A DNA stretch of 64,000 bases, taken from the NCBI GenBank assembly GCA_013297865.1, contig JAAFIP010000007.1:1-64000 (forward strand), given 5' to 3'. A program made the translations under genes and the position numbers. A model generated the notes under the pieces. That model was not told the DNA's origin. It searched no databases and worked only from the letters and a program-made list of their open reading frames with translations. Origin of the DNA: Polaromonas sp. GTDB taxonomy: Bacteria; Pseudomonadota; Gammaproteobacteria; Burkholderiales; Burkholderiaceae_C. Positions 1-64,000 of this stretch are shown here, one piece after another. Positions within the stretch are counted from its first letter, which is position 1; the number at the start of each line of letters is the position of its first letter.

Positions 1-303
1 CAGTTTGGTCCCTATCTTCCGTGGGCGCTGCAGATTTGAGGAAGCCTGCTCCTAGTACGAGAGGACCGGAGTGGACACACCTCTGGTGTATCGGTTGTCA
101 CGCCAGTGGCATTGCCGAGTAGCTATGTGTGGAAGAGATAACCGCTGAAAGCATCTAAGCGGGAAACTCGTTTCAAGATGAGATCTGCCGGGGCCTTGAG
201 CCCCCTAAAGAGTCGTTCTAGACCAGGACGTTGATAGGTCAGGTGTGGAAGCGCAGTAATGCGTTAAGCTAACTGATACTAATTGCTCGTGCGGCTTGAC
301 CCT
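1..303 (+). rRNA. 23S ribosomal RNA, 3' end (partial)
   Basis: The first ~300 bases match the conserved end of bacterial 23S rRNA. The sarcin-ricin loop segment AGTACGAGAGGACCGGAGTG is at about 54-73, and the terminal helix segment ACTGATACTAAT is at about 272-283. The end at 303 was placed by comparison with the E. coli 3' end (GGCTTAACCTT, here GGCTTGACCCT). The 5' part of the gene and the rest of the operon lie outside the window. Confidence 0.97.
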
Positions 304-459
304 ATAACTTTGATGATCCATGAAGATCCAAGGTTGTTATGCCAAGTGACGCATTCAAAATATATTCAGAGTTGTCTTCGGACTGTCTCTGTGCTGATTT
401 AGCTCTATGAATTGGTTGTGTTGATTGGGCGAAAGCCCAGGCAGCATGACGACAAGTTA
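304..459 (+). other. 23S-5S internal transcribed spacer
   Basis: This 156-base spacer contains no tRNA-like cloverleaf. It has a short hairpin (TGGGC-GAAA-GCCCA, 426-439) that may form part of the processing region ahead of 5S rRNA. Nothing else is recognisable. Confidence 0.8.
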
Positions 460-575
460 TGCCTGATGACCATAGCAAGTTGGCCCCACTCCTTCCCATC
501 CCGAACAGGACAGTGAAACGACTTAGCGCCGATGATAGTGCGGGTTCCCGTGTGAAAGTAGGACATTGTCAGGCT
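460..575 (+). rRNA. 5S ribosomal RNA
   Basis: The ~116-base sequence begins TGCCTGATGACCATAGC and ends TTGTCAGGCT, so its two ends pair as in 5S rRNA. Internal landmarks are the CCCATCCCGAAC loop, AGTGAAACG and GCGCCGATGATAGTG. It follows 23S as in a standard rrn operon and is followed at once by a terminator. The ends are set by pairing and could be off by a base or two. Confidence 0.96.
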
Positions 576-585
576 CTTATGCCCT

Positions 586-618
586 AAAAAGCCCAACCAG
601 AAATGGTTGGGCTTTTTT
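586..618 (+). terminator. Intrinsic terminator of the rRNA operon
   Basis: AAGCCCAACCA pairs with TGGTTGGGCTT around a GAAA tetraloop and is followed by a run of T. It starts 11 bases after 5S, so it ends the rrn transcript. Confidence 0.95.
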
Positions 619-823
619 CTTTGCTGCACGTAAACAAAACAGAAGTACTGCACAGCACTGCAGTGCAAAAGCATGGTGAAGCAATACGGCGCAGCAATGC
701 CTATTTGCAGGCCAGGTGTTAGCTGTCCATTTCAGGCTAACCTGCTGTGCGGGAGGACGTGCGGGGAGGACGAATCCCAGGTCATGCCCCCAACAGGTAA
801 TGGTTCAGATCCCTGTGCAGGCT

Positions 824-2509
824 TTATTTTGCGCTGCGCAGTTCGCGGCGCAGAATTTTGCCCACATTAGACTTGGGCAGTTCATCGCGAAACTCAATGT
901 ATTTGGGAATTTTGTAGCCAGTAAGATTCTGACGACAGTATTTGGCGACGTCATCTTCGGTCAGTGTGGAGTCGTTTTTCACCACAAAAACCTTGATGGC
1001 CTCGCCTTGTTTGGCGTCTGACACACCTACTGCAGCACATTCCACTACGCCTGGGCACAGAGAAATCACATTTTCCAACTCGTTGGGGAAAACGTTGAAG
1101 CCGCTGACAATGATCATGTCCTTTTTACGGTCAACAATCTTGGTGTAGCCTCTTTCGTCCATGATGCCCACATCCCCTGTACGCATGAAGCCATCAGCGG
1201 TGAAAGCTTTTTGGGTTTCTTCAGCTTGGTTGTAATAACCCACCATGACGTTCGGGCCACGAATACAAATTTCGCCTGACTCACCCACTGCCAGAGAATT
1301 ACCGTCATCGTCTTTGATGGCGATGTCCACGCTGGGCAATGGCAAACCAATCGTGCCGCTGAATGTTTTATTGGTGGGAGGGTTGTTGGTGCCGATGGCA
1401 ACCGTTTCGCTCATTCCCCAACCTTCAATCATCGGGCAACCTGTTGCCTGCAGCCAATGCCGGGCCGTACCTTCCGAAGCCGCCATGCCGCCAGCCTGCG
1501 ACACCCGCAGATTGGAAAAATCCACAGTTTTGAACGCTGGGTGCTGCAGCAAGGCGTTGAAAAGCGTGTTGACAGCGGGCAGCATATGGAAAGGACGCTT
1601 TTTGAGCACTTCAATGAACTTGCCGAAATCCCGCGGATTGGGAATTAAGGTCATGTAAGAGCCCCAGCGCACGGCCAGCAGACTCAGGCTGAGTGCGAAG
1701 ATGTGATAAAGAGGCAGCGCTGCGATGCTGTTGGTGTTGCGAATGTCGCCAACATCCTTGAGCGCCGGGGTAAACCAAGCTTCTGCCTGCAAAACCGCGG
1801 CAATGACATTGCGATGGGTCAATACTGCGCCTTTGCTCAGGCCCGTCGTGCCCCCTGTGTATTGCAGGAACGCAATGGAGTCCATCGTCGCCTGGCATGG
1901 CTTGAGCGACATGCTGGTACCTTCTGCGATAGCCCGGTTAAAAGCGGTCACACTGCGCACACCATCTAGCGGCAGTTTATATGCTGGCACCATTTTGGCC
2001 AGGTGGCGCACTGCAAAAGTCAGCCAGTTGCCGTACCAGAATCCAAGCAGGTCACCCATTGAGGCCATCACGACATGTTTTATCTGGGTTTTGGACACCA
2101 CTTCCGACAAGGTGTGCGCGAAATTTTCCAGAATGACAATCGCAGTAGCACCCGAATCCTTGAGTTGATGCTCCAGCTCCCGGGCGGTATACAGCGGATT
2201 GACGTTGACACAGGTGTAACCTGCACGCAAGACAGCAGACATCGTCACGGAGAACTGCGGAATATTGGGCAGCATGATGGCCACACGCGCATCAGACTCC
2301 AGGCCCCGGCTCTGCAGCCATGCGCCGAGGGCGGCAGACAGGCTGTCAAGCTGGCCATAGCTCATCCAGCGATCCATGCATACGGTGTATGGACTGGCAG
2401 CATGCTTTTTGAAACTCTCTTCGAGCAGCGCCGTCAGGGAACGATACTGATTGGGCTCAATGTCGTGCGGTACATCCTGAGGGTAGCTTTTGAGCCAGAT
2501 TTTTTCCAT
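824..2509 (-). CDS. fadD: Long-chain fatty acid--CoA ligase (AMP-forming)
   Basis: This 561-residue protein of the ANL superfamily activates fatty acids to acyl-CoA through an acyl-AMP intermediate. The ATP-binding motif YTGGTTGLSKGAVLTH is complete, and EGWGMSET, the hinge region GYTKIVDRKKDMI and a C-terminal PKSNVGKILRREL with the catalytic lysine are all present. The start at 2509 was chosen because GGAG lies 7 bases upstream; an upstream ATG at 2533 has no such site. It is 25 bases downstream of the unknown gene at 2535-3287 and is probably in one transcript with it. Family assignment is firm; the preferred chain length cannot be read from the sequence. Confidence 0.93.
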   Translation of the reverse strand: MEKIWLKSYPQDVPHDIEPNQYRSLTALLEESFKKHAASPYTVCMDRWMSYGQLDSLSAALGAWLQSRGLESDARVAIMLPNIPQFSVTMSAVLRAGYTCVNVNPLYTARELEHQLKDSGATAIVILENFAHTLSEVVSKTQIKHVVMASMGDLLGFWYGNWLTFAVRHLAKMVPAYKLPLDGVRSVTAFNRAIAEGTSMSLKPCQATMDSIAFLQYTGGTTGLSKGAVLTHRNVIAAVLQAEAWFTPALKDVGDIRNTNSIAALPLYHIFALSLSLLAVRWGSYMTLIPNPRDFGKFIEVLKKRPFHMLPAVNTLFNALLQHPAFKTVDFSNLRVSQAGGMAASEGTARHWLQATGCPMIEGWGMSETVAIGTNNPPTNKTFSGTIGLPLPSVDIAIKDDDGNSLAVGESGEICIRGPNVMVGYYNQAEETQKAFTADGFMRTGDVGIMDERGYTKIVDRKKDMIIVSGFNVFPNELENVISLCPGVVECAAVGVSDAKQGEAIKVFVVKNDSTLTEDDVAKYCRQNLTGYKIPKYIEFRDELPKSNVGKILRRELRSAK

Positions 2510-2534
2510 GTTTGTCTCCGTATGAAAAATCAAT

Positions 2535-3287
2535 TCATTCTAGTTCAGGCCAAACCCCCAAACTATGGGTACTTGCCATGCTTGCATCAAACAATCGGGC
2601 TACCCAGGCGCTTTCACGCTCATGAATCACGGCCAGAAAACCAGTAACGCCAGCGCGGCTGCGCTGCATGGCGGCAAACGTATCGAAACCCAACTCCAAA
2701 AAACCTTGCAATTGCTCCAGACCAGCCGCGGCAGCTGGTGCGCGCATCACCCGCAGCATGGTGCGCAAACCAGGGATGCGTGTAAGTTTGGCCAGCTCAG
2801 CACCGAGATGCTGCACCAGAGCCAACTGCTGTGCGCGCTCTGCCGGACGCGCCACGCTGCGCCAGGCTTGCACATAACGGGTGCGAACCGCGGATTCATC
2901 CAAGCTGCTGGTACGGTCTGCGCAGAAAAACTGCCCCATGGCGCAATCCAATTGCTCGCTTAAAGCATGAAGATGCGACAAGGCGGTGGCGACACCCACT
3001 ACAGCTGCAGGAAACAGGCGTTGCATAGTGGGTGCTATGCGGCCGAACTGGGCGTCGCGCTGACTGAAATCGCGATCACTGTAAAGCTCAGTCAAAAAGA
3101 ACTGTACTGCCGCACCCCAATCCTGGTGCGTCAATACATCGGCATAGCTGTGCCGAAAGCGGTGACACTGCACCCTTTTGACGGCCTGTACCGCTTGCGC
3201 AAGCGCTGGATCCGAAGCTTGTTGTGCACGTAACTGCGCAACCTGCGCCAAGGCAGCGGGGATGGTCAAAGTGCTGGAGTTTTCCAT
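2535..3287 (-). CDS. Conserved protein of unknown function
   Basis: A 250-residue, largely helical, Ala/Gln/Leu-rich soluble protein without a signal peptide or membrane segment. It carries the motif FFLTELYSDRDFSQRD (about residues 63-78), which I recall from uncharacterised Burkholderiales proteins but cannot tie to a function. It is the first gene of a probable two-gene minus-strand unit with the acyl-CoA ligase, which weakly suggests a link to lipid metabolism. The start at 3287 is the only well-placed ATG. I do not recognise an enzyme fold. Confidence 0.8.
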   Translation of the reverse strand: MENSSTLTIPAALAQVAQLRAQQASDPALAQAVQAVKRVQCHRFRHSYADVLTHQDWGAAVQFFLTELYSDRDFSQRDAQFGRIAPTMQRLFPAAVVGVATALSHLHALSEQLDCAMGQFFCADRTSSLDESAVRTRYVQAWRSVARPAERAQQLALVQHLGAELAKLTRIPGLRTMLRVMRAPAAAAGLEQLQGFLELGFDTFAAMQRSRAGVTGFLAVIHERESAWVARLFDASMASTHSLGVWPELE

Positions 3288-3356
3288 ACAAACCCCAAGT
3301 GTATCTAGGCAACAGGCTCTAGCCTAGGGGAGTGCATCTATGGGAATATAGAAATC

Positions 3357-3866
3357 ATGCAACGCAGAACATGGTTGAAATTAGGCTTGGGCAGCGCCGC
3401 AGTCATGGCCGTTGCTGCGGCTGGATTGGTGCTGACCCAGAAGGGTCTGGATCAAGCCGGCAGGCTGGGCCCGGCAGGCAAGCAGATATTCAGTGCTTTG
3501 GGTGCCGCGCTGCTGGAGGGCAGCCTGCCCCAAGACGCTAGTGCCAGACAGATAGCCTTGAATGGACTGCTTGAAAGGGTGGACCAGTTGATACTGGCAT
3601 TGCCACCGCATGCACAGGACGAACTGTCCCAGTTGCTGATGATCCTGTCGTCGCCGGTGGGACGTCTGGGCCTGGCTGGCTTGAGCACGGATTGGCCCGA
3701 AGCCACAGTACTGCAGCTGCAAGAGGCTTTGCACAACATGCGGTTTTCAAAGCTTGCGCTCAAGCGCCAGGTCTACGCAGCACTGCACGACATGACAGGT
3801 GCAGCCTATTTTTCCGATGCGTCCACCTGGATGCAGCTGGGTTATCCGGGGCCACTGAAAATATGA
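3357..3866 (+). CDS. Tat-signal small subunit of a GMC oxidoreductase
   Basis: A 169-residue protein starting MQRRTWLKLGLGSAAVMAV, a twin-arginine (RR) signal followed by a hydrophobic stretch, so it is probably exported folded. The rest is a small helical domain with no cofactor motif. Its stop overlaps the start of the GMC oxidoreductase by four bases (ATGA), implying coupled translation. By analogy with gluconate 2-dehydrogenase subunit 3 and related small subunits, it probably binds the FAD subunit, which has no signal of its own, and carries it to the periplasm. The role is inferred from context. Confidence 0.82.
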   Translation: MQRRTWLKLGLGSAAVMAVAAAGLVLTQKGLDQAGRLGPAGKQIFSALGAALLEGSLPQDASARQIALNGLLERVDQLILALPPHAQDELSQLLMILSSPVGRLGLAGLSTDWPEATVLQLQEALHNMRFSKLALKRQVYAALHDMTGAAYFSDASTWMQLGYPGPLKI

Positions 3867-5566
3867 GCAATCTGCAAGACCCCATCCGCGGCGGCATTGC
3901 CAGGGGATGGAAAATATCTGGCGGCACCCCTGGTAATTCACCAGAGGGTACGCACAAAGCACCGCCATCTACCATAGCCTGCGATGTCGTCATTGTGGGC
4001 TCTGGTGCGGGTGCTGGGGTTACTGCGGAAATTCTTTGCGCTGCTGGGCTATCGGTAGTGATCGTCGAAGAAGGCCCCCTCAAATCCAGTCGTGACTTCA
4101 ACCAAAAGGAATCCGAGGCTTACCCCAGCCTCTACCAAGAAAGCGCCGCACGAAAAACCGAAGACAAAGGAATCAACATCCTGCAAGGGCGCTGCGTAGG
4201 CGGCTCCACCACGGTCAACTGGACCAGCTCGTTTCGCACGCCTGCAGGGACGCTGCAGTATTGGCAGGATCATTTCGGTCTGCAGGACTACACCGTAGAT
4301 GCCCTGGCACCCTACTTTCAGCAGGCTGAAAATCGCCTCCATATCGGGCCGTGGCTGACACCGCCGAACGAAAACAACGACTTGCTGCGCCGAGGGGCAG
4401 CCCGTCTGGGCATCCCCGCTGCGGCCATCTCGCGCAACGTCAAGGGTTGCTGGAATATCGGCTCCTGCGGTATGGGCTGCCCCACCAATGCCAAACAATC
4501 CATGCTGGTGACGACCATTCCTGCAGCGCTGGATGCCGGAGCGCACTTACTGGTGGAGACCCGTGCACAGCGCTTTGTCATAGCCAATGGGGCAGTTACC
4601 GCACTGGAATGTATCGCAGTCAAACCGAACGCAGCCCAATCAAATATCGCGGGGGCAGCTACTAAAATAATAGCAAAACACTATGTGATCGCAGCTGGTG
4701 CCATCAACTCACCTGCGCTGCTGTTGCGATCCCAGGCCCCGGACCCGCATGGCCATCTGGGCAAGCGCACATTTCTGCACCCTGTGGTCATGTCTGCGGC
4801 CATCATGGAACAGAAAGTGGAGGGCTGGACGGGTGCCCCGCAGACCATTTACAGCGATCATTTTCTAGATACCCAGCCCATTGACGGCCCCATAGGCTAC
4901 AAGTTGGAAGCGCCGCCACTGCATCCCGTGATCCTGGCCTCCAGCCTGCAGGGTTATGGCAAGGCGCAGGCTGATTTGCTCGGCCAGTTTCCGCATACCC
5001 ATGTGCTGCTGGCGCTCATGCGCGATGGCTTCCACGCCCAATCAGCAGGAGGCAGTGTCAGCCTGCGCAGCGATGGCTCGCCCAGCCTGGACTACCCGCT
5101 CAACAGCTTTGTCATGGATGGCGCGCGCCGTGCGTTGCTGTCCATGATGGAAATACAGTTTGCTGCCGGCGCACTCAAGGTGCTTCCAGTCCATGAAATG
5201 GCCCAGCCTTACACCGCATGGACCCAGGCCAAAGCAGCGGTGGAAGCGCTGCCCATGGAGCCTTTGCTGACCAAGGTGGTGAGTGCGCACGTGATGGGTG
5301 GATGCGCTCTGAGCGGATCTGAAAAACTGGGTGTGACCCGCCCCGATGGGGTGCACTGGCAAATCAGCAATCTGTCCATCCATGATGGGTCCTTGTTTCC
5401 CACCAGCATTGGCGCCAACCCCCAGCTGTCGGTGTACGGCATCAGCAACCGGCTTGCCCAGGGGCTGGCCCGAGGATTGACCGGCAAATCACCTGTGCTG
5501 GCCTTGCCCACGACACTCCAGAAGACCCATGTGCAAGGCATCCAAGCCGCGGTTGTCACAGCATAA
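3863..5566 (+). CDS. GMC family FAD-dependent oxidoreductase
   Basis: A 567-residue flavoprotein. The FAD-binding GSGAGAG motif is near residues 42-48, GMC signature GRCVGGSTTVNW is near 110, and IAAGAINSPALLLRSQ matches GMC signature 2. The C-terminal region has the usual active-site histidine context (VSAHVMGGCALSG) and IHDGSLFPTSIGANP. The cysteine motif CWNIGSCGMGCP resembles cholesterol-oxidase-like and alcohol-dehydrogenase-like GMC proteins. The start at 3863 overlaps the preceding stop by ATGA; the longer open frame from 3692 is unlikely. Residues 257-271 (AAQSNIAGAATKIIA) come from a dispersed repeat inserted in frame. The substrate (alcohol, sugar or sterol) is unknown. Confidence 0.92.
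   Translation: MSNLQDPIRGGIARGWKISGGTPGNSPEGTHKAPPSTIACDVVIVGSGAGAGVTAEILCAAGLSVVIVEEGPLKSSRDFNQKESEAYPSLYQESAARKTEDKGINILQGRCVGGSTTVNWTSSFRTPAGTLQYWQDHFGLQDYTVDALAPYFQQAENRLHIGPWLTPPNENNDLLRRGAARLGIPAAAISRNVKGCWNIGSCGMGCPTNAKQSMLVTTIPAALDAGAHLLVETRAQRFVIANGAVTALECIAVKPNAAQSNIAGAATKIIAKHYVIAAGAINSPALLLRSQAPDPHGHLGKRTFLHPVVMSAAIMEQKVEGWTGAPQTIYSDHFLDTQPIDGPIGYKLEAPPLHPVILASSLQGYGKAQADLLGQFPHTHVLLALMRDGFHAQSAGGSVSLRSDGSPSLDYPLNSFVMDGARRALLSMMEIQFAAGALKVLPVHEMAQPYTAWTQAKAAVEALPMEPLLTKVVSAHVMGGCALSGSEKLGVTRPDGVHWQISNLSIHDGSLFPTSIGANPQLSVYGISNRLAQGLARGLTGKSPVLALPTTLQKTHVQGIQAAVVTA
4631..4675 (+). repeat. NIAGAA repeat, coding copy 1 (in GMC oxidoreductase)
   Basis: The core AATATCGCGGGGGCAGCTAC differs from the consensus core AATATCGCGGGAGCAGCTAT by two bases. 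It is read in frame as Q-S-NIAGAA-T. The codon before NIAGAA is TCA, where intergenic copies have TAG. The flanking GMC sequence continues on both sides, so the copy is tolerated as an internal insertion. Confidence 0.9.
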
Positions 5567-5584
5567 AGCCGCTACAGTAGGCCT

Positions 5585-6487
5585 ATGACCAATGCTTGGA
5601 TACAAAGACTGCTGACACTGGGTGTGCCTCTGCTTTGGTGGATCGGTGCGTACCAACTGTGGCCCTCCCACCGGCTGGGCGCAGCGCTGTGTTTGCTGGC
5701 CCCCGTGCTGATCGCCCCGCTACTTGAGGCGGTGCAGTTCATTCTGCTATGGATCATCAATAGGCATGATCCCAGCCCACGGGCCAGTGTGGCCGCGCAT
5801 GTGCGTGCCTGGTGGGGAGAGCTGCGCACGACCGTCAAGGTTTTTAACTGGTGGCAGCCTTTTCGCACCCATACTGTGCCTGATCATCTGGCGCCTGCAC
5901 CTGGCCAGCGTGGTGTCGTGCTGGTTCATGGATTTTTCTGCAACCGCGCCTTCTGGATCCACTGGATGCGGCGTTTGCGGCAGGACGGGCGGGTATTTGT
6001 GGCGGTGAATCTGGAGCCTGCGTTCGGGTCGATTGATGCATACGTTCAGACGATCAATAGCGCGGTGCACAAGGTCTACCAAGCCACGGGCCTACCGCCT
6101 GTGCTGGTCGGGCACAGTATGGGGGGCCTGGCGATTCGGGCATGGTTGCAGGCTATGCATGCGGCCAGACCCGGCGAAACCGTTGCCCACCGCGTGATCA
6201 CGCTGGGTACCCCACACCATGGTACCTGGCTGGGACGCCTGTCCCACGCTGAGAACGGGCGGCAAATGCGTTTGCACAGTACCTGGATAAACTCGCTGGA
6301 GAAGGCGGAAACAAGCCACAAAGCTATAGAATTTGTCTGCTTTTACTCAGATTGCGACAATATTGTCTTTCCAGTCTCATCGGGCAGGCGCGAAGGCGCG
6401 GACAATCGCTTGGTACACGCGTGCGGTCATATCGACCTGGCCCACGATGCGCAGGTCATGCAAGCATGTTGGGCATTGATGAAATAA
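5585..6487 (+). CDS. Alpha/beta hydrolase, lipase-like, membrane-anchored
   Basis: A 300-residue alpha/beta hydrolase. Two hydrophobic segments fill the first ~55 residues (LLTLGVPLLWWIGAYQLW and LCLLAPVLIAPLLEAVQFI), so it is probably held in the inner membrane. The oxyanion region VLVHGFFCNRAFW is near residue 115, the nucleophile elbow GHSMGG is at about 175-180, and a likely catalytic histidine lies in CGHIDLAH near the C terminus. This layout is typical of triacylglycerol lipase or esterase proteins. It starts 18 bases after the GMC gene and may share its transcript. Substrate unknown. Confidence 0.88.
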   Translation: MTNAWIQRLLTLGVPLLWWIGAYQLWPSHRLGAALCLLAPVLIAPLLEAVQFILLWIINRHDPSPRASVAAHVRAWWGELRTTVKVFNWWQPFRTHTVPDHLAPAPGQRGVVLVHGFFCNRAFWIHWMRRLRQDGRVFVAVNLEPAFGSIDAYVQTINSAVHKVYQATGLPPVLVGHSMGGLAIRAWLQAMHAARPGETVAHRVITLGTPHHGTWLGRLSHAENGRQMRLHSTWINSLEKAETSHKAIEFVCFYSDCDNIVFPVSSGRREGADNRLVHACGHIDLAHDAQVMQACWALMK

Positions 6488-6537
6488 CAGACGAATCGTG
6501 ACTGCGCAATTGCGCAGCTCTTCATAAAAGGTGCGAT

Positions 6538-7650
6538 ATGCCATTGATAGTAGTAATGGATGATGATGCTGGCACACGCATGCTGGTCAGTCAGGTGCTC
6601 CGCAAGGAAGGCTATGACGTGATGGCTGCCGAAGACGGCGCCAAAGGTCTGGCACTGATCCAGGAATTCAAGCCGGATCTGGTGGTCAGCGATGTGCAGA
6701 TGCCGGAGATGGACGGATTTGAGGTGCTCGACCGTGTGCGCAACGCCTCGGATTTGGCCACCATACCAGTGATTTTGCTGACCTCCCTGCAAGACCGCAC
6801 GCATATGCGCCAGGGCATGACCACGGGTGCAGACGACTACTTGACCAAACCTTTCGCACCGCAGGAGCTGCGCGAAGCCGTCAGTGCCCAGCTCAACAAG
6901 ATCGTGCGCGCTGAAGCCATGCGCTCGCAGATGGTGGACACTGCAGTCACCCATGCGCTGGAAGAGCAGCGCCACAAAATCAGCAAGCTGTACGAGACAC
7001 GCATGGCCAAATCGCTCAGCGAGCAATGGCCCGACAGTGGCTACGTCCACGAAAATGAAAAATTCGCCAGTGCGACAGTGCTGTTTGCAGACATGCGCGA
7101 CTATGGGCAGTGGGCGCAGCGTCTGTCCAGCACCGAGCTCAGCGACGTGGTGCAGCAGTTTTATGGCAATGTAGGCGACACAGTCCACCTGTTTGGCGCA
7201 CACTACATGCAATTTGTGGGTGATGGCATGCTGTGTGTGTTTGTCGATGCTGGCGATACCCATTCTGTCAACCACGGACTGCGCGCAGTACGCGCCGCAG
7301 TGGGACTGACCGATGCCACGCGCCGCATCGACAGCTATGTGAAGCAGCATTTTGGTGACCGCAATCTGCCACCTTTCACACTGAGCATTGCCTTGCACAG
7401 TGGCCCCATTGCATTTGCCAAGCTCGATGGCCTGTTTGGCAGCAGCGGCAACACCACCCCGGTGGGCGATACGGTGACTGTGGCCTTGAAATTGTTTGCC
7501 GGACAGCCTGCATTGAACTGGATGATTGGTGCCAGCGTGCAGACCGCGCGTTTGGTGACTGGTGCTGTCAAGATCGGTGCACGCTCCTTGGTTAATGTGC
7601 CAAGTCGATCCCCTGCTTTGGATGCGGTAGAAATTCTGGGTCTGCAGTAA
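6538..7650 (+). CDS. Response regulator with class III cyclase-homology domain
   Basis: This 370-residue protein has an N-terminal receiver domain (acidic pocket MDDD, phospho-acceptor Asp52 in SDVQMPEMDG, Thr in LLTS, Lys104 in TKPF), then a helical linker and a cyclase-homology domain from about residue 178. The metal-binding aspartates survive (FADMRDY and VGDGMLCVF), but the usual adenine-selecting lysine is replaced by Gln (MQFVGDG), and the GDTVN...R catalytic pair reads GDTVTVALK, with Thr and Lys. Cyclase activity is therefore doubtful. Its stop overlaps the start of the hybrid kinase (TAATG), so the two are probably partners. A paralogue lies at 19142-20260. Confidence 0.9.
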   Translation: MPLIVVMDDDAGTRMLVSQVLRKEGYDVMAAEDGAKGLALIQEFKPDLVVSDVQMPEMDGFEVLDRVRNASDLATIPVILLTSLQDRTHMRQGMTTGADDYLTKPFAPQELREAVSAQLNKIVRAEAMRSQMVDTAVTHALEEQRHKISKLYETRMAKSLSEQWPDSGYVHENEKFASATVLFADMRDYGQWAQRLSSTELSDVVQQFYGNVGDTVHLFGAHYMQFVGDGMLCVFVDAGDTHSVNHGLRAVRAAVGLTDATRRIDSYVKQHFGDRNLPPFTLSIALHSGPIAFAKLDGLFGSSGNTTPVGDTVTVALKLFAGQPALNWMIGASVQTARLVTGAVKIGARSLVNVPSRSPALDAVEILGLQ

Positions 7651-10600
7651 TGTCGTTGAATGTTCCCTCTGGCAGCGTGCCGGATGATGCGCGCCCTGCA
7701 AATCCGTTGCCCTCCACCTGGTCCTTGCGGACTATTTTCATTACCAGCATGCTGGCGTTCTGCCTGGTTCCTGCCATGCTGGTGGGCTGGGTGCTCTATC
7801 AGAGCAACCTGCAGTCGGTAGACGCTCTGTCTGAAAAAATTGTCACTGATGTGGCCCTTCGTGTTCAGCTCGACACACAGGAACACCTCAATCAGGCGCA
7901 TACCATCATGAATGGGCTCATCCAGGCTCAGCCTAGCGAGGCAGAGGTTAACCGTGCCCGCCAGATGCTGCTCAAGCCCGAGCTGTTTGAGCAGACCGCT
8001 TTTTCGCTCACTCGCATGACCCCCGAGGTCTCCTATATCTACCTGGGCACAGCGCAGGGTGAGTTTCTGGGCGTCGAGACGCTCTCGCAATCCAGTGACA
8101 GCCGCATGCGCATTGGTGTGCGCACCATCGGGGATGAAGGACGGCGGTATTTTTCCGCCCTCAGCCCTGGCGACCGCAGCACTGCGCTGCCCACGGAATC
8201 GAAAAATTACGAACCCCGTGGACGGCCCTGGTACCAGGCCGCCATGGAGAACAAGGGCCGTGTGTTCACCACGGTCTATCCTTCGGCCTCCAAAAAACAG
8301 CTTCTGATTACCTTGGCCCAGCCAGTCTATGGCGCGGACGGCGGTGCCATTGGCGTTTATGCAATTGACCTGTTCCTCAAGCGTCTGTCCGAGCTGCTGC
8401 AGAGCATGGTGATCAGTTCCAGGGGCAGTGCGTTTCTGGTGGATGAGCTGGGTTATCTGGTGGCCAGCTCCGCGGGGGATGCGCTGTATAACGACATCAG
8501 CGGAAAGCTTGAGCGCGTCAAGCCTGATGCAAGTAAAAACCAGGTGATCCGCAGGGCATACGCCAATATCGCCGCCGATCTGGGCAAAACTGCAGAAGGC
8601 TCAGTACAGCGTCTGAAGTACACCCAGCATGTGGGCGAAGGGGATGATGCGTTGATTGTGACACTGCGGCCCTTTGGTGAGAACCTCGGCCTGCGCTGGA
8701 GTTTGGTAGTGGCTGCGCCCGAGAGTGATTTTGCAGGCGAGACCCAGTCTGCACTGAAAAAAACCGTCGGTCTCATGGGCTGGGCTATTGCGCTGTCAGC
8801 GGCTTTGGCGACCTGGCTGGCCTATCGACTGACTAGTCGCTTCGCAGGCCTGGCGCGTGCCGCCGAACAGCTCGGCCGCGGCGAGGTGCCTGCGCTGGAG
8901 CAGAACGCCCGTATTAGCGAGGTACACAAACTCTCCTCGGCCATGCGCAGAAGCGCGCAGGAGATTGTCAGCAACCGGGCCGCTATTGAAGCGCAGACAG
9001 TGGCGCTCAAGGACGCCAACGAACACCTGGAAGACCGGGTGGTGCTGCGCACGGTGGAGCTGGAGGCATCGCGCGAGGAAGCGCTGGCCGCCGCACGCGC
9101 CAAGGCGTCTTTTCTGGCCACCATGAGCCACGAAATCCGCACGCCACTCAATGGCGTGGTGGGCATGACCACCTTGCTGTCGGACACCCCACTGAACGCC
9201 GAGCAGCGCGACTATCTGCACACCATGCGCGTCTCCAGCGACCAGCTGCTGGGCGTGATTAACGATATTCTGGACTTTTCTAAAATCGAATCGGGCAAGC
9301 TGGATCTGGAAAACGAACCCCTGAACCTGCAGGCCACCGTGGAGGAAGCTTGTGATATCGCTGCGCCCAGGGCGCGCGAAAAAGGCATCGAACTGCTTGC
9401 CGATATGGCCGACGATGCACCGGTGTGGGTGCGAGGCGATGTCACGCGCCTGCGGCAGGTGCTGCTCAACTTCATCAACAATGCCATCAAATTCACCGAC
9501 AAAGGCCAAATTGTTGTCACAGCCAGTGTGCTGGAAGATTTCAGCCCGCAGCAGGGCGCGCTGCTCGAATTCCGCGTGAAAGACACGGGCATTGGCATTC
9601 CCGCCGACAGACAGTCATCCCTGTTCCAATCGTTCAGCCAGGTCGATGCATCCACCACGCGCAAGTATGGCGGCACGGGCCTGGGCCTGGCGATCTGCAA
9701 GCGCCTGGCCCAGATCATGGGAGGCCAGGTCGGTGTGGAATCGGAGCTGGGGCAGGGCTCTACTTTCTGGTTTACCGCGCGCATGGCCTACTCGGATGCG
9801 CCCGACCAATCACAGAGTTCCATGTTTGAAATGGCCAGCTTGAACGGCAAGCAAGCCGTCATCGTGGACGACACCGCACTGAATCTACGCATTCTGGATA
9901 AACAGCTGCGCCGCTGGGGTATGGGCACCACGCTGTTTGAGCGCGCCCAGCCCGCACTGGACTGGCTGGCCCAGCACCCGGTGGATATCGTGGTGACGGA
10001 TATGCACATGCCCGATATGGACGGACAGACTTTCGCCAGCACTTTGCGCGAGCGTGTGCCCGGGATCCATGTCGTGCTGCTGACCTCGGGCACCATGCCT
10101 ACTGGAGAAGCGGCCAAGGTGTTTGATGCACGTCTGCTCAAGCCCTACCGCCAATCGCAGCTGTTTGATGCACTCACCCGCATCACGGCCCAAGCCCATG
10201 ATGCACAGTCCATCCCGCAACTGGCGGCCGTCACCAAGAAAAACCAGCGCATCCTGGTGGCTGATGACAACGGGGTGAACCTGAAAGTGGCGCTGGCGAT
10301 GCTGGGCAAGCTGGGCTATGAATCGGCTGTAGCGATCAATGGCCGTGAAGCCGTTGATCTGGTGGATCAGTCACTGCGCGCAGATGGCGTGCCATTTGCT
10401 GCCGTGTTGATGGATGCCAATATGCCTGTCATGGATGGATTTGCGGCGTCACGCCTGATTCTGTCGGTGCACGGCAAGTCAGCGCCTCCCATTGTGGCGC
10501 TGACGGCCTCAGTGCTGGAAGAAGACCGCCAGCGCTGTCTGGACGCAGGCATGATCGGATTTTTGCCCAAGCCGTTGCGCATCGATGAGCTGTCCGAAGC

Positions 10601-11063
10601 CTTGGCACGGTATGCGCATACCAACCAGGTGGCCGGGCAAATTCTGGCCCAAACTGCTGATGCCTCCATCGCAGCAGAACGCACACTCCCCCAAACTGAT
10701 GAGAGCACATCGGCTACTGTGGTGTTGATGGACTGGAGTCGGCTGGAGCAGTTCAAGGAGTTTGACGATGACCAGCAGAGCATGACGCGTGAAGTCATTG
10801 CCTTGTTCGTCAATGATGCGCCTGTGCGTGCCGAGCAGATTCTGCTGGCCCTGAAGGCACACGACAGCGCGGAGCTGTCGCGTGCCGCACATGCCCTTAA
10901 GGGTGCTGCTTCCAATGTAGGAGCAAGCGCACTGACCCAGGTGTGCTTTGTGCTGGAGCAATCGTGCCTGCAAGGCCGATGGCCACAGGACGCCCACGAA
11001 CAGGTGGCGATGGTCGCCGAGATGGCCTACAAAACGATTGAGGCCCTGAAAACCTGGTCTTAG
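7650..11063 (+). CDS. Hybrid sensor histidine kinase (Cache-HK-REC-REC-HPt)
   Basis: A 1137-residue membrane sensor. A transmembrane segment (about 26-48) leads to a periplasmic sensory domain of Cache type (about 50-365, with [14 protein letters not shown]) and a second membrane helix (about 372-395). The cytoplasmic part has the phospho-acceptor His494 in [11 protein letters not shown], the ATPase boxes [16 protein letters not shown] and GGTGLGLA, two receiver domains (Asp784 and Asp922) and a C-terminal HPt domain with His1081 in [11 protein letters not shown]. It is a full phosphorelay in one chain. The start overlaps the preceding response regulator, so it may pass phosphate to that protein. 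The sensed ligand is unknown. Confidence 0.95.
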
Positions 11064-11262
11064 GGCGTGGCTCTTCGATGTCTCCAACCTGAAAGGCATG
11101 GCGACCAATACCCGCAAGATTCGGCATAACTTCACGAAACAGGAGAAATTTGACGGTGAAGTTCTTGCAATGATTTGAAGCAGTGCTTACTGACTCGTTT
11201 AGTTGGATGGTTGACAGCGCATTGGGTGCTGGCCATGACAACTTAAACCTGAGGGAAGCATA

Positions 11263-12861
11263 ATGACACTGAAGAATTTACTCATTGCGTGCCTGAGTAG
11301 CACACTCTTTCTTGTGGGCTGCGGCGACAACAGCAGCGCACCCAGCAATGCACCAAGCAGCGCATCGCCTCCAGGCAACGGAAACAACCCCGCACCCGCC
11401 ACCAACGCAGTCATCCAGGGACGTGTCATCGACGCACAGGATGGCGCACCGGTAGCAGGTGCCAAGCTCACCATAGGCACGGCAGTAACAACCTCCGGTG
11501 CGGATGGCAGCTATGCAGTGAACGTAGTTGCAGATGCACGCATGCCCCTGGTGGCCGAGGCAGACAACTACGCAGAGTCTGTCAAGATTGCGTCGGCCAG
11601 CGCAGGTGCCACCAGCACCTTTGATATCAAGCTACTCAAAGTGGGCGCTACTGCACAGCTCGCGCAGGCCACAGGCGGTGTGGTCACCGTGCCAGGCAGC
11701 GCAGCGCAGGTCACTTTGCCTGCCAACTTTGCTGCCAAGGCAGACGGCAGCGCACCGACAGGCCCAGTCACCGTCAAGCTGACGCCTATCCGCCCCGCAG
11801 AAGACTCCTCCTTCATGCCTGGTGACTACACCACCATGACAGGTACCGGGCCTGTGCCCATTGAGTCCTTTGGTGCATTGACCGTTAACCTCACAGATTC
11901 CACCGGCAGCGCGCTGAACCTGGCACCCGGCAAAACTGCTACGGTACGCATTGCACTGAGCACGCGCTCTGGCAATGTGCCGCCCGCTACCATCCCGCTG
12001 TTCTACGTCAGCAAAGACACGGGCCGCTGGGTGGAGGAAGGCAGTGCCACACTGCAAGGCACGGCGCCCAACCAATACTACGAAGGCGTAGTCAGCCATT
12101 TCAGCACCTGGAATGCTGATCAGGTGATGAACAGCGTAGCGGTCACCGGCTGTGTCGTTGACGAAAGCGGCCTGGCCGCCGCTGGTGTGGCTGTGCGTTC
12201 AGATGGTATTGACTACTCGGGCACCTCATCTGCCGTGACCAATGCCAGCGGAACCTTCCAGATCAGCATCAAGCGCGATGGTCGGGCCACTCTAGGCGGT
12301 TTTATTGGCAACAAATTCAGCAATGAAGTGACCGCAGGCCCTTCGGCGGCTGACTTCAGCATTGGGCAGTGCCTGACGCTAGCCACCGCTGCAAACAGCA
12401 TCAAAATCAAACTGACCTGGGGCCAGTCACCTAGCGATCTGGACTCCTACATCACGCTGCCCAGTGGTGAGGTGATTTACTTCGGCAACGATGGATCACT
12501 GGTTACTGCACCCTTCGTGAATTTGGACGTAGATGACACCAGCAGCTTTGGTCCAGAGGTCATTACGATCCGCAGGCTCATGGTGGGCACCTACCAGTAC
12601 GCTGTGCGTAACTACAACGGCACCCACAATCCGGGCATTACGGCATCGCCGGCCAAGGTAGAACTTACGCTGGGCACAGGCGCTACCAGCATCTATGCGC
12701 CACCTGCTGGCGAGCCTGGCGCTGGCAACACCGTGTGGAGCGTGTTCAATCTGACGATTGCTGCCAACTGCAGTGTGACTGTCACCCCAGTAAACACCTG
12801 GTCGCTGACACAACCCGCGTCCACCACCATCGTCGAGCCCACTTACTGTGTAGCACCCTAG
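11263..12861 (+). CDS. Outer-membrane-type lipoprotein with carboxypeptidase-regulatory-like and DUF2135-like domains
   Basis: A 532-residue protein with a lipoprotein signal: hydrophobic stretch, then LVGC with the lipidated Cys20, followed by a Ser/Asn/Pro linker. IQGRVIDAQDGAPVAGAKLTI marks a first beta-sandwich of the carboxypeptidase-regulatory type (about 47-125), and CVVDESGLAAAGVAV begins a second (about 293). The C-terminal part (LTWGQSPSDLDSYI ... DVDDTSSFGPEVITI) resembles DUF2135/YfaP-like domains. The protein looks like a secreted surface or periplasmic binding protein; no catalytic motif is seen. It is monocistronic, with an SD-like GAGGGAAGC before the ATG and a strong terminator after. 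Confidence 0.88.
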   Translation: MTLKNLLIACLSSTLFLVGCGDNSSAPSNAPSSASPPGNGNNPAPATNAVIQGRVIDAQDGAPVAGAKLTIGTAVTTSGADGSYAVNVVADARMPLVAEADNYAESVKIASASAGATSTFDIKLLKVGATAQLAQATGGVVTVPGSAAQVTLPANFAAKADGSAPTGPVTVKLTPIRPAEDSSFMPGDYTTMTGTGPVPIESFGALTVNLTDSTGSALNLAPGKTATVRIALSTRSGNVPPATIPLFYVSKDTGRWVEEGSATLQGTAPNQYYEGVVSHFSTWNADQVMNSVAVTGCVVDESGLAAAGVAVRSDGIDYSGTSSAVTNASGTFQISIKRDGRATLGGFIGNKFSNEVTAGPSAADFSIGQCLTLATAANSIKIKLTWGQSPSDLDSYITLPSGEVIYFGNDGSLVTAPFVNLDVDDTSSFGPEVITIRRLMVGTYQYAVRNYNGTHNPGITASPAKVELTLGTGATSIYAPPAGEPGAGNTVWSVFNLTIAANCSVTVTPVNTWSLTQPASTTIVEPTYCVAP

Positions 12862-12881
12862 TTGCAGGGGAGGAAGCGAAA

Positions 12882-12912
12882 GCCGCCGTGCACTGCGCAC
12901 GGCGGCTTTTTT
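12882..12912 (+). terminator. Intrinsic terminator after the lipoprotein gene
   Basis: GCCGCCGTGC pairs with GCACGGCGGC around a 5-base loop and is followed by six T. It sits between the lipoprotein stop and the end of the convergent phhA gene. Confidence 0.93.
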
Positions 12913-13754
12913 CATGCCGCGGCGACCTGCAATTGCCTGTAGTAAGGCGTAAAGTCCGGCGCGGTCAGCGCAAGCAGGGCGTCGAAACTGTCGATCACAA
13001 AGTAGGGGTTCTGGTAGGTGTCGATTTTGTAGCGGCTGGCCATGCAGTGCAGCAGGTCTGCGGGCGTCTGCAAGGGCAGGCGTGCTGGTTCTGGAGAGCG
13101 GATGCTGTGGGCCAGCTCGCCACTGCTGCTGAGAATGCCCGCGCCGTAGGCTCTGCATTGCCCGCCTTCGCGCAGCAGGCCAAACTCAATTGTGTACCAG
13201 TACAGGCGCGAGAGCATTTCTACTGCACCGGTGATCTGCGCTGGTCCATGCTCCAGCGCATGGGCTTTCAGTGCGCCTTTGCCATAGGCTTGGATATGGT
13301 CAGCGTAGCTGGCGTCAAACAGCAGTGGCACATGGCCAAACAGGTCGTGAAACAGATCGGGTTCGACGATGTAGTCAAACTCGGCCGGCGTGCGAATCCA
13401 GTTCGTCACAGGAAATTTGCGCTCTGACAGCAGCGTGAAAAACGGCACCTCAGGTATCAGGCCCGGCACGCCCACCAACTGCCAACCGGTGGCGGGCAGC
13501 AGTCGCGCGTTGATGTCTTCAAAGCGGGGAATCGTGTCAGTCGCGCCCAGCAGGGGCAGGCTGTCGATAAACCCCTGGCAGGCCAGCCCAGGCAGCAGCG
13601 CCTGCTGGCGCGCATACAGCCGCGCATAGGTGCTGTGGTCTTGCGCGGTGTAGGTGCTGTGCTGCTGGTCGCAGGTGTAGTCTTCGCGCGCCTGTGCATA
13701 GTCGCCGCGCGGTGGGCGGTCGGACTGGCCGTAGATGACGGGCTTGACTGCCAT
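12912..13754 (-). CDS. phhA: Phenylalanine 4-monooxygenase
   Basis: A 280-residue bacterial phenylalanine hydroxylase that makes tyrosine from phenylalanine using tetrahydrobiopterin, O2 and non-haem iron. The iron ligands are visible as His136 and His141 in DLFHDLFGHVPLLF and Glu190 in YWYTIEFGLL; the pterin-binding region PGLIPEVPFFTLLSERKFPVT is intact. The start at 13754 gives the family's usual length; the open frame extends upstream into hpd only by chance. It lies 13 bases after hpd on the same strand, so the two genes form a phenylalanine-to-homogentisate unit. Confidence 0.95.
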   Translation of the reverse strand: MAVKPVIYGQSDRPPRGDYAQAREDYTCDQQHSTYTAQDHSTYARLYARQQALLPGLACQGFIDSLPLLGATDTIPRFEDINARLLPATGWQLVGVPGLIPEVPFFTLLSERKFPVTNWIRTPAEFDYIVEPDLFHDLFGHVPLLFDASYADHIQAYGKGALKAHALEHGPAQITGAVEMLSRLYWYTIEFGLLREGGQCRAYGAGILSSSGELAHSIRSPEPARLPLQTPADLLHCMASRYKIDTYQNPYFVIDSFDALLALTAPDFTPYYRQLQVAAA

Positions 13755-13767
13755 GGCGCGGTCTGCC

Positions 13768-14907
13768 TCAGGCTTTGGCCAGCACACCGCGGCGCATCTG
13801 GTCGAGTTCAATGCTTTCAAACAGCGCCTTGAAGTTGCCCTCACCAAAGCCCTCGTTGCCTTTGCGCTGGATGAACTCAAAAAAGATCGGGCCGAGCTGG
13901 TTTTCGCTGAAGATCTGCAGCAGCAACTCGTCCTTGCTGCCGTCCATCAGGATGTTGCGGCTTTGCAGCGCGGCCACGTCTTCGCCGTGGCCGGGAATGC
14001 GTTTGTCCAGCAGCTCGTAATAGGTCTCGCCGGTGCTCAGCAGCTTCATGCCGCTCATTTGCAGCGCGTCCACGCTGTGGATTAAATTAGTCGAGCCTAG
14101 TGCGATGTGCTGAATGCCTTCGCCGTGGTAGCGGTCCAGATACTCTTGAATCTGCCCGGCTTTCTCGTTGCCCTCCTCGTTGATGGGGATGCGGATCTGC
14201 CCACAGGGGCTGGTCATGGCCTTGCTTTTCACACCCGTAGCCTGGCCTTCAAAATCAAAATAGCGCACTTCCTTGAAGTTAAACAACCGCTCATAAAAGC
14301 CCGCCCACTCTTGCATGCGGCCCCGGTGCACATTGTGGGTGAGGTGGTCGATATACGTCAGGCCGTGACCCGTGGGGTTTAGGTCAGCGGCGGTGATGCC
14401 GGGCAAGGGCTGAAAGTCCACGTCAAAAAAACTGATGTTGCCCAGGTCGCCGTCTTTCGCGCCGTTCTTGCCGCGCCATTTGTCGACCAGGTAAATCAGC
14501 GAATCGCCAATGCCCTTGATGGCCGGAATGTTCAGTTCGCCCGGTCCGGCCTGGTCGGCATAGCCCCAGGCGCCGAGCGATTTGGCGCGCTCGTACGCAG
14601 CCTTGGCGTCCTGCACGCGAAAAGCAATGGCGCAGATCGACGGCCCGTGCGCCCGCGCAAAGCGCTGGGCAAAGCTGTCAGGCTCGGCGTTGACAATAAA
14701 GTTGATGCCGCCCTGGCGGTACAGCGTCACATTTTTGTGGCGGTGCTTGGCAATCGGCTTGAAGCCCATGCGCTCAAACAGCGCGCCCATGGCCTGCGGG
14801 TCGGGTGCGGCGTATTCGATAAATTCAAAACCAGCGGTACCCATCGGGTTGTCCCACACCTGTGCCATAGCCTTCTCCATCCAAGCGGCGTGCGCCGCGT
14901 TAGTCAT
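13768..14907 (-). CDS. hpd: 4-hydroxyphenylpyruvate dioxygenase
   Basis: A 379-residue Fe(II) dioxygenase that converts 4-hydroxyphenylpyruvate to homogentisate. Iron ligands are His188 (TYIDHLTHNV), His267 (GIQHIALG) and Glu344 (FFEFIQRKG). The two vicinal-oxygen-chelate halves and the C-terminal helix FGEGNFKALFESIE are complete. It is the first gene of the hpd-phhA unit and is divergent from the Lrp-type regulator at 14992, with only 84 bases between their starts. An aminotransferase and homogentisate dioxygenase are not in the window. Confidence 0.97.
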   Translation of the reverse strand: MTNAAHAAWMEKAMAQVWDNPMGTAGFEFIEYAAPDPQAMGALFERMGFKPIAKHRHKNVTLYRQGGINFIVNAEPDSFAQRFARAHGPSICAIAFRVQDAKAAYERAKSLGAWGYADQAGPGELNIPAIKGIGDSLIYLVDKWRGKNGAKDGDLGNISFFDVDFQPLPGITAADLNPTGHGLTYIDHLTHNVHRGRMQEWAGFYERLFNFKEVRYFDFEGQATGVKSKAMTSPCGQIRIPINEEGNEKAGQIQEYLDRYHGEGIQHIALGSTNLIHSVDALQMSGMKLLSTGETYYELLDKRIPGHGEDVAALQSRNILMDGSKDELLLQIFSENQLGPIFFEFIQRKGNEGFGEGNFKALFESIELDQMRRGVLAKA

Positions 14908-14991
14908 GCCAGCAGTGTATTAGCGCATGGCATCAATAATCCAGCGTATCAAAGCGTTTAAAATCGGTACAACGCAATAAAACTGCAAAAT

Positions 14992-15471
14992 ATGAATAAT
15001 CAAGCACTTGACAAGCTGGACGCTAGCATTTTGCGCATCCTCCAGGCGGATGGCCGCAAAACCTATGACCTGATTGCCGAGCAGGTGGGCCTGTCGGCCA
15101 GCGCGGTGCTGCGGCGCGTCAAAAGACTGGAGGACGCTGGCATCATTGCGCGCTATGTGGCCCTGGTCAAGCCCGAAAGTGTCGGCCTGGGCCTCACGGC
15201 TTACATTAATGTGCGCCTGGAAAAACACACCGAAAGCCATAAACGCAACCCCATGGACCTGTTTCGCGCCAGTGTGCAAGCCTGGCCTGAGGTGGTGGAA
15301 TGTGCCGCTTTGACCGGCGAGATGGATTATTTGTTACGTATTCTCGTGAAAGACATGAGTGCGTACTCACATTTCATTATGGACACTTTGCTCAAGCATC
15401 CCAGCGTGCAAGACTGTAAAACCAGCTTCATGCTCGACCAGGTCAAGAGCACCACAGCCGTTCCTGTGTAG
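14992..15471 (+). CDS. Lrp/AsnC family transcriptional regulator
   Basis: A 159-residue regulator: N-terminal helix-turn-helix (LDASILRILQADGRKTYDLIAEQVGLSASAV begins the domain; see LSASAVLRRVKRLE) and a C-terminal RAM ligand-binding domain (about 70-150). Members of this family respond to amino acids. Its divergent position 84 bases from hpd makes it the likely regulator of the hpd-phhA unit, with phenylalanine, tyrosine or a product as candidate effector. A clear operator palindrome was not found in the short intergenic stretch. Confidence 0.92.
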   Translation: MNNQALDKLDASILRILQADGRKTYDLIAEQVGLSASAVLRRVKRLEDAGIIARYVALVKPESVGLGLTAYINVRLEKHTESHKRNPMDLFRASVQAWPEVVECAALTGEMDYLLRILVKDMSAYSHFIMDTLLKHPSVQDCKTSFMLDQVKSTTAVPV

Positions 15472-15477
15472 ATTTGT

Positions 15478-15527
15478 TACTATAAAATAGATAGCTGCTC
15501 CCGCGATATTCTATTGGCCTGGAGCCC
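15478..15527 (-). repeat. NIAGAA repeat, intergenic copy A
   Basis: TACTATAAAATAGATAGCTG followed by CTCCCGCGATATTCTATTGG and CCTGGAGCCC on the plus strand. It begins 6 bases after the stop of the Lrp gene. On the minus strand the NIAGAA frame is preceded by TAG. Strand is given as that of the NIAGAA reading. Confidence 0.9.
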
Positions 15528-15628
15528 TAAAACATCCCTAAAAACTTGTCAAATCTGCCCGATAAGCGTAAGCTGGGGTCTCTAATTCAACGGGTGCAAA
15601 AATTAGGGTTTGCCCTTATATTGATGAC

Positions 15629-16366
15629 ATGGTTGATTCGAAAGCACTGATCCAAGCCACGCTCGACGCGGGGATGGGGTTTTTTCACGCGCCGCCCAGC
15701 TACACAGGCCAGCCCAGCAGCGCGGACAAACGCGCCCAGCCTGCGCTGGTGCCCATCCGCTCGCTGGGCCCGCGCCACCGCGAGCGCATCGCCCAGCACC
15801 TGCTCGCGCTGAACGAGCAGGACCGCTACCTGCGCTTTGGCTATGCCGCCCAAGAGCCGCAAATCCGCGCCTATACCGATAACCTGGACTTCAACCGCGA
15901 CGAAATCTACGGCATCTACAACCGCCAGCTCACGCTGATTGCCGTGGCGCACCTGGCTTTTTCCGGCGACCCCAAATGCCAGAACTGCGCCGAGTTTGGC
16001 GTGTCGGTGCTGGCTGAGTCACGCGGCAAAGGCTATGGCACCGAGCTGTTTGACCGTGCCATCACCCATGCACGCAACGAAGGCGTGGACTTGATGTTTA
16101 TCCATGCGCTCAGTGAAAACGCTGCCATGCTCAAAATCGCCCAAAACGCTGGCGCTATTGTCGAGCGCGATGGCTCCGAGAGCGAGGCCTACCTCAAGCT
16201 GCCGCCCGCCACGCTGGACACCCGCGTCACCGAGGCGGTGGAAGACCGCTTTGCCGAGGTCGATTTCCAGCTCAAGCTGCAGGCCAAGCGGTTTTGGGAG
16301 TTTCTGGGCAGCGTCCAGGAAATCCGCCGCGGCGTGCGCGAAGGACGGCACAAGTCGGCCGAATAA
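15629..16366 (+). CDS. GNAT family N-acetyltransferase
   Basis: A 245-residue protein with a GCN5-type acetyltransferase domain at about residues 45-195. The acetyl-CoA pyrophosphate loop is seen as ESRGKGYGTELFDRAITHA, followed by HALSENAAMLKIAQNAGA. The N-terminal ~40 residues and C-terminal ~50 residues are extra and helical. The acceptor is unknown. It stands alone, 102 bases after the repeat that follows the Lrp gene, and 112 bases before corC. Confidence 0.88.
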   Translation: MVDSKALIQATLDAGMGFFHAPPSYTGQPSSADKRAQPALVPIRSLGPRHRERIAQHLLALNEQDRYLRFGYAAQEPQIRAYTDNLDFNRDEIYGIYNRQLTLIAVAHLAFSGDPKCQNCAEFGVSVLAESRGKGYGTELFDRAITHARNEGVDLMFIHALSENAAMLKIAQNAGAIVERDGSESEAYLKLPPATLDTRVTEAVEDRFAEVDFQLKLQAKRFWEFLGSVQEIRRGVREGRHKSAE

Positions 16367-16477
16367 AACGCTGCGCCCGTCCTCACAGGAGCAGGGCAGT
16401 TGTAACCGAATCTGCAGTGCAGTCGAAGTAACGCAAATAGGCTATCCTAGAGGGCTGTTTAACTACCCGCACCTGCT

Positions 16478-17416
16478 GTGTCAGACTCGCACCCCAGTGG
16501 CCCCGCGCCGCTCACCTCCACGCTCACGTCCAAAGGCCTGCCTTCATCACCGCACAGGAATGTGCATTTCCAGCCACCCAAGCATGAAGACAAGCGTGGC
16601 TTCCTGCAAAAGCTGGCTGAGTTCATACACCCCGGCCCCGACAGCAAGGACGAGCTGATCGAAACCCTGGCCGAGGCCGAGGACAACCACATCATCAATG
16701 CCGAGAGCCGCGCCATGCTGGAGGGCGTGATCCGCATGGCCGACATGACTGCGGGCGACGTGATGGTGGCCGCGCCGCGCATGGACCTGATCAATATCGA
16801 CGCGCCTTATGACGAGCTGCTGCACCTGGTGATTGACACGGCCCACTCGCGCTTTCCGGTGTATGAGCAGGACCGCGAAAACATCATCGGTATCCTGATG
16901 GCCAAAGACCTGCTCAAGCTGCAGCGCGCGCCCGAGCTGAACCTGCGCGCCCTGCTGCGCCCGGCCGTGTTTGTGCCCGAGAGCAAGGGCCTGAACGACC
17001 TGCTGCGCGAGTTTCGCGGCAACCGCAACCACCTGGCCATCGTGATTGACGAGTTTGGCCGCACGGCAGGCCTGATCACCATTGAAGACGTGCTCGAGCA
17101 GATCGTGGGCGAAATCGAAGACGAGTTTGACGATGCCGCCGAAGACGCGGGCGACATCTACGCCCTGGCTGACAAGACCTACCGTGTCAGCGGTGACACC
17201 GCGATCGAGCGCGTCAACGAAGCCTTTGGCATTGAGCTCAAGGCCCACGACGGTGAGGAATTTGACACCGTGGGCGGCCTGATCGCCCACGAGATGGGCC
17301 ATGTGCCCAAGCGCGGCGAGCGCCTGGTGCTGTCAGATCTCAACTTCGCTGTGCTGCACACCAAGGGCGGTGCGGTCAAATGGTTCAGGGTCTCTCCGGT
17401 GGAGCACACGGCTTGA
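16478..17416 (+). CDS. corC: CorC/HlyC-type CBS-domain protein (YbeX-like)
   Basis: A 312-residue soluble member of the CorC/HlyC family, linked in other bacteria to Mg2+/Co2+ export and ribosome maintenance. Two CBS domains cover about residues 85-215 (MVAAPRMDLINID and NHLAIVIDEFGRTAGLITIED), followed by a transporter-associated C-terminal domain (RVSGDTAIERVNEAFGIEL). No membrane segment is present. The start is GTG at 16478. It overlaps lnt by four bases; the corC-lnt order is conserved with E. coli ybeX-lnt. Confidence 0.92.
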   Translation: MSDSHPSGPAPLTSTLTSKGLPSSPHRNVHFQPPKHEDKRGFLQKLAEFIHPGPDSKDELIETLAEAEDNHIINAESRAMLEGVIRMADMTAGDVMVAAPRMDLINIDAPYDELLHLVIDTAHSRFPVYEQDRENIIGILMAKDLLKLQRAPELNLRALLRPAVFVPESKGLNDLLREFRGNRNHLAIVIDEFGRTAGLITIEDVLEQIVGEIEDEFDDAAEDAGDIYALADKTYRVSGDTAIERVNEAFGIELKAHDGEEFDTVGGLIAHEMGHVPKRGERLVLSDLNFAVLHTKGGAVKWFRVSPVEHTA

Positions 17417-19002
17417 CTACTGCAGTCAGCGCCCGCCTGATGGCAGGCGGCTACGCACTGGCAGCCATCGTTGCAGGCTACGCCCATGCCTGCGCCGTCG
17501 CCGCCCCCTGGGACGGCCAGCCCCTGTGGTGGTTGCAGATACTCTCTCTGGCTGTACTGGTGGCCTTGCTGCGGCGCGCGCCCAGCACTGCGGCAGCCGC
17601 GCTCTCGGGCTGGCTGTTTGCTACCAGTTGGCTGACCGGCAGCGTCTGGTGGCTGTTCACATCCATGCACACCTATGGCGGCCTGGCCGCGCCGCTGGCT
17701 GCGCTGGCTGTGCTGGCGCTGTGCGGCTTTCTGGCCCTGTACTACGCAGCAGCATGTGCTTTTTATAAGCGTTATGGGCTGCTAGGCCAATGGAATATCG
17801 CGGGAGCAGCTATTATTTTTGCAGCAACCTGGCTCTTTGCTGAGCTGGCACGCGACACCTGGTTTACCGGTTTCCCGTGGGCTGCGGGCGGCTATGCGCA
17901 TGTGGATGGGCCGTTGAAATATCTTGCGGACAGCGTGGGTGTGTATGGCATTGGCTGTGTAGCAGCCTACCTGGCTGCAGCCCTGGCTGGCCTGCGCCAT
18001 TGGGCCTGGCGCCAGTGGCACAGCTGGGCAGCCGTGGCCGCTGTGGCCGCACTTGCAGCTTATCTGGGCCATGCGCATTGGTGCGCTGCCCATCTGTGCC
18101 GCGCACCTTTAACCTCGGCTAGCACCGAGATCGCACTGCTGCAGGGCAACATTCCCCAAGGCGAAAAATTTGACAGCTCCAAAGGCGTTCCGATTGCGCT
18201 GGAGTGGTATGCCCAGCAGCTGGCGCAAAGCACGGCCACCTTGGTGATTGCGCCAGAGACGGCCATTCCGGTGCTGCCCCAGCAGCTGCCCGAGACGTAT
18301 TGGAAAACGCTGACCCAGCGCTTCCAAAACGGCAGCACTGCAGCGCTGATCGGCGTGCCCCTGGGCAGCTATGCCGAGGGCTACACCAACTCTGCCATGG
18401 GCCTGAAGCCCACGCCAGCCGACAGCAAGGGCGACGCCTACCGCTACGACAAACACCATCTGGTGCCCTTTGGCGAGTTCATCCCGCCGCTGTTCAAGTG
18501 GTTCACCCAGATGATGAATATTCCGCTGGGCGACTTCAACCGTGGCGCGGTGGGCCAGGCCAGCTTTGCCTGGGCGGGGCAGCGCTGGGCGCCCAATATC
18601 TGCTACGAAGACCTGTTTGGCAACGAGCTGGCCGCGCGCTTCAAAGCCGCTGCGACAGCCCCCACCGTGCTGGTCAACATGAGCAACATCGGCTGGTTTG
18701 GCAACAGCATTGCCATTGACCAGCACCTGCACATCAGCCGCATGCGCGCGCTCGAGCTGGACCGCCCCATGGTGCGCGCCACCAACACCGGGCCCACGGT
18801 GATCATTGACCACACCGGCCAGGTGACGCACAGCCTGCCGCGCCACACCCGTGGCGTGCTGACCGGCCAGGTGCAGGGCGGCACCGGCATCACGCCCTAC
18901 GCCTGGTGGGCCGGGCGCATGGGGCTGTGGCCGCTGTGGCTGCTGTCGATACTGGTGCTGATGGTGGCGTTTGCGCGGCCTCGGCGCATGGCGCGGCTCT
19001 GA
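17413..19002 (+). CDS. lnt: Apolipoprotein N-acyltransferase
   Basis: A 529-residue inner-membrane enzyme that adds the third acyl chain to lipoproteins. Several membrane helices fill residues 1-230, followed by the nitrilase domain with its triad Glu282 (APETAIPV), Lys347 (YDKHHLVPFGEF) and Cys397 (APNICYEDLF), and a last helix near the C terminus. I chose the TTG start at 17413: GGTGGAG lies 8 bases upstream, and TTGA overlaps the corC stop. An ATG at 17440 is an alternative. Residues 126-133 (QWNIAGAA) derive from a dispersed repeat that has inserted between two membrane helices. Confidence 0.94.
   Translation: MTTAVSARLMAGGYALAAIVAGYAHACAVAAPWDGQPLWWLQILSLAVLVALLRRAPSTAAAALSGWLFATSWLTGSVWWLFTSMHTYGGLAAPLAALAVLALCGFLALYYAAACAFYKRYGLLGQWNIAGAAIIFAATWLFAELARDTWFTGFPWAAGGYAHVDGPLKYLADSVGVYGIGCVAAYLAAALAGLRHWAWRQWHSWAAVAAVAALAAYLGHAHWCAAHLCRAPLTSASTEIALLQGNIPQGEKFDSSKGVPIALEWYAQQLAQSTATLVIAPETAIPVLPQQLPETYWKTLTQRFQNGSTAALIGVPLGSYAEGYTNSAMGLKPTPADSKGDAYRYDKHHLVPFGEFIPPLFKWFTQMMNIPLGDFNRGAVGQASFAWAGQRWAPNICYEDLFGNELAARFKAAATAPTVLVNMSNIGWFGNSIAIDQHLHISRMRALELDRPMVRATNTGPTVIIDHTGQVTHSLPRHTRGVLTGQVQGGTGITPYAWWAGRMGLWPLWLLSILVLMVAFARPRRMARL
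17784..17826 (+). repeat. NIAGAA repeat, coding copy 2 (in lnt)
   Basis: The core AATATCGCGGGAGCAGCTAT is exact. Read in frame as G-Q-W-NIAGAA-I-I-F. The codon before NIAGAA is TGG. It sits in the loop or helix start ahead of ATWLFAELARDTWFTGFPW, which is a normal Lnt segment. Confidence 0.92.
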
Positions 19003-19141
19003 GCGACATTAATGGCCCCGTCATCCCTGCGGTGCTCAGGTTTTTGCAGCGCACAGTAAAATCGCAGCCTTTGCAAAGCAGGCAGGGTGCCTGGGCTGCG
19101 CAGGCTAGCATCCCGCGCCACAGACAGATCAAGGAAAGAGC

Positions 19142-20260
19142 ATGGCCAGTATTGTGGTGATGGAAGACGAAGCAGGCACGCGCACACTGGTGTCGGCCAT
19201 CCTGCGCAAAAGTGGCCACCAGGTGGCCGAGTCTGACAACGGCGCGCAGGGCCTGGCCCTGGTGATCAAGCATCTGCCCGATCTGGTGGTGAGCGATGTG
19301 CAGATGCCGCAGATGAGCGGCCTGGAGATGCTGGCCGAGCTGCGCGCCAACCCGCAGATCGCCCATATCCCTGTCATCTTGCTCACCTCGCTGGGCGACC
19401 GCGCCCATATGCGCGCCGGGATGACGCAAGGCGCTGACGACTACATCCCCAAGCCCTGCCAGGCCGCCGAGCTCAATGAAGCGGTCAACGCCCAGCTGGC
19501 CCGCGCCCAGCAGCGCAGCAGCACACAGCATGCGCAGATGAACGCGGCCATGGCCAGCAAAATGCAGCAGATGGCCGAGATTTATGAACGCCGCCTGGCA
19601 CGCGAGCAGGCCAAGCATTGGCCCACCTCTGCTGCCCAGCCTAGCGACCGCAGCTATCCCCTGGCCAGCGTGCTCTACCTCAATATGCAGAACATCCACG
19701 CGTTTTCTGCCGCACTCACGCCCGAGCAGATCAGCGAAATCACGCACTACCTCTACGAGCAGTCAGGCGAGCTGCTGCGCCAGTCCGCAGCCACGCACAT
19801 GCAGTTCATTGGCGAAGATTTGCTGGCTGTGTACACCGACGAAACGCCCCGCCAGACGCCCAACCACTTCGCCCGCGCGGCGCAGGTGGCCCTGGGCATG
19901 GTCAGCGCCATGGGCCGCTGCAAGCAGTTTGTGGCCAGCCGCTTTGCAGACTACGGCCTGCCGCCCCTGCAGCTAGGCGTGGCGCTGCATGCAGGCCCCG
20001 TGGCCCTGACCGCGCTGCCCGATCCGCTCAGCACAGGCCATGCACACATCGTGCCTGTGGGCGACACGATTACCAACATCCTGCGCTTGCGCGACGGCGA
20101 CCTGCCCATCCTGTGGCCACTGATGGCCACCCAGGCGTTTTTGCATGCCGCGCCCGATCTGCTGCGCCTGGGCGTGTCAGAGCAGATCAACCTGCAAGGC
20201 GGCGCGCAGGTGGATGTGTTTGCCGTTGTCGGGCCAGGGCCCAAACTGGCCGGGGCGTGA
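19142..20260 (+). CDS. Response regulator with degenerate cyclase-homology domain
   Basis: A 372-residue paralogue of the protein at 6538-7650. The receiver domain is intact (MEDEAG, phospho-acceptor in SDVQMPQMSG, LLTS, PKPCQAAEL). The linker is helical (about 120-165). The C-terminal domain aligns with the cyclase-homology domain, but both metal-binding aspartates are lost: LNMQN stands where the paralogue has ADMRD, and IGEDLLAVY where it has VGDGMLCVF. The GDTITN motif remains near residue 310. It should not make cyclic nucleotides and more likely acts as a phospho-dependent scaffold. AAGGAAAGAG precedes the ATG. Confidence 0.88.
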   Translation: MASIVVMEDEAGTRTLVSAILRKSGHQVAESDNGAQGLALVIKHLPDLVVSDVQMPQMSGLEMLAELRANPQIAHIPVILLTSLGDRAHMRAGMTQGADDYIPKPCQAAELNEAVNAQLARAQQRSSTQHAQMNAAMASKMQQMAEIYERRLAREQAKHWPTSAAQPSDRSYPLASVLYLNMQNIHAFSAALTPEQISEITHYLYEQSGELLRQSAATHMQFIGEDLLAVYTDETPRQTPNHFARAAQVALGMVSAMGRCKQFVASRFADYGLPPLQLGVALHAGPVALTALPDPLSTGHAHIVPVGDTITNILRLRDGDLPILWPLMATQAFLHAAPDLLRLGVSEQINLQGGAQVDVFAVVGPGPKLAGA

Positions 20261-20311
20261 GCTGCCAGGCGGGTTTGCCTGGTCTGTCAGCATCGCCTTG
20301 ATCAATCTGGG

Positions 20312-20362
20312 TACTATGAATTTAATAGCTGCTCCCGCGATATTCTATTGGGCTGGAGCCTG
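20312..20362 (-). repeat. NIAGAA repeat, intergenic copy B
   Basis: TACTATGAATTTAATAGCTG, then CTCCCGCGATATTCTATTGG, then GCTGGAGCCTG on the plus strand. It lies between the stop at 20260 and glyQ at 20408, and is the only copy far (51 bases) from the preceding stop. Minus-strand reading has TAG before NIAGAA. Confidence 0.9.
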
Positions 20363-20407
20363 ATTTTTCATCTAAAAACTGCGCTGGAGCCGCTAAAATA
20401 GCGCTCT

Positions 20408-21313
<906 letters not shown>

Positions 21314-21321
21314 GAACCGCT

Positions 21322-23451
21322 ATGACTACTAAGAACCTTCTTGTTGAACTGTTTGTTGAAGAGCTGCCACCCAAGGCCTTGAAAAAACTCGGTGAGGCCT
21401 TTGCCGCCGTGCTGCTGGAGCAACTTAAGTCGCAGGGCTTGGCCAATGCAGACTCCAAGCTCACCAGCTTTGCATCGCCACGCCGCCTGGCAGCGCACAT
21501 CACGGCTGTGGCTGCGCAGGGCGCTGACAAAGCCGTATCGCAAAAGCTCATGCCCGTGGCCGTGGGCCTGGACGCGGCAGGCAACGCCACCGCGGCCTTG
21601 CTGAAAAAACTGCAGGCCCTGGGCGCAGACGCTGGCGCGGTAGCCGGCCTCAAGCGCGTGATGGACGGCAAGGCCGAGGCCTTGTTTTATGAAAGCACTG
21701 CCAGAGGCGCCACACTGGCAGACGGTTTGCAAAAAGCCCTGCTGGAGGCTATTGCCAAGCTGCCGATTCCCAAAGTGATGAGCTACCAGCTGGAGAGCGG
21801 CTGCGAGCTGCCTGGCTGGAGCTCGGTGAGCTTTGTGCGGCCCGCGCATTCGCTGCTGGCGCTGCACAGCAAAGATGTGGTGCCTGTGACAGCGCTGGGC
21901 CTGAAGGCAGGCAACAGCACGCAAGGCCATCGCTTTGAAGCCGCAGTATCGCCCGTAGTGATCGCCGATGCCGATGCTTACGCAGGCACCTTGGCCAAAG
22001 ACGGCGCAGTAATTGCAAGCTTTGAAGCGCGCAAAGCCGAGATTGCCAAGCAGCTTGCAGCCGCTGCGGCAAAAGTGGGTGGAAATGTCAAGCCAATCGA
22101 AGACGATGCGCTGCTTGACGAAGTCACCGCGCTGGTCGAGCGCCCCAATGTGCTCATCTGCGAATTTGAAAAGCAGTTTCTGGATGTGCCGCAAGAATGC
22201 CTGATTCTCACGATGAAGGCCAACCAGAAGTATTTCCCGCTGCTGGATGCCGCAGGCAAGCTCACCAATAAATTCCTCGTGGTGAGCAACATCACGCCAA
22301 CTGACGCAAGCGCCGTGATCGGCGGCAACGAGCGCGTCGTGCGCCCGCGCCTGGCGGATGCTAAATTTTTCTTCGATCAAGACCGCAAGAAAACGCTCGA
22401 ATCACGCATTCCGCAGCTTGCCAAAGTGGTGTACCACAACAAGCTGGGCTCGCAAGGCGAGCGCGTGGAGCGCGTTCGCGCGATTGCCAAAGCCATTGGC
22501 CAGCAGCTCGGCGGCGATCTGCTCGCCAAACAAGCCGACCGCGCAGCGATGCTGGCTAAAGCCGATCTGCTGACCGATATGGTGGGTGAATTCCCCGAGC
22601 TGCAAGGCATCATGGGTGGCTACTACGCTTTGAATGACAATGAAACGTCAGAGGTGGCTGCTGCGGTCGAAGACCACTACAAGCCACGCTTTGCGGGCGA
22701 TACTCTGGCACGCAATCCGGTAGGCATCGTTGTCGCACTCGCTGATAAATTAGAAACCCTTGCAGGTATGTTTGGGATTGGCAATTTGCCCACAGGTGAT
22801 AAAGACCCGTTTGCATTGCGCCGGCATGCATTAGGTGTCGCTCGCATGTTGGTCGAAGGTGGATTGAATCTGCATTTTTACGAGGTCACGCGCCAGGCCT
22901 TTGCAGTGTTCCCAGCCGGCGTGTTGCAAGATCAGGTCAAAGCACTGGATGAATTTTTGATTGAACGCTTGAAGGGCTATCTCAAAGACAGTAGTTACTC
23001 GTCCGCAGAGGTGGACGCGGCAGTTTATGCGCAGCAGTTAGGCTACTGGCACACACTGCCCAAACGCCTGGCCGCCGTGCGCGCCTTTGCCGCATTGCCC
23101 GAAGCCCCCGCCCTGGCCGCTGCCAACAAACGCGTGGGCAACATCCTGAAAAAAGCCGAAGGCGCAGTAGAGGCCAAAGTCAACCCCGCACTGCTGCAGG
23201 TAGAGGAAGAAAAAGCATTGCACACTGCGATCAACGCCATCGCCGCCAAGGCAGACAAAGCCTGGGCTGATGGCGACTACACGGCCAATTTGCAGGCCCT
23301 GGCTGCGCTCAAAGACCCGGTTGACGCTTTTTTCGACAAAGTGATGGTCAATGCCGAAGACCCCGCGCTCAAGGCCAACCGCCTGGGCCTGCTGGCCACG
23401 CTGCACCAGGCCATGAACCGTGTGGCGGATTTATCCAAGTTGGCAACTTAG
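21322..23451 (+). CDS. glyS: Glycine--tRNA ligase beta subunit
   Basis: A 709-residue subunit that recognises tRNA-Gly. It begins TTKNLLVELFVEELPPKALK, typical of GlyS, and has the HD-like core region NKLGSQGERVERV and the C-terminal anticodon-binding part (LHTAINAI, MVNAEDPALKANRLGLL). The ATG at 21322 was chosen over the in-frame ATG at 21280, which lies inside glyQ. Co-transcribed with glyQ. Confidence 0.97.
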   Translation: MTTKNLLVELFVEELPPKALKKLGEAFAAVLLEQLKSQGLANADSKLTSFASPRRLAAHITAVAAQGADKAVSQKLMPVAVGLDAAGNATAALLKKLQALGADAGAVAGLKRVMDGKAEALFYESTARGATLADGLQKALLEAIAKLPIPKVMSYQLESGCELPGWSSVSFVRPAHSLLALHSKDVVPVTALGLKAGNSTQGHRFEAAVSPVVIADADAYAGTLAKDGAVIASFEARKAEIAKQLAAAAAKVGGNVKPIEDDALLDEVTALVERPNVLICEFEKQFLDVPQECLILTMKANQKYFPLLDAAGKLTNKFLVVSNITPTDASAVIGGNERVVRPRLADAKFFFDQDRKKTLESRIPQLAKVVYHNKLGSQGERVERVRAIAKAIGQQLGGDLLAKQADRAAMLAKADLLTDMVGEFPELQGIMGGYYALNDNETSEVAAAVEDHYKPRFAGDTLARNPVGIVVALADKLETLAGMFGIGNLPTGDKDPFALRRHALGVARMLVEGGLNLHFYEVTRQAFAVFPAGVLQDQVKALDEFLIERLKGYLKDSSYSSAEVDAAVYAQQLGYWHTLPKRLAAVRAFAALPEAPALAAANKRVGNILKKAEGAVEAKVNPALLQVEEEKALHTAINAIAAKADKAWADGDYTANLQALAALKDPVDAFFDKVMVNAEDPALKANRLGLLATLHQAMNRVADLSKLAT

Positions 23452-23474
23452 CCCCAAGTCTTCATAATCAACGC

Positions 23475-23795
23475 ATGAACCGTCAGCAGCAGATTGATTA
23501 CTTTGTCGCACAGGCGCACCACTTGGCGCTACAGCGTCTGCGTGAGCAGCCGCAGCGTGTGGGTGAAGTGCTTGCGCAGTTGTCTCAATGGCGCAAGCAG
23601 GCTGGGGCTACGCGTTCTGATGTCTATTGGGACGAGTGGCAAGGCTTGTTGACGCAGCCGATAGATGCATTGGAGTGCGCGGTGTGTAGCAATACCGACC
23701 ACGCCAGCGTTTTACGTAGCGTGTCGCCCATGTCCGTGCTGATCACTCAAGCTGAGAGGGCGCAATTGCTAAGCCAGGCAAGGTCAATGCAATGA
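23475..23795 (+). CDS. Small protein paired with a nucleotidyltransferase, possible antitoxin-like partner
   Basis: A 106-residue soluble, Gln/Leu-rich protein. It starts 23 bases after glyS and overlaps the next gene by four bases (ATGA), so the two are translated together. No domain is recognised. The pairing of a small protein with a DUF6036/AbiEii-like nucleotidyltransferase resembles a toxin-antitoxin arrangement, but that is inferred from arrangement only. Both genes interrupt a glyQ-glyS-gmhB-plsC order that I expect to be continuous in related genomes. Confidence 0.7.
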   Translation: MNRQQQIDYFVAQAHHLALQRLREQPQRVGEVLAQLSQWRKQAGATRSDVYWDEWQGLLTQPIDALECAVCSNTDHASVLRSVSPMSVLITQAERAQLLSQARSMQ

Positions 23796-24319
23796 AGCGC
23801 TCAGAGCTGGAGCATGTGTTGCGTGCTGCTGCGGCCATTGCGCAGGAGAATTCTTTTGTCGTCGTGGGCAGCCAGGCTATATTGCTGGCTTTCCCGCATG
23901 CGCCTGAAGAGCTGCGGGCTTCGCGCGAGCTGGACTTGTATCCGGCCTTGCACCCCGAGAAGGCTGATCTGATTGATGGTGCTATCGGCGCGATGTCCAG
24001 CTTCGACCAGACCTTTGGGTACCATGCCGATGGTGTGGGCCCTGAAACGGCGGTAATGCCCGGCGACTGGCATGTGCGCGAGCAATTGCATTACATTGGC
24101 GAGATCACTGTCATTTGTCCAGAAGTACATGACCTGGCCGTTTCAAAATGTGTTGCTGGCCGTGAGAAAGATGCAGACTTCATTCGTGCCTTGTTCAAAC
24201 ATCAGATGATTGAACTGCCTATTATGGTTGAACGCATTGCCACGCTGGACGCTTCCAAGTACCCCGTGCAACACATCACCCAATGGACCCAGCGCCGCGC
24301 GCAAGAGGCCTCCGCATGA
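23792..24319 (+). CDS. Nucleotidyltransferase-like protein (DUF6036/AbiEii type)
   Basis: A 175-residue protein. Near residue 25, VVVGSQAILLAFP matches the GS motif of minimal nucleotidyltransferases, and ASRELDLYPA about 25 residues later matches the metal-binding acid pair, here E-x-D rather than D-x-D. The rest is helical (HDLAVSKCVAGREKDADFIRAL, a segment typical of the DUF6036 group). Proteins of this kind include toxins that modify RNA or proteins, but many are uncharacterised. It overlaps both neighbours by four bases (ATGA at each end), so it is embedded in the operon. Function uncertain. Confidence 0.78.
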   Translation: MKRSELEHVLRAAAAIAQENSFVVVGSQAILLAFPHAPEELRASRELDLYPALHPEKADLIDGAIGAMSSFDQTFGYHADGVGPETAVMPGDWHVREQLHYIGEITVICPEVHDLAVSKCVAGREKDADFIRALFKHQMIELPIMVERIATLDASKYPVQHITQWTQRRAQEASA

Positions 24320-24870
24320 AACTCATCATCTTGGACCGTGACGGCACCATCAACGAAGACCGGGACGACTTCATCAAGTCGGCCGACGAGTGGGTGCCGC
24401 TGCCTGGCGCGCTGGAGGCGATTGCGCGGCTCAATCACGCGGGCTGGCATGTGGTGGTGGCGTCCAACCAGTCGGGGCTGGGGCGCGGCCTGTTTGATGC
24501 GGCGGCGCTCAACGCCATGCACAACAAGATGCACAAGCTGCTGGCCGCGCAGGGCGGCAGAATTGACGGGGTGTTTTACTGCCCGCATACGCCCGACGAG
24601 GGCTGCACTTGCCGCAAGCCCCTGCCGGGTCTGTTTGAGCAAATCATTGACCGCTACGGCATCGACACCGCGCTGCACACGGTGCACACCGTGGGCGACA
24701 GCCTGCGCGACCTGCAGGCGGGCGCGGCCGTGGGCTGCACACCGCATCTGGTGTGCACTGGCAAGGGGGCCAAATATGCGCAGCAGCCGCTTGCGGCCGA
24801 GTTCCCTGAAGGCACGCTGCGCCATGCGGATCTGGCGGCCTTTGCAGAACATGTGCTGCACAACGCATAA
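24316..24870 (+). CDS. gmhB: D-glycero-beta-D-manno-heptose 1,7-bisphosphate 7-phosphatase
   Basis: A 184-residue HAD phosphatase of LPS heptose synthesis. The nucleophile motif ILDRDGTINED (Asp7, Asp9) is at the N terminus, SNQSGLGRG follows, and the zinc loop CPHTPDEGCTCRKP identifies the GmhB branch. VGDSLRDLQAG is the final acidic motif. The start at 24316 overlaps the preceding stop (ATGA). Its presence implies heptose-containing LPS. Confidence 0.95.
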   Translation: MKLIILDRDGTINEDRDDFIKSADEWVPLPGALEAIARLNHAGWHVVVASNQSGLGRGLFDAAALNAMHNKMHKLLAAQGGRIDGVFYCPHTPDEGCTCRKPLPGLFEQIIDRYGIDTALHTVHTVGDSLRDLQAGAAVGCTPHLVCTGKGAKYAQQPLAAEFPEGTLRHADLAAFAEHVLHNA

Positions 24871-24903
24871 TATTTACTGTCTTACCATCGTCCCACACCA
24901 TCC

Positions 24904-25650
24904 ATGCATACACTTCTGGCTTTCATCCGCTCCTGTCTGCACATGCTTTGGATGATGGTCACCGTGATGCCTTGGGCCACCGTGGTCATTATCCTGTCGC
25001 TCTTTGTCAGCCCCACTCGCATGTACTGGATGTGTGCTGGCTGGCTCAAACTGGCGATGTGGGGCCTGACCAGAATTTGCGGCGTGCACTACCGGATCAC
25101 CGGCATGGAAAACCTGCCCCAGGGCGACAAGGAAGGCGCGGTGCTGCTGTGCAAGCACCAGTCCACCCTGGAGACCTTTCTCATGCCCGCCATCATGCCG
25201 CACCCGCTGGCCTATGTGTTCAAGCGCGAGCTGCTGTATGTGCCCTTCTTTGGCTGGGCGATGGCGCGCATGGACATGATCCACATTGACCGGCGCAAGC
25301 GCAGCGAGGCTTTTGCCAAAGTGGTGCAGCAGGGCAAGCGCCTGATGGCCGAGGGGGTGTGGGTCATCATGTTTCCCGAGGGCACCCGCATCCCGCGTGG
25401 CCAGGTGGGCAGCTACAAAAGCGGCGGCACGCGCCTGGCCTGCGAGACAGGCTGCCCCGTGGTGCCGATTGCGGTCAATGCCGCACGCCACTGGCCGCGC
25501 AAGGCCTTCGTCAAAACCCCAGGCGTGGTCGATGTGGTGATAGGCAAGCCGATCTCCAGCGTGGGCCGAGAGCCCGACGAGCTGATGCAGGAGGTGCAGA
25601 CCTGGATCGAAGCCAAGATGCGCGAGATCGACCCCGAGGCCTACCGTTAA
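24904..25650 (+). CDS. plsC: 1-acyl-sn-glycerol-3-phosphate acyltransferase
   Basis: A 248-residue membrane-bound acyltransferase that makes phosphatidic acid. An N-terminal membrane helix region (about 5-40) is followed by the catalytic motif HQSTLETF, an H-x4-E form of the usual H-x4-D that I recall from beta- and gammaproteobacterial PlsC, then MFPEGTRIPRGQ and a C-terminal VVPIAVNAA. It follows gmhB by 33 bases and precedes the metallopeptidase by 6. Confidence 0.94.
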   Translation: MHTLLAFIRSCLHMLWMMVTVMPWATVVIILSLFVSPTRMYWMCAGWLKLAMWGLTRICGVHYRITGMENLPQGDKEGAVLLCKHQSTLETFLMPAIMPHPLAYVFKRELLYVPFFGWAMARMDMIHIDRRKRSEAFAKVVQQGKRLMAEGVWVIMFPEGTRIPRGQVGSYKSGGTRLACETGCPVVPIAVNAARHWPRKAFVKTPGVVDVVIGKPISSVGREPDELMQEVQTWIEAKMREIDPEAYR

Positions 25651-25656
25651 CGCGCC

Positions 25657-26661
25657 ATGGCACTGCCCAGCTTCCTGCAACTCACGCTAGACCTGTTTGG
25701 GGGCAACGCTGCGCCTGTTGTTGATGCATCTAATCAGGCTGCAGGCCAACAGAATATCGCGGGAGCAGCTACTGAAAACGTAGCAATTACTGTATCCATC
25801 ACGGCCGTGGCCAGCCCGCCTGCCGAGCCGCTGGAGTCAGTCATGCGGCCTGCCGCCTTTGCGCACCCGCGCGCCAACCGCGAGGCACGCCTGGGCGACA
25901 GCATCGTCGCCTTTGAGATGCGGCGTGGCAAGCGCAAGACGATTGGTTTCAGCGTGGGCGCAGACGGCCTGACAGTCAGCGCGCCGCGCTGGGTGCCTTT
26001 GTACGAGATTGACAAGGCCGTGCAGGAAAAGTCGCGCTGGATAGTGGCCAAGCTGCAGGAGGCGCGCGAGCGCCAGAGCAAGCTGGAGAGCAACCGCATT
26101 GAATGGAAAGACGGCACCCTGGTGCCCTTCCTGGGCGAGCAGGTGATTGTGGTGATTGACTCACGCCATGCCTACACCTCCAGCCCGCATGCGGCCAGCA
26201 GCCGTGGCCTGAAGGCCGATGCGCAGGCGCAGCTGCACACCGACGCGCAAGCCCTGCCTGGCGTGCCCCGCCTCACGCTGCACATCAGCTTGCCGCAAGA
26301 CGCATCGCCCGAGCGCATCCGCGACGCGGTGCAGGCCTGGCTCATGCGCCAGGCCAAACGCATTTTTGAAGAGCGGCTAAACCTGTACGCGCCACAGCTC
26401 AAAGTGCAGTGGACCAAGCTGAGCCTGAGCAGCGCAGGCACCCGCTGGGGCACCGCCAAGTCCGACGGCTCCATCCGCCTGAACTGGCGCTTGATTCACT
26501 TCAGAATGAGCGTGATTGACTACGTAGTGGTGCACGAACTGTCCCACCTGCGCGTGATGGACCACAGCCCGCGCTTTTGGAGCACGGTCGAGTCGATCAT
26601 GCCCGACTACGCGGCGTTGCGAGGCCAGCTCAAGGACGATGCGATTCCGCGCTGGGAATAG
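25657..26661 (+). CDS. YgjP-like (DUF45/M48-type) zinc metallopeptidase
   Basis: A 334-residue protein of the YgjP/UPF0758-unrelated DUF45 group, with a zinc site His293-Glu294-x-x-His297 in VHELSHLRVMDHSPRFW and a likely third ligand at His303. The family is predicted to be peptidases; some members sit with restriction systems, but here it follows plsC. Residues 1-85 are an Ala/Pro-rich low-complexity region in which a dispersed repeat contributes [13 protein letters not shown] (about 33-45). The middle part (KRKTIGFSVGADGLTVSAP) is the normal DUF45 start. Confidence 0.88.
   Translation: MALPSFLQLTLDLFGGNAAPVVDASNQAAGQQNIAGAATENVAITVSITAVASPPAEPLESVMRPAAFAHPRANREARLGDSIVAFEMRRGKRKTIGFSVGADGLTVSAPRWVPLYEIDKAVQEKSRWIVAKLQEARERQSKLESNRIEWKDGTLVPFLGEQVIVVIDSRHAYTSSPHAASSRGLKADAQAQLHTDAQALPGVPRLTLHISLPQDASPERIRDAVQAWLMRQAKRIFEERLNLYAPQLKVQWTKLSLSSAGTRWGTAKSDGSIRLNWRLIHFRMSVIDYVVVHELSHLRVMDHSPRFWSTVESIMPDYAALRGQLKDDAIPRWE
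25735..25785 (+). repeat. NIAGAA repeat, coding copy 3 (in YgjP-like gene)
   Basis: Core AATATCGCGGGAGCAGCTAC, one base from the consensus. Read in frame as [10 protein letters not shown]. The codon before NIAGAA is CAG. It lies in the poorly conserved N-terminal region, where an insertion should do little harm. Confidence 0.92.
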
Positions 26662-26667
26662 CGCATA

Positions 26668-27297
26668 TCAGGCGCGGCCGCCCTGGGCCAGAATAATCTT
26701 CACACCGTCCACCGTTTGGTAGTGCCAGTCATATTCCATGTAGCGCGCTGTCTCTTGTGCCTGCGCCAGGCCATGGTGCTTGGCCACGGTGTACAGGGAT
26801 GCATCAATGCCCATGCCAATGCCAGCGGAAGTCACAATCTTGCCGTTGTCCACCACGCGGGCGTTGCGGTGTACTGTGCACGCAGGCTCATCAGATGCCA
26901 GCTCGTCCAACGCCCCTTGGTGGGAGGTGGCCTGCAGTCCCTTGAGCAAACCTGCCTTGGCCAGCAGCAAAGCACCTGAACAAACGGACACCACGCTTTG
27001 TGCGGCGGCCACACGTTGCTGCACAAAGCGGATCATCGATGGGCTGTGCTTTTCCCGCCGTGTGCCAAAACCACCGGGGATCACCAACACATGCGCATCG
27101 GGCATGGTGTCAAAGGTGTAATCGCAGTTGATGCTCATGTTGTTACGCGCCATCACTGGCTTGCTATGCTGCGCCACGGTAAAGACATCATACAAACGCT
27201 TGTTTTCGCGCCCACCGCTCACGCCAAACACCTCGAATGGCCCTGCAAAGTCCAGCACCTCTACATTGTCAAACATTAAAACAGCGACATTCATCAT
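26668..27297 (-). CDS. DJ-1/PfpI family protein (GATase1-like)
   Basis: A 209-residue protein of the DJ-1/PfpI superfamily, resembling the isonitrile-hydratase/ThiJ branch. The nucleophile cysteine lies in VVSVCSGALLLAKAGLL, with the acid in the N-terminal LDFAGPFEVFG and IPGGFGTRRE. Members include deglycases, isonitrile hydratases and regulators without activity. The start at 27297 has AAGGAG 8 bases upstream, and it overlaps the stop of the deformylase/PLP fusion (ATGA), so the two are translated together. Confidence 0.9.
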   Translation of the reverse strand: MMNVAVLMFDNVEVLDFAGPFEVFGVSGGRENKRLYDVFTVAQHSKPVMARNNMSINCDYTFDTMPDAHVLVIPGGFGTRREKHSPSMIRFVQQRVAAAQSVVSVCSGALLLAKAGLLKGLQATSHQGALDELASDEPACTVHRNARVVDNGKIVTSAGIGMGIDASLYTVAKHHGLAQAQETARYMEYDWHYQTVDGVKIILAQGGRA

Positions 27298-28775
27298 GTC
27301 AGATACTCCTTGATTTGGGATTCGGTGATATTGCTGCCGCACAGCACGGTGGCTACTTTTTGGTTCGCAAACAACCCCAGGTGCGCCACGATAGCGGCCA
27401 CACCTACAGCGCCTGCAGGCTCCAGCAGCAGGCCTGCATGTTGGTAAACCAGGCGCATGGCTTGGATGATGTGTGCGTCAGTGATCAGCAGCACATCGTC
27501 CACCAAGCCCTGCATATCGCTTACCGCTTCGGGGATGGGCACGCGCACGGCGATGCCATCTGCAATGGTGTCTGCTGTGTCGGGGGTGATGAGGGTTTGG
27601 CTGCGCCAGGATCTTTCCATCGCATCTGCGCCCGCAGCACTGACGCCCAGCACACGCGTGGCGGGTGATGCCGCCTTAATCCAGCGCGCCATGCCGTTGA
27701 GCATGGCGCCATTGCCTAGCGGGATGGCGATGCTGTCAAACGCATCACCTCGCGACAGCAGCTCCATGGCCAAGGTGCCGTGACCTTCGCTGATTTCAGC
27801 ATCCAAGCCGTCTTCCACCATCTGGCCGTCAATGCTCTTGGCATACGCCTTGGCAGCATCTTTGGCCGCATCAAAATCACGGCCTTCCTGCCGCACCTCT
27901 GCGCCCAAGGCTTTCATGCGGGCGACTTTCAGTGGATTGGCGTTAACAGCCGCGTAAATGACGATGGGCAAGCCAAACGATCGGCAGGCATAGGCCATGG
28001 CCTGGCCCCAGTTGCCCGCACTGGCGCACACGATGGCGCGCTTGTCGCCACGCCGCTGCATCTCGCTGACAAAGAAACTGGCCCCACGCCCTTTGAAGCT
28101 GCGAATCGGGTTGGTAAAGTCCAGCTTGATGGTGAGCTGGCAACCCAAAGCTTCGCTCAGCGGTTCGCAGTTGTACTGCGGTGAGTTCAAAAATTCTGGT
28201 GGAATGACGTTCGCGCAATACGCAATGTGCGCCAACGACAGCCGATGCGAAGGACGTGCAGCACCGACCAGCGCAGCATGTTCGCTGATGGGTCTTATGC
28301 TGTCAATTCCATGCGCGCGCTCTGTCATCAACATACCGTCCAAGTGATCTATTTCATGCTGTACCAGCTCTGCCAAGTCGGCAGATAAGTTTTTCCAGTG
28401 CCGTGCGCGTCCTTGCTCGTCTTGGTATTGCAGGCTGATGCTGGCATGGCGCTGCACACGCACGACGCAGTCTGGCACGCTCAGGCAATCGTCCCACACG
28501 TCTTGCATTGCTTCGCTGCGCCACGTGATTTTCGGATTGATGAGTGCAAAAGGCGTAGCGCCCAAGTTCATCACAATCACACGTTTGATGATGCCTACTT
28601 GCGGCGCCGCCATTGCACGGCCAAAGCCCTTGCGTGCGCGAAAGTCCGCCAGCGTGGCGTGCATTTGCGTTAGCTGAGTTTGCATATCTGCATCTGGAAA
28701 CGTTACAGGATGGCATGCTGTGCGCAAGGCGGCGTGGCCTTTTTCCAAGATGGTGAGAGGTTTGATCAATGGCAT
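27294..28775 (-). CDS. Fusion: peptide deformylase-like domain + PLP-dependent threonine-dehydratase-like domain
   Basis: A 493-residue two-domain protein. Residues 1-170 are a peptide deformylase domain: FGRAMAAPQVG (51-61), DDCLSVP with the metal ligand Cys97 where EGCLS is usual, and QHEIDHLDG with His140, Glu141 and His144. Residues 185-493 are a fold-type II PLP enzyme: Lys228 in NPIRSFKGRGAS, the asparagine loop SAGNWGQAMAYA, the phosphate loop PLGNGAM and a C-terminal CGSN. All key residues of both halves are kept, so both could be active. I infer an action on an N-formyl amino acid or peptide followed by beta-elimination/deamination. The frame is continuous through the join. It overlaps the DJ-1-like gene and is divergent from an Lrp regulator. 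Confidence 0.9.
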   Translation of the reverse strand: MPLIKPLTILEKGHAALRTACHPVTFPDADMQTQLTQMHATLADFRARKGFGRAMAAPQVGIIKRVIVMNLGATPFALINPKITWRSEAMQDVWDDCLSVPDCVVRVQRHASISLQYQDEQGRARHWKNLSADLAELVQHEIDHLDGMLMTERAHGIDSIRPISEHAALVGAARPSHRLSLAHIAYCANVIPPEFLNSPQYNCEPLSEALGCQLTIKLDFTNPIRSFKGRGASFFVSEMQRRGDKRAIVCASAGNWGQAMAYACRSFGLPIVIYAAVNANPLKVARMKALGAEVRQEGRDFDAAKDAAKAYAKSIDGQMVEDGLDAEISEGHGTLAMELLSRGDAFDSIAIPLGNGAMLNGMARWIKAASPATRVLGVSAAGADAMERSWRSQTLITPDTADTIADGIAVRVPIPEAVSDMQGLVDDVLLITDAHIIQAMRLVYQHAGLLLEPAGAVGVAAIVAHLGLFANQKVATVLCGSNITESQIKEYLT

Positions 28776-28814
28776 ATGGATGGTAGTTTGCCTTTTGAAG
28801 GCGATGTTTTAGAT

Positions 28815-28848
28815 CAATTTGAGCTCTCAAATTGCGGTTTAGCCGCAA
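28815..28848. promoter_or_regulatory. Candidate operator of the Lrp-type regulator
   Basis: CAATTTGAG and CTCAAATTG form a perfect 9-bp inverted repeat around CT (28815-28834). It is followed by TTGCGG-TTTAG-CCGCAA (28832-28848). Both lie in the 105-base region between the divergent fusion gene and the Lrp gene, where such a regulator would bind. Confidence 0.6.
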
Positions 28849-28880
28849 AATACAGTCATGAAAAACTTCTACCATAGCCC

Positions 28881-29339
28881 ATGCTCTTAGACGACCTTGA
28901 TCGCGCCATCCTCGCCCGCTACCAGCACGACACACGCCTGCCTGCCCAAGCCATTGGTGACGACATTGGCTTGTCAGCTGCCGCCGTGCAGCGCCGCATC
29001 AAGCGCATGCGCGAGACGGGTGTAATTGCCGCTGAGATAGCGCAGATCAAGCCTGAGGCCGTGGGCCTGCCTGTGACCGTGGTGGTGCATGTAGACATTG
29101 AGCGCGAGACCTTGCACTACATCGATGCTTTCAAAGCCGCCATGCGCGCACGGCCCGAGGTGCAGCAGTGCTGGTACACGACGGGTCTGACAGACTTTAT
29201 CCTGGTCGTGCGCGTGGCCAGCATGGCGGCGTATGAGCAGTTCACCCGCGAGGCGCTGGTCAGCCATGACAACGTGGCCAAATTCACCAGCTATGTAGCA
29301 CTGGGCGAGGTGAAAAGCGGTTTGGCCCTGAACATCTAA
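28881..29339 (+). CDS. Lrp/AsnC family transcriptional regulator
   Basis: A 152-residue regulator with an N-terminal helix-turn-helix (DDIGLSAAAVQRRIKRMRETG, about 30-50) and a RAM domain (VVVHVDIERETL to about 140). It is divergent from the deformylase/PLP fusion and DJ-1-like pair, so it is probably their regulator; the inverted repeats at 28815-28848 are candidate sites. The likely effector is an amino acid or a product of the fusion enzyme. Confidence 0.92.
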   Translation: MLLDDLDRAILARYQHDTRLPAQAIGDDIGLSAAAVQRRIKRMRETGVIAAEIAQIKPEAVGLPVTVVVHVDIERETLHYIDAFKAAMRARPEVQQCWYTTGLTDFILVVRVASMAAYEQFTREALVSHDNVAKFTSYVALGEVKSGLALNI

Positions 29340-29340
29340 A

Positions 29341-29391
29341 TGCTATAAATTAAATAGCTGCTACCGCGATATTTTATTGGCTTGAGGCCTG
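29341..29391 (-). repeat. NIAGAA repeat, intergenic copy C
   Basis: TGCTATAAATTAAATAGCTG, CTACCGCGATATTTTATTGG, CTTGAGGCCTG on the plus strand. It starts one base after the stop of the Lrp gene and ends ten bases before the 3' end of the convergent metallo-hydrolase. The NIAGAA frame is preceded by TAA here, still a stop. It is the most diverged intergenic copy. Confidence 0.85.
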
Positions 29392-29401
29392 ATTTCATAC
29401 T

Positions 29402-30457
29402 TCATTGGGTGCTGAATCGGTAGATGCCTTCGGTATCTGCCGCACGTCTCAGCTTGCCTTCATACCACAGCATATGCAAATGCGCCACCGCCTCGCCAAT
29501 GGCGAAAGTCATCTGGTGCAGATCGAGCTCGCGCTTGAACATGATGGGCACGATGTCGGCGCCGCTGGCGGGTTGTTCGCGGCAGGCTTGCATGACTTCA
29601 GCCAAGCGGTCGGTGTGGTGGTTTTGCAACTGGGCGATGCGTTGGTGCATGCCGGTAAAAGGTTTGCCGTGGGACGGCAGCACCAAGGTGTCGGCGGGCA
29701 GGGCCAGGTATTTAGTGATGGAGTGGAGAAACAGGCGCAAAGGGTCGCCTTCGGGTTCCAGGTCAAACACACTGACGTTCGTGCTGATGCGCGGCAGCAC
29801 CATGTCGCCACTGATCAGCGTTTTCAAGCCATCGCAATACAAGGCAATATGCTCAGGCGCATGGCCATAGCCGCTGATGCAGCGCCAGTCGCGGCTACCG
29901 ATGCGGATTACATCGCCTTCCATCATGCGGCGGTAGCTGTTGGGCACGTTGGGCACGAGGCTGGGGTAGTAGCCGGTGCGGGCTTTGATTTTGGCGACCG
30001 ATGCAGGGTCTACCAAGCCGTGGGATGCGTAAAAGTCTGCCGCCGCCTGACCACCAAAGTTGCTGTGGCTGCTGGACGCATTGCGCGCGGCGTTGTAGTC
30101 GGTGCTGCTGATCCACAGGGGCACCTTCCAGGTGTCGCACAGCCAGTGCGCCAGGCCGATATGGTCGGGATGCATATGTGTGCAGACTACGCGCAGAATG
30201 GGCAGGCCCTGCAGCTGGGTGTCAAAAATCTGCTGCCACTGCGCGCGGCTCTCAGCTTGGTCAATGCAGCAGTCCACCACAGTCCAGCCGTCCTTGCCGT
30301 CCATCTGGTCGCGCAGCAGCCACAGGTTGATATGGTTGAGCGCAAAAGGCAGGCCCATGCGAATCCAGTAGACACCCGGCGCTACCTCCATGGTGTGGCC
30401 TGCGGCAGGCATGGCGTCGCCCAGCGGGTAGTGCAGTTCGTGTTCAAGCGAGTTCAT
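29402..30457 (-). CDS. MBL-fold metallo-hydrolase
   Basis: A 351-residue metallo-beta-lactamase-fold hydrolase. The metal motif THMHPDHIGLAHW is near residue 95, with later ligands in SGYGHAPEHIALYCDG and PSHGKPF. The C-terminal ~70 residues carry a winged-helix-like segment, as in LACTB2-type proteins. It starts 45 bases from the LiuR-type palindrome and is divergent from the MerR regulator, so it may belong to the leucine/isovalerate regulon, perhaps as a thioester or lactone hydrolase. Substrate unknown. Confidence 0.9.
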   Translation of the reverse strand: MNSLEHELHYPLGDAMPAAGHTMEVAPGVYWIRMGLPFALNHINLWLLRDQMDGKDGWTVVDCCIDQAESRAQWQQIFDTQLQGLPILRVVCTHMHPDHIGLAHWLCDTWKVPLWISSTDYNAARNASSSHSNFGGQAAADFYASHGLVDPASVAKIKARTGYYPSLVPNVPNSYRRMMEGDVIRIGSRDWRCISGYGHAPEHIALYCDGLKTLISGDMVLPRISTNVSVFDLEPEGDPLRLFLHSITKYLALPADTLVLPSHGKPFTGMHQRIAQLQNHHTDRLAEVMQACREQPASGADIVPIMFKRELDLHQMTFAIGEAVAHLHMLWYEGKLRRAADTEGIYRFSTQ

Positions 30458-30501
30458 GGGGCAATGCGTGCAGGTAAGGGCTGTTTTCGTACATAATCTG
30501 G

Positions 30502-30529
30502 GAGTTGACGTTTACGTAAACGTCAACTC
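30502..30529. promoter_or_regulatory. LiuR-type operator, copy 1
   Basis: A perfect 28-bp palindrome whose half-site is GAGTTGACGTTTAC. Its inner 22 bases are identical to the palindrome at 45758-45779 ahead of liuB. It lies between the divergent MBL hydrolase and the MerR-type regulator, where an autoregulated LiuR site would be expected. Confidence 0.88.
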
Positions 30530-30614
30530 AGCAAAACCATTGTAGGCGGCGCGGCTGCAAAGCGCTGTCACCAAGGTTTGGGCTACGAATGGCATTGCAG
30601 TACGCAAGGAAACT

Positions 30615-31028
30615 ATGGGCACCACCTACAGCATCAGTGATCTGGCCAAAGAGTTTGATCTGACTACCCGCGCCATGCGTTTTTACGAAGACATGGGCTT
30701 GCTGTCGCCCGAGCGCAGCGGCCCTGGTGGGCGCAACCGCGTCTACAGCGCACGCGACCGCACACGGCTGAAACTCACCCTGCGCGCCAAGCGCCTGGGC
30801 CTGTCGCTCACCGAGGCCAAAGACATCATCGACATGTACGACAGCCCACGCGACACCGTGCCGCAGCTGAAAAAATTTCTCACCATCCTGAGCGAGCACC
30901 GCGCCGAGCTGGAGGGCCAGATGGCCGAACTGCAGGCCAATCTGGATGAAGTAAAAGTGCATGAAAAAGAAGCCAAGGCCCTGCTGGCCAAAAGTGACGG
31001 CAAAAGCGACAAAAAGGCCGCCAAATGA
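30615..31028 (+). CDS. liuR: MerR family regulator of leucine/isovalerate degradation
   Basis: A 137-residue MerR-type regulator: winged helix (YSISDLAKEFDLTTRAMRFYED ... GLLSPERSG, residues 4-40), then a coiled-coil dimerisation helix and a Lys-rich tail. No metal-binding cysteines are present. The next genes are a thioesterase and isovaleryl-CoA dehydrogenase, which is the known context of LiuR. The same palindrome stands ahead of this block and ahead of liuB 15 kb away, so it probably controls both. It overlaps the next gene by ATGA. Confidence 0.9.
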   Translation: MGTTYSISDLAKEFDLTTRAMRFYEDMGLLSPERSGPGGRNRVYSARDRTRLKLTLRAKRLGLSLTEAKDIIDMYDSPRDTVPQLKKFLTILSEHRAELEGQMAELQANLDEVKVHEKEAKALLAKSDGKSDKKAAK

Positions 31029-31465
31029 CAGCATCCGTCGTGGACCAGGCACTGTTTGACCGTGTGCACAGCAGCTTTGTGCGCCAGGGCATGATGCAGC
31101 ACCTGGGCGCACGCCTCGTGCGCGTGCAGCCGGGGGAAGTGGAGTTTGCGCTGCCCATGGGTGACAAGGTCACGCAGCAGCAAGGCGCCTTTCACGGCGG
31201 CGCGCTCGGTGCGCTGGCCGACATTTGCTGCGGCTATGCAGCGCTGACCACCGCGCCTGTGGGCATGGAGGTGACGACAGTGGAATACAAAATCAACTTC
31301 ATCTCTGCTGCGGTGGGCCAGGAGGTGGTGTGCATTGGCAAAGTCCACAAAGCAGGCCGCACACTCACCATCACCAGCGCAGAACTGTTTGACGTGCAGG
31401 ACGGCGTGCGCAAGCTGTGCGGCCTGATGCAGGCCACGCTGATTGCCGTGGCGCAAAAATACTGA
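31025..31465 (+). CDS. PaaI-family hotdog-fold thioesterase
   Basis: A 146-residue hotdog-fold protein. HGGALGALADICCGYAA (about 58-74) is the PaaI-type active-site region, and the helix is followed by TTVEYKINFISAAVGQEV. These enzymes hydrolyse acyl-CoAs that accumulate during catabolism. It is coupled to liuR by a four-base overlap and followed by liuA after 36 bases, so it probably recycles CoA during leucine breakdown. Confidence 0.9.
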   Translation: MTASVVDQALFDRVHSSFVRQGMMQHLGARLVRVQPGEVEFALPMGDKVTQQQGAFHGGALGALADICCGYAALTTAPVGMEVTTVEYKINFISAAVGQEVVCIGKVHKAGRTLTITSAELFDVQDGVRKLCGLMQATLIAVAQKY

Positions 31466-31501
31466 CAACCCTTATTGATAACTCTGATCAAGGAGCAAGC
31501 C

Positions 31502-32683
31502 ATGAACAACCTACCCGGTTTGAATTTTCAGCTCGGCGAAGACATTGACGCGCTGCGCGATGCGGTGCACGATTTTGCGCAGGCCGAGATCGCCCCGCGC
31601 GCAGGCGAGATTGACCACAACGACCAGTTCCCCATGGACCTGTGGCGCAAGATGGGCGAGCTGGGCGTGCTGGGCATCACAGTGGGCGAAGAATATGGCG
31701 GCGCAGGCATGGGCTATCTGGCCCACATGATCGCCATGGAAGAAATTTCGCGCGCCTCTGCCAGCGTGGGCCTGAGTTACGGCGCGCACAGCAACCTGTG
31801 TGTCAACCAGCTTAAACGCAACGGCACCGAAGAGCAGCGCAAAAAATACCTGCCCAAGCTGATCAGCGGCGAACACGTCGGCGCGCTGGCCATGAGCGAG
31901 CCCGGCGCGGGCAGCGATGTGATCAGCATGAAGCTCAAAGCCGAGGACAAAGGTGGCTACTACCTGCTCAACGGCACCAAAATGTGGATCACCAACGGGC
32001 CTGACGCTGACACCATGGTGGTCTATGCCAAGACCGAGCCCGAGCTGGGCGCACGTGGTGTGACCGCGTTCATTGTGGAAAAAGGCATGAAGGGCTTTAG
32101 CACGGCGCAAAAGCTGGACAAACTGGGCATGCGTGGCAGCCACACGGGTGAGATGGTGTTTAACAATGTAGAAGTGCCTGCGCAGAACATTTTGGGCGGC
32201 CTCAACGGCGGTGCCAAGGTGCTGATGAGCGGGCTGGACTACGAACGTGCCGTGCTGGCCGCTGGGCCGATTGGCATCATGCAGTCGGTGATGGACAACG
32301 TGATTCCCTACACGCACGACCGCAAGCAGTTTGGTCAGAGCATTGGCGAGTTCCAGCTGATTCAGGGCAAGGTGGCCGATATGTACACCGTGCTGCAGGC
32401 GGGTCGCGCGTTTTGCTACACCGTAGGAAAAAACCTGGACATGCTGGGCACGGAGCATGTGCGACAGGTACGCAAGGACTGTGCATCGGTCATTTTGTGG
32501 TGTGCAGAGAAGGCTACCTGGATGGCGGGCGAGGGGATTCAGATTTTTGGCGGCAATGGCTACATCAACGAATACCCGCTAGGGCGGCTGTGGCGTGATG
32601 CCAAGCTGTATGAGATTGGTGCGGGCACGAGCGAGATTCGGCGCATGCTGATTGGGCGTGAATTGTTTGCTGAGACTTCTTAA
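31502..32683 (+). CDS. liuA: Isovaleryl-CoA dehydrogenase
   Basis: A 393-residue FAD acyl-CoA dehydrogenase. [10 protein letters not shown] and WITNGPDAD are the family signatures, and the catalytic base is Glu in [14 protein letters not shown], the position characteristic of isovaleryl-CoA dehydrogenases. [18 protein letters not shown] ends the protein. The start at 31502 has AAGGAG 8 bases upstream. It forms the first step of the leucine branch after transamination and decarboxylation; the later steps are at 45.8-54.6 kb. Confidence 0.95.
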
Positions 32684-32716
32684 GACTTTGCAGTACTGAC
32701 AATGCATCAGATTTTT

Positions 32717-33039
32717 GTACGCGCCGACATTGAGTGTGAATGGCTACCAAGGTTTGGGTACGCCCCGACACTGGGTGTGAACAGCTCCGCGGCTGTCCCC
32801 CGGCCTTCGGCCTCCTCCTTGATGCCGCTGCGCTGTTCACACCCAGCGCCGGGGCAGCGAAGTGGGTGGGCGAGCGACGGCAGATCGCTAACAAAGTTGG
32901 CAGGGTATTGTCAGAGGTCAACAGCAAGCGGTGGAACACCCGCCACGACCGCGAGAGCTGGTCGATGGTGTGCTCAGCGCAGCGGCATCAAGGAGGAGGC
33001 GGCGGCCCTAGGCCGCCCCGGGGGACAGCCGCGGAGCTG
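32717..33039. repeat. Complex intergenic repeat region (inverted and direct repeats)
   Basis: The 470-base gap between liuA and the carbonic anhydrase holds no gene. It contains a direct repeat with a 40-base period (TACGCGCCGACATTGAGTGT at 32718, TACGCCCCGACACTGGGTGT at 32758) and a hairpin joining GGGTGTGAACAGC (32773-32785) with GCTGTTCACACCC (32831-32843). A larger imperfect inverted repeat pairs 32782-32833 with 32977-33039; its clearest arms are CAGCTCCGCGGCTGTCCCCC and its complement. It looks like a remnant of a small mobile or structured element. No transposase is seen. Confidence 0.75.
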
Positions 33040-33153
33040 AGTACGCCATCGGCCAGCTCCCGTACAAAACAAAGAATGTTCAACAGACCAACTTCAATAA
33101 AGGATAAGTCCCGCAAACCGCGTTGCCATGACGTCAACTGACTAAAATAACGT

Positions 33154-33843
33154 ATGCCATTGACACATTTACTCAACCATAACCGCGACTGGGCCGCACA
33201 GATGGTGCGCGAGCGCCCTGGCTTTTTTACGGGCCTGTCGCAGCAGCAAAACCCGCGCTACATGTGGATTGGCTGCTCCGACTCGCGCGTGCCGGCCAAC
33301 CAAATTACCGGGCTGGAGCCCGGCGAGGTGTTTGTACACCGTAACGTCGCCAACGTCATGGTGCATACCGACTTGAATGCGCTGTCTACCGTGCAGTATG
33401 CCGTCGACATGCTCAAAGTGGAGCATGTGATTGTGTGCGGCCACTACGGCTGCGGTGGCGTGCAGGCGGCGCTGCAGAATGTGCGCATTGGTCTGGCAGA
33501 CAACTGGATTCGCCACATCCAGGATGTGCGCGATAAACACAAAGCTGCGCTGGAGGCTGCGCCTAAACAGCACCAGCTGGACATGCTGTGCGAACTCAAC
33601 GTGATTGAGCAGGTGATGAATGTGTGCCACAGCACCGTGCTCAAGGATGCCTGGCACCGCGGCCACCAGATCATGGTGCACGGCTGGATTTATGGTGTGC
33701 ACGATGGACTGCTGGTGGACCTGAAAGTGGGTGGCAGCGCGCTGGAGCAGGTGGAGCATTTGCATGCGGCTGCTGTTGAGCATGTTTTTAAGCAAAATCG
33801 TGCCCCAGCCCTTAAGAATATCGCGGCGGCAGCTACATATTAA
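33154..33843 (+). CDS. can: Beta-class carbonic anhydrase
   Basis: A 229-residue zinc enzyme that interconverts CO2 and bicarbonate. Zinc ligands are Cys41 and Asp43 ([12 protein letters not shown]), His97 and Cys100 (CGHYGCGGV). Length and core fit the E. coli Can type. The last ~12 residues ([12 protein letters not shown]) and the stop codon itself come from a dispersed repeat, so the natural C terminus has been replaced or extended. It lies 8 bases before aceK; bicarbonate supply may matter for the biotin carboxylase LiuD. Confidence 0.95.
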
Positions 33844-33849
33844 ATAGCA
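33805..33849 (+). repeat. NIAGAA repeat, coding copy 4 (end of carbonic anhydrase gene)
   Basis: Core AATATCGCGGCGGCAGCTAC, diverged so that it encodes NIAAAA. The codon before it is AAG. The repeat supplies the gene's TAA stop at 33841-33843, from its TTAAATAGCA tail. The aceK start follows 2 bases after the repeat. Confidence 0.88.
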
Positions 33850-33851
33850 TT

Positions 33852-35645
33852 ATGTTTCCCCAGCGCCTGGATTCCACCATAGCCTACGACATCGCCAAGG
33901 CGATGATGGATGGCTTTAACCGCCATTACCGGCTGTTCCGCACCGAGTCGGCGCGCGCCAAGCACCGCTTTGAAACCGCAGACTGGCACGGCCAGCAGCG
34001 GGCGCAGCGTGAGCGCATTGAGTTTTACGATCTGCGCGTCAAAGAGTGCGTGATGCGGCTCGAAAAGGAATTCAAAGCCGGGGCCCAGCCGATGGAGGTG
34101 TGGCAGCAGATCAAGCTGCATTACATCGGGCTATTGGTAGATCATCACCAGCCCGAGCTGGCCGAGACGTTTTTCAACTCGGTGACCACCAAGATTTTGC
34201 ACCGCACGCATTTTCATAACAGCTTCATCTTTGTGCGCCCCGCAGTCAGCACGGAATACATCGAAAACGAAGAGCCCGCCGCCGCGCCCACCTACCGCGC
34301 CTACTACCCCACACGCGACACCTTGCAGGAAACCATTGTGCGGGCGATAGACAATTTTCGCCTGCAAAAACCGTTTGACAACTTAGAGCGCGATGCGGGC
34401 TTTGTGCTGGCAGCCATGGACGCCCGGTTGCAGGACACCAAGCTGCGGGCTAATTTTCAGATCCAGGTACTCACCAGCCTGTTCTACCGCAACAAGGGCG
34501 CCTATGCGATTGGCAAAATCATCAACGGCTTTGTCGAAGTACCATTTGCGCTGCCTATTCTGCACACCAAGGACGGCACGCTCGTTATTGATGCTGCGCT
34601 GTTTGGCGAAGATGATTTGCTGATTCTGTTCAGCTTTGCCAGGGCCTATTTCATGGTGGATATGGAAGTGCCTTCGGCCTATGTGCAGTTTTTGCGCAGC
34701 ATGATGCCGCGCAAGCCGCGCGCTGAAATCTACAACGCGCTGGGCTTGGCCAAACAGGGCAAAACCCTGTTTTACCGCGATTTTCTTTACCATCTGCGCC
34801 ACAGTTCGGACAACTTCCGCATCGCGCCCGGTATCAAGGGCATGGTGATGCTGGTGTTTGATTTGCCCAGTTTTCCCTACGTGTTCAAGGTCATCAAGGA
34901 TTTCTATCCACCGCCCAAAGACACCTCGCGCGAGCAGATCAAGGGCAAATACCAGCTCGTCAAGCAGCACGACCGTGTGGGCCGCATGGCCGATACGCTG
35001 GAGTACAGCGAGGTAGCTTTTCCACGCGCGCGCTTTGATGATGAGTTGATAGCCGAAATACAGAAGTTTGCGCCCAGCCAGCTGGAGATCAGCGACCGCG
35101 ATGGGGACGGGCAGGTGGAAGTCATCATCAAGCACCTGTACATCGAGCGGCGCATGATCCCGCTGAACATCTACCTGCAGGAGGCGTTTGACCAGGGCCT
35201 GGAGAACGAAAAACCGCGCGAGCAGATGGGCAAGGCCGTCATCGAATACGGCAACGCCATCAAGGACCTGGTGCGCGCCAACATCTTCCCGGGCGACATG
35301 CTGTGGAAAAACTTTGGCGTCACGCGTCACGGCAAAGTGGTGTTCTACGACTATGACGAGATCGAATACATCACCGACTGCAACTTCCGCAAGGTGCCCG
35401 CGCCGCGCAACGAAGAAGACGAGATGAGCGGCGAGGTGTGGTACCACGTCGGACCGCGCGATGTGTTCCCCGAGACCTTTGGCCCTTTCCTGCTGGGCAA
35501 CCAAGCCGTGCGCGATGTGTTCATGAAACACCATGCCGATTTGCTGGATGCAGCCTTCTGGCAAAGCCACAAGGAGCGCATTGCCGCAGGGCATGTGCAC
35601 GATGTGTTTCCGTATGAGCGTGAAAAAAGATTTGTTCGATCGTAG
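33852..35645 (+). CDS. aceK: Isocitrate dehydrogenase kinase/phosphatase
   Basis: A 597-residue bifunctional enzyme that turns isocitrate dehydrogenase off by phosphorylation and on by dephosphorylation, directing carbon to the glyoxylate shunt. Family blocks include [22 protein letters not shown] (written in two parts: [14 protein letters not shown] and [11 protein letters not shown]), [10 protein letters not shown], and [22 protein letters not shown] near residue 480. Length is typical. Acetyl-CoA-yielding leucine and fatty acid breakdown nearby fits a need for this control, but the aceA/aceB genes are not in the window. Confidence 0.97.
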
Positions 35646-35659
35646 GTTTTATGGATTCA

Positions 35660-35826
35660 GAACTGCCGGACGCGAAGGACGCGAAGGTTTCGCGAAGAAC
35701 GCTAAAAAGACAGAAGACAAAAAAAATCAAATTGTTAAAACTAGAATTTCACAAAGTAATCTCGTTCTTTTGGTATTCCTTTCGCGTCCTTCGCGAAACC
35801 TTCGCGCACTTCGCGTCCGGCAGTTC
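35660..35826. repeat. 43-bp inverted repeat element (MITE-like)
   Basis: Arms at 35660-35702 and 35784-35826 match in 40 of 43 positions when one is reversed. The arms are rich in CGCGAAGG/TTCGCG units (GGACGCGAAGGACGCGAAGG). The centre is 81 bases of AT-rich sequence. The whole fills the gap between aceK and the thiolase. Open frames through it (for example 35651-35857) are by-products. Similar CGCGAAGGACGCGAAG repeats are, in my memory, widespread in proteobacteria. Confidence 0.9.
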
Positions 35827-35859
35827 GGTATTCGGTATTAATTTTCCAGGAGTGTAAAA

Positions 35860-37041
35860 ATGTCAGATCCCATCGTTATCGTCAGCGCCGCCCGCACCCC
35901 CATGGGGGCATTTCAAGGCGACTTTGCCAGCCTGTCTGCCCATGATCTGGGTGGCGTAGCCATCAAGGCCGCTGTAGAGCGCGCGGGCATTTCGCCTGAT
36001 GTCGTCAACGAAGTATTGTTCGGCAACTGCCTGATGGCAGGCCAAGGCCAGGCACCAGCGCGGCAAGCAGGCTTTAAAGGCGGTTTGCCCAAGAGCGCAG
36101 GCGCGGTGACTTTAAGCAAAATGTGCGGCAGCGGCATGCGCGCTGCCATGTTTGCGCACGACATGCTGGCCGCGGGCAGCGTGGACGTGATGATTGCAGG
36201 CGGCATGGAGAGCATGACCAATGCGCCGCATTTGCTGCTCAAGGGGCGCAGTGGTATCCGTATTGGCCATGACCGCATTTATGACCACATGATGCTCGAC
36301 GGCCTGGAGGACGCCTATGAAGCGGGCCGCGCCATGGGCACCTTTGGCGAAGAGTGCGCTGACAAATACCAATTCACCCGCGAGGCGCAGGACAAATTCG
36401 CCATTGCCAGCGTGGAGCGTGCGCAGGCGGCCACCAAGTCGGGTGCATTTGCGGCCGAGATTGCACCTGTGACGGTGAAGACCCGTGCAGGCGAGGTGGT
36501 GGTGAGCATCGACGAAGGCCCAGCCAAAGCCAAGCTGGACAAGATCAGCAGCCTGAAACCTGCGTTTAAAAAAGACGGCACCATCACGGCGGCGTCCAGC
36601 TCGTCGATCAACGACGGCGCTGCCGCCTTGGTGATGATGCGCCAGAGCACGGCCACCCAGCTGGGCTGCAAGCCGCTGGCGCGTATCGTCAGCCACGCCA
36701 TGCATGCGCAGGAGCCCAACTGGTTTACCACGGCTCCTGTGGGCGCCACGCAAAAGGCGCTGGCCAAGGCAGGCTGGAGCGTGAAAGATGTGGACCTGTG
36801 GGAAGTGAACGAAGCCTTTGCCGTAGTGCCAATGGCGCTGATGTCCGAGCTGAATGTGGCGCATGAGATTGTCAACGTGCACGGCGGTGCCTGCGCGCTG
36901 GGCCATCCTATTGGTGCCAGTGGTGCGCGCATCATGGTCACGCTGATGCACGCGCTCAAAGCCCGCGGCCTGAAGCGGGGCCTGGCTACGCTGTGCATTG
37001 GCGGCGGCGAGGGCACAGCTGTGGCATTGGAGATGCTGTAA
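35860..37041 (+). CDS. Acetyl-CoA C-acetyltransferase (thiolase)
   Basis: A 393-residue thiolase II. The acyl-binding Cys89 is in LSKMCGSGMRA, the active-site His349 in CALGHPIGASGAR and the base Cys379 in TLCIGGGEGTAVALE. It should split acetoacetyl-CoA to two acetyl-CoA or run in reverse. AGGAG precedes the ATG by 7 bases. It could serve as the last step for acetoacetate from leucine (via HMG-CoA lyase LiuE), butyrate or ketone use. AtoB-type and PhaA-type enzymes cannot be told apart here. Confidence 0.95.
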   Translation: MSDPIVIVSAARTPMGAFQGDFASLSAHDLGGVAIKAAVERAGISPDVVNEVLFGNCLMAGQGQAPARQAGFKGGLPKSAGAVTLSKMCGSGMRAAMFAHDMLAAGSVDVMIAGGMESMTNAPHLLLKGRSGIRIGHDRIYDHMMLDGLEDAYEAGRAMGTFGEECADKYQFTREAQDKFAIASVERAQAATKSGAFAAEIAPVTVKTRAGEVVVSIDEGPAKAKLDKISSLKPAFKKDGTITAASSSSINDGAAALVMMRQSTATQLGCKPLARIVSHAMHAQEPNWFTTAPVGATQKALAKAGWSVKDVDLWEVNEAFAVVPMALMSELNVAHEIVNVHGGACALGHPIGASGARIMVTLMHALKARGLKRGLATLCIGGGEGTAVALEML

Positions 37042-37042
37042 A

Positions 37043-37093
37043 TACTATTAATTTTATAGCTGCTCCCGCGATATTCTATTGACCTGGAGGCTG
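37043..37093 (-). repeat. NIAGAA repeat, intergenic copy D
   Basis: TACTATTAATTTTATAGCTG, CTCCCGCGATATTCTATTGA, CCTGGAGGCTG on the plus strand, starting one base after the thiolase stop. Its GGAGG (37086-37090) lies 8 bases before the ATG of the SDR gene, so it acts as that gene's ribosome binding site. TAG precedes NIAGAA on the minus strand. Confidence 0.92.
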
Positions 37094-37098
37094 TTTTT

Positions 37099-37767
37099 AT
37101 GATGAAAGTACTGATCATTGGGGCTTCGCGCGGCATTGGCCTGGAGTGTGTGCGCCAGTACACGCGCGAGGGCGCGCAAGTGTTGGCCACAGCGCGCAGC
37201 GACGAAGGCCTGCACAAGATCACCGCCCTGGGCGCCAAAGCGCTCAGGCTGGATGTGGCAGACCCGCAAAGCGTGAGCGGCCTGGCCTGGATGCTGGAGG
37301 GTGAGAAGCTGGATCTGGCGCTGTATGTAGCGGGTGTGTATACCCAAAGCGGTGCCACCACGCCGCCCACCCGCGAGGAGTTTGACCGCACGATGCACAC
37401 CAATGTACTGGGTGCCATGCAGACGATTCCCCAGGTCGCGCCGCTGGTGGAGGAGGCACAAGGCAAGTTCATTGTCATCACCAGCGGCATGGGCAGCATT
37501 GGCGAGGCCGAGAGCAGCTTTGGCTGGACTTACCGCGTGAGCAAAGCGGCGCTGAACATGGCGGTGATCGCCGCGCAGCACGACTATCCCAAAGCCCTGC
37601 TGCTGCCAATATGCCCCGGCTGGGTGCGCACCGATATGGGAGGACCCCACGCGTCGATCAGCGTTGAGGAGTCTGTGGCAGCCATGCGCAAAACCATTGC
37701 AGCAATGACAGCCAAAGACAAAGGCAAATACTTCCACCACGACGGCCGCGTCTACAGCTCCTGGTAA
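37099..37767 (+). CDS. SDR family NAD(P)-dependent oxidoreductase
   Basis: A 222-residue short-chain dehydrogenase. The nucleotide-binding motif is IGASRGIGLE (residues 7-16), the catalytic Tyr-x3-Lys is YRVSK in GWTYRVSKAALNM, and the Ser is in VITSGMGSIG. PICPGWVRTDMGG is the usual proline-glycine motif. The ribosome binding site is provided by the preceding repeat. Two adjacent ATG codons allow a start at 37099 or 37102. Substrate unknown. Confidence 0.92.
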   Translation: MMKVLIIGASRGIGLECVRQYTREGAQVLATARSDEGLHKITALGAKALRLDVADPQSVSGLAWMLEGEKLDLALYVAGVYTQSGATTPPTREEFDRTMHTNVLGAMQTIPQVAPLVEEAQGKFIVITSGMGSIGEAESSFGWTYRVSKAALNMAVIAAQHDYPKALLLPICPGWVRTDMGGPHASISVEESVAAMRKTIAAMTAKDKGKYFHHDGRVYSSW

Positions 37768-37821
37768 AGCGCCAGATAGGGTTTAAGATTACTGTTTTTA
37801 GATAACAACACGAGACAATAT

Positions 37822-39078
37822 ATGAGAAAACACATCCCAGCCCAATGGAATATCGCGGGAGCAGCTATATTTTTAATAGCTAATCTGAGCACTTCAGCCT
37901 TTGCCCAGTCACGCAATGAGACGCTATGGAAGGCGGCATCCACCGAGCAGCCCGCCGTGGTAAACACCCTGGAGCGCCTGGTCAATATCGAGACCGGTGG
38001 CGGCAATGCCGAGGGCATCGCCGCCATGGGGCTGTTGCTGGAAGCGCAGCTCAAGGCCTATGGTGCCAAGGTGACGCGCAGCAAAGCCGTGGGCAACGCC
38101 GTGGGTGACAACATCGTGGGCACCATCGAAGGCAAAGGCAGCAGGAAGATTCTGCTGATGGCGCACATGGACACGGTCTATCCCAAAGGCACGCTGGAAA
38201 AAGCGCCGTTTCGCATCGACGGTGCGCGCGCTTTTGGCCCCGGCATAGCCGACGCCAAGGGTGGCGTGGCGGTAGTTTTGCACACGCTCAAGATGCTCAA
38301 GGACAGCGGCTTCAATGATTTTGGCAGGATCACGGCCATGTTCAACACCGATGAAGAGCGCGGCTCCAACGGTTCACTCGATTTGATCCAGACCCTGGCC
38401 AAAGACCATGATGCCGTGCTGTCGTTTGAGCCGACGGTGGCGCTCAAGGAGATCACGGTGCTGGCCGCTTCGGGCATTGCCAATGTCAAGGTCAACATCA
38501 AAGGCAAAGCCTCGCACGCAGGTGCCGCACCCGAGCTGGGCACCAATGCGATGGTGGAGGCCGCAGACTTTGTGCTGCGCACCCTGGACCTGGACAGCAA
38601 AGACAAGAACTTCCGCTTTAACTGGGTGATTGGCCAGTCTGGCCAGGTAGCCAACATCATTCCCGATGAGGCCAACATCCTGGCCAATGTGCGCTATCTG
38701 GACCCGGCCGATATTGAGAACATGGCCAAGGTGTTGACCGAGCGGGCCGCCAAGCCGCGCCTGCCTGAGTCGAAAATCAGCATCAATATCGAGCTGGGCC
38801 GCCCCGCCTTCAACGCCAACGCCGAAGGCAAACGCCTGATCCAGAAGGCCGTGGACATCTACAAGGAAGCAGGCTTTGAACTGACCGTGATCCCCGCCAC
38901 CGGCGGCGGCACTGATGCGTCCTACGCCGCGCTGTCGGGCAAGCCCGTGGTGGAAGGCCTGGGTCTGCCAGGTTTTGGCTACCACAGCAACAATGCTGAA
39001 TACGTGATGCTTGACGCCATCCCGCGTCGACTGTACCTGGCCACGCGCATGATCATGGACATCGCGCAGGGCAAATAA
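37822..39078 (+). CDS. M20 family metallopeptidase (carboxypeptidase G2-like), secreted
   Basis: A 418-residue zinc exopeptidase resembling glutamate carboxypeptidase. Metal ligands lie in LLMAHMDTVY, GPGIADAKGG, TDEERGSNG and EPTVALKE; GGTDASYAAL is near the C terminus. It has a signal peptide, MRKHIPAQWNIAGAAIFLIA followed by NLSTSAFA, so it is probably periplasmic. The hydrophobic core of that signal comes from a dispersed repeat (37837-37880). I see no other start that would give a better signal. It might release glutamate from folate-like or peptide substrates. 16 bases before the acyl-CoA dehydrogenase. Confidence 0.92.
   Translation: MRKHIPAQWNIAGAAIFLIANLSTSAFAQSRNETLWKAASTEQPAVVNTLERLVNIETGGGNAEGIAAMGLLLEAQLKAYGAKVTRSKAVGNAVGDNIVGTIEGKGSRKILLMAHMDTVYPKGTLEKAPFRIDGARAFGPGIADAKGGVAVVLHTLKMLKDSGFNDFGRITAMFNTDEERGSNGSLDLIQTLAKDHDAVLSFEPTVALKEITVLAASGIANVKVNIKGKASHAGAAPELGTNAMVEAADFVLRTLDLDSKDKNFRFNWVIGQSGQVANIIPDEANILANVRYLDPADIENMAKVLTERAAKPRLPESKISINIELGRPAFNANAEGKRLIQKAVDIYKEAGFELTVIPATGGGTDASYAALSGKPVVEGLGLPGFGYHSNNAEYVMLDAIPRRLYLATRMIMDIAQGK
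37837..37880 (+). repeat. NIAGAA repeat, coding copy 5 (signal peptide of M20 peptidase)
   Basis: Core AATATCGCGGGAGCAGCTAT, exact. Read in frame as A-Q-W-NIAGAA-I-F-L-I-A. The codon before NIAGAA is TGG. It starts at codon 6 of the gene and forms most of the signal peptide. Confidence 0.93.
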
Positions 39079-39094
39079 ACCCCGGGGAACCGCA

Positions 39095-40225
39095 ATGCAG
39101 CTCAGCCCAGACCACACCGCCGTGCAAGACGCCGTGCGCGCCTATGTGCAGACCGAGATCGTGCCGCACGCCGCCGCGTGGGACAAGTCACACCACTTTC
39201 CGCGTGCGCAATTGCGCGGCCTGGCTGATCTGGGCTGCTATGGCGTGGCCGTGCCCGAGCAGTATGGCGGCGCGGGCATGGACTATCTGAGTCTGGCGCT
39301 GATCCTGGAGGAAATTGCGGCGGGTGATGGCGCTACTTCTACCGTGGTCAGCGTCAACAACTGCCCGGTGTGCTCGATCCTGCTGGCTTGGGGCAGCGAG
39401 GCGCAAAAGCAAAAATACCTCACGCCTCTGGCGCGTGGCGACATGCTGGGCGCTTTCTGCCTGACCGAGCCCCATGTAGGCAGCGAAGCAGCGGGGCTGA
39501 AGACTACAGCCAGCAAAGACGGCGACCATTACGTGCTCAATGGCGTCAAGCAGTTCATCACCAGCGGCAAGAACGGCGACGTGGCGATTGTCATGGCGGT
39601 CACTGACAAGGCCGCTGGCAAGAAGGGCATCAGCGCCTTCATCGTAGAAACAAAAACACCAGGCTATGTCGTGGCGCGCATCGAAGACAAGCTGGGCCAG
39701 CACGCCAGCGACACGGCGCAAATCCGCTTTGACAACTGCCGTGTGTCGGCTGCCAATGTGATTGGTGACGAAGGTCAGGGTCTGAAAATTGCACTCAGCG
39801 GCCTGGAGGGAGGGCGCATCGGCATTGCAGCCCAGAGCCTGGGCATGGCGCGCGCAGCGTTTGACGCCGCGCTGCAATACAGCAAAGACCGCGAGAGTTT
39901 TGGCCAGCCCATCTTCCAGCACCAGGCAGTGCAGTTCAAGCTGGCCGACATGGCCACCCAGATCGAAGCCGCACGCCAGCTCATTCACCATGCTGCATCG
40001 CTCAAGGATGCGGGCCAGCCCTGTCTGAAAGAGGCCGCCATGGCCAAGCTGTTTGCCAGCGAGATGGCCGAGCGCGTGTGCTCCGACGCCATCCAGGTGC
40101 ATGGGGGTTACGGCTATGTGAGCGATTTTCCGGTGGAGCGCATCTACCGCGATGTGCGTGTGTGCCAGATTTACGAAGGCACAAGCGATGTGCAGAAGAT
40201 TTTGATTGGAAGGGCTTTGGCCTGA
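39095..40225 (+). CDS. Acyl-CoA dehydrogenase
   Basis: A 376-residue FAD acyl-CoA dehydrogenase of the short-chain type. Signatures are CLTEPHVGSEAAG and VKQFITSGKNGDVA. The catalytic glutamate is expected in QIYEGTSDVQKILIGRAL at the C terminus, the usual position for short-chain and butyryl-CoA enzymes, unlike LiuA. It has GGGGAACCGC before the ATG. A substrate such as butyryl- or isobutyryl-CoA is possible. No electron transfer flavoprotein genes are in the window. Confidence 0.93.
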   Translation: MQLSPDHTAVQDAVRAYVQTEIVPHAAAWDKSHHFPRAQLRGLADLGCYGVAVPEQYGGAGMDYLSLALILEEIAAGDGATSTVVSVNNCPVCSILLAWGSEAQKQKYLTPLARGDMLGAFCLTEPHVGSEAAGLKTTASKDGDHYVLNGVKQFITSGKNGDVAIVMAVTDKAAGKKGISAFIVETKTPGYVVARIEDKLGQHASDTAQIRFDNCRVSAANVIGDEGQGLKIALSGLEGGRIGIAAQSLGMARAAFDAALQYSKDRESFGQPIFQHQAVQFKLADMATQIEAARQLIHHAASLKDAGQPCLKEAAMAKLFASEMAERVCSDAIQVHGGYGYVSDFPVERIYRDVRVCQIYEGTSDVQKILIGRALA

Positions 40226-40391
40226 GCCAAAATTCGCAGTGCGGCATCAACATCGTTCGGTACAAAATTACCACTTAAGGCTGTAGCTGCTCCTCACATA
40301 GACAGCTATTTGTAAGTCATGCATTTTTGTGATGACTGTTGTGACTGCCAGCCAGTCGCATTGGCGGCCTATCTAGGGTTTTCACGCAATT

Positions 40392-40415
40392 TTGTCCAGT
40401 CTGTAAGTTGGACAA
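40392..40415. promoter_or_regulatory. Candidate operator ahead of the TRAP transporter
   Basis: TTGTCCA and TGGACAA form a perfect 7-bp inverted repeat separated by 10 bases. It lies 39 bases before the dctP start in an otherwise gene-free 229-base gap. No regulator gene is adjacent. Confidence 0.5.
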
Positions 40416-40454
40416 TGCAGTGCCTTTTGCCAATTTCTATTACACGGAGACCTT

Positions 40455-41585
40455 ATGTCACAGATTTCTACTGAAAAAGCCCCAGCACGTCGCAAGTTCC
40501 TGAGAAACGCCTCGGCGACTGCCCTGGGCGGCGCTGCCATGGCAGCCCCCATGATTGCCACGGCGCAAACCACGTCGCTGCGCTTCCAGTCAACCTGGCC
40601 TGCCAAAGACATTTTCCACGAGTACGCCAACGATTTTGCCAACAAAGTCAACGCGATGGCCAGCGGCAAGCTCAAGATTGAAGTGCTGCCCTCAGGCTCT
40701 GTAGTGCCAGCATTCCAGTTGCTGGATGCCGTCAACAAGGGCACGCTGGACGGCGGCCACGGTGTTTTGGCCTACCACTACGGCAAGCAGTCGGCTCTGG
40801 CCCTGTGGGGCTCTGGCCCTGCGTTCGGCATGGACCCCAACATGGTGCTGTCATGGCACAACCATGGCGGCGGCAAAGCGCTGCTCGAGGAGATCTACAA
40901 ATCGCTCAACATCGAAGTAGTCTCCTACGTGTATGGCCCCATGCCTACGCAGCCCCTGGGCTGGTTCAAGAAGCCGATCGCCAAGGTGGAAGACCTCAAA
41001 GGCCTGAAGTACCGCACCGTGGGCTTGGCTGTGGACATCTTCACCGAACTGGGCGCTGCAGTGAACCCACTGCCTGGCGGCGAGATTGTGCCTGCGCTGG
41101 ACCGTGGCCTGATTGATGCTGCCGAGTTCAACAACGCCACCTCGGACCGTATTTTGGGCTTCCCAGATGTCGTCAAGAACTGTATGTTGCAGTCCTTCCA
41201 CCAGTCGGGCGAGCAGTTTGAAATCCTGTTCAACAAGAGCAAGCTGGCTGCACTGCCTACAGAGATCAAATCGATCATCGACTATGCAGTCCAGGCTTCG
41301 TCTGCCGAAATGAGCTGGAAAGCGATTGACCGCAATTCCAAAGACTACGATGAGATGAAAAAGCAGGGCATCAAGTTCTACAAGACACCTGACTCCATCC
41401 TGCGCGCGCAGCTGGCAGCCTGGGACAAAGTGATTGCCAAGAAGTCTGCAGAAAACCCACTGTTCAAGCGGGTGCTGGATTCGCAGAAAGAGTTTGCCAA
41501 GCGCTCTGGCCAATGGCAAAACGACTACATGGTCGACTTCAAGATGGCCTACAACCACTATTTTGCAGGCGGCAAAAAAGGCTGA
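40455..41585 (+). CDS. TRAP transporter substrate-binding protein (DctP family)
   Basis: A 376-residue periplasmic binding protein. A twin-arginine-like signal (ARRKFLRNASATALGGAAM, about 11-29) is followed by a signal peptidase site near ATAQT. The DctP core shows FQSTWPAKDIFHEYANDFAN, GLKYRTVGLAVDIF and ALDRGLIDAAEFNNATSDRILGF (the latter in two pieces: ALDRGLIDAAE and FNNATSDRILGF). This subgroup is annotated for monocarboxylate/keto-acid ligands, with W and R in the site, but the ligand is not decided. It is followed by the two membrane subunits. Confidence 0.93.
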   Translation: MSQISTEKAPARRKFLRNASATALGGAAMAAPMIATAQTTSLRFQSTWPAKDIFHEYANDFANKVNAMASGKLKIEVLPSGSVVPAFQLLDAVNKGTLDGGHGVLAYHYGKQSALALWGSGPAFGMDPNMVLSWHNHGGGKALLEEIYKSLNIEVVSYVYGPMPTQPLGWFKKPIAKVEDLKGLKYRTVGLAVDIFTELGAAVNPLPGGEIVPALDRGLIDAAEFNNATSDRILGFPDVVKNCMLQSFHQSGEQFEILFNKSKLAALPTEIKSIIDYAVQASSAEMSWKAIDRNSKDYDEMKKQGIKFYKTPDSILRAQLAAWDKVIAKKSAENPLFKRVLDSQKEFAKRSGQWQNDYMVDFKMAYNHYFAGGKKG

Positions 41586-41604
41586 TTTTCAGTTTGGTAT
41601 GCCT

Positions 41605-41643
41605 ATGCCAGCCATTTCGAATGCAGAAATGGCTGGCATTTTT
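41605..41643 (+). terminator. Intercistronic hairpin between dctP and dctQ
   Basis: ATGCCAGCCATTT pairs with AAATGGCTGGCAT around a 9-base loop and is followed by TTTTT with one C. It is a strong stem and could end part of the transcript, or protect the dctP mRNA end, so that binding protein exceeds the membrane subunits. Confidence 0.8.
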
Positions 41644-41678
41644 CTTCTTGACGGCAGGCGTTCTGCTCGGATCACACA

Positions 41679-42305
41679 ATGAATGTACAAAAATTTCTGC
41701 ACGCCGCTGATCACATCAGCACCTGGGTGGGCAAGGCCTTTGCATGGCTGATTGTTGCCCTGATGCTGTTGGTGGTGGTGGAAGTGTTCAAGCGCTATGC
41801 GCTGAACGCACCGACCGCCTGGATATTTGATGCCAGCAACATGATGTATGGCACGCTGTTCATGATGGGCGGAGCCTACACACTGGCCCATGATGGCCAT
41901 GTGCGTGGCGACTTTCTCTACGGCAATATGTCACCGCGCAAACAGGCCACGATTGATCTGGCGTTGTATATCGTATTTTTCCTGCCAGGCATTGCGGCAT
42001 TGACCTGGGCCGGCTGGACCTATGCCAGCGAATCGTTTGCCATCCGCGAGCAGACCTTCAACGCCGATCCCTTGCCCCTGTATCCATTCAAGGCGGTGAT
42101 CCCGCTGGCCGGGGCCATAGTGCTGATGCAGGGTGTCGCGGAAATTATCCGTTGCATTGTGTGCCTGAAAACAGGGCAATGGACGCCCCGACTCAAAGAC
42201 GCTGAGGAAGCCGATGTCGTAGAGCAGCAACTCGCAGGCAGCGAGTATGTAGATGAAGAGGCTCGTCAGTTAGCCATCGAAAAATCCAAAGGGATGAAAG
42301 GCTAA
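41679..42305 (+). CDS. TRAP transporter small permease (DctQ family)
   Basis: A 208-residue four-helix membrane protein of the TRAP small-permease family (helices near 20-40, 52-70, 88-110, 130-155; YGTLFMMGGAYTLAHDGHVRGDF in two parts is typical). The C-terminal ~40 residues are a charged tail (EEADVVEQQLAGSEYVDEEA). It is two bases before dctM and 93 after dctP. It forms the transporter with both. Confidence 0.92.
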   Translation: MNVQKFLHAADHISTWVGKAFAWLIVALMLLVVVEVFKRYALNAPTAWIFDASNMMYGTLFMMGGAYTLAHDGHVRGDFLYGNMSPRKQATIDLALYIVFFLPGIAALTWAGWTYASESFAIREQTFNADPLPLYPFKAVIPLAGAIVLMQGVAEIIRCIVCLKTGQWTPRLKDAEEADVVEQQLAGSEYVDEEARQLAIEKSKGMKG

Positions 42306-42307
42306 CC

Positions 42308-44233
42308 ATGAGTAATGCAGCACTTGGCTTGACGATGTTGGGCTTGATTGTGGTGGTGATCATGATGGGGTTTCCCACCGCGTTCACCTTGATGGGTTTG
42401 GGCATGGCATTTGGCTTTGTCGCTTTCTATGACCCTTCGGCCCCCTGGTTTGACAACAAGATTTTCAACCTGATGGTTCAACGCGCTTTTGGTGCAATGA
42501 CCAATGACACCCTGCTATCGATACCCTTGTTTGTGTTGATGGGGTACATCATGGAACGTGGCGCGCTCGTGGACAAGATGTTCCACAGCGTACAACTGGC
42601 TTTCCGCAAGTTGCCAGGCTCTCTGGCGGTGACCACTTTGGTGATCTGCACCTTCTGGGGCATTGCCAGCGGTTTGGTGGGCGCGGTGGTGGTGCTGATG
42701 GGCGTGATCGCCATGCGCCCCATGCTCAACGCGGGCTATGACACGCGTCTGGCGGCTGGCGTGATCACTGCTGGCGGCACCCTGGGTATTTTGATTCCGC
42801 CATCGGTCATGATCATTGTGTACGCGGCAGTGGCCGGCCAGTCTGTGGTCAAGCTGTATGCAGCTGCCATGTTCCCGGGCTTCTTCCTGGCCTTCCTCTA
42901 TCTGGTCTACGTCATTGGCTGGGTGCTGATCAATCCGAAAATCGCACCCAAGCTGCCGCCTGAGCAACTGCGTGCGCCTGTGCCTCCATGGCTGCAGCAT
43001 GTGGCATTGAGCTATTCACCGCGCATATTCCCTGCCTTGCTGCTGGCACTCGCATCGCCTGCCAAGGCATTGCAGGCTAATCTGGGCATCACCTGGGGCA
43101 AGCTGCTGCGCAGCTTGGGCACCACGCTGATGCCTTTGCTGATCGCTGCGGGAACATTGGGCGCAACCTGGTGGTACGTGGTGATCTATTCACAGGCGGA
43201 CAACAAAGCCGCTGCTGCTGAGCAGATGCAAAAGGCAGCGCAGGGTCCCAAATCAGCCACGCTGTCCGCACCACCAGCTGGCGGCGTGCAGGAGCCCCCT
43301 GCTGCCAGCGGCGATGCTCTCAAGGAGCCAGCTGCAGCCGAGTCGTCCTCTGGTGGCTTGCAGGCTCCCCCTGGCTCGGAAGACAAGTCAGTTAGCAAAG
43401 TCGAAAAAGACGAGCCACTGGTCGCCATGGGCGAAGGCGAAGCGGTGAACGCGCCTAAAACAGAAGCGGTGCCGCAAGGCTTTTACATCGGTTTTGCAAT
43501 TGCCTGCGCTGTGATGCTGGTCTTGCTGGCGTACTACTACTGGAAATTCGATGCGGAGCAGTTTGAAATCCTGCGCATGCTGATTTCCTCGGTGATGCCG
43601 TTGGCTTTGCTTACCTTCATCGTGCTGGGTGTGATTCTGTTTGGTATCACTACAGCGACTGAATCAGCGGCTGTAGGCGCAGCTGGGGCATTTTTGATGG
43701 CCTGGAGTGCTGGCACACTGAATTTTGAAAAAATCAAGCAAGCCGTGTTTCTGACCTCCAAAACCACATCGATGGTGTGTTGGCTGTTCGTGGGCTCAGC
43801 ACTGTTTTCTGCCGTGTTTGCCATCTTGGGTGGTCAGCGCTTGGTGGAAGAGTGGGTGCTGTCGATGAACCTGACGCCGATACAGTTCATGCTGCTGTCA
43901 CAGGCCATCATTTTCGTATTGGGCTGGCCGCTGGAATGGACCGAGATCATTGTGATCTTTGTGCCTATATTCTTGCCACTGCTGTCGCATTTCCAAATCG
44001 ATCCGATGCTGTGGGGCGTGCTCGTGTTTGTTAACCTGCAGGCAGCATTCCTGTCACCACCTGTGGCCATGTCGGCCTTCTATTTGAAGGGGGTGTCTCC
44101 GGCGCATGTCACGATCAACCAGATTTTTGCAGGCATGATGCCGTATATGTTTATTGTCATCATCTGCATGGTGCTGATGTACATCTGGCCAGGGCTGACC
44201 CTGTGGCTGCCGAAATACCTCTACGGTGGTTAA
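42308..44233 (+). CDS. TRAP transporter large permease (DctM family) with a long hydrophilic insertion
   Basis: A 641-residue protein, longer than the ~430-residue DctM norm. Membrane helices fill the N-terminal half (about residues 1-260) and the C-terminal half (about 380-640), with TAGGTLGILIPPSVMI as the substrate-gate region. Between them, about residues 300-395 form a Pro/Ala/Ser/Glu-rich low-complexity segment (AQGPKSATLSAPPAGGVQEP and so on). Such long forms occur in the TRAP family, so this is not a frameshift artefact. It moves the substrate with Na+ or H+. Confidence 0.92.
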   Translation: MSNAALGLTMLGLIVVVIMMGFPTAFTLMGLGMAFGFVAFYDPSAPWFDNKIFNLMVQRAFGAMTNDTLLSIPLFVLMGYIMERGALVDKMFHSVQLAFRKLPGSLAVTTLVICTFWGIASGLVGAVVVLMGVIAMRPMLNAGYDTRLAAGVITAGGTLGILIPPSVMIIVYAAVAGQSVVKLYAAAMFPGFFLAFLYLVYVIGWVLINPKIAPKLPPEQLRAPVPPWLQHVALSYSPRIFPALLLALASPAKALQANLGITWGKLLRSLGTTLMPLLIAAGTLGATWWYVVIYSQADNKAAAAEQMQKAAQGPKSATLSAPPAGGVQEPPAASGDALKEPAAAESSSGGLQAPPGSEDKSVSKVEKDEPLVAMGEGEAVNAPKTEAVPQGFYIGFAIACAVMLVLLAYYYWKFDAEQFEILRMLISSVMPLALLTFIVLGVILFGITTATESAAVGAAGAFLMAWSAGTLNFEKIKQAVFLTSKTTSMVCWLFVGSALFSAVFAILGGQRLVEEWVLSMNLTPIQFMLLSQAIIFVLGWPLEWTEIIVIFVPIFLPLLSHFQIDPMLWGVLVFVNLQAAFLSPPVAMSAFYLKGVSPAHVTINQIFAGMMPYMFIVIICMVLMYIWPGLTLWLPKYLYGG

Positions 44234-44253
44234 GACAGATTCACCTGAACAGA

Positions 44254-44279
44254 AAAAGGGCACGAAGGTGCCCTTTTTT
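44254..44279 (+). terminator. Intrinsic terminator after the TRAP operon
   Basis: AAAAGGGCAC-GAAG-GTGCCCTTTT with a T run. It starts 21 bases after the dctM stop and closes the transporter operon. Confidence 0.93.
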
Positions 44280-44339
44280 CATGGCTGTTACAGTGTGCAT
44301 TGATGCCACAATGGTGGTGATAATTTTTTGGAGAACCTC

Positions 44340-44756
44340 ATGCCGATTACCAAAGGCTACAAAGCATTGCTGGCAGAGGCCAATGCGCAGATCACCACCT
44401 ACAGCGTCAGCGAAGTGCAGGCCAAAATAGCCAGCGGCCGTGCGCAGCTGGTGGATATCCGTGACATTCGCGAGCTGGATAAAGGCACCATGCCCGGCAG
44501 TGTGCATGCGCCGCGCGGCATGCTGGAATTTTGGGTAGACCCCGAATCGCCATATTACAAGCCCATGTGGGGCGACGAGAGCAAAGAATTCATTTTGTTC
44601 TGCGCTGCCAGCTGGCGCAGCGCATTGACTGCCAAAACCCTGCAAGACATGGGCATGACCAATGTGGCCCATATGGACGGCGGCTGGGAAGAATGGGTCA
44701 AGCAAGGCGGTGCAGTGGAAACACTGGAAGAACGCAGAGCTAAAAAATCTGCCTAG
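44340..44756 (+). CDS. Rhodanese-like domain protein
   Basis: A 138-residue single rhodanese domain. VDIRDIRELDKGTMPGSVHAPRG opens the domain (in two parts: VDIRDIRELDKG and TMPGSVHAPRG). The active-site cysteine lies in FCAASWRSALTAKTL. It may move sulfur or sense arsenic/cyanide; no clear pathway. The ATG at 44340 was chosen because GGAG sits 5-9 bases upstream; the apparent start at 44328 is that ribosome binding site. It begins a small gene group with the two following genes. Confidence 0.92.
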   Translation: MPITKGYKALLAEANAQITTYSVSEVQAKIASGRAQLVDIRDIRELDKGTMPGSVHAPRGMLEFWVDPESPYYKPMWGDESKEFILFCAASWRSALTAKTLQDMGMTNVAHMDGGWEEWVKQGGAVETLEERRAKKSA

Positions 44757-44765
44757 CGAGCCACT

Positions 44766-45065
44766 ATGTGGAACCAGACCATACGCGGAATGTACTGCCT
44801 GCGTTGCGGCAGCAAGAAAGTTGTGCGCGGCAGCTTGGGCGAGGCAGCACGGTTTTACCCTCTGCGCGGCTTGCTCAGATCTCTATGGGGCAAGCCAGTG
44901 TATTTGCAAAACACCCATTCGCATGCCTGCCTGGAGTGCGGCCTGACATGGAATGAGGTGGAGCCCTACGAACTGCGCAAAAACCTGCGTGACTACGGCC
45001 TGCTGCCGCACAATACCGGCGTCATGGAGATAGTGCATGGCAAGAAAGTGGATGTTGTGCTGTGA
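44766..45065 (+). CDS. Small zinc-ribbon-like protein of unknown function
   Basis: A 99-residue soluble protein with two CxxC pairs, CLRCGS near residues 11-16 and CLECGL near 55-60. This spacing suits a zinc ribbon. It is 9 bases after the rhodanese gene and overlaps the next HAD gene by GTGA. I do not recognise a named family. The tight arrangement suggests it is expressed with both. Confidence 0.75.
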   Translation: MWNQTIRGMYCLRCGSKKVVRGSLGEAARFYPLRGLLRSLWGKPVYLQNTHSHACLECGLTWNEVEPYELRKNLRDYGLLPHNTGVMEIVHGKKVDVVL

Positions 45066-45736
45066 AACCCATTCAAGCCGTGCTGTTTGATTGCGATGGT
45101 GTGCTGGTTGACAGCGAGCCTATCACCAATGGTGTGCTGCGCGATATGCTGGCACAACAAGGCTGGCAGATGAGTGCGCAGGAATGCTTTGCGACCTTTG
45201 TGGGGCATGCGGTGATTGACCAGGCCCCGTTAATCGAAAAGCACACCGGCAAGCCAGTGACGGCGCAATGGTTGACAGCGTTTCGCGCGCAGCGTGATGC
45301 GGCCTTGCAAGCCCAGCTGCAGGCGGTGAACCATGTGCATGCAGCGGTGCAGGCGCTACATGCGGCTACGGGCCAGCGCATTGCGGTTGCTTCGGGGGCA
45401 GACCACGGCAAAGTGATTTTGCAATTGACCAAAGTGGATCTGCTGCATTACTTTGAGGGCCGCACTTTCAGCGGCATGGAGCAGGCGCGCAACAAACCGC
45501 ACCCTGATGTCTACCTGGCTGCTGCCCAGGCGCTGGGCGTGCCCATCGCGCACTGCGCCGTGATTGAAGACACGCCTAATGGCGCGCGTGCTGGTGTGGC
45601 TGCTGGTGCGCAGGTATTTGGCTATGTACCGACGGAGGGCTTGATGGACAACACCGAAGCGCTGCGCGCGGTGGGCGTGCAGCATATCTTCCAGACGATG
45701 GCAGACTTGCCTGGATTGCTGGCCATCAAGGCATGA
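45062..45736 (+). CDS. HAD-superfamily phosphatase (beta-phosphoglucomutase/GpH-like)
   Basis: A 224-residue HAD hydrolase with a C1-type cap. The nucleophile loop is LFDCDGVLVDSEP, the acid motif VIEDTPNGARAGVAAG and the lysine is in KPHPDVYLAAA. GTG start, overlapping the previous stop by GTGA. Substrates of this group include sugar phosphates and phosphoglycolate. It is just ahead of the LiuR palindrome and liuB but is probably not part of that regulon. Confidence 0.9.
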   Translation: MKPIQAVLFDCDGVLVDSEPITNGVLRDMLAQQGWQMSAQECFATFVGHAVIDQAPLIEKHTGKPVTAQWLTAFRAQRDAALQAQLQAVNHVHAAVQALHAATGQRIAVASGADHGKVILQLTKVDLLHYFEGRTFSGMEQARNKPHPDVYLAAAQALGVPIAHCAVIEDTPNGARAGVAAGAQVFGYVPTEGLMDNTEALRAVGVQHIFQTMADLPGLLAIKA

Positions 45737-45757
45737 AAATCTGTCACAATGCGGAAA

Positions 45758-45779
45758 TTGACGTTTACGTAAACGTCAA
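45758..45779. promoter_or_regulatory. LiuR-type operator, copy 2
   Basis: A perfect 22-bp palindrome with half-site TTGACGTTTAC, identical to the core at 30505-30526. It lies 38 bases before the liuB ATG and just upstream of TATATTTTCA, which could hold a -10 element (MerR regulators bind between -35 and -10). It supports joint control of the two liu blocks. Confidence 0.88.
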
Positions 45780-45817
45780 CTATATTTTCATAATTTGAAA
45801 TTTTGTGAGATAGTGCT

Positions 45818-47458
45818 ATGCCCGTGCTGCAGACCCATTTAAGTGCCCGCTCTGCCGAGTTTCAGGCCAACGCCGCTGCCATGCGCGCTGTGGTGCAGGA
45901 TCTGCATGAGCGCATTGCCAAGGCGCAACTCGGCGGCGGAGAGGCTGCGCGGGCCAAGCATGTGGCGCGTGGCAAGCTGCTGCCGCGGGACCGGGTGCAG
46001 ATGCTGTTGGACCCAGGCACGCCCTTTCTGGAGATTGCCCCCCTGGCAGCGCTGGGCATGTACCCAGACAAAGACGGCAGCGACAGCGCGCCTGCAGCCG
46101 GGGTGATTGCGGGCATTGGCCGTGTGAATGGCGTGGACTGCATGATTGTGTGCAACGACGCTACCGTCAAAGGCGGCACCTACTATCCGCTGACAGTCAA
46201 GAAGCATCTGCGTGCCCAGGAAATCGCCGAGCAGAACCGCCTGCCCTGCATCTACCTGGTGGACTCAGGCGGGGCCAACTTGCCCAACCAAGACGAAGTG
46301 TTTCCTGACCGCGACCATTTTGGCCGCATTTTCTATAACCAGGCCCAGATGAGTGCCCAGGGCATTGCCCAGGTTGCGGTGGTGATGGGCAGCTGCACGG
46401 CAGGCGGCGCCTATGTGCCTGCCATGAGCGATGAGACGGTGATTGTCAAAAACCAGGGCACGATCTTTCTGGGCGGTCCGCCGCTGGTCAAGGCGGCCAC
46501 GGGCGAGGTGGTGAGCACCGAGGACCTGGGTGGCGGCGATGTGCATACGCGCCTGTCCGGTGTGGCAGACCATCTGGCCAACGACGATACCCATGCGTTG
46601 GGTATCGCGCGCAACATCGTGAAGAATTTACAGCACAATCAGGCCCTAGCCCAACAGAATATCGCGGGAGCAGCTATCAATAAAATAGCGCAACCCAAAT
46701 ACCCTGCAGAGGAGCTGTATGGCGTGATTCCTGCGGATACGCGCAAGCCCTTTGATGTGCGCGAGATCATTGCCCGCATGGTGGACGATAGCGACTTTGA
46801 CGAATTCAAAGCCCGCTTTGGCACCACCCTGGTCACTGGCTTTGCCAAAATCGAAGGCATGGCGGTCGGCATCATTGCCAACAACGGTATCCTGTTCAGC
46901 GAGTCAGCCCAAAAAGGTGCGCACTTCATTGAGCTGTGCTGCCAGCGCAAAATTCCGCTGGTGTTTTTGCAGAACATCACGGGCTTCATGGTCGGCCGCA
47001 AGGTCGAAAACGAAGGCATTGCACGGCACGGTGCCAAGATGGTCACCGCAGTAGCCACCGCCAATGTGCCCAAGTTCACCATCATCATTGGCGGCAGCTT
47101 TGGCGCTGGCAACTACGGTATGTGTGGTCGCGCCTATAGCCCCCGCTTTTTATGGATGTGGCCCAACGCCCGCATCAGCGTCATGGGCGGCGAACAGGCC
47201 GCCTCCGTGCTGGCCACCGTCAAGCGCGATGGCATTGAAGGCAAAGGCGGCCAATGGACAGCGGATGAAGAGGCTGCTTTCAAAGCCCCGATCAAGGCCC
47301 AGTACGAAACCCAGGGCCATCCCTACTACGCTACCGCCCGGTTGTGGGACGATGGCATCATCGACCCCGCAGACACCCGCCGCGTGCTGGCACTGGGGCT
47401 GGCAGCAGCGCGCAATGCGCCGATTCCAGAGCCGAAGTTTGGTATCTTCAGGATGTAG
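45818..47458 (+). CDS. liuB: Methylcrotonoyl-CoA carboxylase, carboxyltransferase (beta) subunit
   Basis: A 546-residue carboxyltransferase of leucine degradation, working with LiuD. Carboxyltransferase blocks include [20 protein letters not shown] (22-residue region, 160-180), [44 protein letters not shown] and [12 protein letters not shown]. Residues about 275-291 ([14 protein letters not shown]) come from a dispersed repeat placed in the linker between the two carboxyltransferase halves, just before [13 protein letters not shown]. It is the first gene of the second liu block, directly behind the operator. Confidence 0.95.
46640..46690 (+). repeat. NIAGAA repeat, coding copy 6 (in liuB)
   Basis: Core AATATCGCGGGAGCAGCTAT, exact. 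Read in frame as Q-Q-NIAGAA-I. The codon before NIAGAA is CAG. The upstream CAGGCCCTAGCCCAA and downstream AATAAAATAGCG arms are also recognisable. Confidence 0.93.
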
Positions 47459-47463
47459 AGTCC

Positions 47464-47973
47464 ATGAATCACGTAGAGCATTTTTCAACCTTGGCGCGTT
47501 ACAACGTATGGGCCACGGCCCAGCTGCAGACGGCGGTGACCGAACTGGACGATGCAGCTTATCGCAAGGATGTCGGGCTGTTTTTCAAATCCATCCACGG
47601 CACGCTGAACCATTTGCTGGTAGGTGAGCATCTGCTGTGGTACCCGCGGTTTGCCAAAGGTGTCTCGCCCAAGTTGACGTTGGATATGGAGGCCGAGCCG
47701 GTGCGCGAGCGCTTGGGGCAAGCGCTCAAGGGAGGCGCTGCCAACTGGCTGACATTGATTGAGGCCTTGCCTGCCGAACGTTTTGAGGGCAAGCTGAACT
47801 ACACCTCCACCCAAGGCCAGACGCTTTCGCTCCCGTTTGCTGCAACACTTACCCATGTGTTTAACCACGGCACGCACCATCGTGGCCAGATCACTGCGGC
47901 GCTGACGATGCTGGGCCAGCCCTGTCCGGTACTGGATTTGGTGTACATGCTTCAGCAGGAGTCGTTGAAATGA
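47464..47973 (+). CDS. DinB-family four-helix protein
   Basis: A 169-residue DinB-like protein. The expected metal histidines are present: HLLVGEHLLWYPRF near 42-55 and HVFNHGTHHRGQI near 127-139. These are putative metal-dependent enzymes, some thiol-dependent. It is 5 bases after liuB and overlaps the next gene by ATGA. The apparent longer open frame from 47344 runs inside liuB and is not used. Link to leucine degradation is unclear. Confidence 0.9.
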   Translation: MNHVEHFSTLARYNVWATAQLQTAVTELDDAAYRKDVGLFFKSIHGTLNHLLVGEHLLWYPRFAKGVSPKLTLDMEAEPVRERLGQALKGGAANWLTLIEALPAERFEGKLNYTSTQGQTLSLPFAATLTHVFNHGTHHRGQITAALTMLGQPCPVLDLVYMLQQESLK

Positions 47974-49103
47974 ACGTTATCCGCATGGTTTGTGTGGCGC
48001 TGGCATGGGGCATGTCTGCATTGACCCTGCACGCGCAGGACTTGCAGTCCGATCTCAACGAACAGGTGATCATGGTTCAGAAAAAAGGGACCTTGTTCAC
48101 TACCGAGATTGAGACCACTATTTTCAAACCAGACGGTAGCGGACCTTTTCCGATTGCGGTCATCAACCACGGAAAAGCTGCTGGAGACCCCAGGTTCCAG
48201 GCGCGCTCGCGTCCTGTGAGCGCAGTGCGCTTTTTTCTGCAGCGTGGCTACGCTGTGATAGCGCCCATGCGCCAGGGGTTTTCAAAGTCCACGGGCAGCT
48301 ATATCGGCGGTGGATGCAATGTCGAGAGCAATGGCCGTGTGCAGGCTGAGGATGTCAAAGCGGTGCTCGACTGGGCAGGAACGCAGAGCTGGGCTGACAA
48401 GTCGCGCATTGTAGTATTGGGCCAATCGCATGGAGGCTGGACAACCCTGGCCTTCGGCACTCTGGGCTATCCTGGTGTGAAGGGGCTGGTGAATTTTGCG
48501 GGCGGTCTGCGCCAGGAGAGTTGCGCTGGCTGGGAAGCTGGCTTGGGGCGCGCAGCGGGCTCGTATGGCAGTGAAACCAAGCTGCCTGCGCTGTGGTTTT
48601 ACGGTGATAACGACAGCTACTTTGCGCCTTACACCTACAAGCCCATGTTTGAAAAATACAAGGCGGGCAATGACAACGCCCAGATCGTCGAGTTTGGTAC
48701 CTTTGGTTCCGATGCACACGGCATGTTTGGCTCACGTGCAGGCGAATCGATCTGGCAACCCAAGGTGACAAGTTTCTTGAAAACACTGGGCCTGCCAATA
48801 GAGATTACCCATGCACAGTACGGGGTCGTGACAGCCATGCCCATTCCACCGAAAACGAACTTTGCACCACTGGATGATGCCACGGCTGTGCCTTGCCAGA
48901 CGGATCGTTGCCGGGAGGGATATCGCACATTTTTGACCAAAACGCTGCCACGCGCCTTTGCCACCAATGGAAAAGGGCCTTGGGCTTGGGCAGAGCAGGG
49001 AGATGATCCACTCAAGCGCGCACTGGACAGCTGCAACAAGAGTGCTAAAGACGCTCCCTGCAAACTCTACGCAGTGGATGACGCTGTGGTTTGGCAACCC
49101 TGA
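47970..49103 (+). CDS. Secreted alpha/beta hydrolase (dienelactone hydrolase-like)
   Basis: A 377-residue protein with a signal peptide (NVIRMVCVALAWGMSALTLH, cleaved near HAQD). The alpha/beta core shows FPIAVINHGKAAGDPRF (oxyanion loop), the nucleophile elbow LGQSHGGWTTLAFGT, an acid in YGDNDSYF and a likely catalytic His in GSDAHGMF. It is related to dienelactone hydrolase/PET-hydrolase-like proteins, without an assigned substrate. It overlaps the DinB gene by four bases, so both lie inside the liu block. Confidence 0.88.
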   Translation: MNVIRMVCVALAWGMSALTLHAQDLQSDLNEQVIMVQKKGTLFTTEIETTIFKPDGSGPFPIAVINHGKAAGDPRFQARSRPVSAVRFFLQRGYAVIAPMRQGFSKSTGSYIGGGCNVESNGRVQAEDVKAVLDWAGTQSWADKSRIVVLGQSHGGWTTLAFGTLGYPGVKGLVNFAGGLRQESCAGWEAGLGRAAGSYGSETKLPALWFYGDNDSYFAPYTYKPMFEKYKAGNDNAQIVEFGTFGSDAHGMFGSRAGESIWQPKVTSFLKTLGLPIEITHAQYGVVTAMPIPPKTNFAPLDDATAVPCQTDRCREGYRTFLTKTLPRAFATNGKGPWAWAEQGDDPLKRALDSCNKSAKDAPCKLYAVDDAVVWQP

Positions 49104-49106
49104 TAC

Positions 49107-49895
49107 ATGGCTACCAACATGCACACCTTGCAGATCAGCACAGGCCCCGTCGCCAGCATCACGCTCAATCGCCCCGATGTGCGCAACGCCTTTAATGACG
49201 AAGTGATTGCAGAACTCACGCAGGCCTTTGCACAGTTAGGTGCGCGTGAAGATGTGCGCGTTATCGTGCTCGCGGCGCAAGGGCCTGCCTTTTGCGCGGG
49301 CGCGGATTTGAACTGGATGCGGCGGATGGCGGATTACTCGCGGGAAGAGAGCCTGGTAGACGCGGCCATGCTGGCCGAAATGCTGCGCGTGATCTATGAG
49401 TGCCCCAAGCCTACCGTTGCGCGGGTGCAGGGTGATGTGTACGCCGGGGGCATGGGCCTGGTGGCGGCCTGCGATATGGCGGTGTCGGTGGATACGGCGC
49501 AGTACTGCCTGAGTGAAGTCAAGCTAGGCTTGATTCCGGCCACCATCAGCCCGTATGTGATTCGCGCCATGGGCGCGCGCCAGGCGCACCGGTATTTTCT
49601 GACGGCCGAGCGCTTCGGTGCAGCCCAGGCGCTGCAGATGGGTTTTGTGCACGAAGTGGTAGCTGCCGACCAGCTGGACGCCAAGGTGGGTGACATCACT
49701 GCTGCGCTATGCAGCGCCAGCCCCAATGCGGTGAAAGTGTGCAAAAAGTTGCTGCAGGACGTGGCGGGGCAGGAAATCGGTCAACCCCTGATCGCCCAGA
49801 CCGTTGCGGGTATAGCCGACATTCGCTCTAGCCCAGAAGGCAAAGAAGGCGTATCGTCGTTCTTGCACAAGCGCAAACCCAGCTGGCTGAGCTGA
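49107..49895 (+). CDS. liuC: Methylglutaconyl-CoA hydratase (enoyl-CoA hydratase family)
   Basis: A 262-residue crotonase-fold enzyme. AAQGPAFCAGADLNWMRRM (oxyanion loop) and YAGGMGLVAACDMAV with SEVKLGLIPATISPYV give the catalytic region. FCAGADLNWM is typical of methylglutaconyl-CoA hydratase, and the gene lies between liuB and liuD, so the assignment to leucine breakdown is firm by context. Confidence 0.92.
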   Translation: MATNMHTLQISTGPVASITLNRPDVRNAFNDEVIAELTQAFAQLGAREDVRVIVLAAQGPAFCAGADLNWMRRMADYSREESLVDAAMLAEMLRVIYECPKPTVARVQGDVYAGGMGLVAACDMAVSVDTAQYCLSEVKLGLIPATISPYVIRAMGARQAHRYFLTAERFGAAQALQMGFVHEVVAADQLDAKVGDITAALCSASPNAVKVCKKLLQDVAGQEIGQPLIAQTVAGIADIRSSPEGKEGVSSFLHKRKPSWLS

Positions 49896-49922
49896 CAGCG
49901 CTGTCTACATAAAGGGCACACC

Positions 49923-50633
49923 ATGGACGCCATACTTACCTATCTGCAGCAATGGATGAGCATCCTGTTTCAAAGCGGGGGCGATGTGGCGGGCTCTGCA
50001 GGCAAAGTGGTGGGCGCCATGGACATGGCGGGCCTGGCCGCGCTGGCGGCTGCTTTGGGCTGGGCCAGTGGCATACGGCTGTATCTGGTGGTTTTTCTGA
50101 CGGGTCTGGCGGGCTATATGGGTGTGATACCTCTGCCCAGTGGCTTGCACCTCCTGCAGCACCCGGCCATGCTGGCAGGCAGCGGTTTCATGCTGTTTGT
50201 CGAATTTTTTGCCGATAAGATCCCCGGTGTGGATTCGCTGTGGGACATGGTCCACACCGTCATCCGCGTGCCAGCAGGCGCGGCGCTGGCCGCCGGCGTG
50301 TTTGGTGCTGACAGCGCCACCATGGGCACGGTGGCGGCACTGTTTGGTGGCACCTTGGCTGCCACCGCACATGCTACCAAAGCCACCACACGGGCCGCAG
50401 TCAACACCTCGCCCGAGCCGTTCAGCAACATTGCGGTCAGCCTGGCCGAAGAGGGGTTGGTGATGGGCATGATGTGGCTGGCCACCAACCATCCGCTGGT
50501 GTTTGGTGTGGCGCTGTGCATTGTGCTGGCGCTGTCCATCGTGTTGATCGTGGTGCTGCTGAAGTTTCTGCGGGCCGTGGTGGCGCGGATTGGCGCATTT
50601 TTTGGCGGCACGCCTGCGCCGCAGCAGGGCTGA
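49923..50633 (+). CDS. DUF4126 domain-containing membrane protein
   Basis: A 236-residue membrane protein with about five hydrophobic segments. LAAALGWASGIRLYLVVFLTGL, in the N-terminal third, and HATKATTRAAVNTSPEPFSN are DUF4126 hallmarks. Function is not known to me. It lies 27 bases after liuC and is followed by a very small membrane open frame and liuD, so it is co-transcribed with the leucine genes without a known role. Confidence 0.88.
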   Translation: MDAILTYLQQWMSILFQSGGDVAGSAGKVVGAMDMAGLAALAAALGWASGIRLYLVVFLTGLAGYMGVIPLPSGLHLLQHPAMLAGSGFMLFVEFFADKIPGVDSLWDMVHTVIRVPAGAALAAGVFGADSATMGTVAALFGGTLAATAHATKATTRAAVNTSPEPFSNIAVSLAEEGLVMGMMWLATNHPLVFGVALCIVLALSIVLIVVLLKFLRAVVARIGAFFGGTPAPQQG

Positions 50634-50656
50634 GCTGTGTTGCTGGGCCGCCATCC

Positions 50657-50749
50657 ATGATAGCGGTGGGCATTGCAGGTGCAGTGGTGTATTTAATTTT
50701 TGCAGCCATGGCTGCTTGGCTGGAACGACGGGAGTTGAAGCGTGTTTGA
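50657..50749 (+). CDS. Possible 30-residue single-span membrane peptide
   Basis: MIAVGIAGAVVYLIFAAMAA followed by WLERRELKRV is one hydrophobic helix with a positive tail, fitting a small membrane protein with a cytoplasmic C terminus. It fills the 108-base gap between DUF4126 and liuD, with its stop 7 bases inside liuD. There is no strong Shine-Dalgarno sequence (only GGGCCGCC) before the ATG, so it may not be translated. Confidence 0.4.
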   Translation: MIAVGIAGAVVYLIFAAMAAWLERRELKRV

Positions 50750-52787
50750 CAAAATACTGATCGCCAATCGCGGCGAAATCGCCTGCCGTGTGGCCGCTAC
50801 CTGCGCGCGCATGGGCATTCGCACCGTCGCCGTGTATTCCAGCGCCGATGCACAGGCCAAGCATGTGGCAGCCTGCGATGAAGCCATATTCATCGGCGTG
50901 AAAGACAGTGACAGCGGCGGCAATGCGCCCAAAGACAGCTATCTGCGCTGGCAGGCCATCATTGCTGCAGCGCAAGCTACTGGTGCGCAAGCCATTCATC
51001 CAGGCTATGGATTTTTAAGCGAAAACGAAGAATTTGCCCAGGCCTGCGCTGACGCAGGGCTGGTGTTTATCGGCCCGCCGCCCTCGGCCATCAAAGCCAT
51101 GGGCCTGAAAGCAGAGTCCAAGCAGCTCATGGAAAAAGCCGGGGTACCGCTGGTGCCAGGCTACCACGGCGCAAACCAGGATGCGGCGCTGCTCAAAAAA
51201 GAAGCGACCCGCATTGGTTATCCGGTGCTGATCAAAGCCAGCGCAGGCGGTGGCGGCAAAGGCATGCGTGCAGTCGACAGCGCAGAGGACTTTGATGCCG
51301 CACTACTAAGCTGCAAGCGCGAGGCGATCAACAGCTTTGGCGACGATGCGGTGCTGATTGAAAAATATGTGCAGCGCCCACGGCATATTGAGATCCAGGT
51401 GTTTGGCGATGCGCACGGCAATTATGTTTACCTGTTCGAGCGTGACTGCTCGGTGCAGCGACGCCATCAGAAAGTATTGGAAGAAGCGCCGGCGCCCGGC
51501 ATGACCCAGGCCCTGCGCGAGCAGATGGGCGCTGCGGCCGTGGCTGCGGCGCGCGCGGTGCAATATCAGGGCGCAGGCACAGTAGAGTTCATCGTGGAGC
51601 AGAAACCAGGCGGAGAGATGAACTTCTTTTTCATGGAGATGAATACCCGCCTGCAAGTTGAGCACCCGGTCACCGAGGCCATCACGGGCCTTGATTTAGT
51701 CGAGTGGCAGCTGCGCGTTGCATCAGGAGAAAAGCTGCCATTGCAGCAAGAGCAGCTGCGCATCAGCGGCCATGCGATCGAGGCGCGTATCTGCGCAGAA
51801 AACCCCGACAACAATTTTCTGCCCGCCACCGGCACCTTGCAGGTATATGCCAAGCCAGCGCACAGCGCTTTTGTGCAGCCGGGCAATGACAGTGCGGGCG
51901 TGGTGCGCTTTGACGACGGTGTGCGTCAGGGCGATGCAATTTCGCCGTTTTACGACTCGATGATCGCCAAGCTGATAGTGCATGGCGCAAGCCGCGCCGA
52001 AGCTTTGGCCAAGCTGGACAAGGCGCTGGCACAGACCCATATTGTCGGGCTGCATACCAATATGCAGTTTCTGCGTCATGTGGTGACCAGCCCTTCGTTT
52101 GCCCAGGCCAACCTGGACACGGGCTTGATTCCCCGCGAAGCCGCTGTGCTGTTCCACCAGAAAAAGCTCAGCGCCGCGCAGGCTGCTGCATCGCATATGG
52201 CCCATACGCTGCTCGGCGAGCGCAGTACAGAGACCGCCGATCCGTTCAGCCGACGTGACGGATGGCGTGCTTTTGGCACCCACACGCGGCGCCTGCACCT
52301 GCAATGGCATGAGCAGGACGTGCACGCAGAGCTGAGCTATCTGCACGACGGTGCGCTGCACCTGAAGGTAGATCAGGCGCAGGGCGTGCTGAGCTTTGCG
52401 CGCCAGGGCAACGGCGCTGTCACGGTGGACTTTGCAGGCCAGCGCTGGGACGCACACTGCTATGCCTTTCCAACTGCTCAAGGCACGGAAACCCATATTT
52501 TTACCGCAGCAGCAGCTACGGTGATTGCAGCCATTGATCCGTTTTTGCAAACCGCAGATGCGGCTGCCAGCACCGGCCGCCTGAGTGCGCCCATGCCTGG
52601 CAAAGTAGTGTCTTTTGCCGTCAAGCCAGGCGATGTGGTCAAGGCCGGACAGGCGCTGGCCGTGATGGAAGCCATGAAAATGGAGCACACCATCGCTGCG
52701 CCCAAAGATGGCACCGTCGCTGAGCTGCTGTATACGCCGGGTGACCAGGTGGTCGAGGGGGCCGAACTGCTGACTCTGGAGGCCTAG
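50742..52787 (+). CDS. liuD: Methylcrotonoyl-CoA carboxylase, biotin-containing (alpha) subunit
   Basis: A 681-residue biotin carboxylase fused to a biotin carrier domain. The N-terminal FDKILIANRGEIACRVAATC and ATP-grasp glycine loop KASAGGGGKGMR, then EMNTRLQVEHPVTE, are all present. The biotin lysine is Lys646 in MEAMKMEHT. It partners LiuB. GTG start at 50742 with GGGAG 7 bases upstream. A pathway step after isovaleryl-CoA oxidation, needing bicarbonate. Confidence 0.95.
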   Translation: MFDKILIANRGEIACRVAATCARMGIRTVAVYSSADAQAKHVAACDEAIFIGVKDSDSGGNAPKDSYLRWQAIIAAAQATGAQAIHPGYGFLSENEEFAQACADAGLVFIGPPPSAIKAMGLKAESKQLMEKAGVPLVPGYHGANQDAALLKKEATRIGYPVLIKASAGGGGKGMRAVDSAEDFDAALLSCKREAINSFGDDAVLIEKYVQRPRHIEIQVFGDAHGNYVYLFERDCSVQRRHQKVLEEAPAPGMTQALREQMGAAAVAAARAVQYQGAGTVEFIVEQKPGGEMNFFFMEMNTRLQVEHPVTEAITGLDLVEWQLRVASGEKLPLQQEQLRISGHAIEARICAENPDNNFLPATGTLQVYAKPAHSAFVQPGNDSAGVVRFDDGVRQGDAISPFYDSMIAKLIVHGASRAEALAKLDKALAQTHIVGLHTNMQFLRHVVTSPSFAQANLDTGLIPREAAVLFHQKKLSAAQAAASHMAHTLLGERSTETADPFSRRDGWRAFGTHTRRLHLQWHEQDVHAELSYLHDGALHLKVDQAQGVLSFARQGNGAVTVDFAGQRWDAHCYAFPTAQGTETHIFTAAAATVIAAIDPFLQTADAAASTGRLSAPMPGKVVSFAVKPGDVVKAGQALAVMEAMKMEHTIAAPKDGTVAELLYTPGDQVVEGAELLTLEA

Positions 52788-52791
52788 ACCC

Positions 52792-53712
52792 ATGCGCATC
52801 ACGTTTTGCTGTGCTGACTCCAAGCCCGAGCCCTGGCTAGAGGGTTTGCGCGCTGCCCTGCCGCAAGCCGATGTCAGCCTGTGGCAGGCCGGAGCACCCC
52901 AGGCTGACTACGGCGTGGTGTGGTCACCACCCCAGCAGTTCTTTGACGAGCAGCCGGGCTTGAAGGCGGTATTCAACACGGGTGCGGGAGTCGATGCACT
53001 GCTGAAACTGCGTGTGGCAGCCCACACGCAGATTGTGCGTCTGGACGATGCAGGCATGTCAGTGCAGATGGCCGAATATGTCTGCCATGCGGTGATCCGC
53101 CATTTCAGGGAGTTTGGCGCCTACGAGGCCGACACGCGCGCAGGCCAGTGGTCGTTTCGCAAGCCGCGCAGCCGTGCAGACTTCCCGGTGGGGGTGCTGG
53201 GCCTGGGCGTGCTGGGTGAGCGCGTGGCCCGGTCGCTGGCACAGTTTGATTTTCCCGTGCATGGCTGGAGCCAGAGCGCGCGGCAGATCGCTGGGGTGCG
53301 CTGCTGGCATGGCACGGACCAGCGGGACGACTTTCTGCGCCAGTGCAAGGTGCTGGTCTGCCTGCTGCCGCTCACGCCCCAGACAGAAAATCTGCTCAGC
53401 CAGCGCACCCTGGGGCTGCTGCGCCCAGGCGGCTATCTGATCAACGTCGCGCGCGGTGCCCATGTGGTGGACGCGGATTTGCTGGCCCTGCTGGACAGTG
53501 GCCATCTGGCTGGTGCGACACTGGACGTGTTCCGCCAGGAGCCGCTGCCTGCCGCGCACGCTTTCTGGAAACATCCGAAAATCACCGTCACGCCGCACAC
53601 CTCGGCGCGGACCCTGCGCGACGAGAGCATTGCGCAGATTGCGCGAAAAATCACCGCTGTGCACAGCGGCCAGAGCGTGGCGGGCACTGTAGACAGAGAC
53701 CGAGGTTATTGA
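52792..53712 (+). CDS. ghrA: 2-hydroxyacid dehydrogenase, glyoxylate/hydroxypyruvate reductase A type
   Basis: A 306-residue D-2-hydroxyacid dehydrogenase. VGVLGLGVLGERVARSLAQF is the NAD(P) site (about 140-159), the catalytic histidine lies in TPHTSART near residue 268, and NVARGAHVVD precedes the acid-base pair. GhrA enzymes reduce glyoxylate and hydroxypyruvate. It is 4 bases after liuD and 2 before liuE and so is embedded in the liu block; its role there is unclear. Confidence 0.9.
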   Translation: MRITFCCADSKPEPWLEGLRAALPQADVSLWQAGAPQADYGVVWSPPQQFFDEQPGLKAVFNTGAGVDALLKLRVAAHTQIVRLDDAGMSVQMAEYVCHAVIRHFREFGAYEADTRAGQWSFRKPRSRADFPVGVLGLGVLGERVARSLAQFDFPVHGWSQSARQIAGVRCWHGTDQRDDFLRQCKVLVCLLPLTPQTENLLSQRTLGLLRPGGYLINVARGAHVVDADLLALLDSGHLAGATLDVFRQEPLPAAHAFWKHPKITVTPHTSARTLRDESIAQIARKITAVHSGQSVAGTVDRDRGY

Positions 53713-53714
53713 AC

Positions 53715-54626
53715 ATGCCATACCCCAGCAAAGTCAAACTGGTTGATGTAGGCCCACGCGACGGCCTGCAAAACGAAAAGCAGCCTGTGCCCGCCCAGGT
53801 CAAAATCCAGCTGGTCCACCTGCTGCAGGACGCCGGGCTGCGCGAGATCGAGGTGACCAGCTTTGTATCGCCCAAATGGGTGCCCCAGATGGCGGACAAC
53901 GCCCAGGTGATGGCCGGTGTGCAGCGCAAGGCTGGGGTGCGCTACAGCGTGCTTACACCGAATATGCAGGGTTTTGAGGCGGCGCTGCAGTCGCGGCCCG
54001 ACGAGATCGTGGTCTTTGGCGCGGCCAGCGAGGCCTTCAGCCAGCGCAATATCAACTGCTCAATAGCAGAGAGCATCGAGCGCTTTGCACCCGTAGTGGC
54101 CGCAGCACGCGCCGCTGGCGTATATGTGCGCGGCGCGATGAGCTGCACCGTGGGCTGCCCTTATGAGGGCGACATTGCTCCCGAGCGCGTGGGCTATCTG
54201 GCCGGGCTGATGAAAGGCATCGGCGTGCAGCATGTGGGCGTGGCCGACACGATTGGCGTGGGCACACCGCGCAAAGTGCAGGCCGCGATGCAGGCCACGC
54301 TGCAGCACTATGCGCTGGACGATGTGTCGGGCCATTTCCACGACACCTACGGCCAGGCCCTGGCCAACACGCTGGCAGCGCTGGAGATGGGGGTGTGGCA
54401 GTTTGACGCGTCGGTCGCAGGCCTGGGCGGCTGCCCCTATGCCAAAGGCGCCACCGGCAATGTCGCTACCGAAGATGTGGTCTACATGCTGCAGGGCATG
54501 GGCATCGACACAGGCGTTGATCTGGACAAGCTGATTGACGCGGGGGTGTTCATCAGCGAGTTTCTGCAGCGCAAACCGCAGTCACGCGCTGCGCTGGCCC
54601 TGCTGAACAAGCGCAGTGCAGCATAG
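53715..54626 (+). CDS. liuE: Hydroxymethylglutaryl-CoA lyase
   Basis: A 303-residue DRE-TIM metallolyase, giving acetyl-CoA and acetoacetate. VKLVDVGPRDGLQNEKQP gives the first metal-binding segment and HFHDTYGQALANTLAAL a later one. The HMG-CoA lyase signature is SVAGLGGCPYAKGATGNVAT with the active-site Cys. The ATG at 53715 was chosen because it follows the ghrA stop by 2 bases and gives the family length. It is the last enzyme of the leucine branch. Confidence 0.95.
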   Translation: MPYPSKVKLVDVGPRDGLQNEKQPVPAQVKIQLVHLLQDAGLREIEVTSFVSPKWVPQMADNAQVMAGVQRKAGVRYSVLTPNMQGFEAALQSRPDEIVVFGAASEAFSQRNINCSIAESIERFAPVVAAARAAGVYVRGAMSCTVGCPYEGDIAPERVGYLAGLMKGIGVQHVGVADTIGVGTPRKVQAAMQATLQHYALDDVSGHFHDTYGQALANTLAALEMGVWQFDASVAGLGGCPYAKGATGNVATEDVVYMLQGMGIDTGVDLDKLIDAGVFISEFLQRKPQSRAALALLNKRSAA

Positions 54627-54643
54627 CGAACCAAGATGCTGTT

Positions 54644-54695
54644 TACTATGAAAAATATAGCTGCTCTCGCGATATTCTATTGGCCTGGAGGCCTG
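54644..54695 (-). repeat. NIAGAA repeat, intergenic copy E
   Basis: TACTATGAAAAATATAGCTG, CTCTCGCGATATTCTATTGG, CCTGGAGGCCTG on the plus strand, 17 bases after the liuE stop. Its GGAGG (54687-54691) is 8 bases before the ATG of the YbaK-like gene. TAG precedes NIAGAA on the minus strand. Confidence 0.92.
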
Positions 54696-54699
54696 TTGC

Positions 54700-55206
54700 A
54701 TGGATAAAACCCTGCCTGAAAGCGTGCAGAAGGTGGTGGATTTCCTGCGTGCATCAGGCCATGCAGCCGCCCCGCGCATGCTCGATGACGCGGCGCGCAC
54801 CGCGCAGCAGGCGGCGGATGCGCTGGGTATCCAGGTCGGGCAGATCGCCAAGAGCATCATTTTTCGCCGCCAGAGTAACCAGGAGGGTGACGAGGCTGCT
54901 GTGCTGGTGGTTACCTCAGGCGACAGGCGGGTGGATGAGGCCAAAGTGCAGGCGCTGGTGTGTGCTGTGGGCGCTACGCTGGGCCGCGCAGACGCCCAGT
55001 TTGTGAAAAGCAAAACCGGCTATGCGATTGGTGGCGTGCCGCCAGTGGCGCATCTGACACCGCCTGTGTGCCTGGTAGACCGCGAGCTGTTTCGCTTTGC
55101 CACTGTCTGGGCTGCAGCGGGCCATCCGCATGCAGTGTTTGAGGTCAGCCCTGGGGCATTGCAGGCCTTGTGCAATGCGCCGGTAGCAGATGTGACACAA
55201 TCATAA
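54700..55206 (+). CDS. YbaK/EbsC-family aminoacyl-tRNA deacylase
   Basis: A 168-residue YbaK-like domain protein. VGQIAKSIIFRR (about 47-58) holds the conserved lysine, and FVKSKTGYAIGGVPPVAHL (about 102-120) the conserved Gly-Tyr-x-x-Gly-G-x-x-P segment. Members hydrolyse mischarged tRNAs such as Cys-tRNA(Pro). The ribosome binding site is provided by the preceding repeat copy. Confidence 0.93.
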   Translation: MDKTLPESVQKVVDFLRASGHAAAPRMLDDAARTAQQAADALGIQVGQIAKSIIFRRQSNQEGDEAAVLVVTSGDRRVDEAKVQALVCAVGATLGRADAQFVKSKTGYAIGGVPPVAHLTPPVCLVDRELFRFATVWAAAGHPHAVFEVSPGALQALCNAPVADVTQS

Positions 55207-55215
55207 CCATGCAAT

Positions 55216-55266
55216 TACTATCAATTTAATAGCTGCTCCCGCGATATTCTATTGGCCTGCAGCCCT
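55216..55266 (-). repeat. NIAGAA repeat, intergenic copy F
   Basis: TACTATCAATTTAATAGCTG, CTCCCGCGATATTCTATTGG, CCTGCAGCCCT on the plus strand, beginning 9 bases after the YbaK stop. Its GGAGG has become GCAG, so it probably does not serve as a ribosome binding site. TAG precedes NIAGAA. Confidence 0.92.
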
Positions 55267-55281
55267 AAAACCCTTTTAAAC

Positions 55282-55473
55282 ATGACCGCCGTACCCTCTC
55301 CGTGTATTTCCCTGTGCCAGATGGACGAGCCCAGCGGCCTGTGCAAAGGCTGCTGGCGCACCATCGACGAAATCGTGGCATGGGGCAGCCTGGATGACTC
55401 AGGCAAGCAGCAGATCTGGCTGCAGATCGCGCAGCGCCAAAAGCAGCATGTGTTCAACAAACCTTCTGCCTGA
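55282..55473 (+). CDS. DUF1289 domain protein
   Basis: A 63-residue protein: SPCISLCQMDEPSGLCKGCW has the four conserved cysteines of the DUF1289 (YdhL-like) family, followed by TIDEIVAWGSLDD. Probably a small zinc-binding protein of unknown function. The ATG at 55282 was chosen because it gives the normal length; an upstream ATG at 55252 lies in the repeat. 6 bases before the next gene. Confidence 0.88.
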   Translation: MTAVPSPCISLCQMDEPSGLCKGCWRTIDEIVAWGSLDDSGKQQIWLQIAQRQKQHVFNKPSA

Positions 55474-55479
55474 TGGCCC

Positions 55480-56124
55480 ATGAAAACCATCACTTTTTAT
55501 TTCGACGCCATCTCGCCCTATGCCTACCTGGCGTTTGAGCGCCTGCCCGTGGCGCTGCAGGGGCTGAGCTACCAGGTGATTTACAAGCCCGTGCTGTTTG
55601 CGGGCATGCTCAATCATCATGGCCAGCTGGGACCGGCCGAGATCGCCCCCAAGCGCACCTGGACCTACCGCCAGATGCTGTGGCTCGCGCGCGAGCACGC
55701 TGTGCCCATGCAAGCGCCCGCCAGCCATCCCTTCAATCCCCTGGGCCTGCTGCGCCTGGCAGTGGCCTGCGGGCAGGGCGGCAGCTGCAATCGCTACGCT
55801 GCAGAAACGATTCTGCGCCATGTGTGGACCACCGGGCTGGACGCAGCCGACGGCCAGCGCCTGGCTCAGCTGACAGAGCAGCTGCAGCCTGCCAGGCCCG
55901 TTGATGACCCAAGCGTCAAACTCCAGCTCAAAGCCAATACTGACGCAGCCATTGCGGCAGGCGCGTTCGGCGTGCCCAGCATGCAGGTGGACGATCAGAT
56001 GTTCTGGGGCCTGGACGCCTTGCCGATGTTGCGCCAATACCTCAGTGCAGACCCATGGTTTGATGCAGCAGCCTGGCGCAACGCCGGGGAGTTACCCCTA
56101 GGAAAAGCCCGAAAATCCATATAA
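55480..56124 (+). CDS. 2-hydroxychromene-2-carboxylate isomerase family protein (DsbA-like)
   Basis: A 214-residue thioredoxin-fold protein of the HCCA-isomerase/kappa-GST group. The N terminus is TITFYFDAISPYAYLAFERL, with the Ser-Pro-Tyr that replaces a CxxC. ITSHPFNPLGLLRLAV-like and GAFGVPSMQVDDQMFWGLD segments follow. It may isomerise an aromatic ring-cleavage product, or act as a glutathione transferase. No aromatic pathway genes are adjacent, so the substrate is open. Confidence 0.88.
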   Translation: MKTITFYFDAISPYAYLAFERLPVALQGLSYQVIYKPVLFAGMLNHHGQLGPAEIAPKRTWTYRQMLWLAREHAVPMQAPASHPFNPLGLLRLAVACGQGGSCNRYAAETILRHVWTTGLDAADGQRLAQLTEQLQPARPVDDPSVKLQLKANTDAAIAAGAFGVPSMQVDDQMFWGLDALPMLRQYLSADPWFDAAAWRNAGELPLGKARKSI

Positions 56125-56162
56125 CGAAACCAAAACCTCGGGTAAATACTGGGGTTGTAAGA

Positions 56163-56235
56163 ACGTGAAAAGCTTCACGTCAGGACGGGGTCAGTGCCTC
56201 CATTGATATTCCCCCCATCGCACGCCGTCGGCGTG
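56163..56235 (+). promoter_or_regulatory. Structured leader ahead of the MFS carrier
   Basis: Two hairpins are visible: ACGTGAA-AAGC-TTCACGT (56163-56180) and CACGCCG-T-CGGCGTG (56221-56235). They lie in the 138-base gap before the MFS gene; the second is 27 bases before its ATG, just upstream of TTAGGAG. They may act at operator or mRNA level. No riboswitch family is recognised. Confidence 0.45.
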
Positions 56236-56262
56236 GGGTTCATTTATTAGGAGACTTGTCGC

Positions 56263-57939
56263 ATGGCAACAGCAGCAGCTAACGCACCGATGACCGCCAC
56301 AGAGAAGAAAGTGATTTTCGCTTCTTCGCTGGGTACGGTTTTTGAGTGGTATGACTTTTACTTATACGGTTCACTTGCAGCGATCATCGCCAAGCAGTTT
56401 TTCTCGGGCCTAGACCCCTCAGCTGCTTACATTTTCGCGCTCCTGGCTTTTGCCGCTGGCTTCCTGGTGCGTCCTTTCGGCGCGCTGGTGTTTGGCCGTC
56501 TGGGCGACATGATCGGCCGCAAATACACCTTCCTGGTCACCATCGTGATCATGGGCGCAGCCACCTTCATCGTGGGCCTGCTGCCCAACTACGCCACCAT
56601 CGGTCTCGCAGCCCCTGTGATCCTGATCGCACTGCGTATGCTGCAGGGCCTGGCGCTCGGTGGTGAATACGGCGGTGCGGCAACGTACGTGGCCGAGCAC
56701 TCACCCAACGGCAAGCGCGGCGCGTATACCGCCTGGATTCAAACCACCGCCACACTGGGCCTGTTCCTGTCGCTGATGGTGATTCTGGGTGTGCGTACCG
56801 CTGTGGGCGAGGCTGCCTTTGCTGACTGGGGCTGGCGCGTGCCGTTCCTGGTGTCCATCTTGCTGCTGGCCGTGTCGGTGTATATCCGCCTGAGCATGAA
56901 CGAGTCACCTGCCTTCCAGAAGATGAAGGCTGAGGGCAAGACCTCCAAGGCACCGTTGTCCGAGTCATTCGGTCAGTGGAAAAACCTGAAGATCGTGATC
57001 CTGGCCCTGCTCGGTTTGACCGCTGGTCAGGCTGTGGTCTGGTACACCGGTCAGTTCTACGCACTGTTCTTCCTGACCACCATTGCCAAGGTCGACGGCA
57101 CCACCGCCAACCTGCTGATCGCCGCCTCACTGGTGATCGGTACACCGTTCTTCATCGTATTCGGTGCACTGTCTGACAAGATCGGCCGCAAGCCCATCAT
57201 CATGGCAGGCTGCCTGCTCGGCGCTGTGACCTACTTCACCGTGTTCCCAGCCCTGATGCAATACGCCAACCCCGGCCTGAAGAAAGCACAGGACACTACC
57301 GTAGTGACCGTGACTGCTGACCCAGCCACCTGCTCGTTCCAGGGCAGCCCAATCGCCCGTGAAATCGACTTCACCAGCTCCTGTGACCAGGCCAAGCGCG
57401 TACTGGCACAGAACTTCATTCCCTACAAGAATGCAGTCGGCCCAGCAGGCAGCGTAGCGACCATCAGCATGGGCACCGCCACGATCCCTTCGCTGAACGC
57501 TACCCTGAACGAAAAGCGTAACGGCTTCTCGGCAGAGAGCGCCAAAGGCATTGCTGAATTCAAGAAGTCGGTGCTGGACACGGCCAAAGGCTATGGCTTG
57601 ACCTCCAAGGCTGATGACAAGAGCATGAACAAGGGCATCATCCTGGCCATCCTGGTCTACCTGGTGATCCTGGTAACCATGGTGTACGGCCCGATTGCCG
57701 CCATGCTGGTGGAGATGTTCCCGACCCGCATCCGCTACACATCGATGAGCTTGCCTTACCACATCGGTAACGGCTGGTTTGGCGGCTTGCTGCCCACCAC
57801 TGCGTTCGCCATGGTGGCTGCCACCGGCGACATCTACTACGGTCTGTGGTACCCCGTGATTGTGGCCACAGGCACCTTCATCATCGGTATGCTCTTCATC
57901 AAAGAGACGAAAGACGTAGACATCTACGCCAACGACTGA
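56263..57939 (+). CDS. MFS transporter, metabolite:H+ symporter type, with a large extra loop domain
   Basis: A 558-residue secondary transporter of the MHS branch. The N-terminal half has SLGTVFEWYDFYLYGSLAAI and the A-motif FGRLGDMIGRKY; the second half repeats GALSDKIGRKPI. About residues 345-470 form an extra soluble segment between helices 9/10, with two cysteines (PATCSFQGSP and TSSCDQAK) that could form a disulfide in the periplasm. Substrates of this branch include dicarboxylates, betaine and proline; this one is not assigned. AGGAG precedes the ATG and a terminator follows. Confidence 0.92.
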   Translation: MATAAANAPMTATEKKVIFASSLGTVFEWYDFYLYGSLAAIIAKQFFSGLDPSAAYIFALLAFAAGFLVRPFGALVFGRLGDMIGRKYTFLVTIVIMGAATFIVGLLPNYATIGLAAPVILIALRMLQGLALGGEYGGAATYVAEHSPNGKRGAYTAWIQTTATLGLFLSLMVILGVRTAVGEAAFADWGWRVPFLVSILLLAVSVYIRLSMNESPAFQKMKAEGKTSKAPLSESFGQWKNLKIVILALLGLTAGQAVVWYTGQFYALFFLTTIAKVDGTTANLLIAASLVIGTPFFIVFGALSDKIGRKPIIMAGCLLGAVTYFTVFPALMQYANPGLKKAQDTTVVTVTADPATCSFQGSPIAREIDFTSSCDQAKRVLAQNFIPYKNAVGPAGSVATISMGTATIPSLNATLNEKRNGFSAESAKGIAEFKKSVLDTAKGYGLTSKADDKSMNKGIILAILVYLVILVTMVYGPIAAMLVEMFPTRIRYTSMSLPYHIGNGWFGGLLPTTAFAMVAATGDIYYGLWYPVIVATGTFIIGMLFIKETKDVDIYAND

Positions 57940-57956
57940 TAGGCCCCCAAGCCAAA

Positions 57957-57987
57957 GGCTCCCGCGTGCTCGCGGGAGCCTTTTTTT
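57957..57987 (+). terminator. Intrinsic terminator after the MFS carrier
   Basis: GGCTCCCGCG pairs with CGCGGGAGCC around a TGCT loop, followed by seven T. A typical strong terminator 17 bases after the stop. Confidence 0.95.
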
Positions 57988-58063
57988 ATGGGGATGCTGC
58001 CGATGCAAAGACGCAGATTGAGAGTACAGTTACACAGGAATGTGATTTTTTGAGGAATGAATT

Positions 58064-58267
58064 ATGTGGAAAATTTTGCTGGGCTTTATCGTATTTGCCG
58101 GTCTGGGGCTGTTCATGATTTTCAAGGGCGGCGACAAAGTGGACATGAGTGGCGAAAAGCATGACACAGGCAGCCATACTGCCGCCCCTGCAGCCGCAAC
58201 GGCCACCCCACCTGCGGCAGCCCCCGCGGCTTCTGCAGCCTCCGCGCCAGCCAGCGCTGCCAAGTAA
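58064..58267 (+). CDS. Small single-span membrane protein with Ala/Pro-rich tail
   Basis: A 67-residue protein: one hydrophobic helix (WKILLGFIVFAGLGLFMIF, residues 2-20), a short charged stretch, then a Pro/Ala/Ser/Thr-rich tail. GAGGAAT stands before the ATG, so translation is plausible. No known family; it lies alone between the MFS terminator and the symporter operon, possibly ahead of it in one transcript. Confidence 0.72.
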   Translation: MWKILLGFIVFAGLGLFMIFKGGDKVDMSGEKHDTGSHTAAPAAATATPPAAAPAASAASAPASAAK

Positions 58268-58305
58268 GTAGCAGCGCCTAGGTTGATACAACGCAGGGCC
58301 CTGGT

Positions 58306-58554
58306 GTGCAGCGCTACTGGAAGTTCAACCTCAGGTTGATCGCCGCTTTGCTGCTGCTGTGGGTACTGGTGACCTTCGGCGTGCCCTATTTTTCAACCGC
58401 ATTGCACTTTCGCTGGCTGGGCGGCCCGTTCAGCTTCTGGATGACCGCCCAGGGTACGCTGCTGGTCTATTTCTGCATCGTAGCCGTCTATGGGTGGGCC
58501 ATGAACCGGCGTGATAGCCAGCTAGAGGAAGGCACTGGGTCGGACCATGCCTGA
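58306..58554 (+). CDS. DUF4212 protein, small subunit of a sodium:solute symporter
   Basis: An 82-residue protein with two membrane helices (about 8-30 and 45-65). The WKFNLRLIAALLLLWVLVTF start is typical of DUF4212, a partner of the VC_2705-type symporters. GTG start; it overlaps the next gene by eight bases. The two proteins probably form one transporter. Confidence 0.92.
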   Translation: MQRYWKFNLRLIAALLLLWVLVTFGVPYFSTALHFRWLGGPFSFWMTAQGTLLVYFCIVAVYGWAMNRRDSQLEEGTGSDHA

Positions 58555-60637
58555 CACCCGCAGTGCCCCGTCAGCTGGCCAGGCAGAGTTTTCCTCGCAG
58601 CTGCACAAGGTGTACGGGGCCTACACACTGGGTGTGCTGGTCTTTGTGGCATTGCTGGCCTGGCTGGAGCAGCGGGGCCTGAAAAGAGAGTGGATCGGTG
58701 TCAGCTTTCTGCTGACGACCATCGCGGTCTATGCCGCCATCGGCGTGATCTGTCGCACCACCGACATGAACGAATACTATGTTGCCGGGCGGCGTGTGCC
58801 GGCGATGTACAACGGCATGGCCGCAGCAGCCGACTGGATGTCGGCGGCCACCTTTGTCGGTCTGGCAGGCACCTTGTATCTCGGGGGCTACAGCGGCCTG
58901 ACCTTCATCGTGGGCTGGACGGGCGGTTTCTGCCTGCTGGCCTTGCTGGTGGTGCCCTATCTGCGCAAGTTTGGTCAGTTCACACTGGCAGATTTTTTTG
59001 CGGCGCGCTACGGCGGGCGCGCACCACGCGTGATGGCTGCGCTGGCTGCGATAGGCTGCTCTTTTGTCTACCTGGTGGCGCAGATCTATGCTGTGGGGTT
59101 GATCAGCTCGCGGCTCACCGGGCTGGCTTTTGAAATCGGCATTTTCCTGGGCCTGGGCGGTGTGCTGATGTGTTCTTTTCTGGGCGGCATGCGCGCAGTG
59201 ACCTGGACCCAAGTGGCGCAGTACATTGTGATGATGATTGCCTTTCTGGTGCCCGTGGTCTGGCTGTCGATGAAGCAAACCAGCTTTCCCGTGCCCCATC
59301 TGGTCTACGGTATGCAGCTGGAAAAAGTCACCCAGCGCGAAGCTGTGCTGCTGACCGATCCGGCCGAGCAGCAGGTGCGTGCGATCTACCAGGCCAGAGT
59401 CGCCGATCTGGACAGCAAGCTGGCCAGCCCGGTGCAGGCCCTGGCACAGGAGCGCAGCGCCGCTGCGCGCAAGATCGCCGAACTCAAGGCCACCAACGCG
59501 CCGGTGCGTGATATCGCCCTGGCAGAAAAAGCGCTGTCGGCCCTGCCACGCGATGAGAAAAAAGCCATACAGACATGGCAGCAGCTGCGCACAGCCACAG
59601 AGATCAAGTCCAGACCGCTGTCGGGCATGGCGCCGCATGCGCAGGAGTTTGAAGGTGACCCGAACGGCAGTGCGGCGCAGCAGCAGGCCTTCCACACATC
59701 CCGACTGAATTTTCTGGCCTTGATTTTCTGCCTGGTGGTGGGCACCGCTGCCTTGCCCCATGTGCTGACACGCTACTACAGCACCCCGAGCGTGCGCGAG
59801 GCCCGCAGTGCGGCCACATGGTCGCTGTTTTTCATCCTGATCATGTACCTGACCCTGCCTGCCCTGGCGGTGCTGGTCAAATACGAAGTTTTTCATAACC
59901 TGGTGGGCACGCCGTTCAACCAGTTGCCTGCCTGGCTGGGGCAGTGGAGCAGGGTGGATCCCAGTCTGGTGTCGATTGTCGATGTCAACCTCGACGGCTT
60001 GCTGCAGCTAGGCGAAATATCACTGAGCAGCGACATCATCATGCTGGCGATGCCTGAGATTGCAGGATTGCCCTATGTGATTGCAGGCCTGGTGGCTGCG
60101 GGCGGGCTGGCAGCTGCCTTGTCCACGGCTGACGGTCTGCTGCTGACCATCGCGAGTGCCCTGTCGCACGATCTGTACTACAAAATCATGTCACCCCAAG
60201 CCAAACCCATGTGGCTCGTTACGCTGTCCAAGGTGTTGCTGCTGATCGTGGCGCTGATGGCTGCTTATGTAGCTGCACAAAAGCCCGGGGATATTGTGTT
60301 CATGGTGACCGCCGCGTTTTCTCTGGCTGCTTCAGTGTTTTTCCCTGCGCTGGTGCTGGGCATTTTTTGGCGCGGTGCAACCCGCTGGGGTGCCATTGCA
60401 GGCATGTGGGCAGGTTTTGGAGTTAGTTTGTACTACATGATTGCCAATCAAACCTGGTTGCGTGGAGTATTTGGTATCGAGGCCCCGGTCAGTTTATGGT
60501 GGGGCATCCAGCCGCTGGCTGCTGGAGTGTTTGGCGTACCTGCTGGTTTGTGTGTTGTGGTGCTGGTTAGCTGGCTCGGCCCTGGCCCGCACTATGAACA
60601 GTCGGCATTGATCAACCATATCCGTGCACCAGACTGA
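58547..60637 (+). CDS. Sodium:solute symporter (VC_2705 type) with a long hydrophilic insertion
   Basis: A 696-residue transporter of the SSS family, close to acetate permease-like proteins by its pairing with DUF4212. Membrane helices fill residues 20-250 and 380-690; GGYSGLTFIVGWTGGF and ADFFAARYGGRAPRVMAAL are family landmarks. About residues 265-375 form a charged, coiled-coil-like loop (RVADLDSKLASPVQALAQER, KAIQTWQQLRTA). Such insertions occur in this subfamily. A likely role is uptake of acetate, lactate or another small carboxylate. Confidence 0.92.
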   Translation: MPDTRSAPSAGQAEFSSQLHKVYGAYTLGVLVFVALLAWLEQRGLKREWIGVSFLLTTIAVYAAIGVICRTTDMNEYYVAGRRVPAMYNGMAAAADWMSAATFVGLAGTLYLGGYSGLTFIVGWTGGFCLLALLVVPYLRKFGQFTLADFFAARYGGRAPRVMAALAAIGCSFVYLVAQIYAVGLISSRLTGLAFEIGIFLGLGGVLMCSFLGGMRAVTWTQVAQYIVMMIAFLVPVVWLSMKQTSFPVPHLVYGMQLEKVTQREAVLLTDPAEQQVRAIYQARVADLDSKLASPVQALAQERSAAARKIAELKATNAPVRDIALAEKALSALPRDEKKAIQTWQQLRTATEIKSRPLSGMAPHAQEFEGDPNGSAAQQQAFHTSRLNFLALIFCLVVGTAALPHVLTRYYSTPSVREARSAATWSLFFILIMYLTLPALAVLVKYEVFHNLVGTPFNQLPAWLGQWSRVDPSLVSIVDVNLDGLLQLGEISLSSDIIMLAMPEIAGLPYVIAGLVAAGGLAAALSTADGLLLTIASALSHDLYYKIMSPQAKPMWLVTLSKVLLLIVALMAAYVAAQKPGDIVFMVTAAFSLAASVFFPALVLGIFWRGATRWGAIAGMWAGFGVSLYYMIANQTWLRGVFGIEAPVSLWWGIQPLAAGVFGVPAGLCVVVLVSWLGPGPHYEQSALINHIRAPD

Positions 60638-60745
60638 TGCGCTACGCTGTGCGAACTTTGCTGCATAGTGTGCAATAGTGCCTGCAATCGCTGGTCAAGC
60701 GGGCAAGCCTGTGTTGTAATTACATGGTAAGCAAATGATTTTTCC

Positions 60746-61231
60746 ATGAAGTACAAAAAAACTGAATTAGGACGACAAACGTTCAAAGATCGCAACGTTT
60801 CGCTAAGCCCGCGGCAACGCTCGGCACTCATCCTGGTAGACGGTGAGAAAGACGATAGCGATATCTTCAAAGCCCTGTCCATGATGGGCTTGGGCGCAGA
60901 GGACATGAACTTCCTGCTGGAAGCCGGCTTGATTGAAGAGGCCAGCCCATCAGGTGCCAAAGCAGCACCACCACCTGCCTGGGCACCGTCCACCGCCATA
61001 CAGGCCGACACCGCTGAGCTACCTGCGCTCAGCGAGCAGGCTCGCTACAAAAACGCTTACCCGATTGCAGTCAAGCTCACTGCGGGCTTGGGCTTCAGGG
61101 GCATCAGATTGAACATGTCTGTAGAGTCCGCTGGCTCCTACAAGGAGTTAATGGTCTTGGCACCCAAAATACGCGATGCCGTGGGCGAAGACAAATTTGC
61201 TGAACTGGCCCACGCTCTGGATTTCCAGTAA
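60746..61231 (+). CDS. Conserved protein of unknown function
   Basis: A 161-residue soluble protein. The N-terminal part (SPRQRSALILVDGEKDDSDI, about 22-41) looks like a small winged-helix-type fold; a Pro/Ala-rich linker (about 68-95) leads to a helical C-terminal domain (AVKLTAGLGFRGIRLNMSVE). I do not recognise a named family or enzyme motif. It stands alone between the symporter and uvrA-like genes, with ~100 bases on each side. Confidence 0.8.
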   Translation: MKYKKTELGRQTFKDRNVSLSPRQRSALILVDGEKDDSDIFKALSMMGLGAEDMNFLLEAGLIEEASPSGAKAAPPPAWAPSTAIQADTAELPALSEQARYKNAYPIAVKLTAGLGFRGIRLNMSVESAGSYKELMVLAPKIRDAVGEDKFAELAHALDFQ

Positions 61232-61323
61232 TCAGCAGGTCACCTTGGCCTAAATCCCTACAGCCTTGCATCTGAGGCGAAGTCACTAGAATCTTTGGGC
61301 TAAACAACCCAAAGAGCTCACAC

Positions 61324-64000
61324 ATGACGCAGGGAACCATCCGCATTCGCGGAGCACGCCAACACAATCTCAAAAACCTCGACCTGGACATCCGCACGGG
61401 CGAGCTCACAGTGGTGACCGGCCCCAGTGGCTCGGGCAAATCCAGCCTGGTGTTTGACACGCTGTTTGCCGAAGGCCAGCGCCGTTATGTAGAAACCTTC
61501 TCGGCCTATGCGCGCCAGTTCATGGACCGCATGGACAAGCCCGCTGTTGACCGTGTGGACGGTGTGCCGCCTGCCATTGCCATCGACCAGACCAACCCGG
61601 TGCGCTCGTCGCGCTCCACCGTGGGCACGATGACCGAGATCAACGACCACCTCAAACTGCTGTTTGCGCGCCTGGCCAATCTGTACGACTCGCAGACCGC
61701 GCTGCCGGTGCAGCACGACACGGCAGAGACCATTTATGCACAGTTGCTTGCACGCACGGGCGACGCAGACACTCGCCTGGTGCTGACCTTTCCGGTAGAG
61801 CTGCCCAGCCATACCAGTGCGCAAGAGGTGGAGCAGTGGCTCTCGGCCAGTGGCTTTACCCGCGTGCAGGCTGAGCGCGAGGTGGCCACCCCCGCAGGCC
61901 CGCGCAAGGTGCTGGATGTGGTGGCTGACCGCTTCAAGCTGCGCAGCGCCGAAAAAGTGCGGGTGATGGAGGCGATAGAAGCCGCACTCAAGCGCGGCAG
62001 TGGGCGACTGATGGTGTACGCCACCACGGCGGCCCCCGCGTTGGCGCAAGGGGCTGACGACGAGCCTGCAGCCGCAGAGACGACCGAGATCTGGAAGTTC
62101 TCCACTGGCCTGCATTGCCCCGAGAGTGATATCCGCTACGCCCAGCCCACGCCCAGCCTGTTCTCGTTCAACTCAGCCAACGGGGCCTGCGCCCAATGCA
62201 AAGGCTTTGGCCGCGTGATCGGGGTGGACTATGGCCTGGTCATTCCCAACGACAAACTCACTTTGCGCGCCGGTGCCATCAAGGTCATGCAGACCCCCGC
62301 CTGGCAGGAATGCCAGGACGATTTGATGCGCCATGCCGAGCAGGCAGGCATTCCGCGCGACACGCCGTGGTACAAGCTCACGCCTGAGCAGCAGCACTGG
62401 GTGATTCACGGCAACCCCAGCTACAAGGAAGGCCAGTGGGGCAAGATGTGGTACGGCGTGCGGCGCTTTTTTGAGTACCTGGAAACCAAGTCCTACAAAA
62501 TGCATATCCGCGTGCTGCTGTCCAAATACCGCAGCTACACCACCTGCCCGGTCTGCGCAGGTGCCCGCCTGAAAACCGATGCATTGATCTGGCGCGTAGG
62601 CACCCAGGCGCAGGCCGATGCGGTGACGCCGCCTGCCCAGCGCCTGCTGCCCAAGGGCGTGCAGTGGACACGCGAGCAACTCGAAGCCTTGCCCGGTCTG
62701 TGCCTGCACGATTTGATGCAGTTGTCCATCGACAGGCTGCGCCGGTTTTTTGACAGCCTGCAAGCCGAGACAGCGCTGGACCCCGCCAGCGGCGACGCGC
62801 AGGCGCTCAAACTCCTGCTCGATGAAATCTGCACCCGCCTGAAATACCTGTGCGATGTGGGCATTGGCTACCTCACGCTGGACCGCCAGAGCCGCACGCT
62901 CAGCGGCGGCGAAGTGCAGCGCATCAACCTGACCACGGCCCTGGGCACCTCCCTGGTCAACACCCTGTTTGTGCTGGACGAGCCCAGCATCGGCCTGCAC
63001 CCGCGCGATATGGACCGCATCACCCAGGCCATGCTGCGCCTGCGCGATGCGGGCAACACCCTGGTGGTGGTGGAGCATGACCCTGCGGTGATGCTGGCGG
63101 CTGACCGCGTGATCGACATGGGCCCCGGCCCCGGCGAGCGCGGTGGCGACATCGTGTTTGACGGCACGCCCGATGCACTGCGCAGCGCACCCACGCTCAC
63201 AGGTGACTACCTGGGCGCACGCAAGCAGATCAGCCTGGGTTTCAAACGCCTGGTCAGTGACAGCACGCCGCGTTTGATTCTCGAAGGTGCAACAGAACAC
63301 AACCTCAAGAACGTGTCAGTGGATATTCCGCTGCAGCGCCTGGTGTGCGTTACAGGGGTCAGCGGCTCGGGGAAATCGTCGCTGATTCAGGATGTGCTGG
63401 CACCCGCCTTGATGCGCCATTTTGGCAAGGCCACCGAGTCACCCGGTGCGTTCAGTCGCCTGCTGGGCGCAGAGCAGTTGAGCGATGTGGTGTTTGTAGA
63501 CCAGTCACCGATTGGCAAAACCGCGCGCTCCAACCCCGCCAGCTATGTGGGCGCGTGGGACGCTGTGCGCGAGATATTTGCCAGCACGCCACTGTCCCGC
63601 CAGCGCAGCTACACCGCCAGCAAGTTCAGCTTCAACAGCGGCGACGGGCGCTGCCCCAGCTGCGGCGGCTCGGGCTTTGAGCATGTGGAGATGCAGTTTC
63701 TGAGCGACGTGTATCTGCGCTGCCAAGACTGCGATGGCAAGCGCTACCGCCCGGAGATTCTGGAAATCAAGGTGGAGCGGCGCGGCCAGCATGTGAATGT
63801 GGCCGATGTGCTGAACCTCACCGTGAGTGAAGCCGCAGCCCTGTTTGCCAACGACCGAGATGTCATCCGCGCGCTGCAGCCCATCGTCGATGTGGGGCTG
63901 GAATATGTGAAGCTGGGGCAACCTGTGCCTACGCTGTCGGGTGGCGAAGCACAGCGCCTCAAACTTGCTGGCTTTCTGGCAGACGCGGCCAAGAGCGCCA
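61324..64000 (+). CDS. uvrA: UvrA-like excinuclease ABC subunit A (partial, 3' end outside window)
   Basis: At least 892 residues, running off the window without a stop. Two ABC ATPase modules are seen: Walker A GPSGSGKS near residue 34, then GVSGSGKS near 680, with signatures LSGGEVQR (about 528) and LSGGEAQR (about 870). Zinc modules are CAQCKGFG (about 290) and [11 protein letters not shown] ... CQDCDGKRY (about 780-805). The loop [17 protein letters not shown] replaces the QNPRSTVGT pattern of ordinary UvrA, as I recall from long UvrA paralogues of Burkholderiales, so it may be that paralogue rather than the main uvrA. Confidence 0.9.

Follow-up and report, generated by a model that had tools for sequence, protein, structure and literature searches.

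A gene joining a deformylase-like domain to a PLP-dependent lyase-like domain in Polaromonas sp. may encode a two-step enzyme of amino-acid catabolism

A single gene on Polaromonas sp. contig JAAFIP010000007.1 (GCA_013297865.1; the window, meaning the whole stretch of DNA analysed here, is its positions 1 to 64,000, 64,000 nt) joins a deformylase-like domain to a fold-type II PLP-dependent, ammonia-lyase-like domain (Table 1). We give a probability of roughly 0.55 to the reading that its product is a two-step catabolic enzyme, in which a deformylase recruited from translation would unblock a free amino acid and the lyase would deaminate the product. The folds and catalytic sites are known ones, while their specificity class and architecture look new. 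Neither the fusion nor the 'DDC' clade of deformylases to which its N-terminal half belongs is described in the titles and abstract beginnings of the literature matches listed, a coverage outside which most subscription journals lie.

Table 1. Positions of the fused gene, its domains and its neighbours in the window
Feature	Coordinates	Strand	Remarks
DJ-1/PfpI family gene	26668..27297	-	start overlaps fusion stop (ATGA)
Fused gene, deformylase-like + fold-type II PLP domains	27294..28775	-	493 aa, stop included, ATG start
PLP fold-type II ammonia-lyase-like domain	27336..28187	-	residues 197-480, PF00291
Linker	28188..28310	-	residues 156-196
Deformylase-like domain, 'DDC' clade	28311..28757	-	residues 7-155, PF01327
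Divergent intergenic region, presumed promoter/operator	28776..28880	.	105 bases; inferred from gene layout
Lrp/AsnC-family regulator, divergent	28881..29339	+	PF13404 (AsnC HTH), PF01037 (ligand-binding)

Results

The fusion frame contains zero internal stops on the minus strand, versus several on the plus strand at the same coordinates, and both domains score far above their Pfam cut-offs (PF01327, E 4.9e-35 and 120.9 bits against 22.8; PF00291, E 4.4e-69 and 233.5 bits against 35), so the continuous two-domain frame proposed, without a strand, in a sequence-only reading of this DNA stands. That reading had also numbered Cys97, His140, Glu141, His144 and Lys228 correctly, and all five are invariant in the seven aligned fusions (the window's and six others, without L110). 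An AlphaFold2 model of the whole fusion protein is fair to good (pLDDT 85.6, pTM 0.74). Between the window's fusion and that at L039, dN is 0.22 and dS 2.06 for the deformylase half, and dN is 0.14 for the lyase half.

A genome search for the domain pair, suggested by the same reading, found seven more full-length fusions and one adjacent split pair. The fusion protein, scanned against genome_contigs, matched 17 loci: six full-length fusions (L039, L040, L041, L042, L043 and L047), one split pair (L046, both halves as separate neighbouring genes in reversed order, lyase first) and ten with the lyase only, whole or in part; a single-protein scan reaches close relatives only, and the count of fusions is therefore a lower bound. 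The remaining fusion, L110 (genome G1391), was recovered with a deformylase-clade profile from 170 genomes of the window's order, bringing the total to eight with the window's own. Because seven further full-length fusions exist, the fused frame is real, neither chance nor assembly error. An assembly or annotation artefact is ruled out by recurrence in three records not titled as MAGs (Luteimonas saliphila, Dyella mobilis and Burkholderiaceae bacterium 16) and in the one-contig genome G1391.

The fusion is rare. At the family level (399 genomes) there were seven matches at E <=1e-60, namely the window's fusion and six to the lyase part only; at the class level (369 genomes) the window's own fusion was the sole match at 1e-90, and at the phylum level (398 genomes) it was accompanied by three lyase-only genes. 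No fusion was found on plasmids, where 1071 records match and none has one place covering 80% of the query. Confinement to the window's genus is ruled out by the fusions elsewhere; no other genome of that genus is among the listed relatives. By label, the fusions come from Burkholderiaceae, Sphaerotilaceae, Rhodanobacteraceae, Lysobacteraceae, Granulosicoccaceae, one alphaproteobacterium and one genome of the window's order.

The seven fused deformylases in the tree group together inside the DDC clade (95/85), which would fit a single fusion followed by spread. In the lyase tree the fused state requires at least four changes: L005 (the same gene as L045), which lacks the deformylase, groups with the window's fusion and L039 (97/94), L044, also without it, is nested among fusions (91/91), and nine stand-alone lyases form a clade between two separate fusion groups. 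Loss of the deformylase part would be a simpler reading of this tree than repeated fusion. L005 and L044 retain the lyase and Lrp, and L005/L045 shares several of the window's neighbours (DJ-1, divergent Lrp, MBL hydrolase and MerR) beside an M20 hydrolase. Since deformylase-free lyases are nested among fusions, the deformylase step is dispensable. The N-termini of stand-alone lyases align with the fusion linker from about residue 175 onward.

The deformylase half carries the motifs GRAMAAPQ (motif 1), DDCLS (motif 2) and HEIDH (motif 3), with Cys97, His140 and His144 the predicted metal ligands and Glu141 the predicted catalytic residue. The 18 members sampled of the DDC clade, to which it belongs (near-copies L064/L065, L095/L096 and L100/L101 counted separately), are set apart, with 100/100 support, from 30 ordinary deformylases, which comprise E. 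coli Def, both other deformylases of the window's own genome and the 27 next-best loci rather than a random draw. L002 has a long branch and an uncertain placement in this tree. The deformylase half of L041 changes frame in its middle part, and L041 was therefore excluded from the deformylase-half alignments, motif counts, structure alignment and deformylase tree, and kept in the fusion alignment and lyase tree; the L116 deformylase was found after the motif count and lies outside it.

None of the 48 sequences has lost a metal ligand, the catalytic Glu or Gln50, whereas the two groups differ, with few exceptions, at E. coli positions 44, 45, 88, 89, 125, 128 and 129. Position 44 is R in 17 of the 18 DDC members and I, V or A in all ordinary ones (30/30), and position 45 is A in 16 DDC members and G in the other two, turning GxG of motif 1 into GRA or GRG, so that the window's deformylase half does not match GxGxAAxQ of peptide deformylase. 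Positions 88 and 89 are both D throughout the clade (18/18 each) versus E and G, respectively, in 30/30 ordinary sequences; motif 2 accordingly reads DDC in 18/18 versus EGC in 30/30, and EGCxS is not matched. A large hydrophobic residue at position 125 occurs in 0/18 DDC members, against a hydrophobic one in 29/30 ordinary deformylases, and position 129 is L in 18/18 versus C, V or A in 30/30.

A structural report on the S. agalactiae deformylase lists its S1' pocket residues and describes backbone contacts that hold the substrate peptide (PMC5071857). Mapped onto that list, E. coli positions 44, 88, 125, 129 and 132 belong to the S1' pocket and the backbone of 44 and 89 to the peptide-holding contacts, a mapping made by sequence alignment rather than from a complex, in which PMC5071857 itself equates only position 125 and one listed residue is unmapped. 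The DDC clade may thus no longer grip the methionine side chain of a peptide, and its ligand may instead be a small molecule, polar or charged. Formyl-methionine and formyl peptides, among the substrates named by the sequence-only reading, are poor guesses because motifs 1 and 2, two of the three signature motifs, and the S1' pocket are altered.

Against TIGR00079 (cut-off 103.95 bits) the window's fusion scores 97.0, E. coli Def 220.7 and L001, from the window's own genome, 180.0; the cut-offs of TIGR00079 and NF001159 (NCBIfam) were missed by all 12 DDC members tested and passed by both controls. The window's genome has two further deformylases besides the fused one. Modelled alone, the deformylase half is poor (pLDDT 62.6), and its best structural matches are deformylases (3uwa, Z 9.5, rmsd 2.0, 79 aligned); a fold search with the whole protein is uninformative on this half, its list being filled by the lyase half. 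Two annotated plasmid records (L097 and L099) name their DDC members 'peptide deformylase'. A comparison of the fused deformylases with 200 genomes of the phylum gave, apart from the window's own protein, two stand-alone matches at 171 and 161 bits, with the next best at 105. DDC members occur in 3/199 genomes of one order (one already known), 3/87 of one family (two already known) and 3/56 of one genus (two already known), and the clade is therefore rare in searches that together covered fewer than 2000 genomes.

The lyase half has Lys228 within RSFKGRGA and the loops SAGNWG, PLGNGAM and CGSN; its subfamily mostly features NPIRSFKGRG, AGNWG, GNGA and CG[SG]N. Its model superimposes on TdcB (2gn0) with Z 42.8 and rmsd 2.0 over 317 aligned residues at 24% identity. 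The GGGGL loop of TdcB is absent from the window's lyase half, which has GNGAM; GNGA is found in 11 of the 12 rows beside TdcB and GGGA in L047. Among the best 25 of 45 matched NCBIfam families the lyase half stays under every curated cut-off, with its best score against PRK06110 (197.1 versus 317). Owing to these scores and its own motifs, the name 'threonine dehydratase' does not fit this half. Solved relatives of the lyase half catalyse alpha,beta-elimination on amino acids that carry a leaving group at the beta position. The sequence-only reading was right about a fold-type II PLP enzyme (PF00291, SFK Lys), and its serine and threonine substrates are a guess, given scores below the NCBIfam cut-offs; a Ser/Thr-like substrate is likewise our own guess, from the lyase family and the KBL and TDH partners of the relatives described below.

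The gene neighbourhoods of DDC deformylases were read by eye, with no background count for neighbours of ordinary deformylases. On an Ancylobacter plasmid (L097), Lrp, the deformylase and an ArgE-type M20 deacylase lie together, with a class IV aminotransferase and KBL (glycine C-acetyltransferase; 572 bits versus a cut-off of 460) divergent from them. The Paraburkholderia locus (L099) combines a branched-chain substrate-binding protein and the deformylase with a class IV aminotransferase, a protein resembling KBL (453 bits, narrowly below the cut-off of 460), transporter genes and ArgE; its Lrp gene is divergent. At L111 an aminotransferase, the deformylase, KBL (628 bits) and threonine 3-dehydrogenase (TDH; 541 bits versus a cut-off of 380, and 443 versus 458 with a second TDH model) stand in a row, again with a divergent Lrp. 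The deformylases of L093, L094 and L116, from one genus, adjoin and diverge from a class IV aminotransferase; Lrp lies no more than about 4 kb away, and an amino-acid permease further out. The unannotated Shinella locus (L098) has ABC transporter genes similar to those for amino acids (27-34% identity), with a DAO-family oxidoreductase upstream, and Lrp was not found near the deformylase. In L102 and L103, also of one genus, an isonitrile hydratase homologue is followed in a row by the deformylase, a dehydrogenase and a TIM-barrel protein; Lrp was not found at either.

In two Burkholderia records (L100 and L101) the deformylase and a class IV aminotransferase share one 496-aa frame (ATG at 6989), so that by sequence the clade is joined a second time to a PLP enzyme, here one of unrelated fold; the aminotransferase may have an internal start of its own. 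The class IV aminotransferases of these relatives fall below all NCBIfam cut-offs among the matches listed. As read from these clusters, the theme of the gene company of DDC deformylases is N-acyl and amino-acid metabolism, not translation. The neighbours checked at fusions L039, L040, L042, L043 and L047 indicated no pathway.

The divergent Lrp gene named earlier is indeed present (Table 1), and at L044 and L045 the stand-alone lyase likewise has a divergent Lrp gene, 81-85% identical to the window's. Lrp is adjacent in two of the eight fusions (the window's and L110), 5.4 kb off in L043, and was not found in the searched flanks of L039, L040, L041, L042 and L047. It adjoins the split pair L046 and occurs at 13 of 16 stand-alone lyase loci (L005, L034-L038, L044, L045, L048-L051 and L055, with L005 and L045 the same); it was not found at L052, L053 and L054, all short contigs. 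The link of Lrp to the fusion or lyase is not universal. In the window the divergent regulator probably responds to an amino acid and controls expression of the fusion.

The DJ-1 protein encoded downstream (PF01965, 79.9 bits) has the nucleophilic-Cys motif SVCSG aligned to SVCTG, and its nearest solved structures are isonitrile hydratases (6ni5, E 3.8e-23). It is 34% identical to the hydratase of L103 (E 1e-24), and 31% and 33% identical to the DJ-1 domains of AraC-type regulators at L103 (E 2e-15) and L102 (E 5e-21), respectively; the LD..GP motif and the Cys are common to hydratases and AraC-type regulators. By these comparisons the window's DJ-1 protein is not plainly a hydratase. The coupling of DJ-1 to the fusion, claimed in the sequence-only reading, holds in the window (ATGA overlap) and does not extend to a general partnership: a DJ-1 homologue is absent from the searched flanks of six of the seven other fusions and lies about 2 kb away in the seventh (L041), and at L045 DJ-1 follows the lyase at a locus without the deformylase.

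Discussion

In the mechanism that we favour, the Cys/His/His metal site and Glu of the N-terminal half would act on a free amino acid, or a compound resembling one, and hydrolyse its N-formyl group (or a small N-acyl group of similar kind) with release of formate; in the C-terminal PLP half the freed amino acid would undergo elimination of its beta-substituent to ammonia and a 2-oxo acid; and the divergent Lrp-type regulator would tune expression to an amino acid. Deformylase activity, a free amino-acid substrate, transfer between the halves and regulation by Lrp are what we infer here. A deblock-then-deaminate pathway had been suggested from the sequence alone, and its outline is favoured because the DDC clade recurs beside amino-acid enzymes and is joined in one frame to a second, unrelated PLP fold; its substrates and the role given to DJ-1 fare less well. 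Counted for the two-step reading were the eight fusions and the one adjacent pair in reverse order, together with the support for the DDC clade, its motif and pocket changes, the missed deformylase cut-offs, the amino-acid gene company and the two other deformylases of the genome. Counted against it were the existence of the lyase without the deformylase, fusion neighbours that point to no pathway, the lack among the results of a natural source for an N-formyl Ser/Thr-like amino acid, and the scores of the lyase half and of the relatives' class IV aminotransferases below NCBIfam cut-offs.

The deformylase half could instead be a peptide deformylase of the usual kind, or one used under stress, that works on nascent proteins and was fused to the lyase by neutral accident, as the retained metal ligands, Glu and HExxH, the passed broad Pfam model and the peptide deformylases among the nearest solved relatives would allow; this is highly unlikely, however, with an S1' pocket and two motifs altered across the whole clade, two other deformylases in the genome, a recurring company of amino-acid genes, a second joining to an unrelated PLP fold and two curated deformylase cut-offs missed by every DDC member tested. 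Biosynthetic threonine deaminases carry ACT-like domains as ligand-sensing regulatory domains, and by analogy the deformylase half might be a non-catalytic sensor regulating the lyase. The altered pocket and the relatives that have the lyase without a deformylase agree with such a role, but the invariance of the metal ligands and catalytic Glu in 18/18 DDC members, and the presence of stand-alone members in gene clusters, two of which include an M20 deacylase, leave it highly unlikely.

Cleavage of a small amide other than formyl (acetyl, carbamoyl or cyclic), again feeding the lyase, would suit both the pocket changes and the M20 deacylase neighbours, which indicate N-acyl substrates generally; it is unlikely in view of the retained deformylase metal site and of one relative that follows a homologue of a formamide-making enzyme. 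That relative bears on a further proposal, in which the coupled DJ-1 protein would turn an isonitrile amino acid into the N-formyl compound by hydration, the deformylase half would free the amino acid and the lyase half degrade it, so that isonitrile natural products are detoxified or eaten. Isocyanide hydratases are DJ-1 proteins that produce N-formamides (PMC10792529); the window's DJ-1 has hydratases as its nearest solved relatives, keeps the Cys and overlaps the fusion gene, and in L103 an isonitrile hydratase homologue (E 1.1e-83 to 3non) lies directly upstream of the DDC deformylase, with the same order in L102 of the same genus. We nevertheless hold this route to be quite unlikely: the hydratase-deformylase pair is seen in one genus only, hydratase homologues are frequent elsewhere, none of the 30 listed plasmid records with a hydratase homologue is among the six plasmid records with a DDC deformylase, the window's DJ-1 also resembles AraC-type regulator domains, with which the motif and Cys are shared, the searched flanks of six of seven other fusions hold no DJ-1 homologue, and the lyase-DJ-1 pair of L045 persists where the locus has no deformylase.

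Peptide deformylase (Def; PF01327, TIGR00079) and the fused domain share a family, the Cys, two His, Glu, Gln50 and HExxH, and even the weak model still matches deformylases best; the fused domain differs in motifs 1 and 2 and the S1' pocket and in falling below the NCBIfam cut-offs, and DDC proteins are fused to or clustered with amino-acid enzymes and are not the genome's sole deformylase. With TdcB and PRK06110, catabolic threonine/serine ammonia-lyases, the lyase half shares the fold, the SFK Lys, the SAGN loop and a C-terminal CGxN (SGGN in TdcB), but it has NPIRSFKGRG, AGNWG and GNGA where TdcB has RTGSFKIRG, AGNHA and GGGG, bears an N-terminal deformylase and falls below the curated cut-offs listed. 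Isonitriles are reportedly (from the titles of papers by Goda and Fukatsu) hydrated to an N-substituted formamide, which is then deformylated, by isonitrile hydratase and NfdA; the DDC deformylase of L102 and L103 following a hydratase homologue recalls this order, whereas the window's DJ-1 shares no more than about a third of its residues with the hydratase, and NfdA is an amidohydrolase-superfamily enzyme, not known as a relative of Def. Threonine degradation by TDH and KBL includes no deformylase to our knowledge; L111 resembles it in having a DDC deformylase in a row with TDH and KBL, unlike the window, where the fusion uses a lyase instead.

We see even odds for a broader statement, that the whole clade left translation for N-formyl amino-acid catabolism, was linked to PLP enzymes time and again and became fused to two or more PLP folds that are unrelated, and that in some lineages, the window's included, it would catalyse the central reaction of a pathway running from isonitrile through N-formyl amino acid and amino acid to oxo acid. 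The fusion makes the question directly testable, with two measurable products, formate and ammonia, from one protein. Deformylase has been studied as a translation enzyme and antibiotic target. If the two-step reading is true, it shows that the deformylase fold can be reused for small molecules, its site kept and its methionine pocket rebuilt; it would mean that 'peptide deformylase' labels on such proteins need correcting, and it would point to a natural pool of N-formyl (or N-acyl) amino acids feeding bacteria.

Deformylases of the 'DDC' clade, to which the deformylase half of the window fusion belongs, also occur outside lyase fusions (coordinates in the table). In two Burkholderia records that are near-copies (L100 and L101), the clade deformylase and a class IV aminotransferase share one open frame of 496 aa, which is a second joining of a deformylase to a PLP enzyme. 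In L111, the clade deformylase is one of four genes in a row, with a class IV aminotransferase on one side and glycine C-acetyltransferase, then threonine 3-dehydrogenase, on the other; an Lrp gene is divergent.

L041 and L039 are two of the other deformylase-lyase fusions. In Luteimonas saliphila (L041), the middle of the deformylase half is out of frame with the parts on either side of it, a pattern that two frame changes offsetting each other would give, whether through sequencing error or real decay. The lyase half of L039 is sister to that of the window, though the record is labeled as an Alphaproteobacteria MAG, through either gene transfer or mis-binning.

In the deformylase-free relative (L005/L045), an M20 amidohydrolase, possibly another N-deacylase in the same gene company, adjoins the DJ-1 gene. 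The window's MBL-fold hydrolase gene, which in this relative likewise adjoins the Lrp gene, may be a further neighbourhood member.

In L103 and L102 (reverse strand), the clade deformylase is directly downstream of an isonitrile hydratase homologue, with a regulator of DJ-1 plus AraC type divergent, and this gene row may be an isonitrile degradation operon.

Coordinates of the features described
Feature	Locus	Position
Deformylase-aminotransferase frame	L100	6989-8479
Deformylase-aminotransferase frame	L101	6989-8479
Aminotransferase-deformylase gene row	L111	4713-8712
Frame-shifted deformylase middle	L041	about 6240-6480
M20 amidohydrolase	L045	7640-8869
MBL-fold hydrolase	window	29402-30457
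Hydratase homologue and deformylase	L103	6497-7789
Hydratase homologue and deformylase	L102
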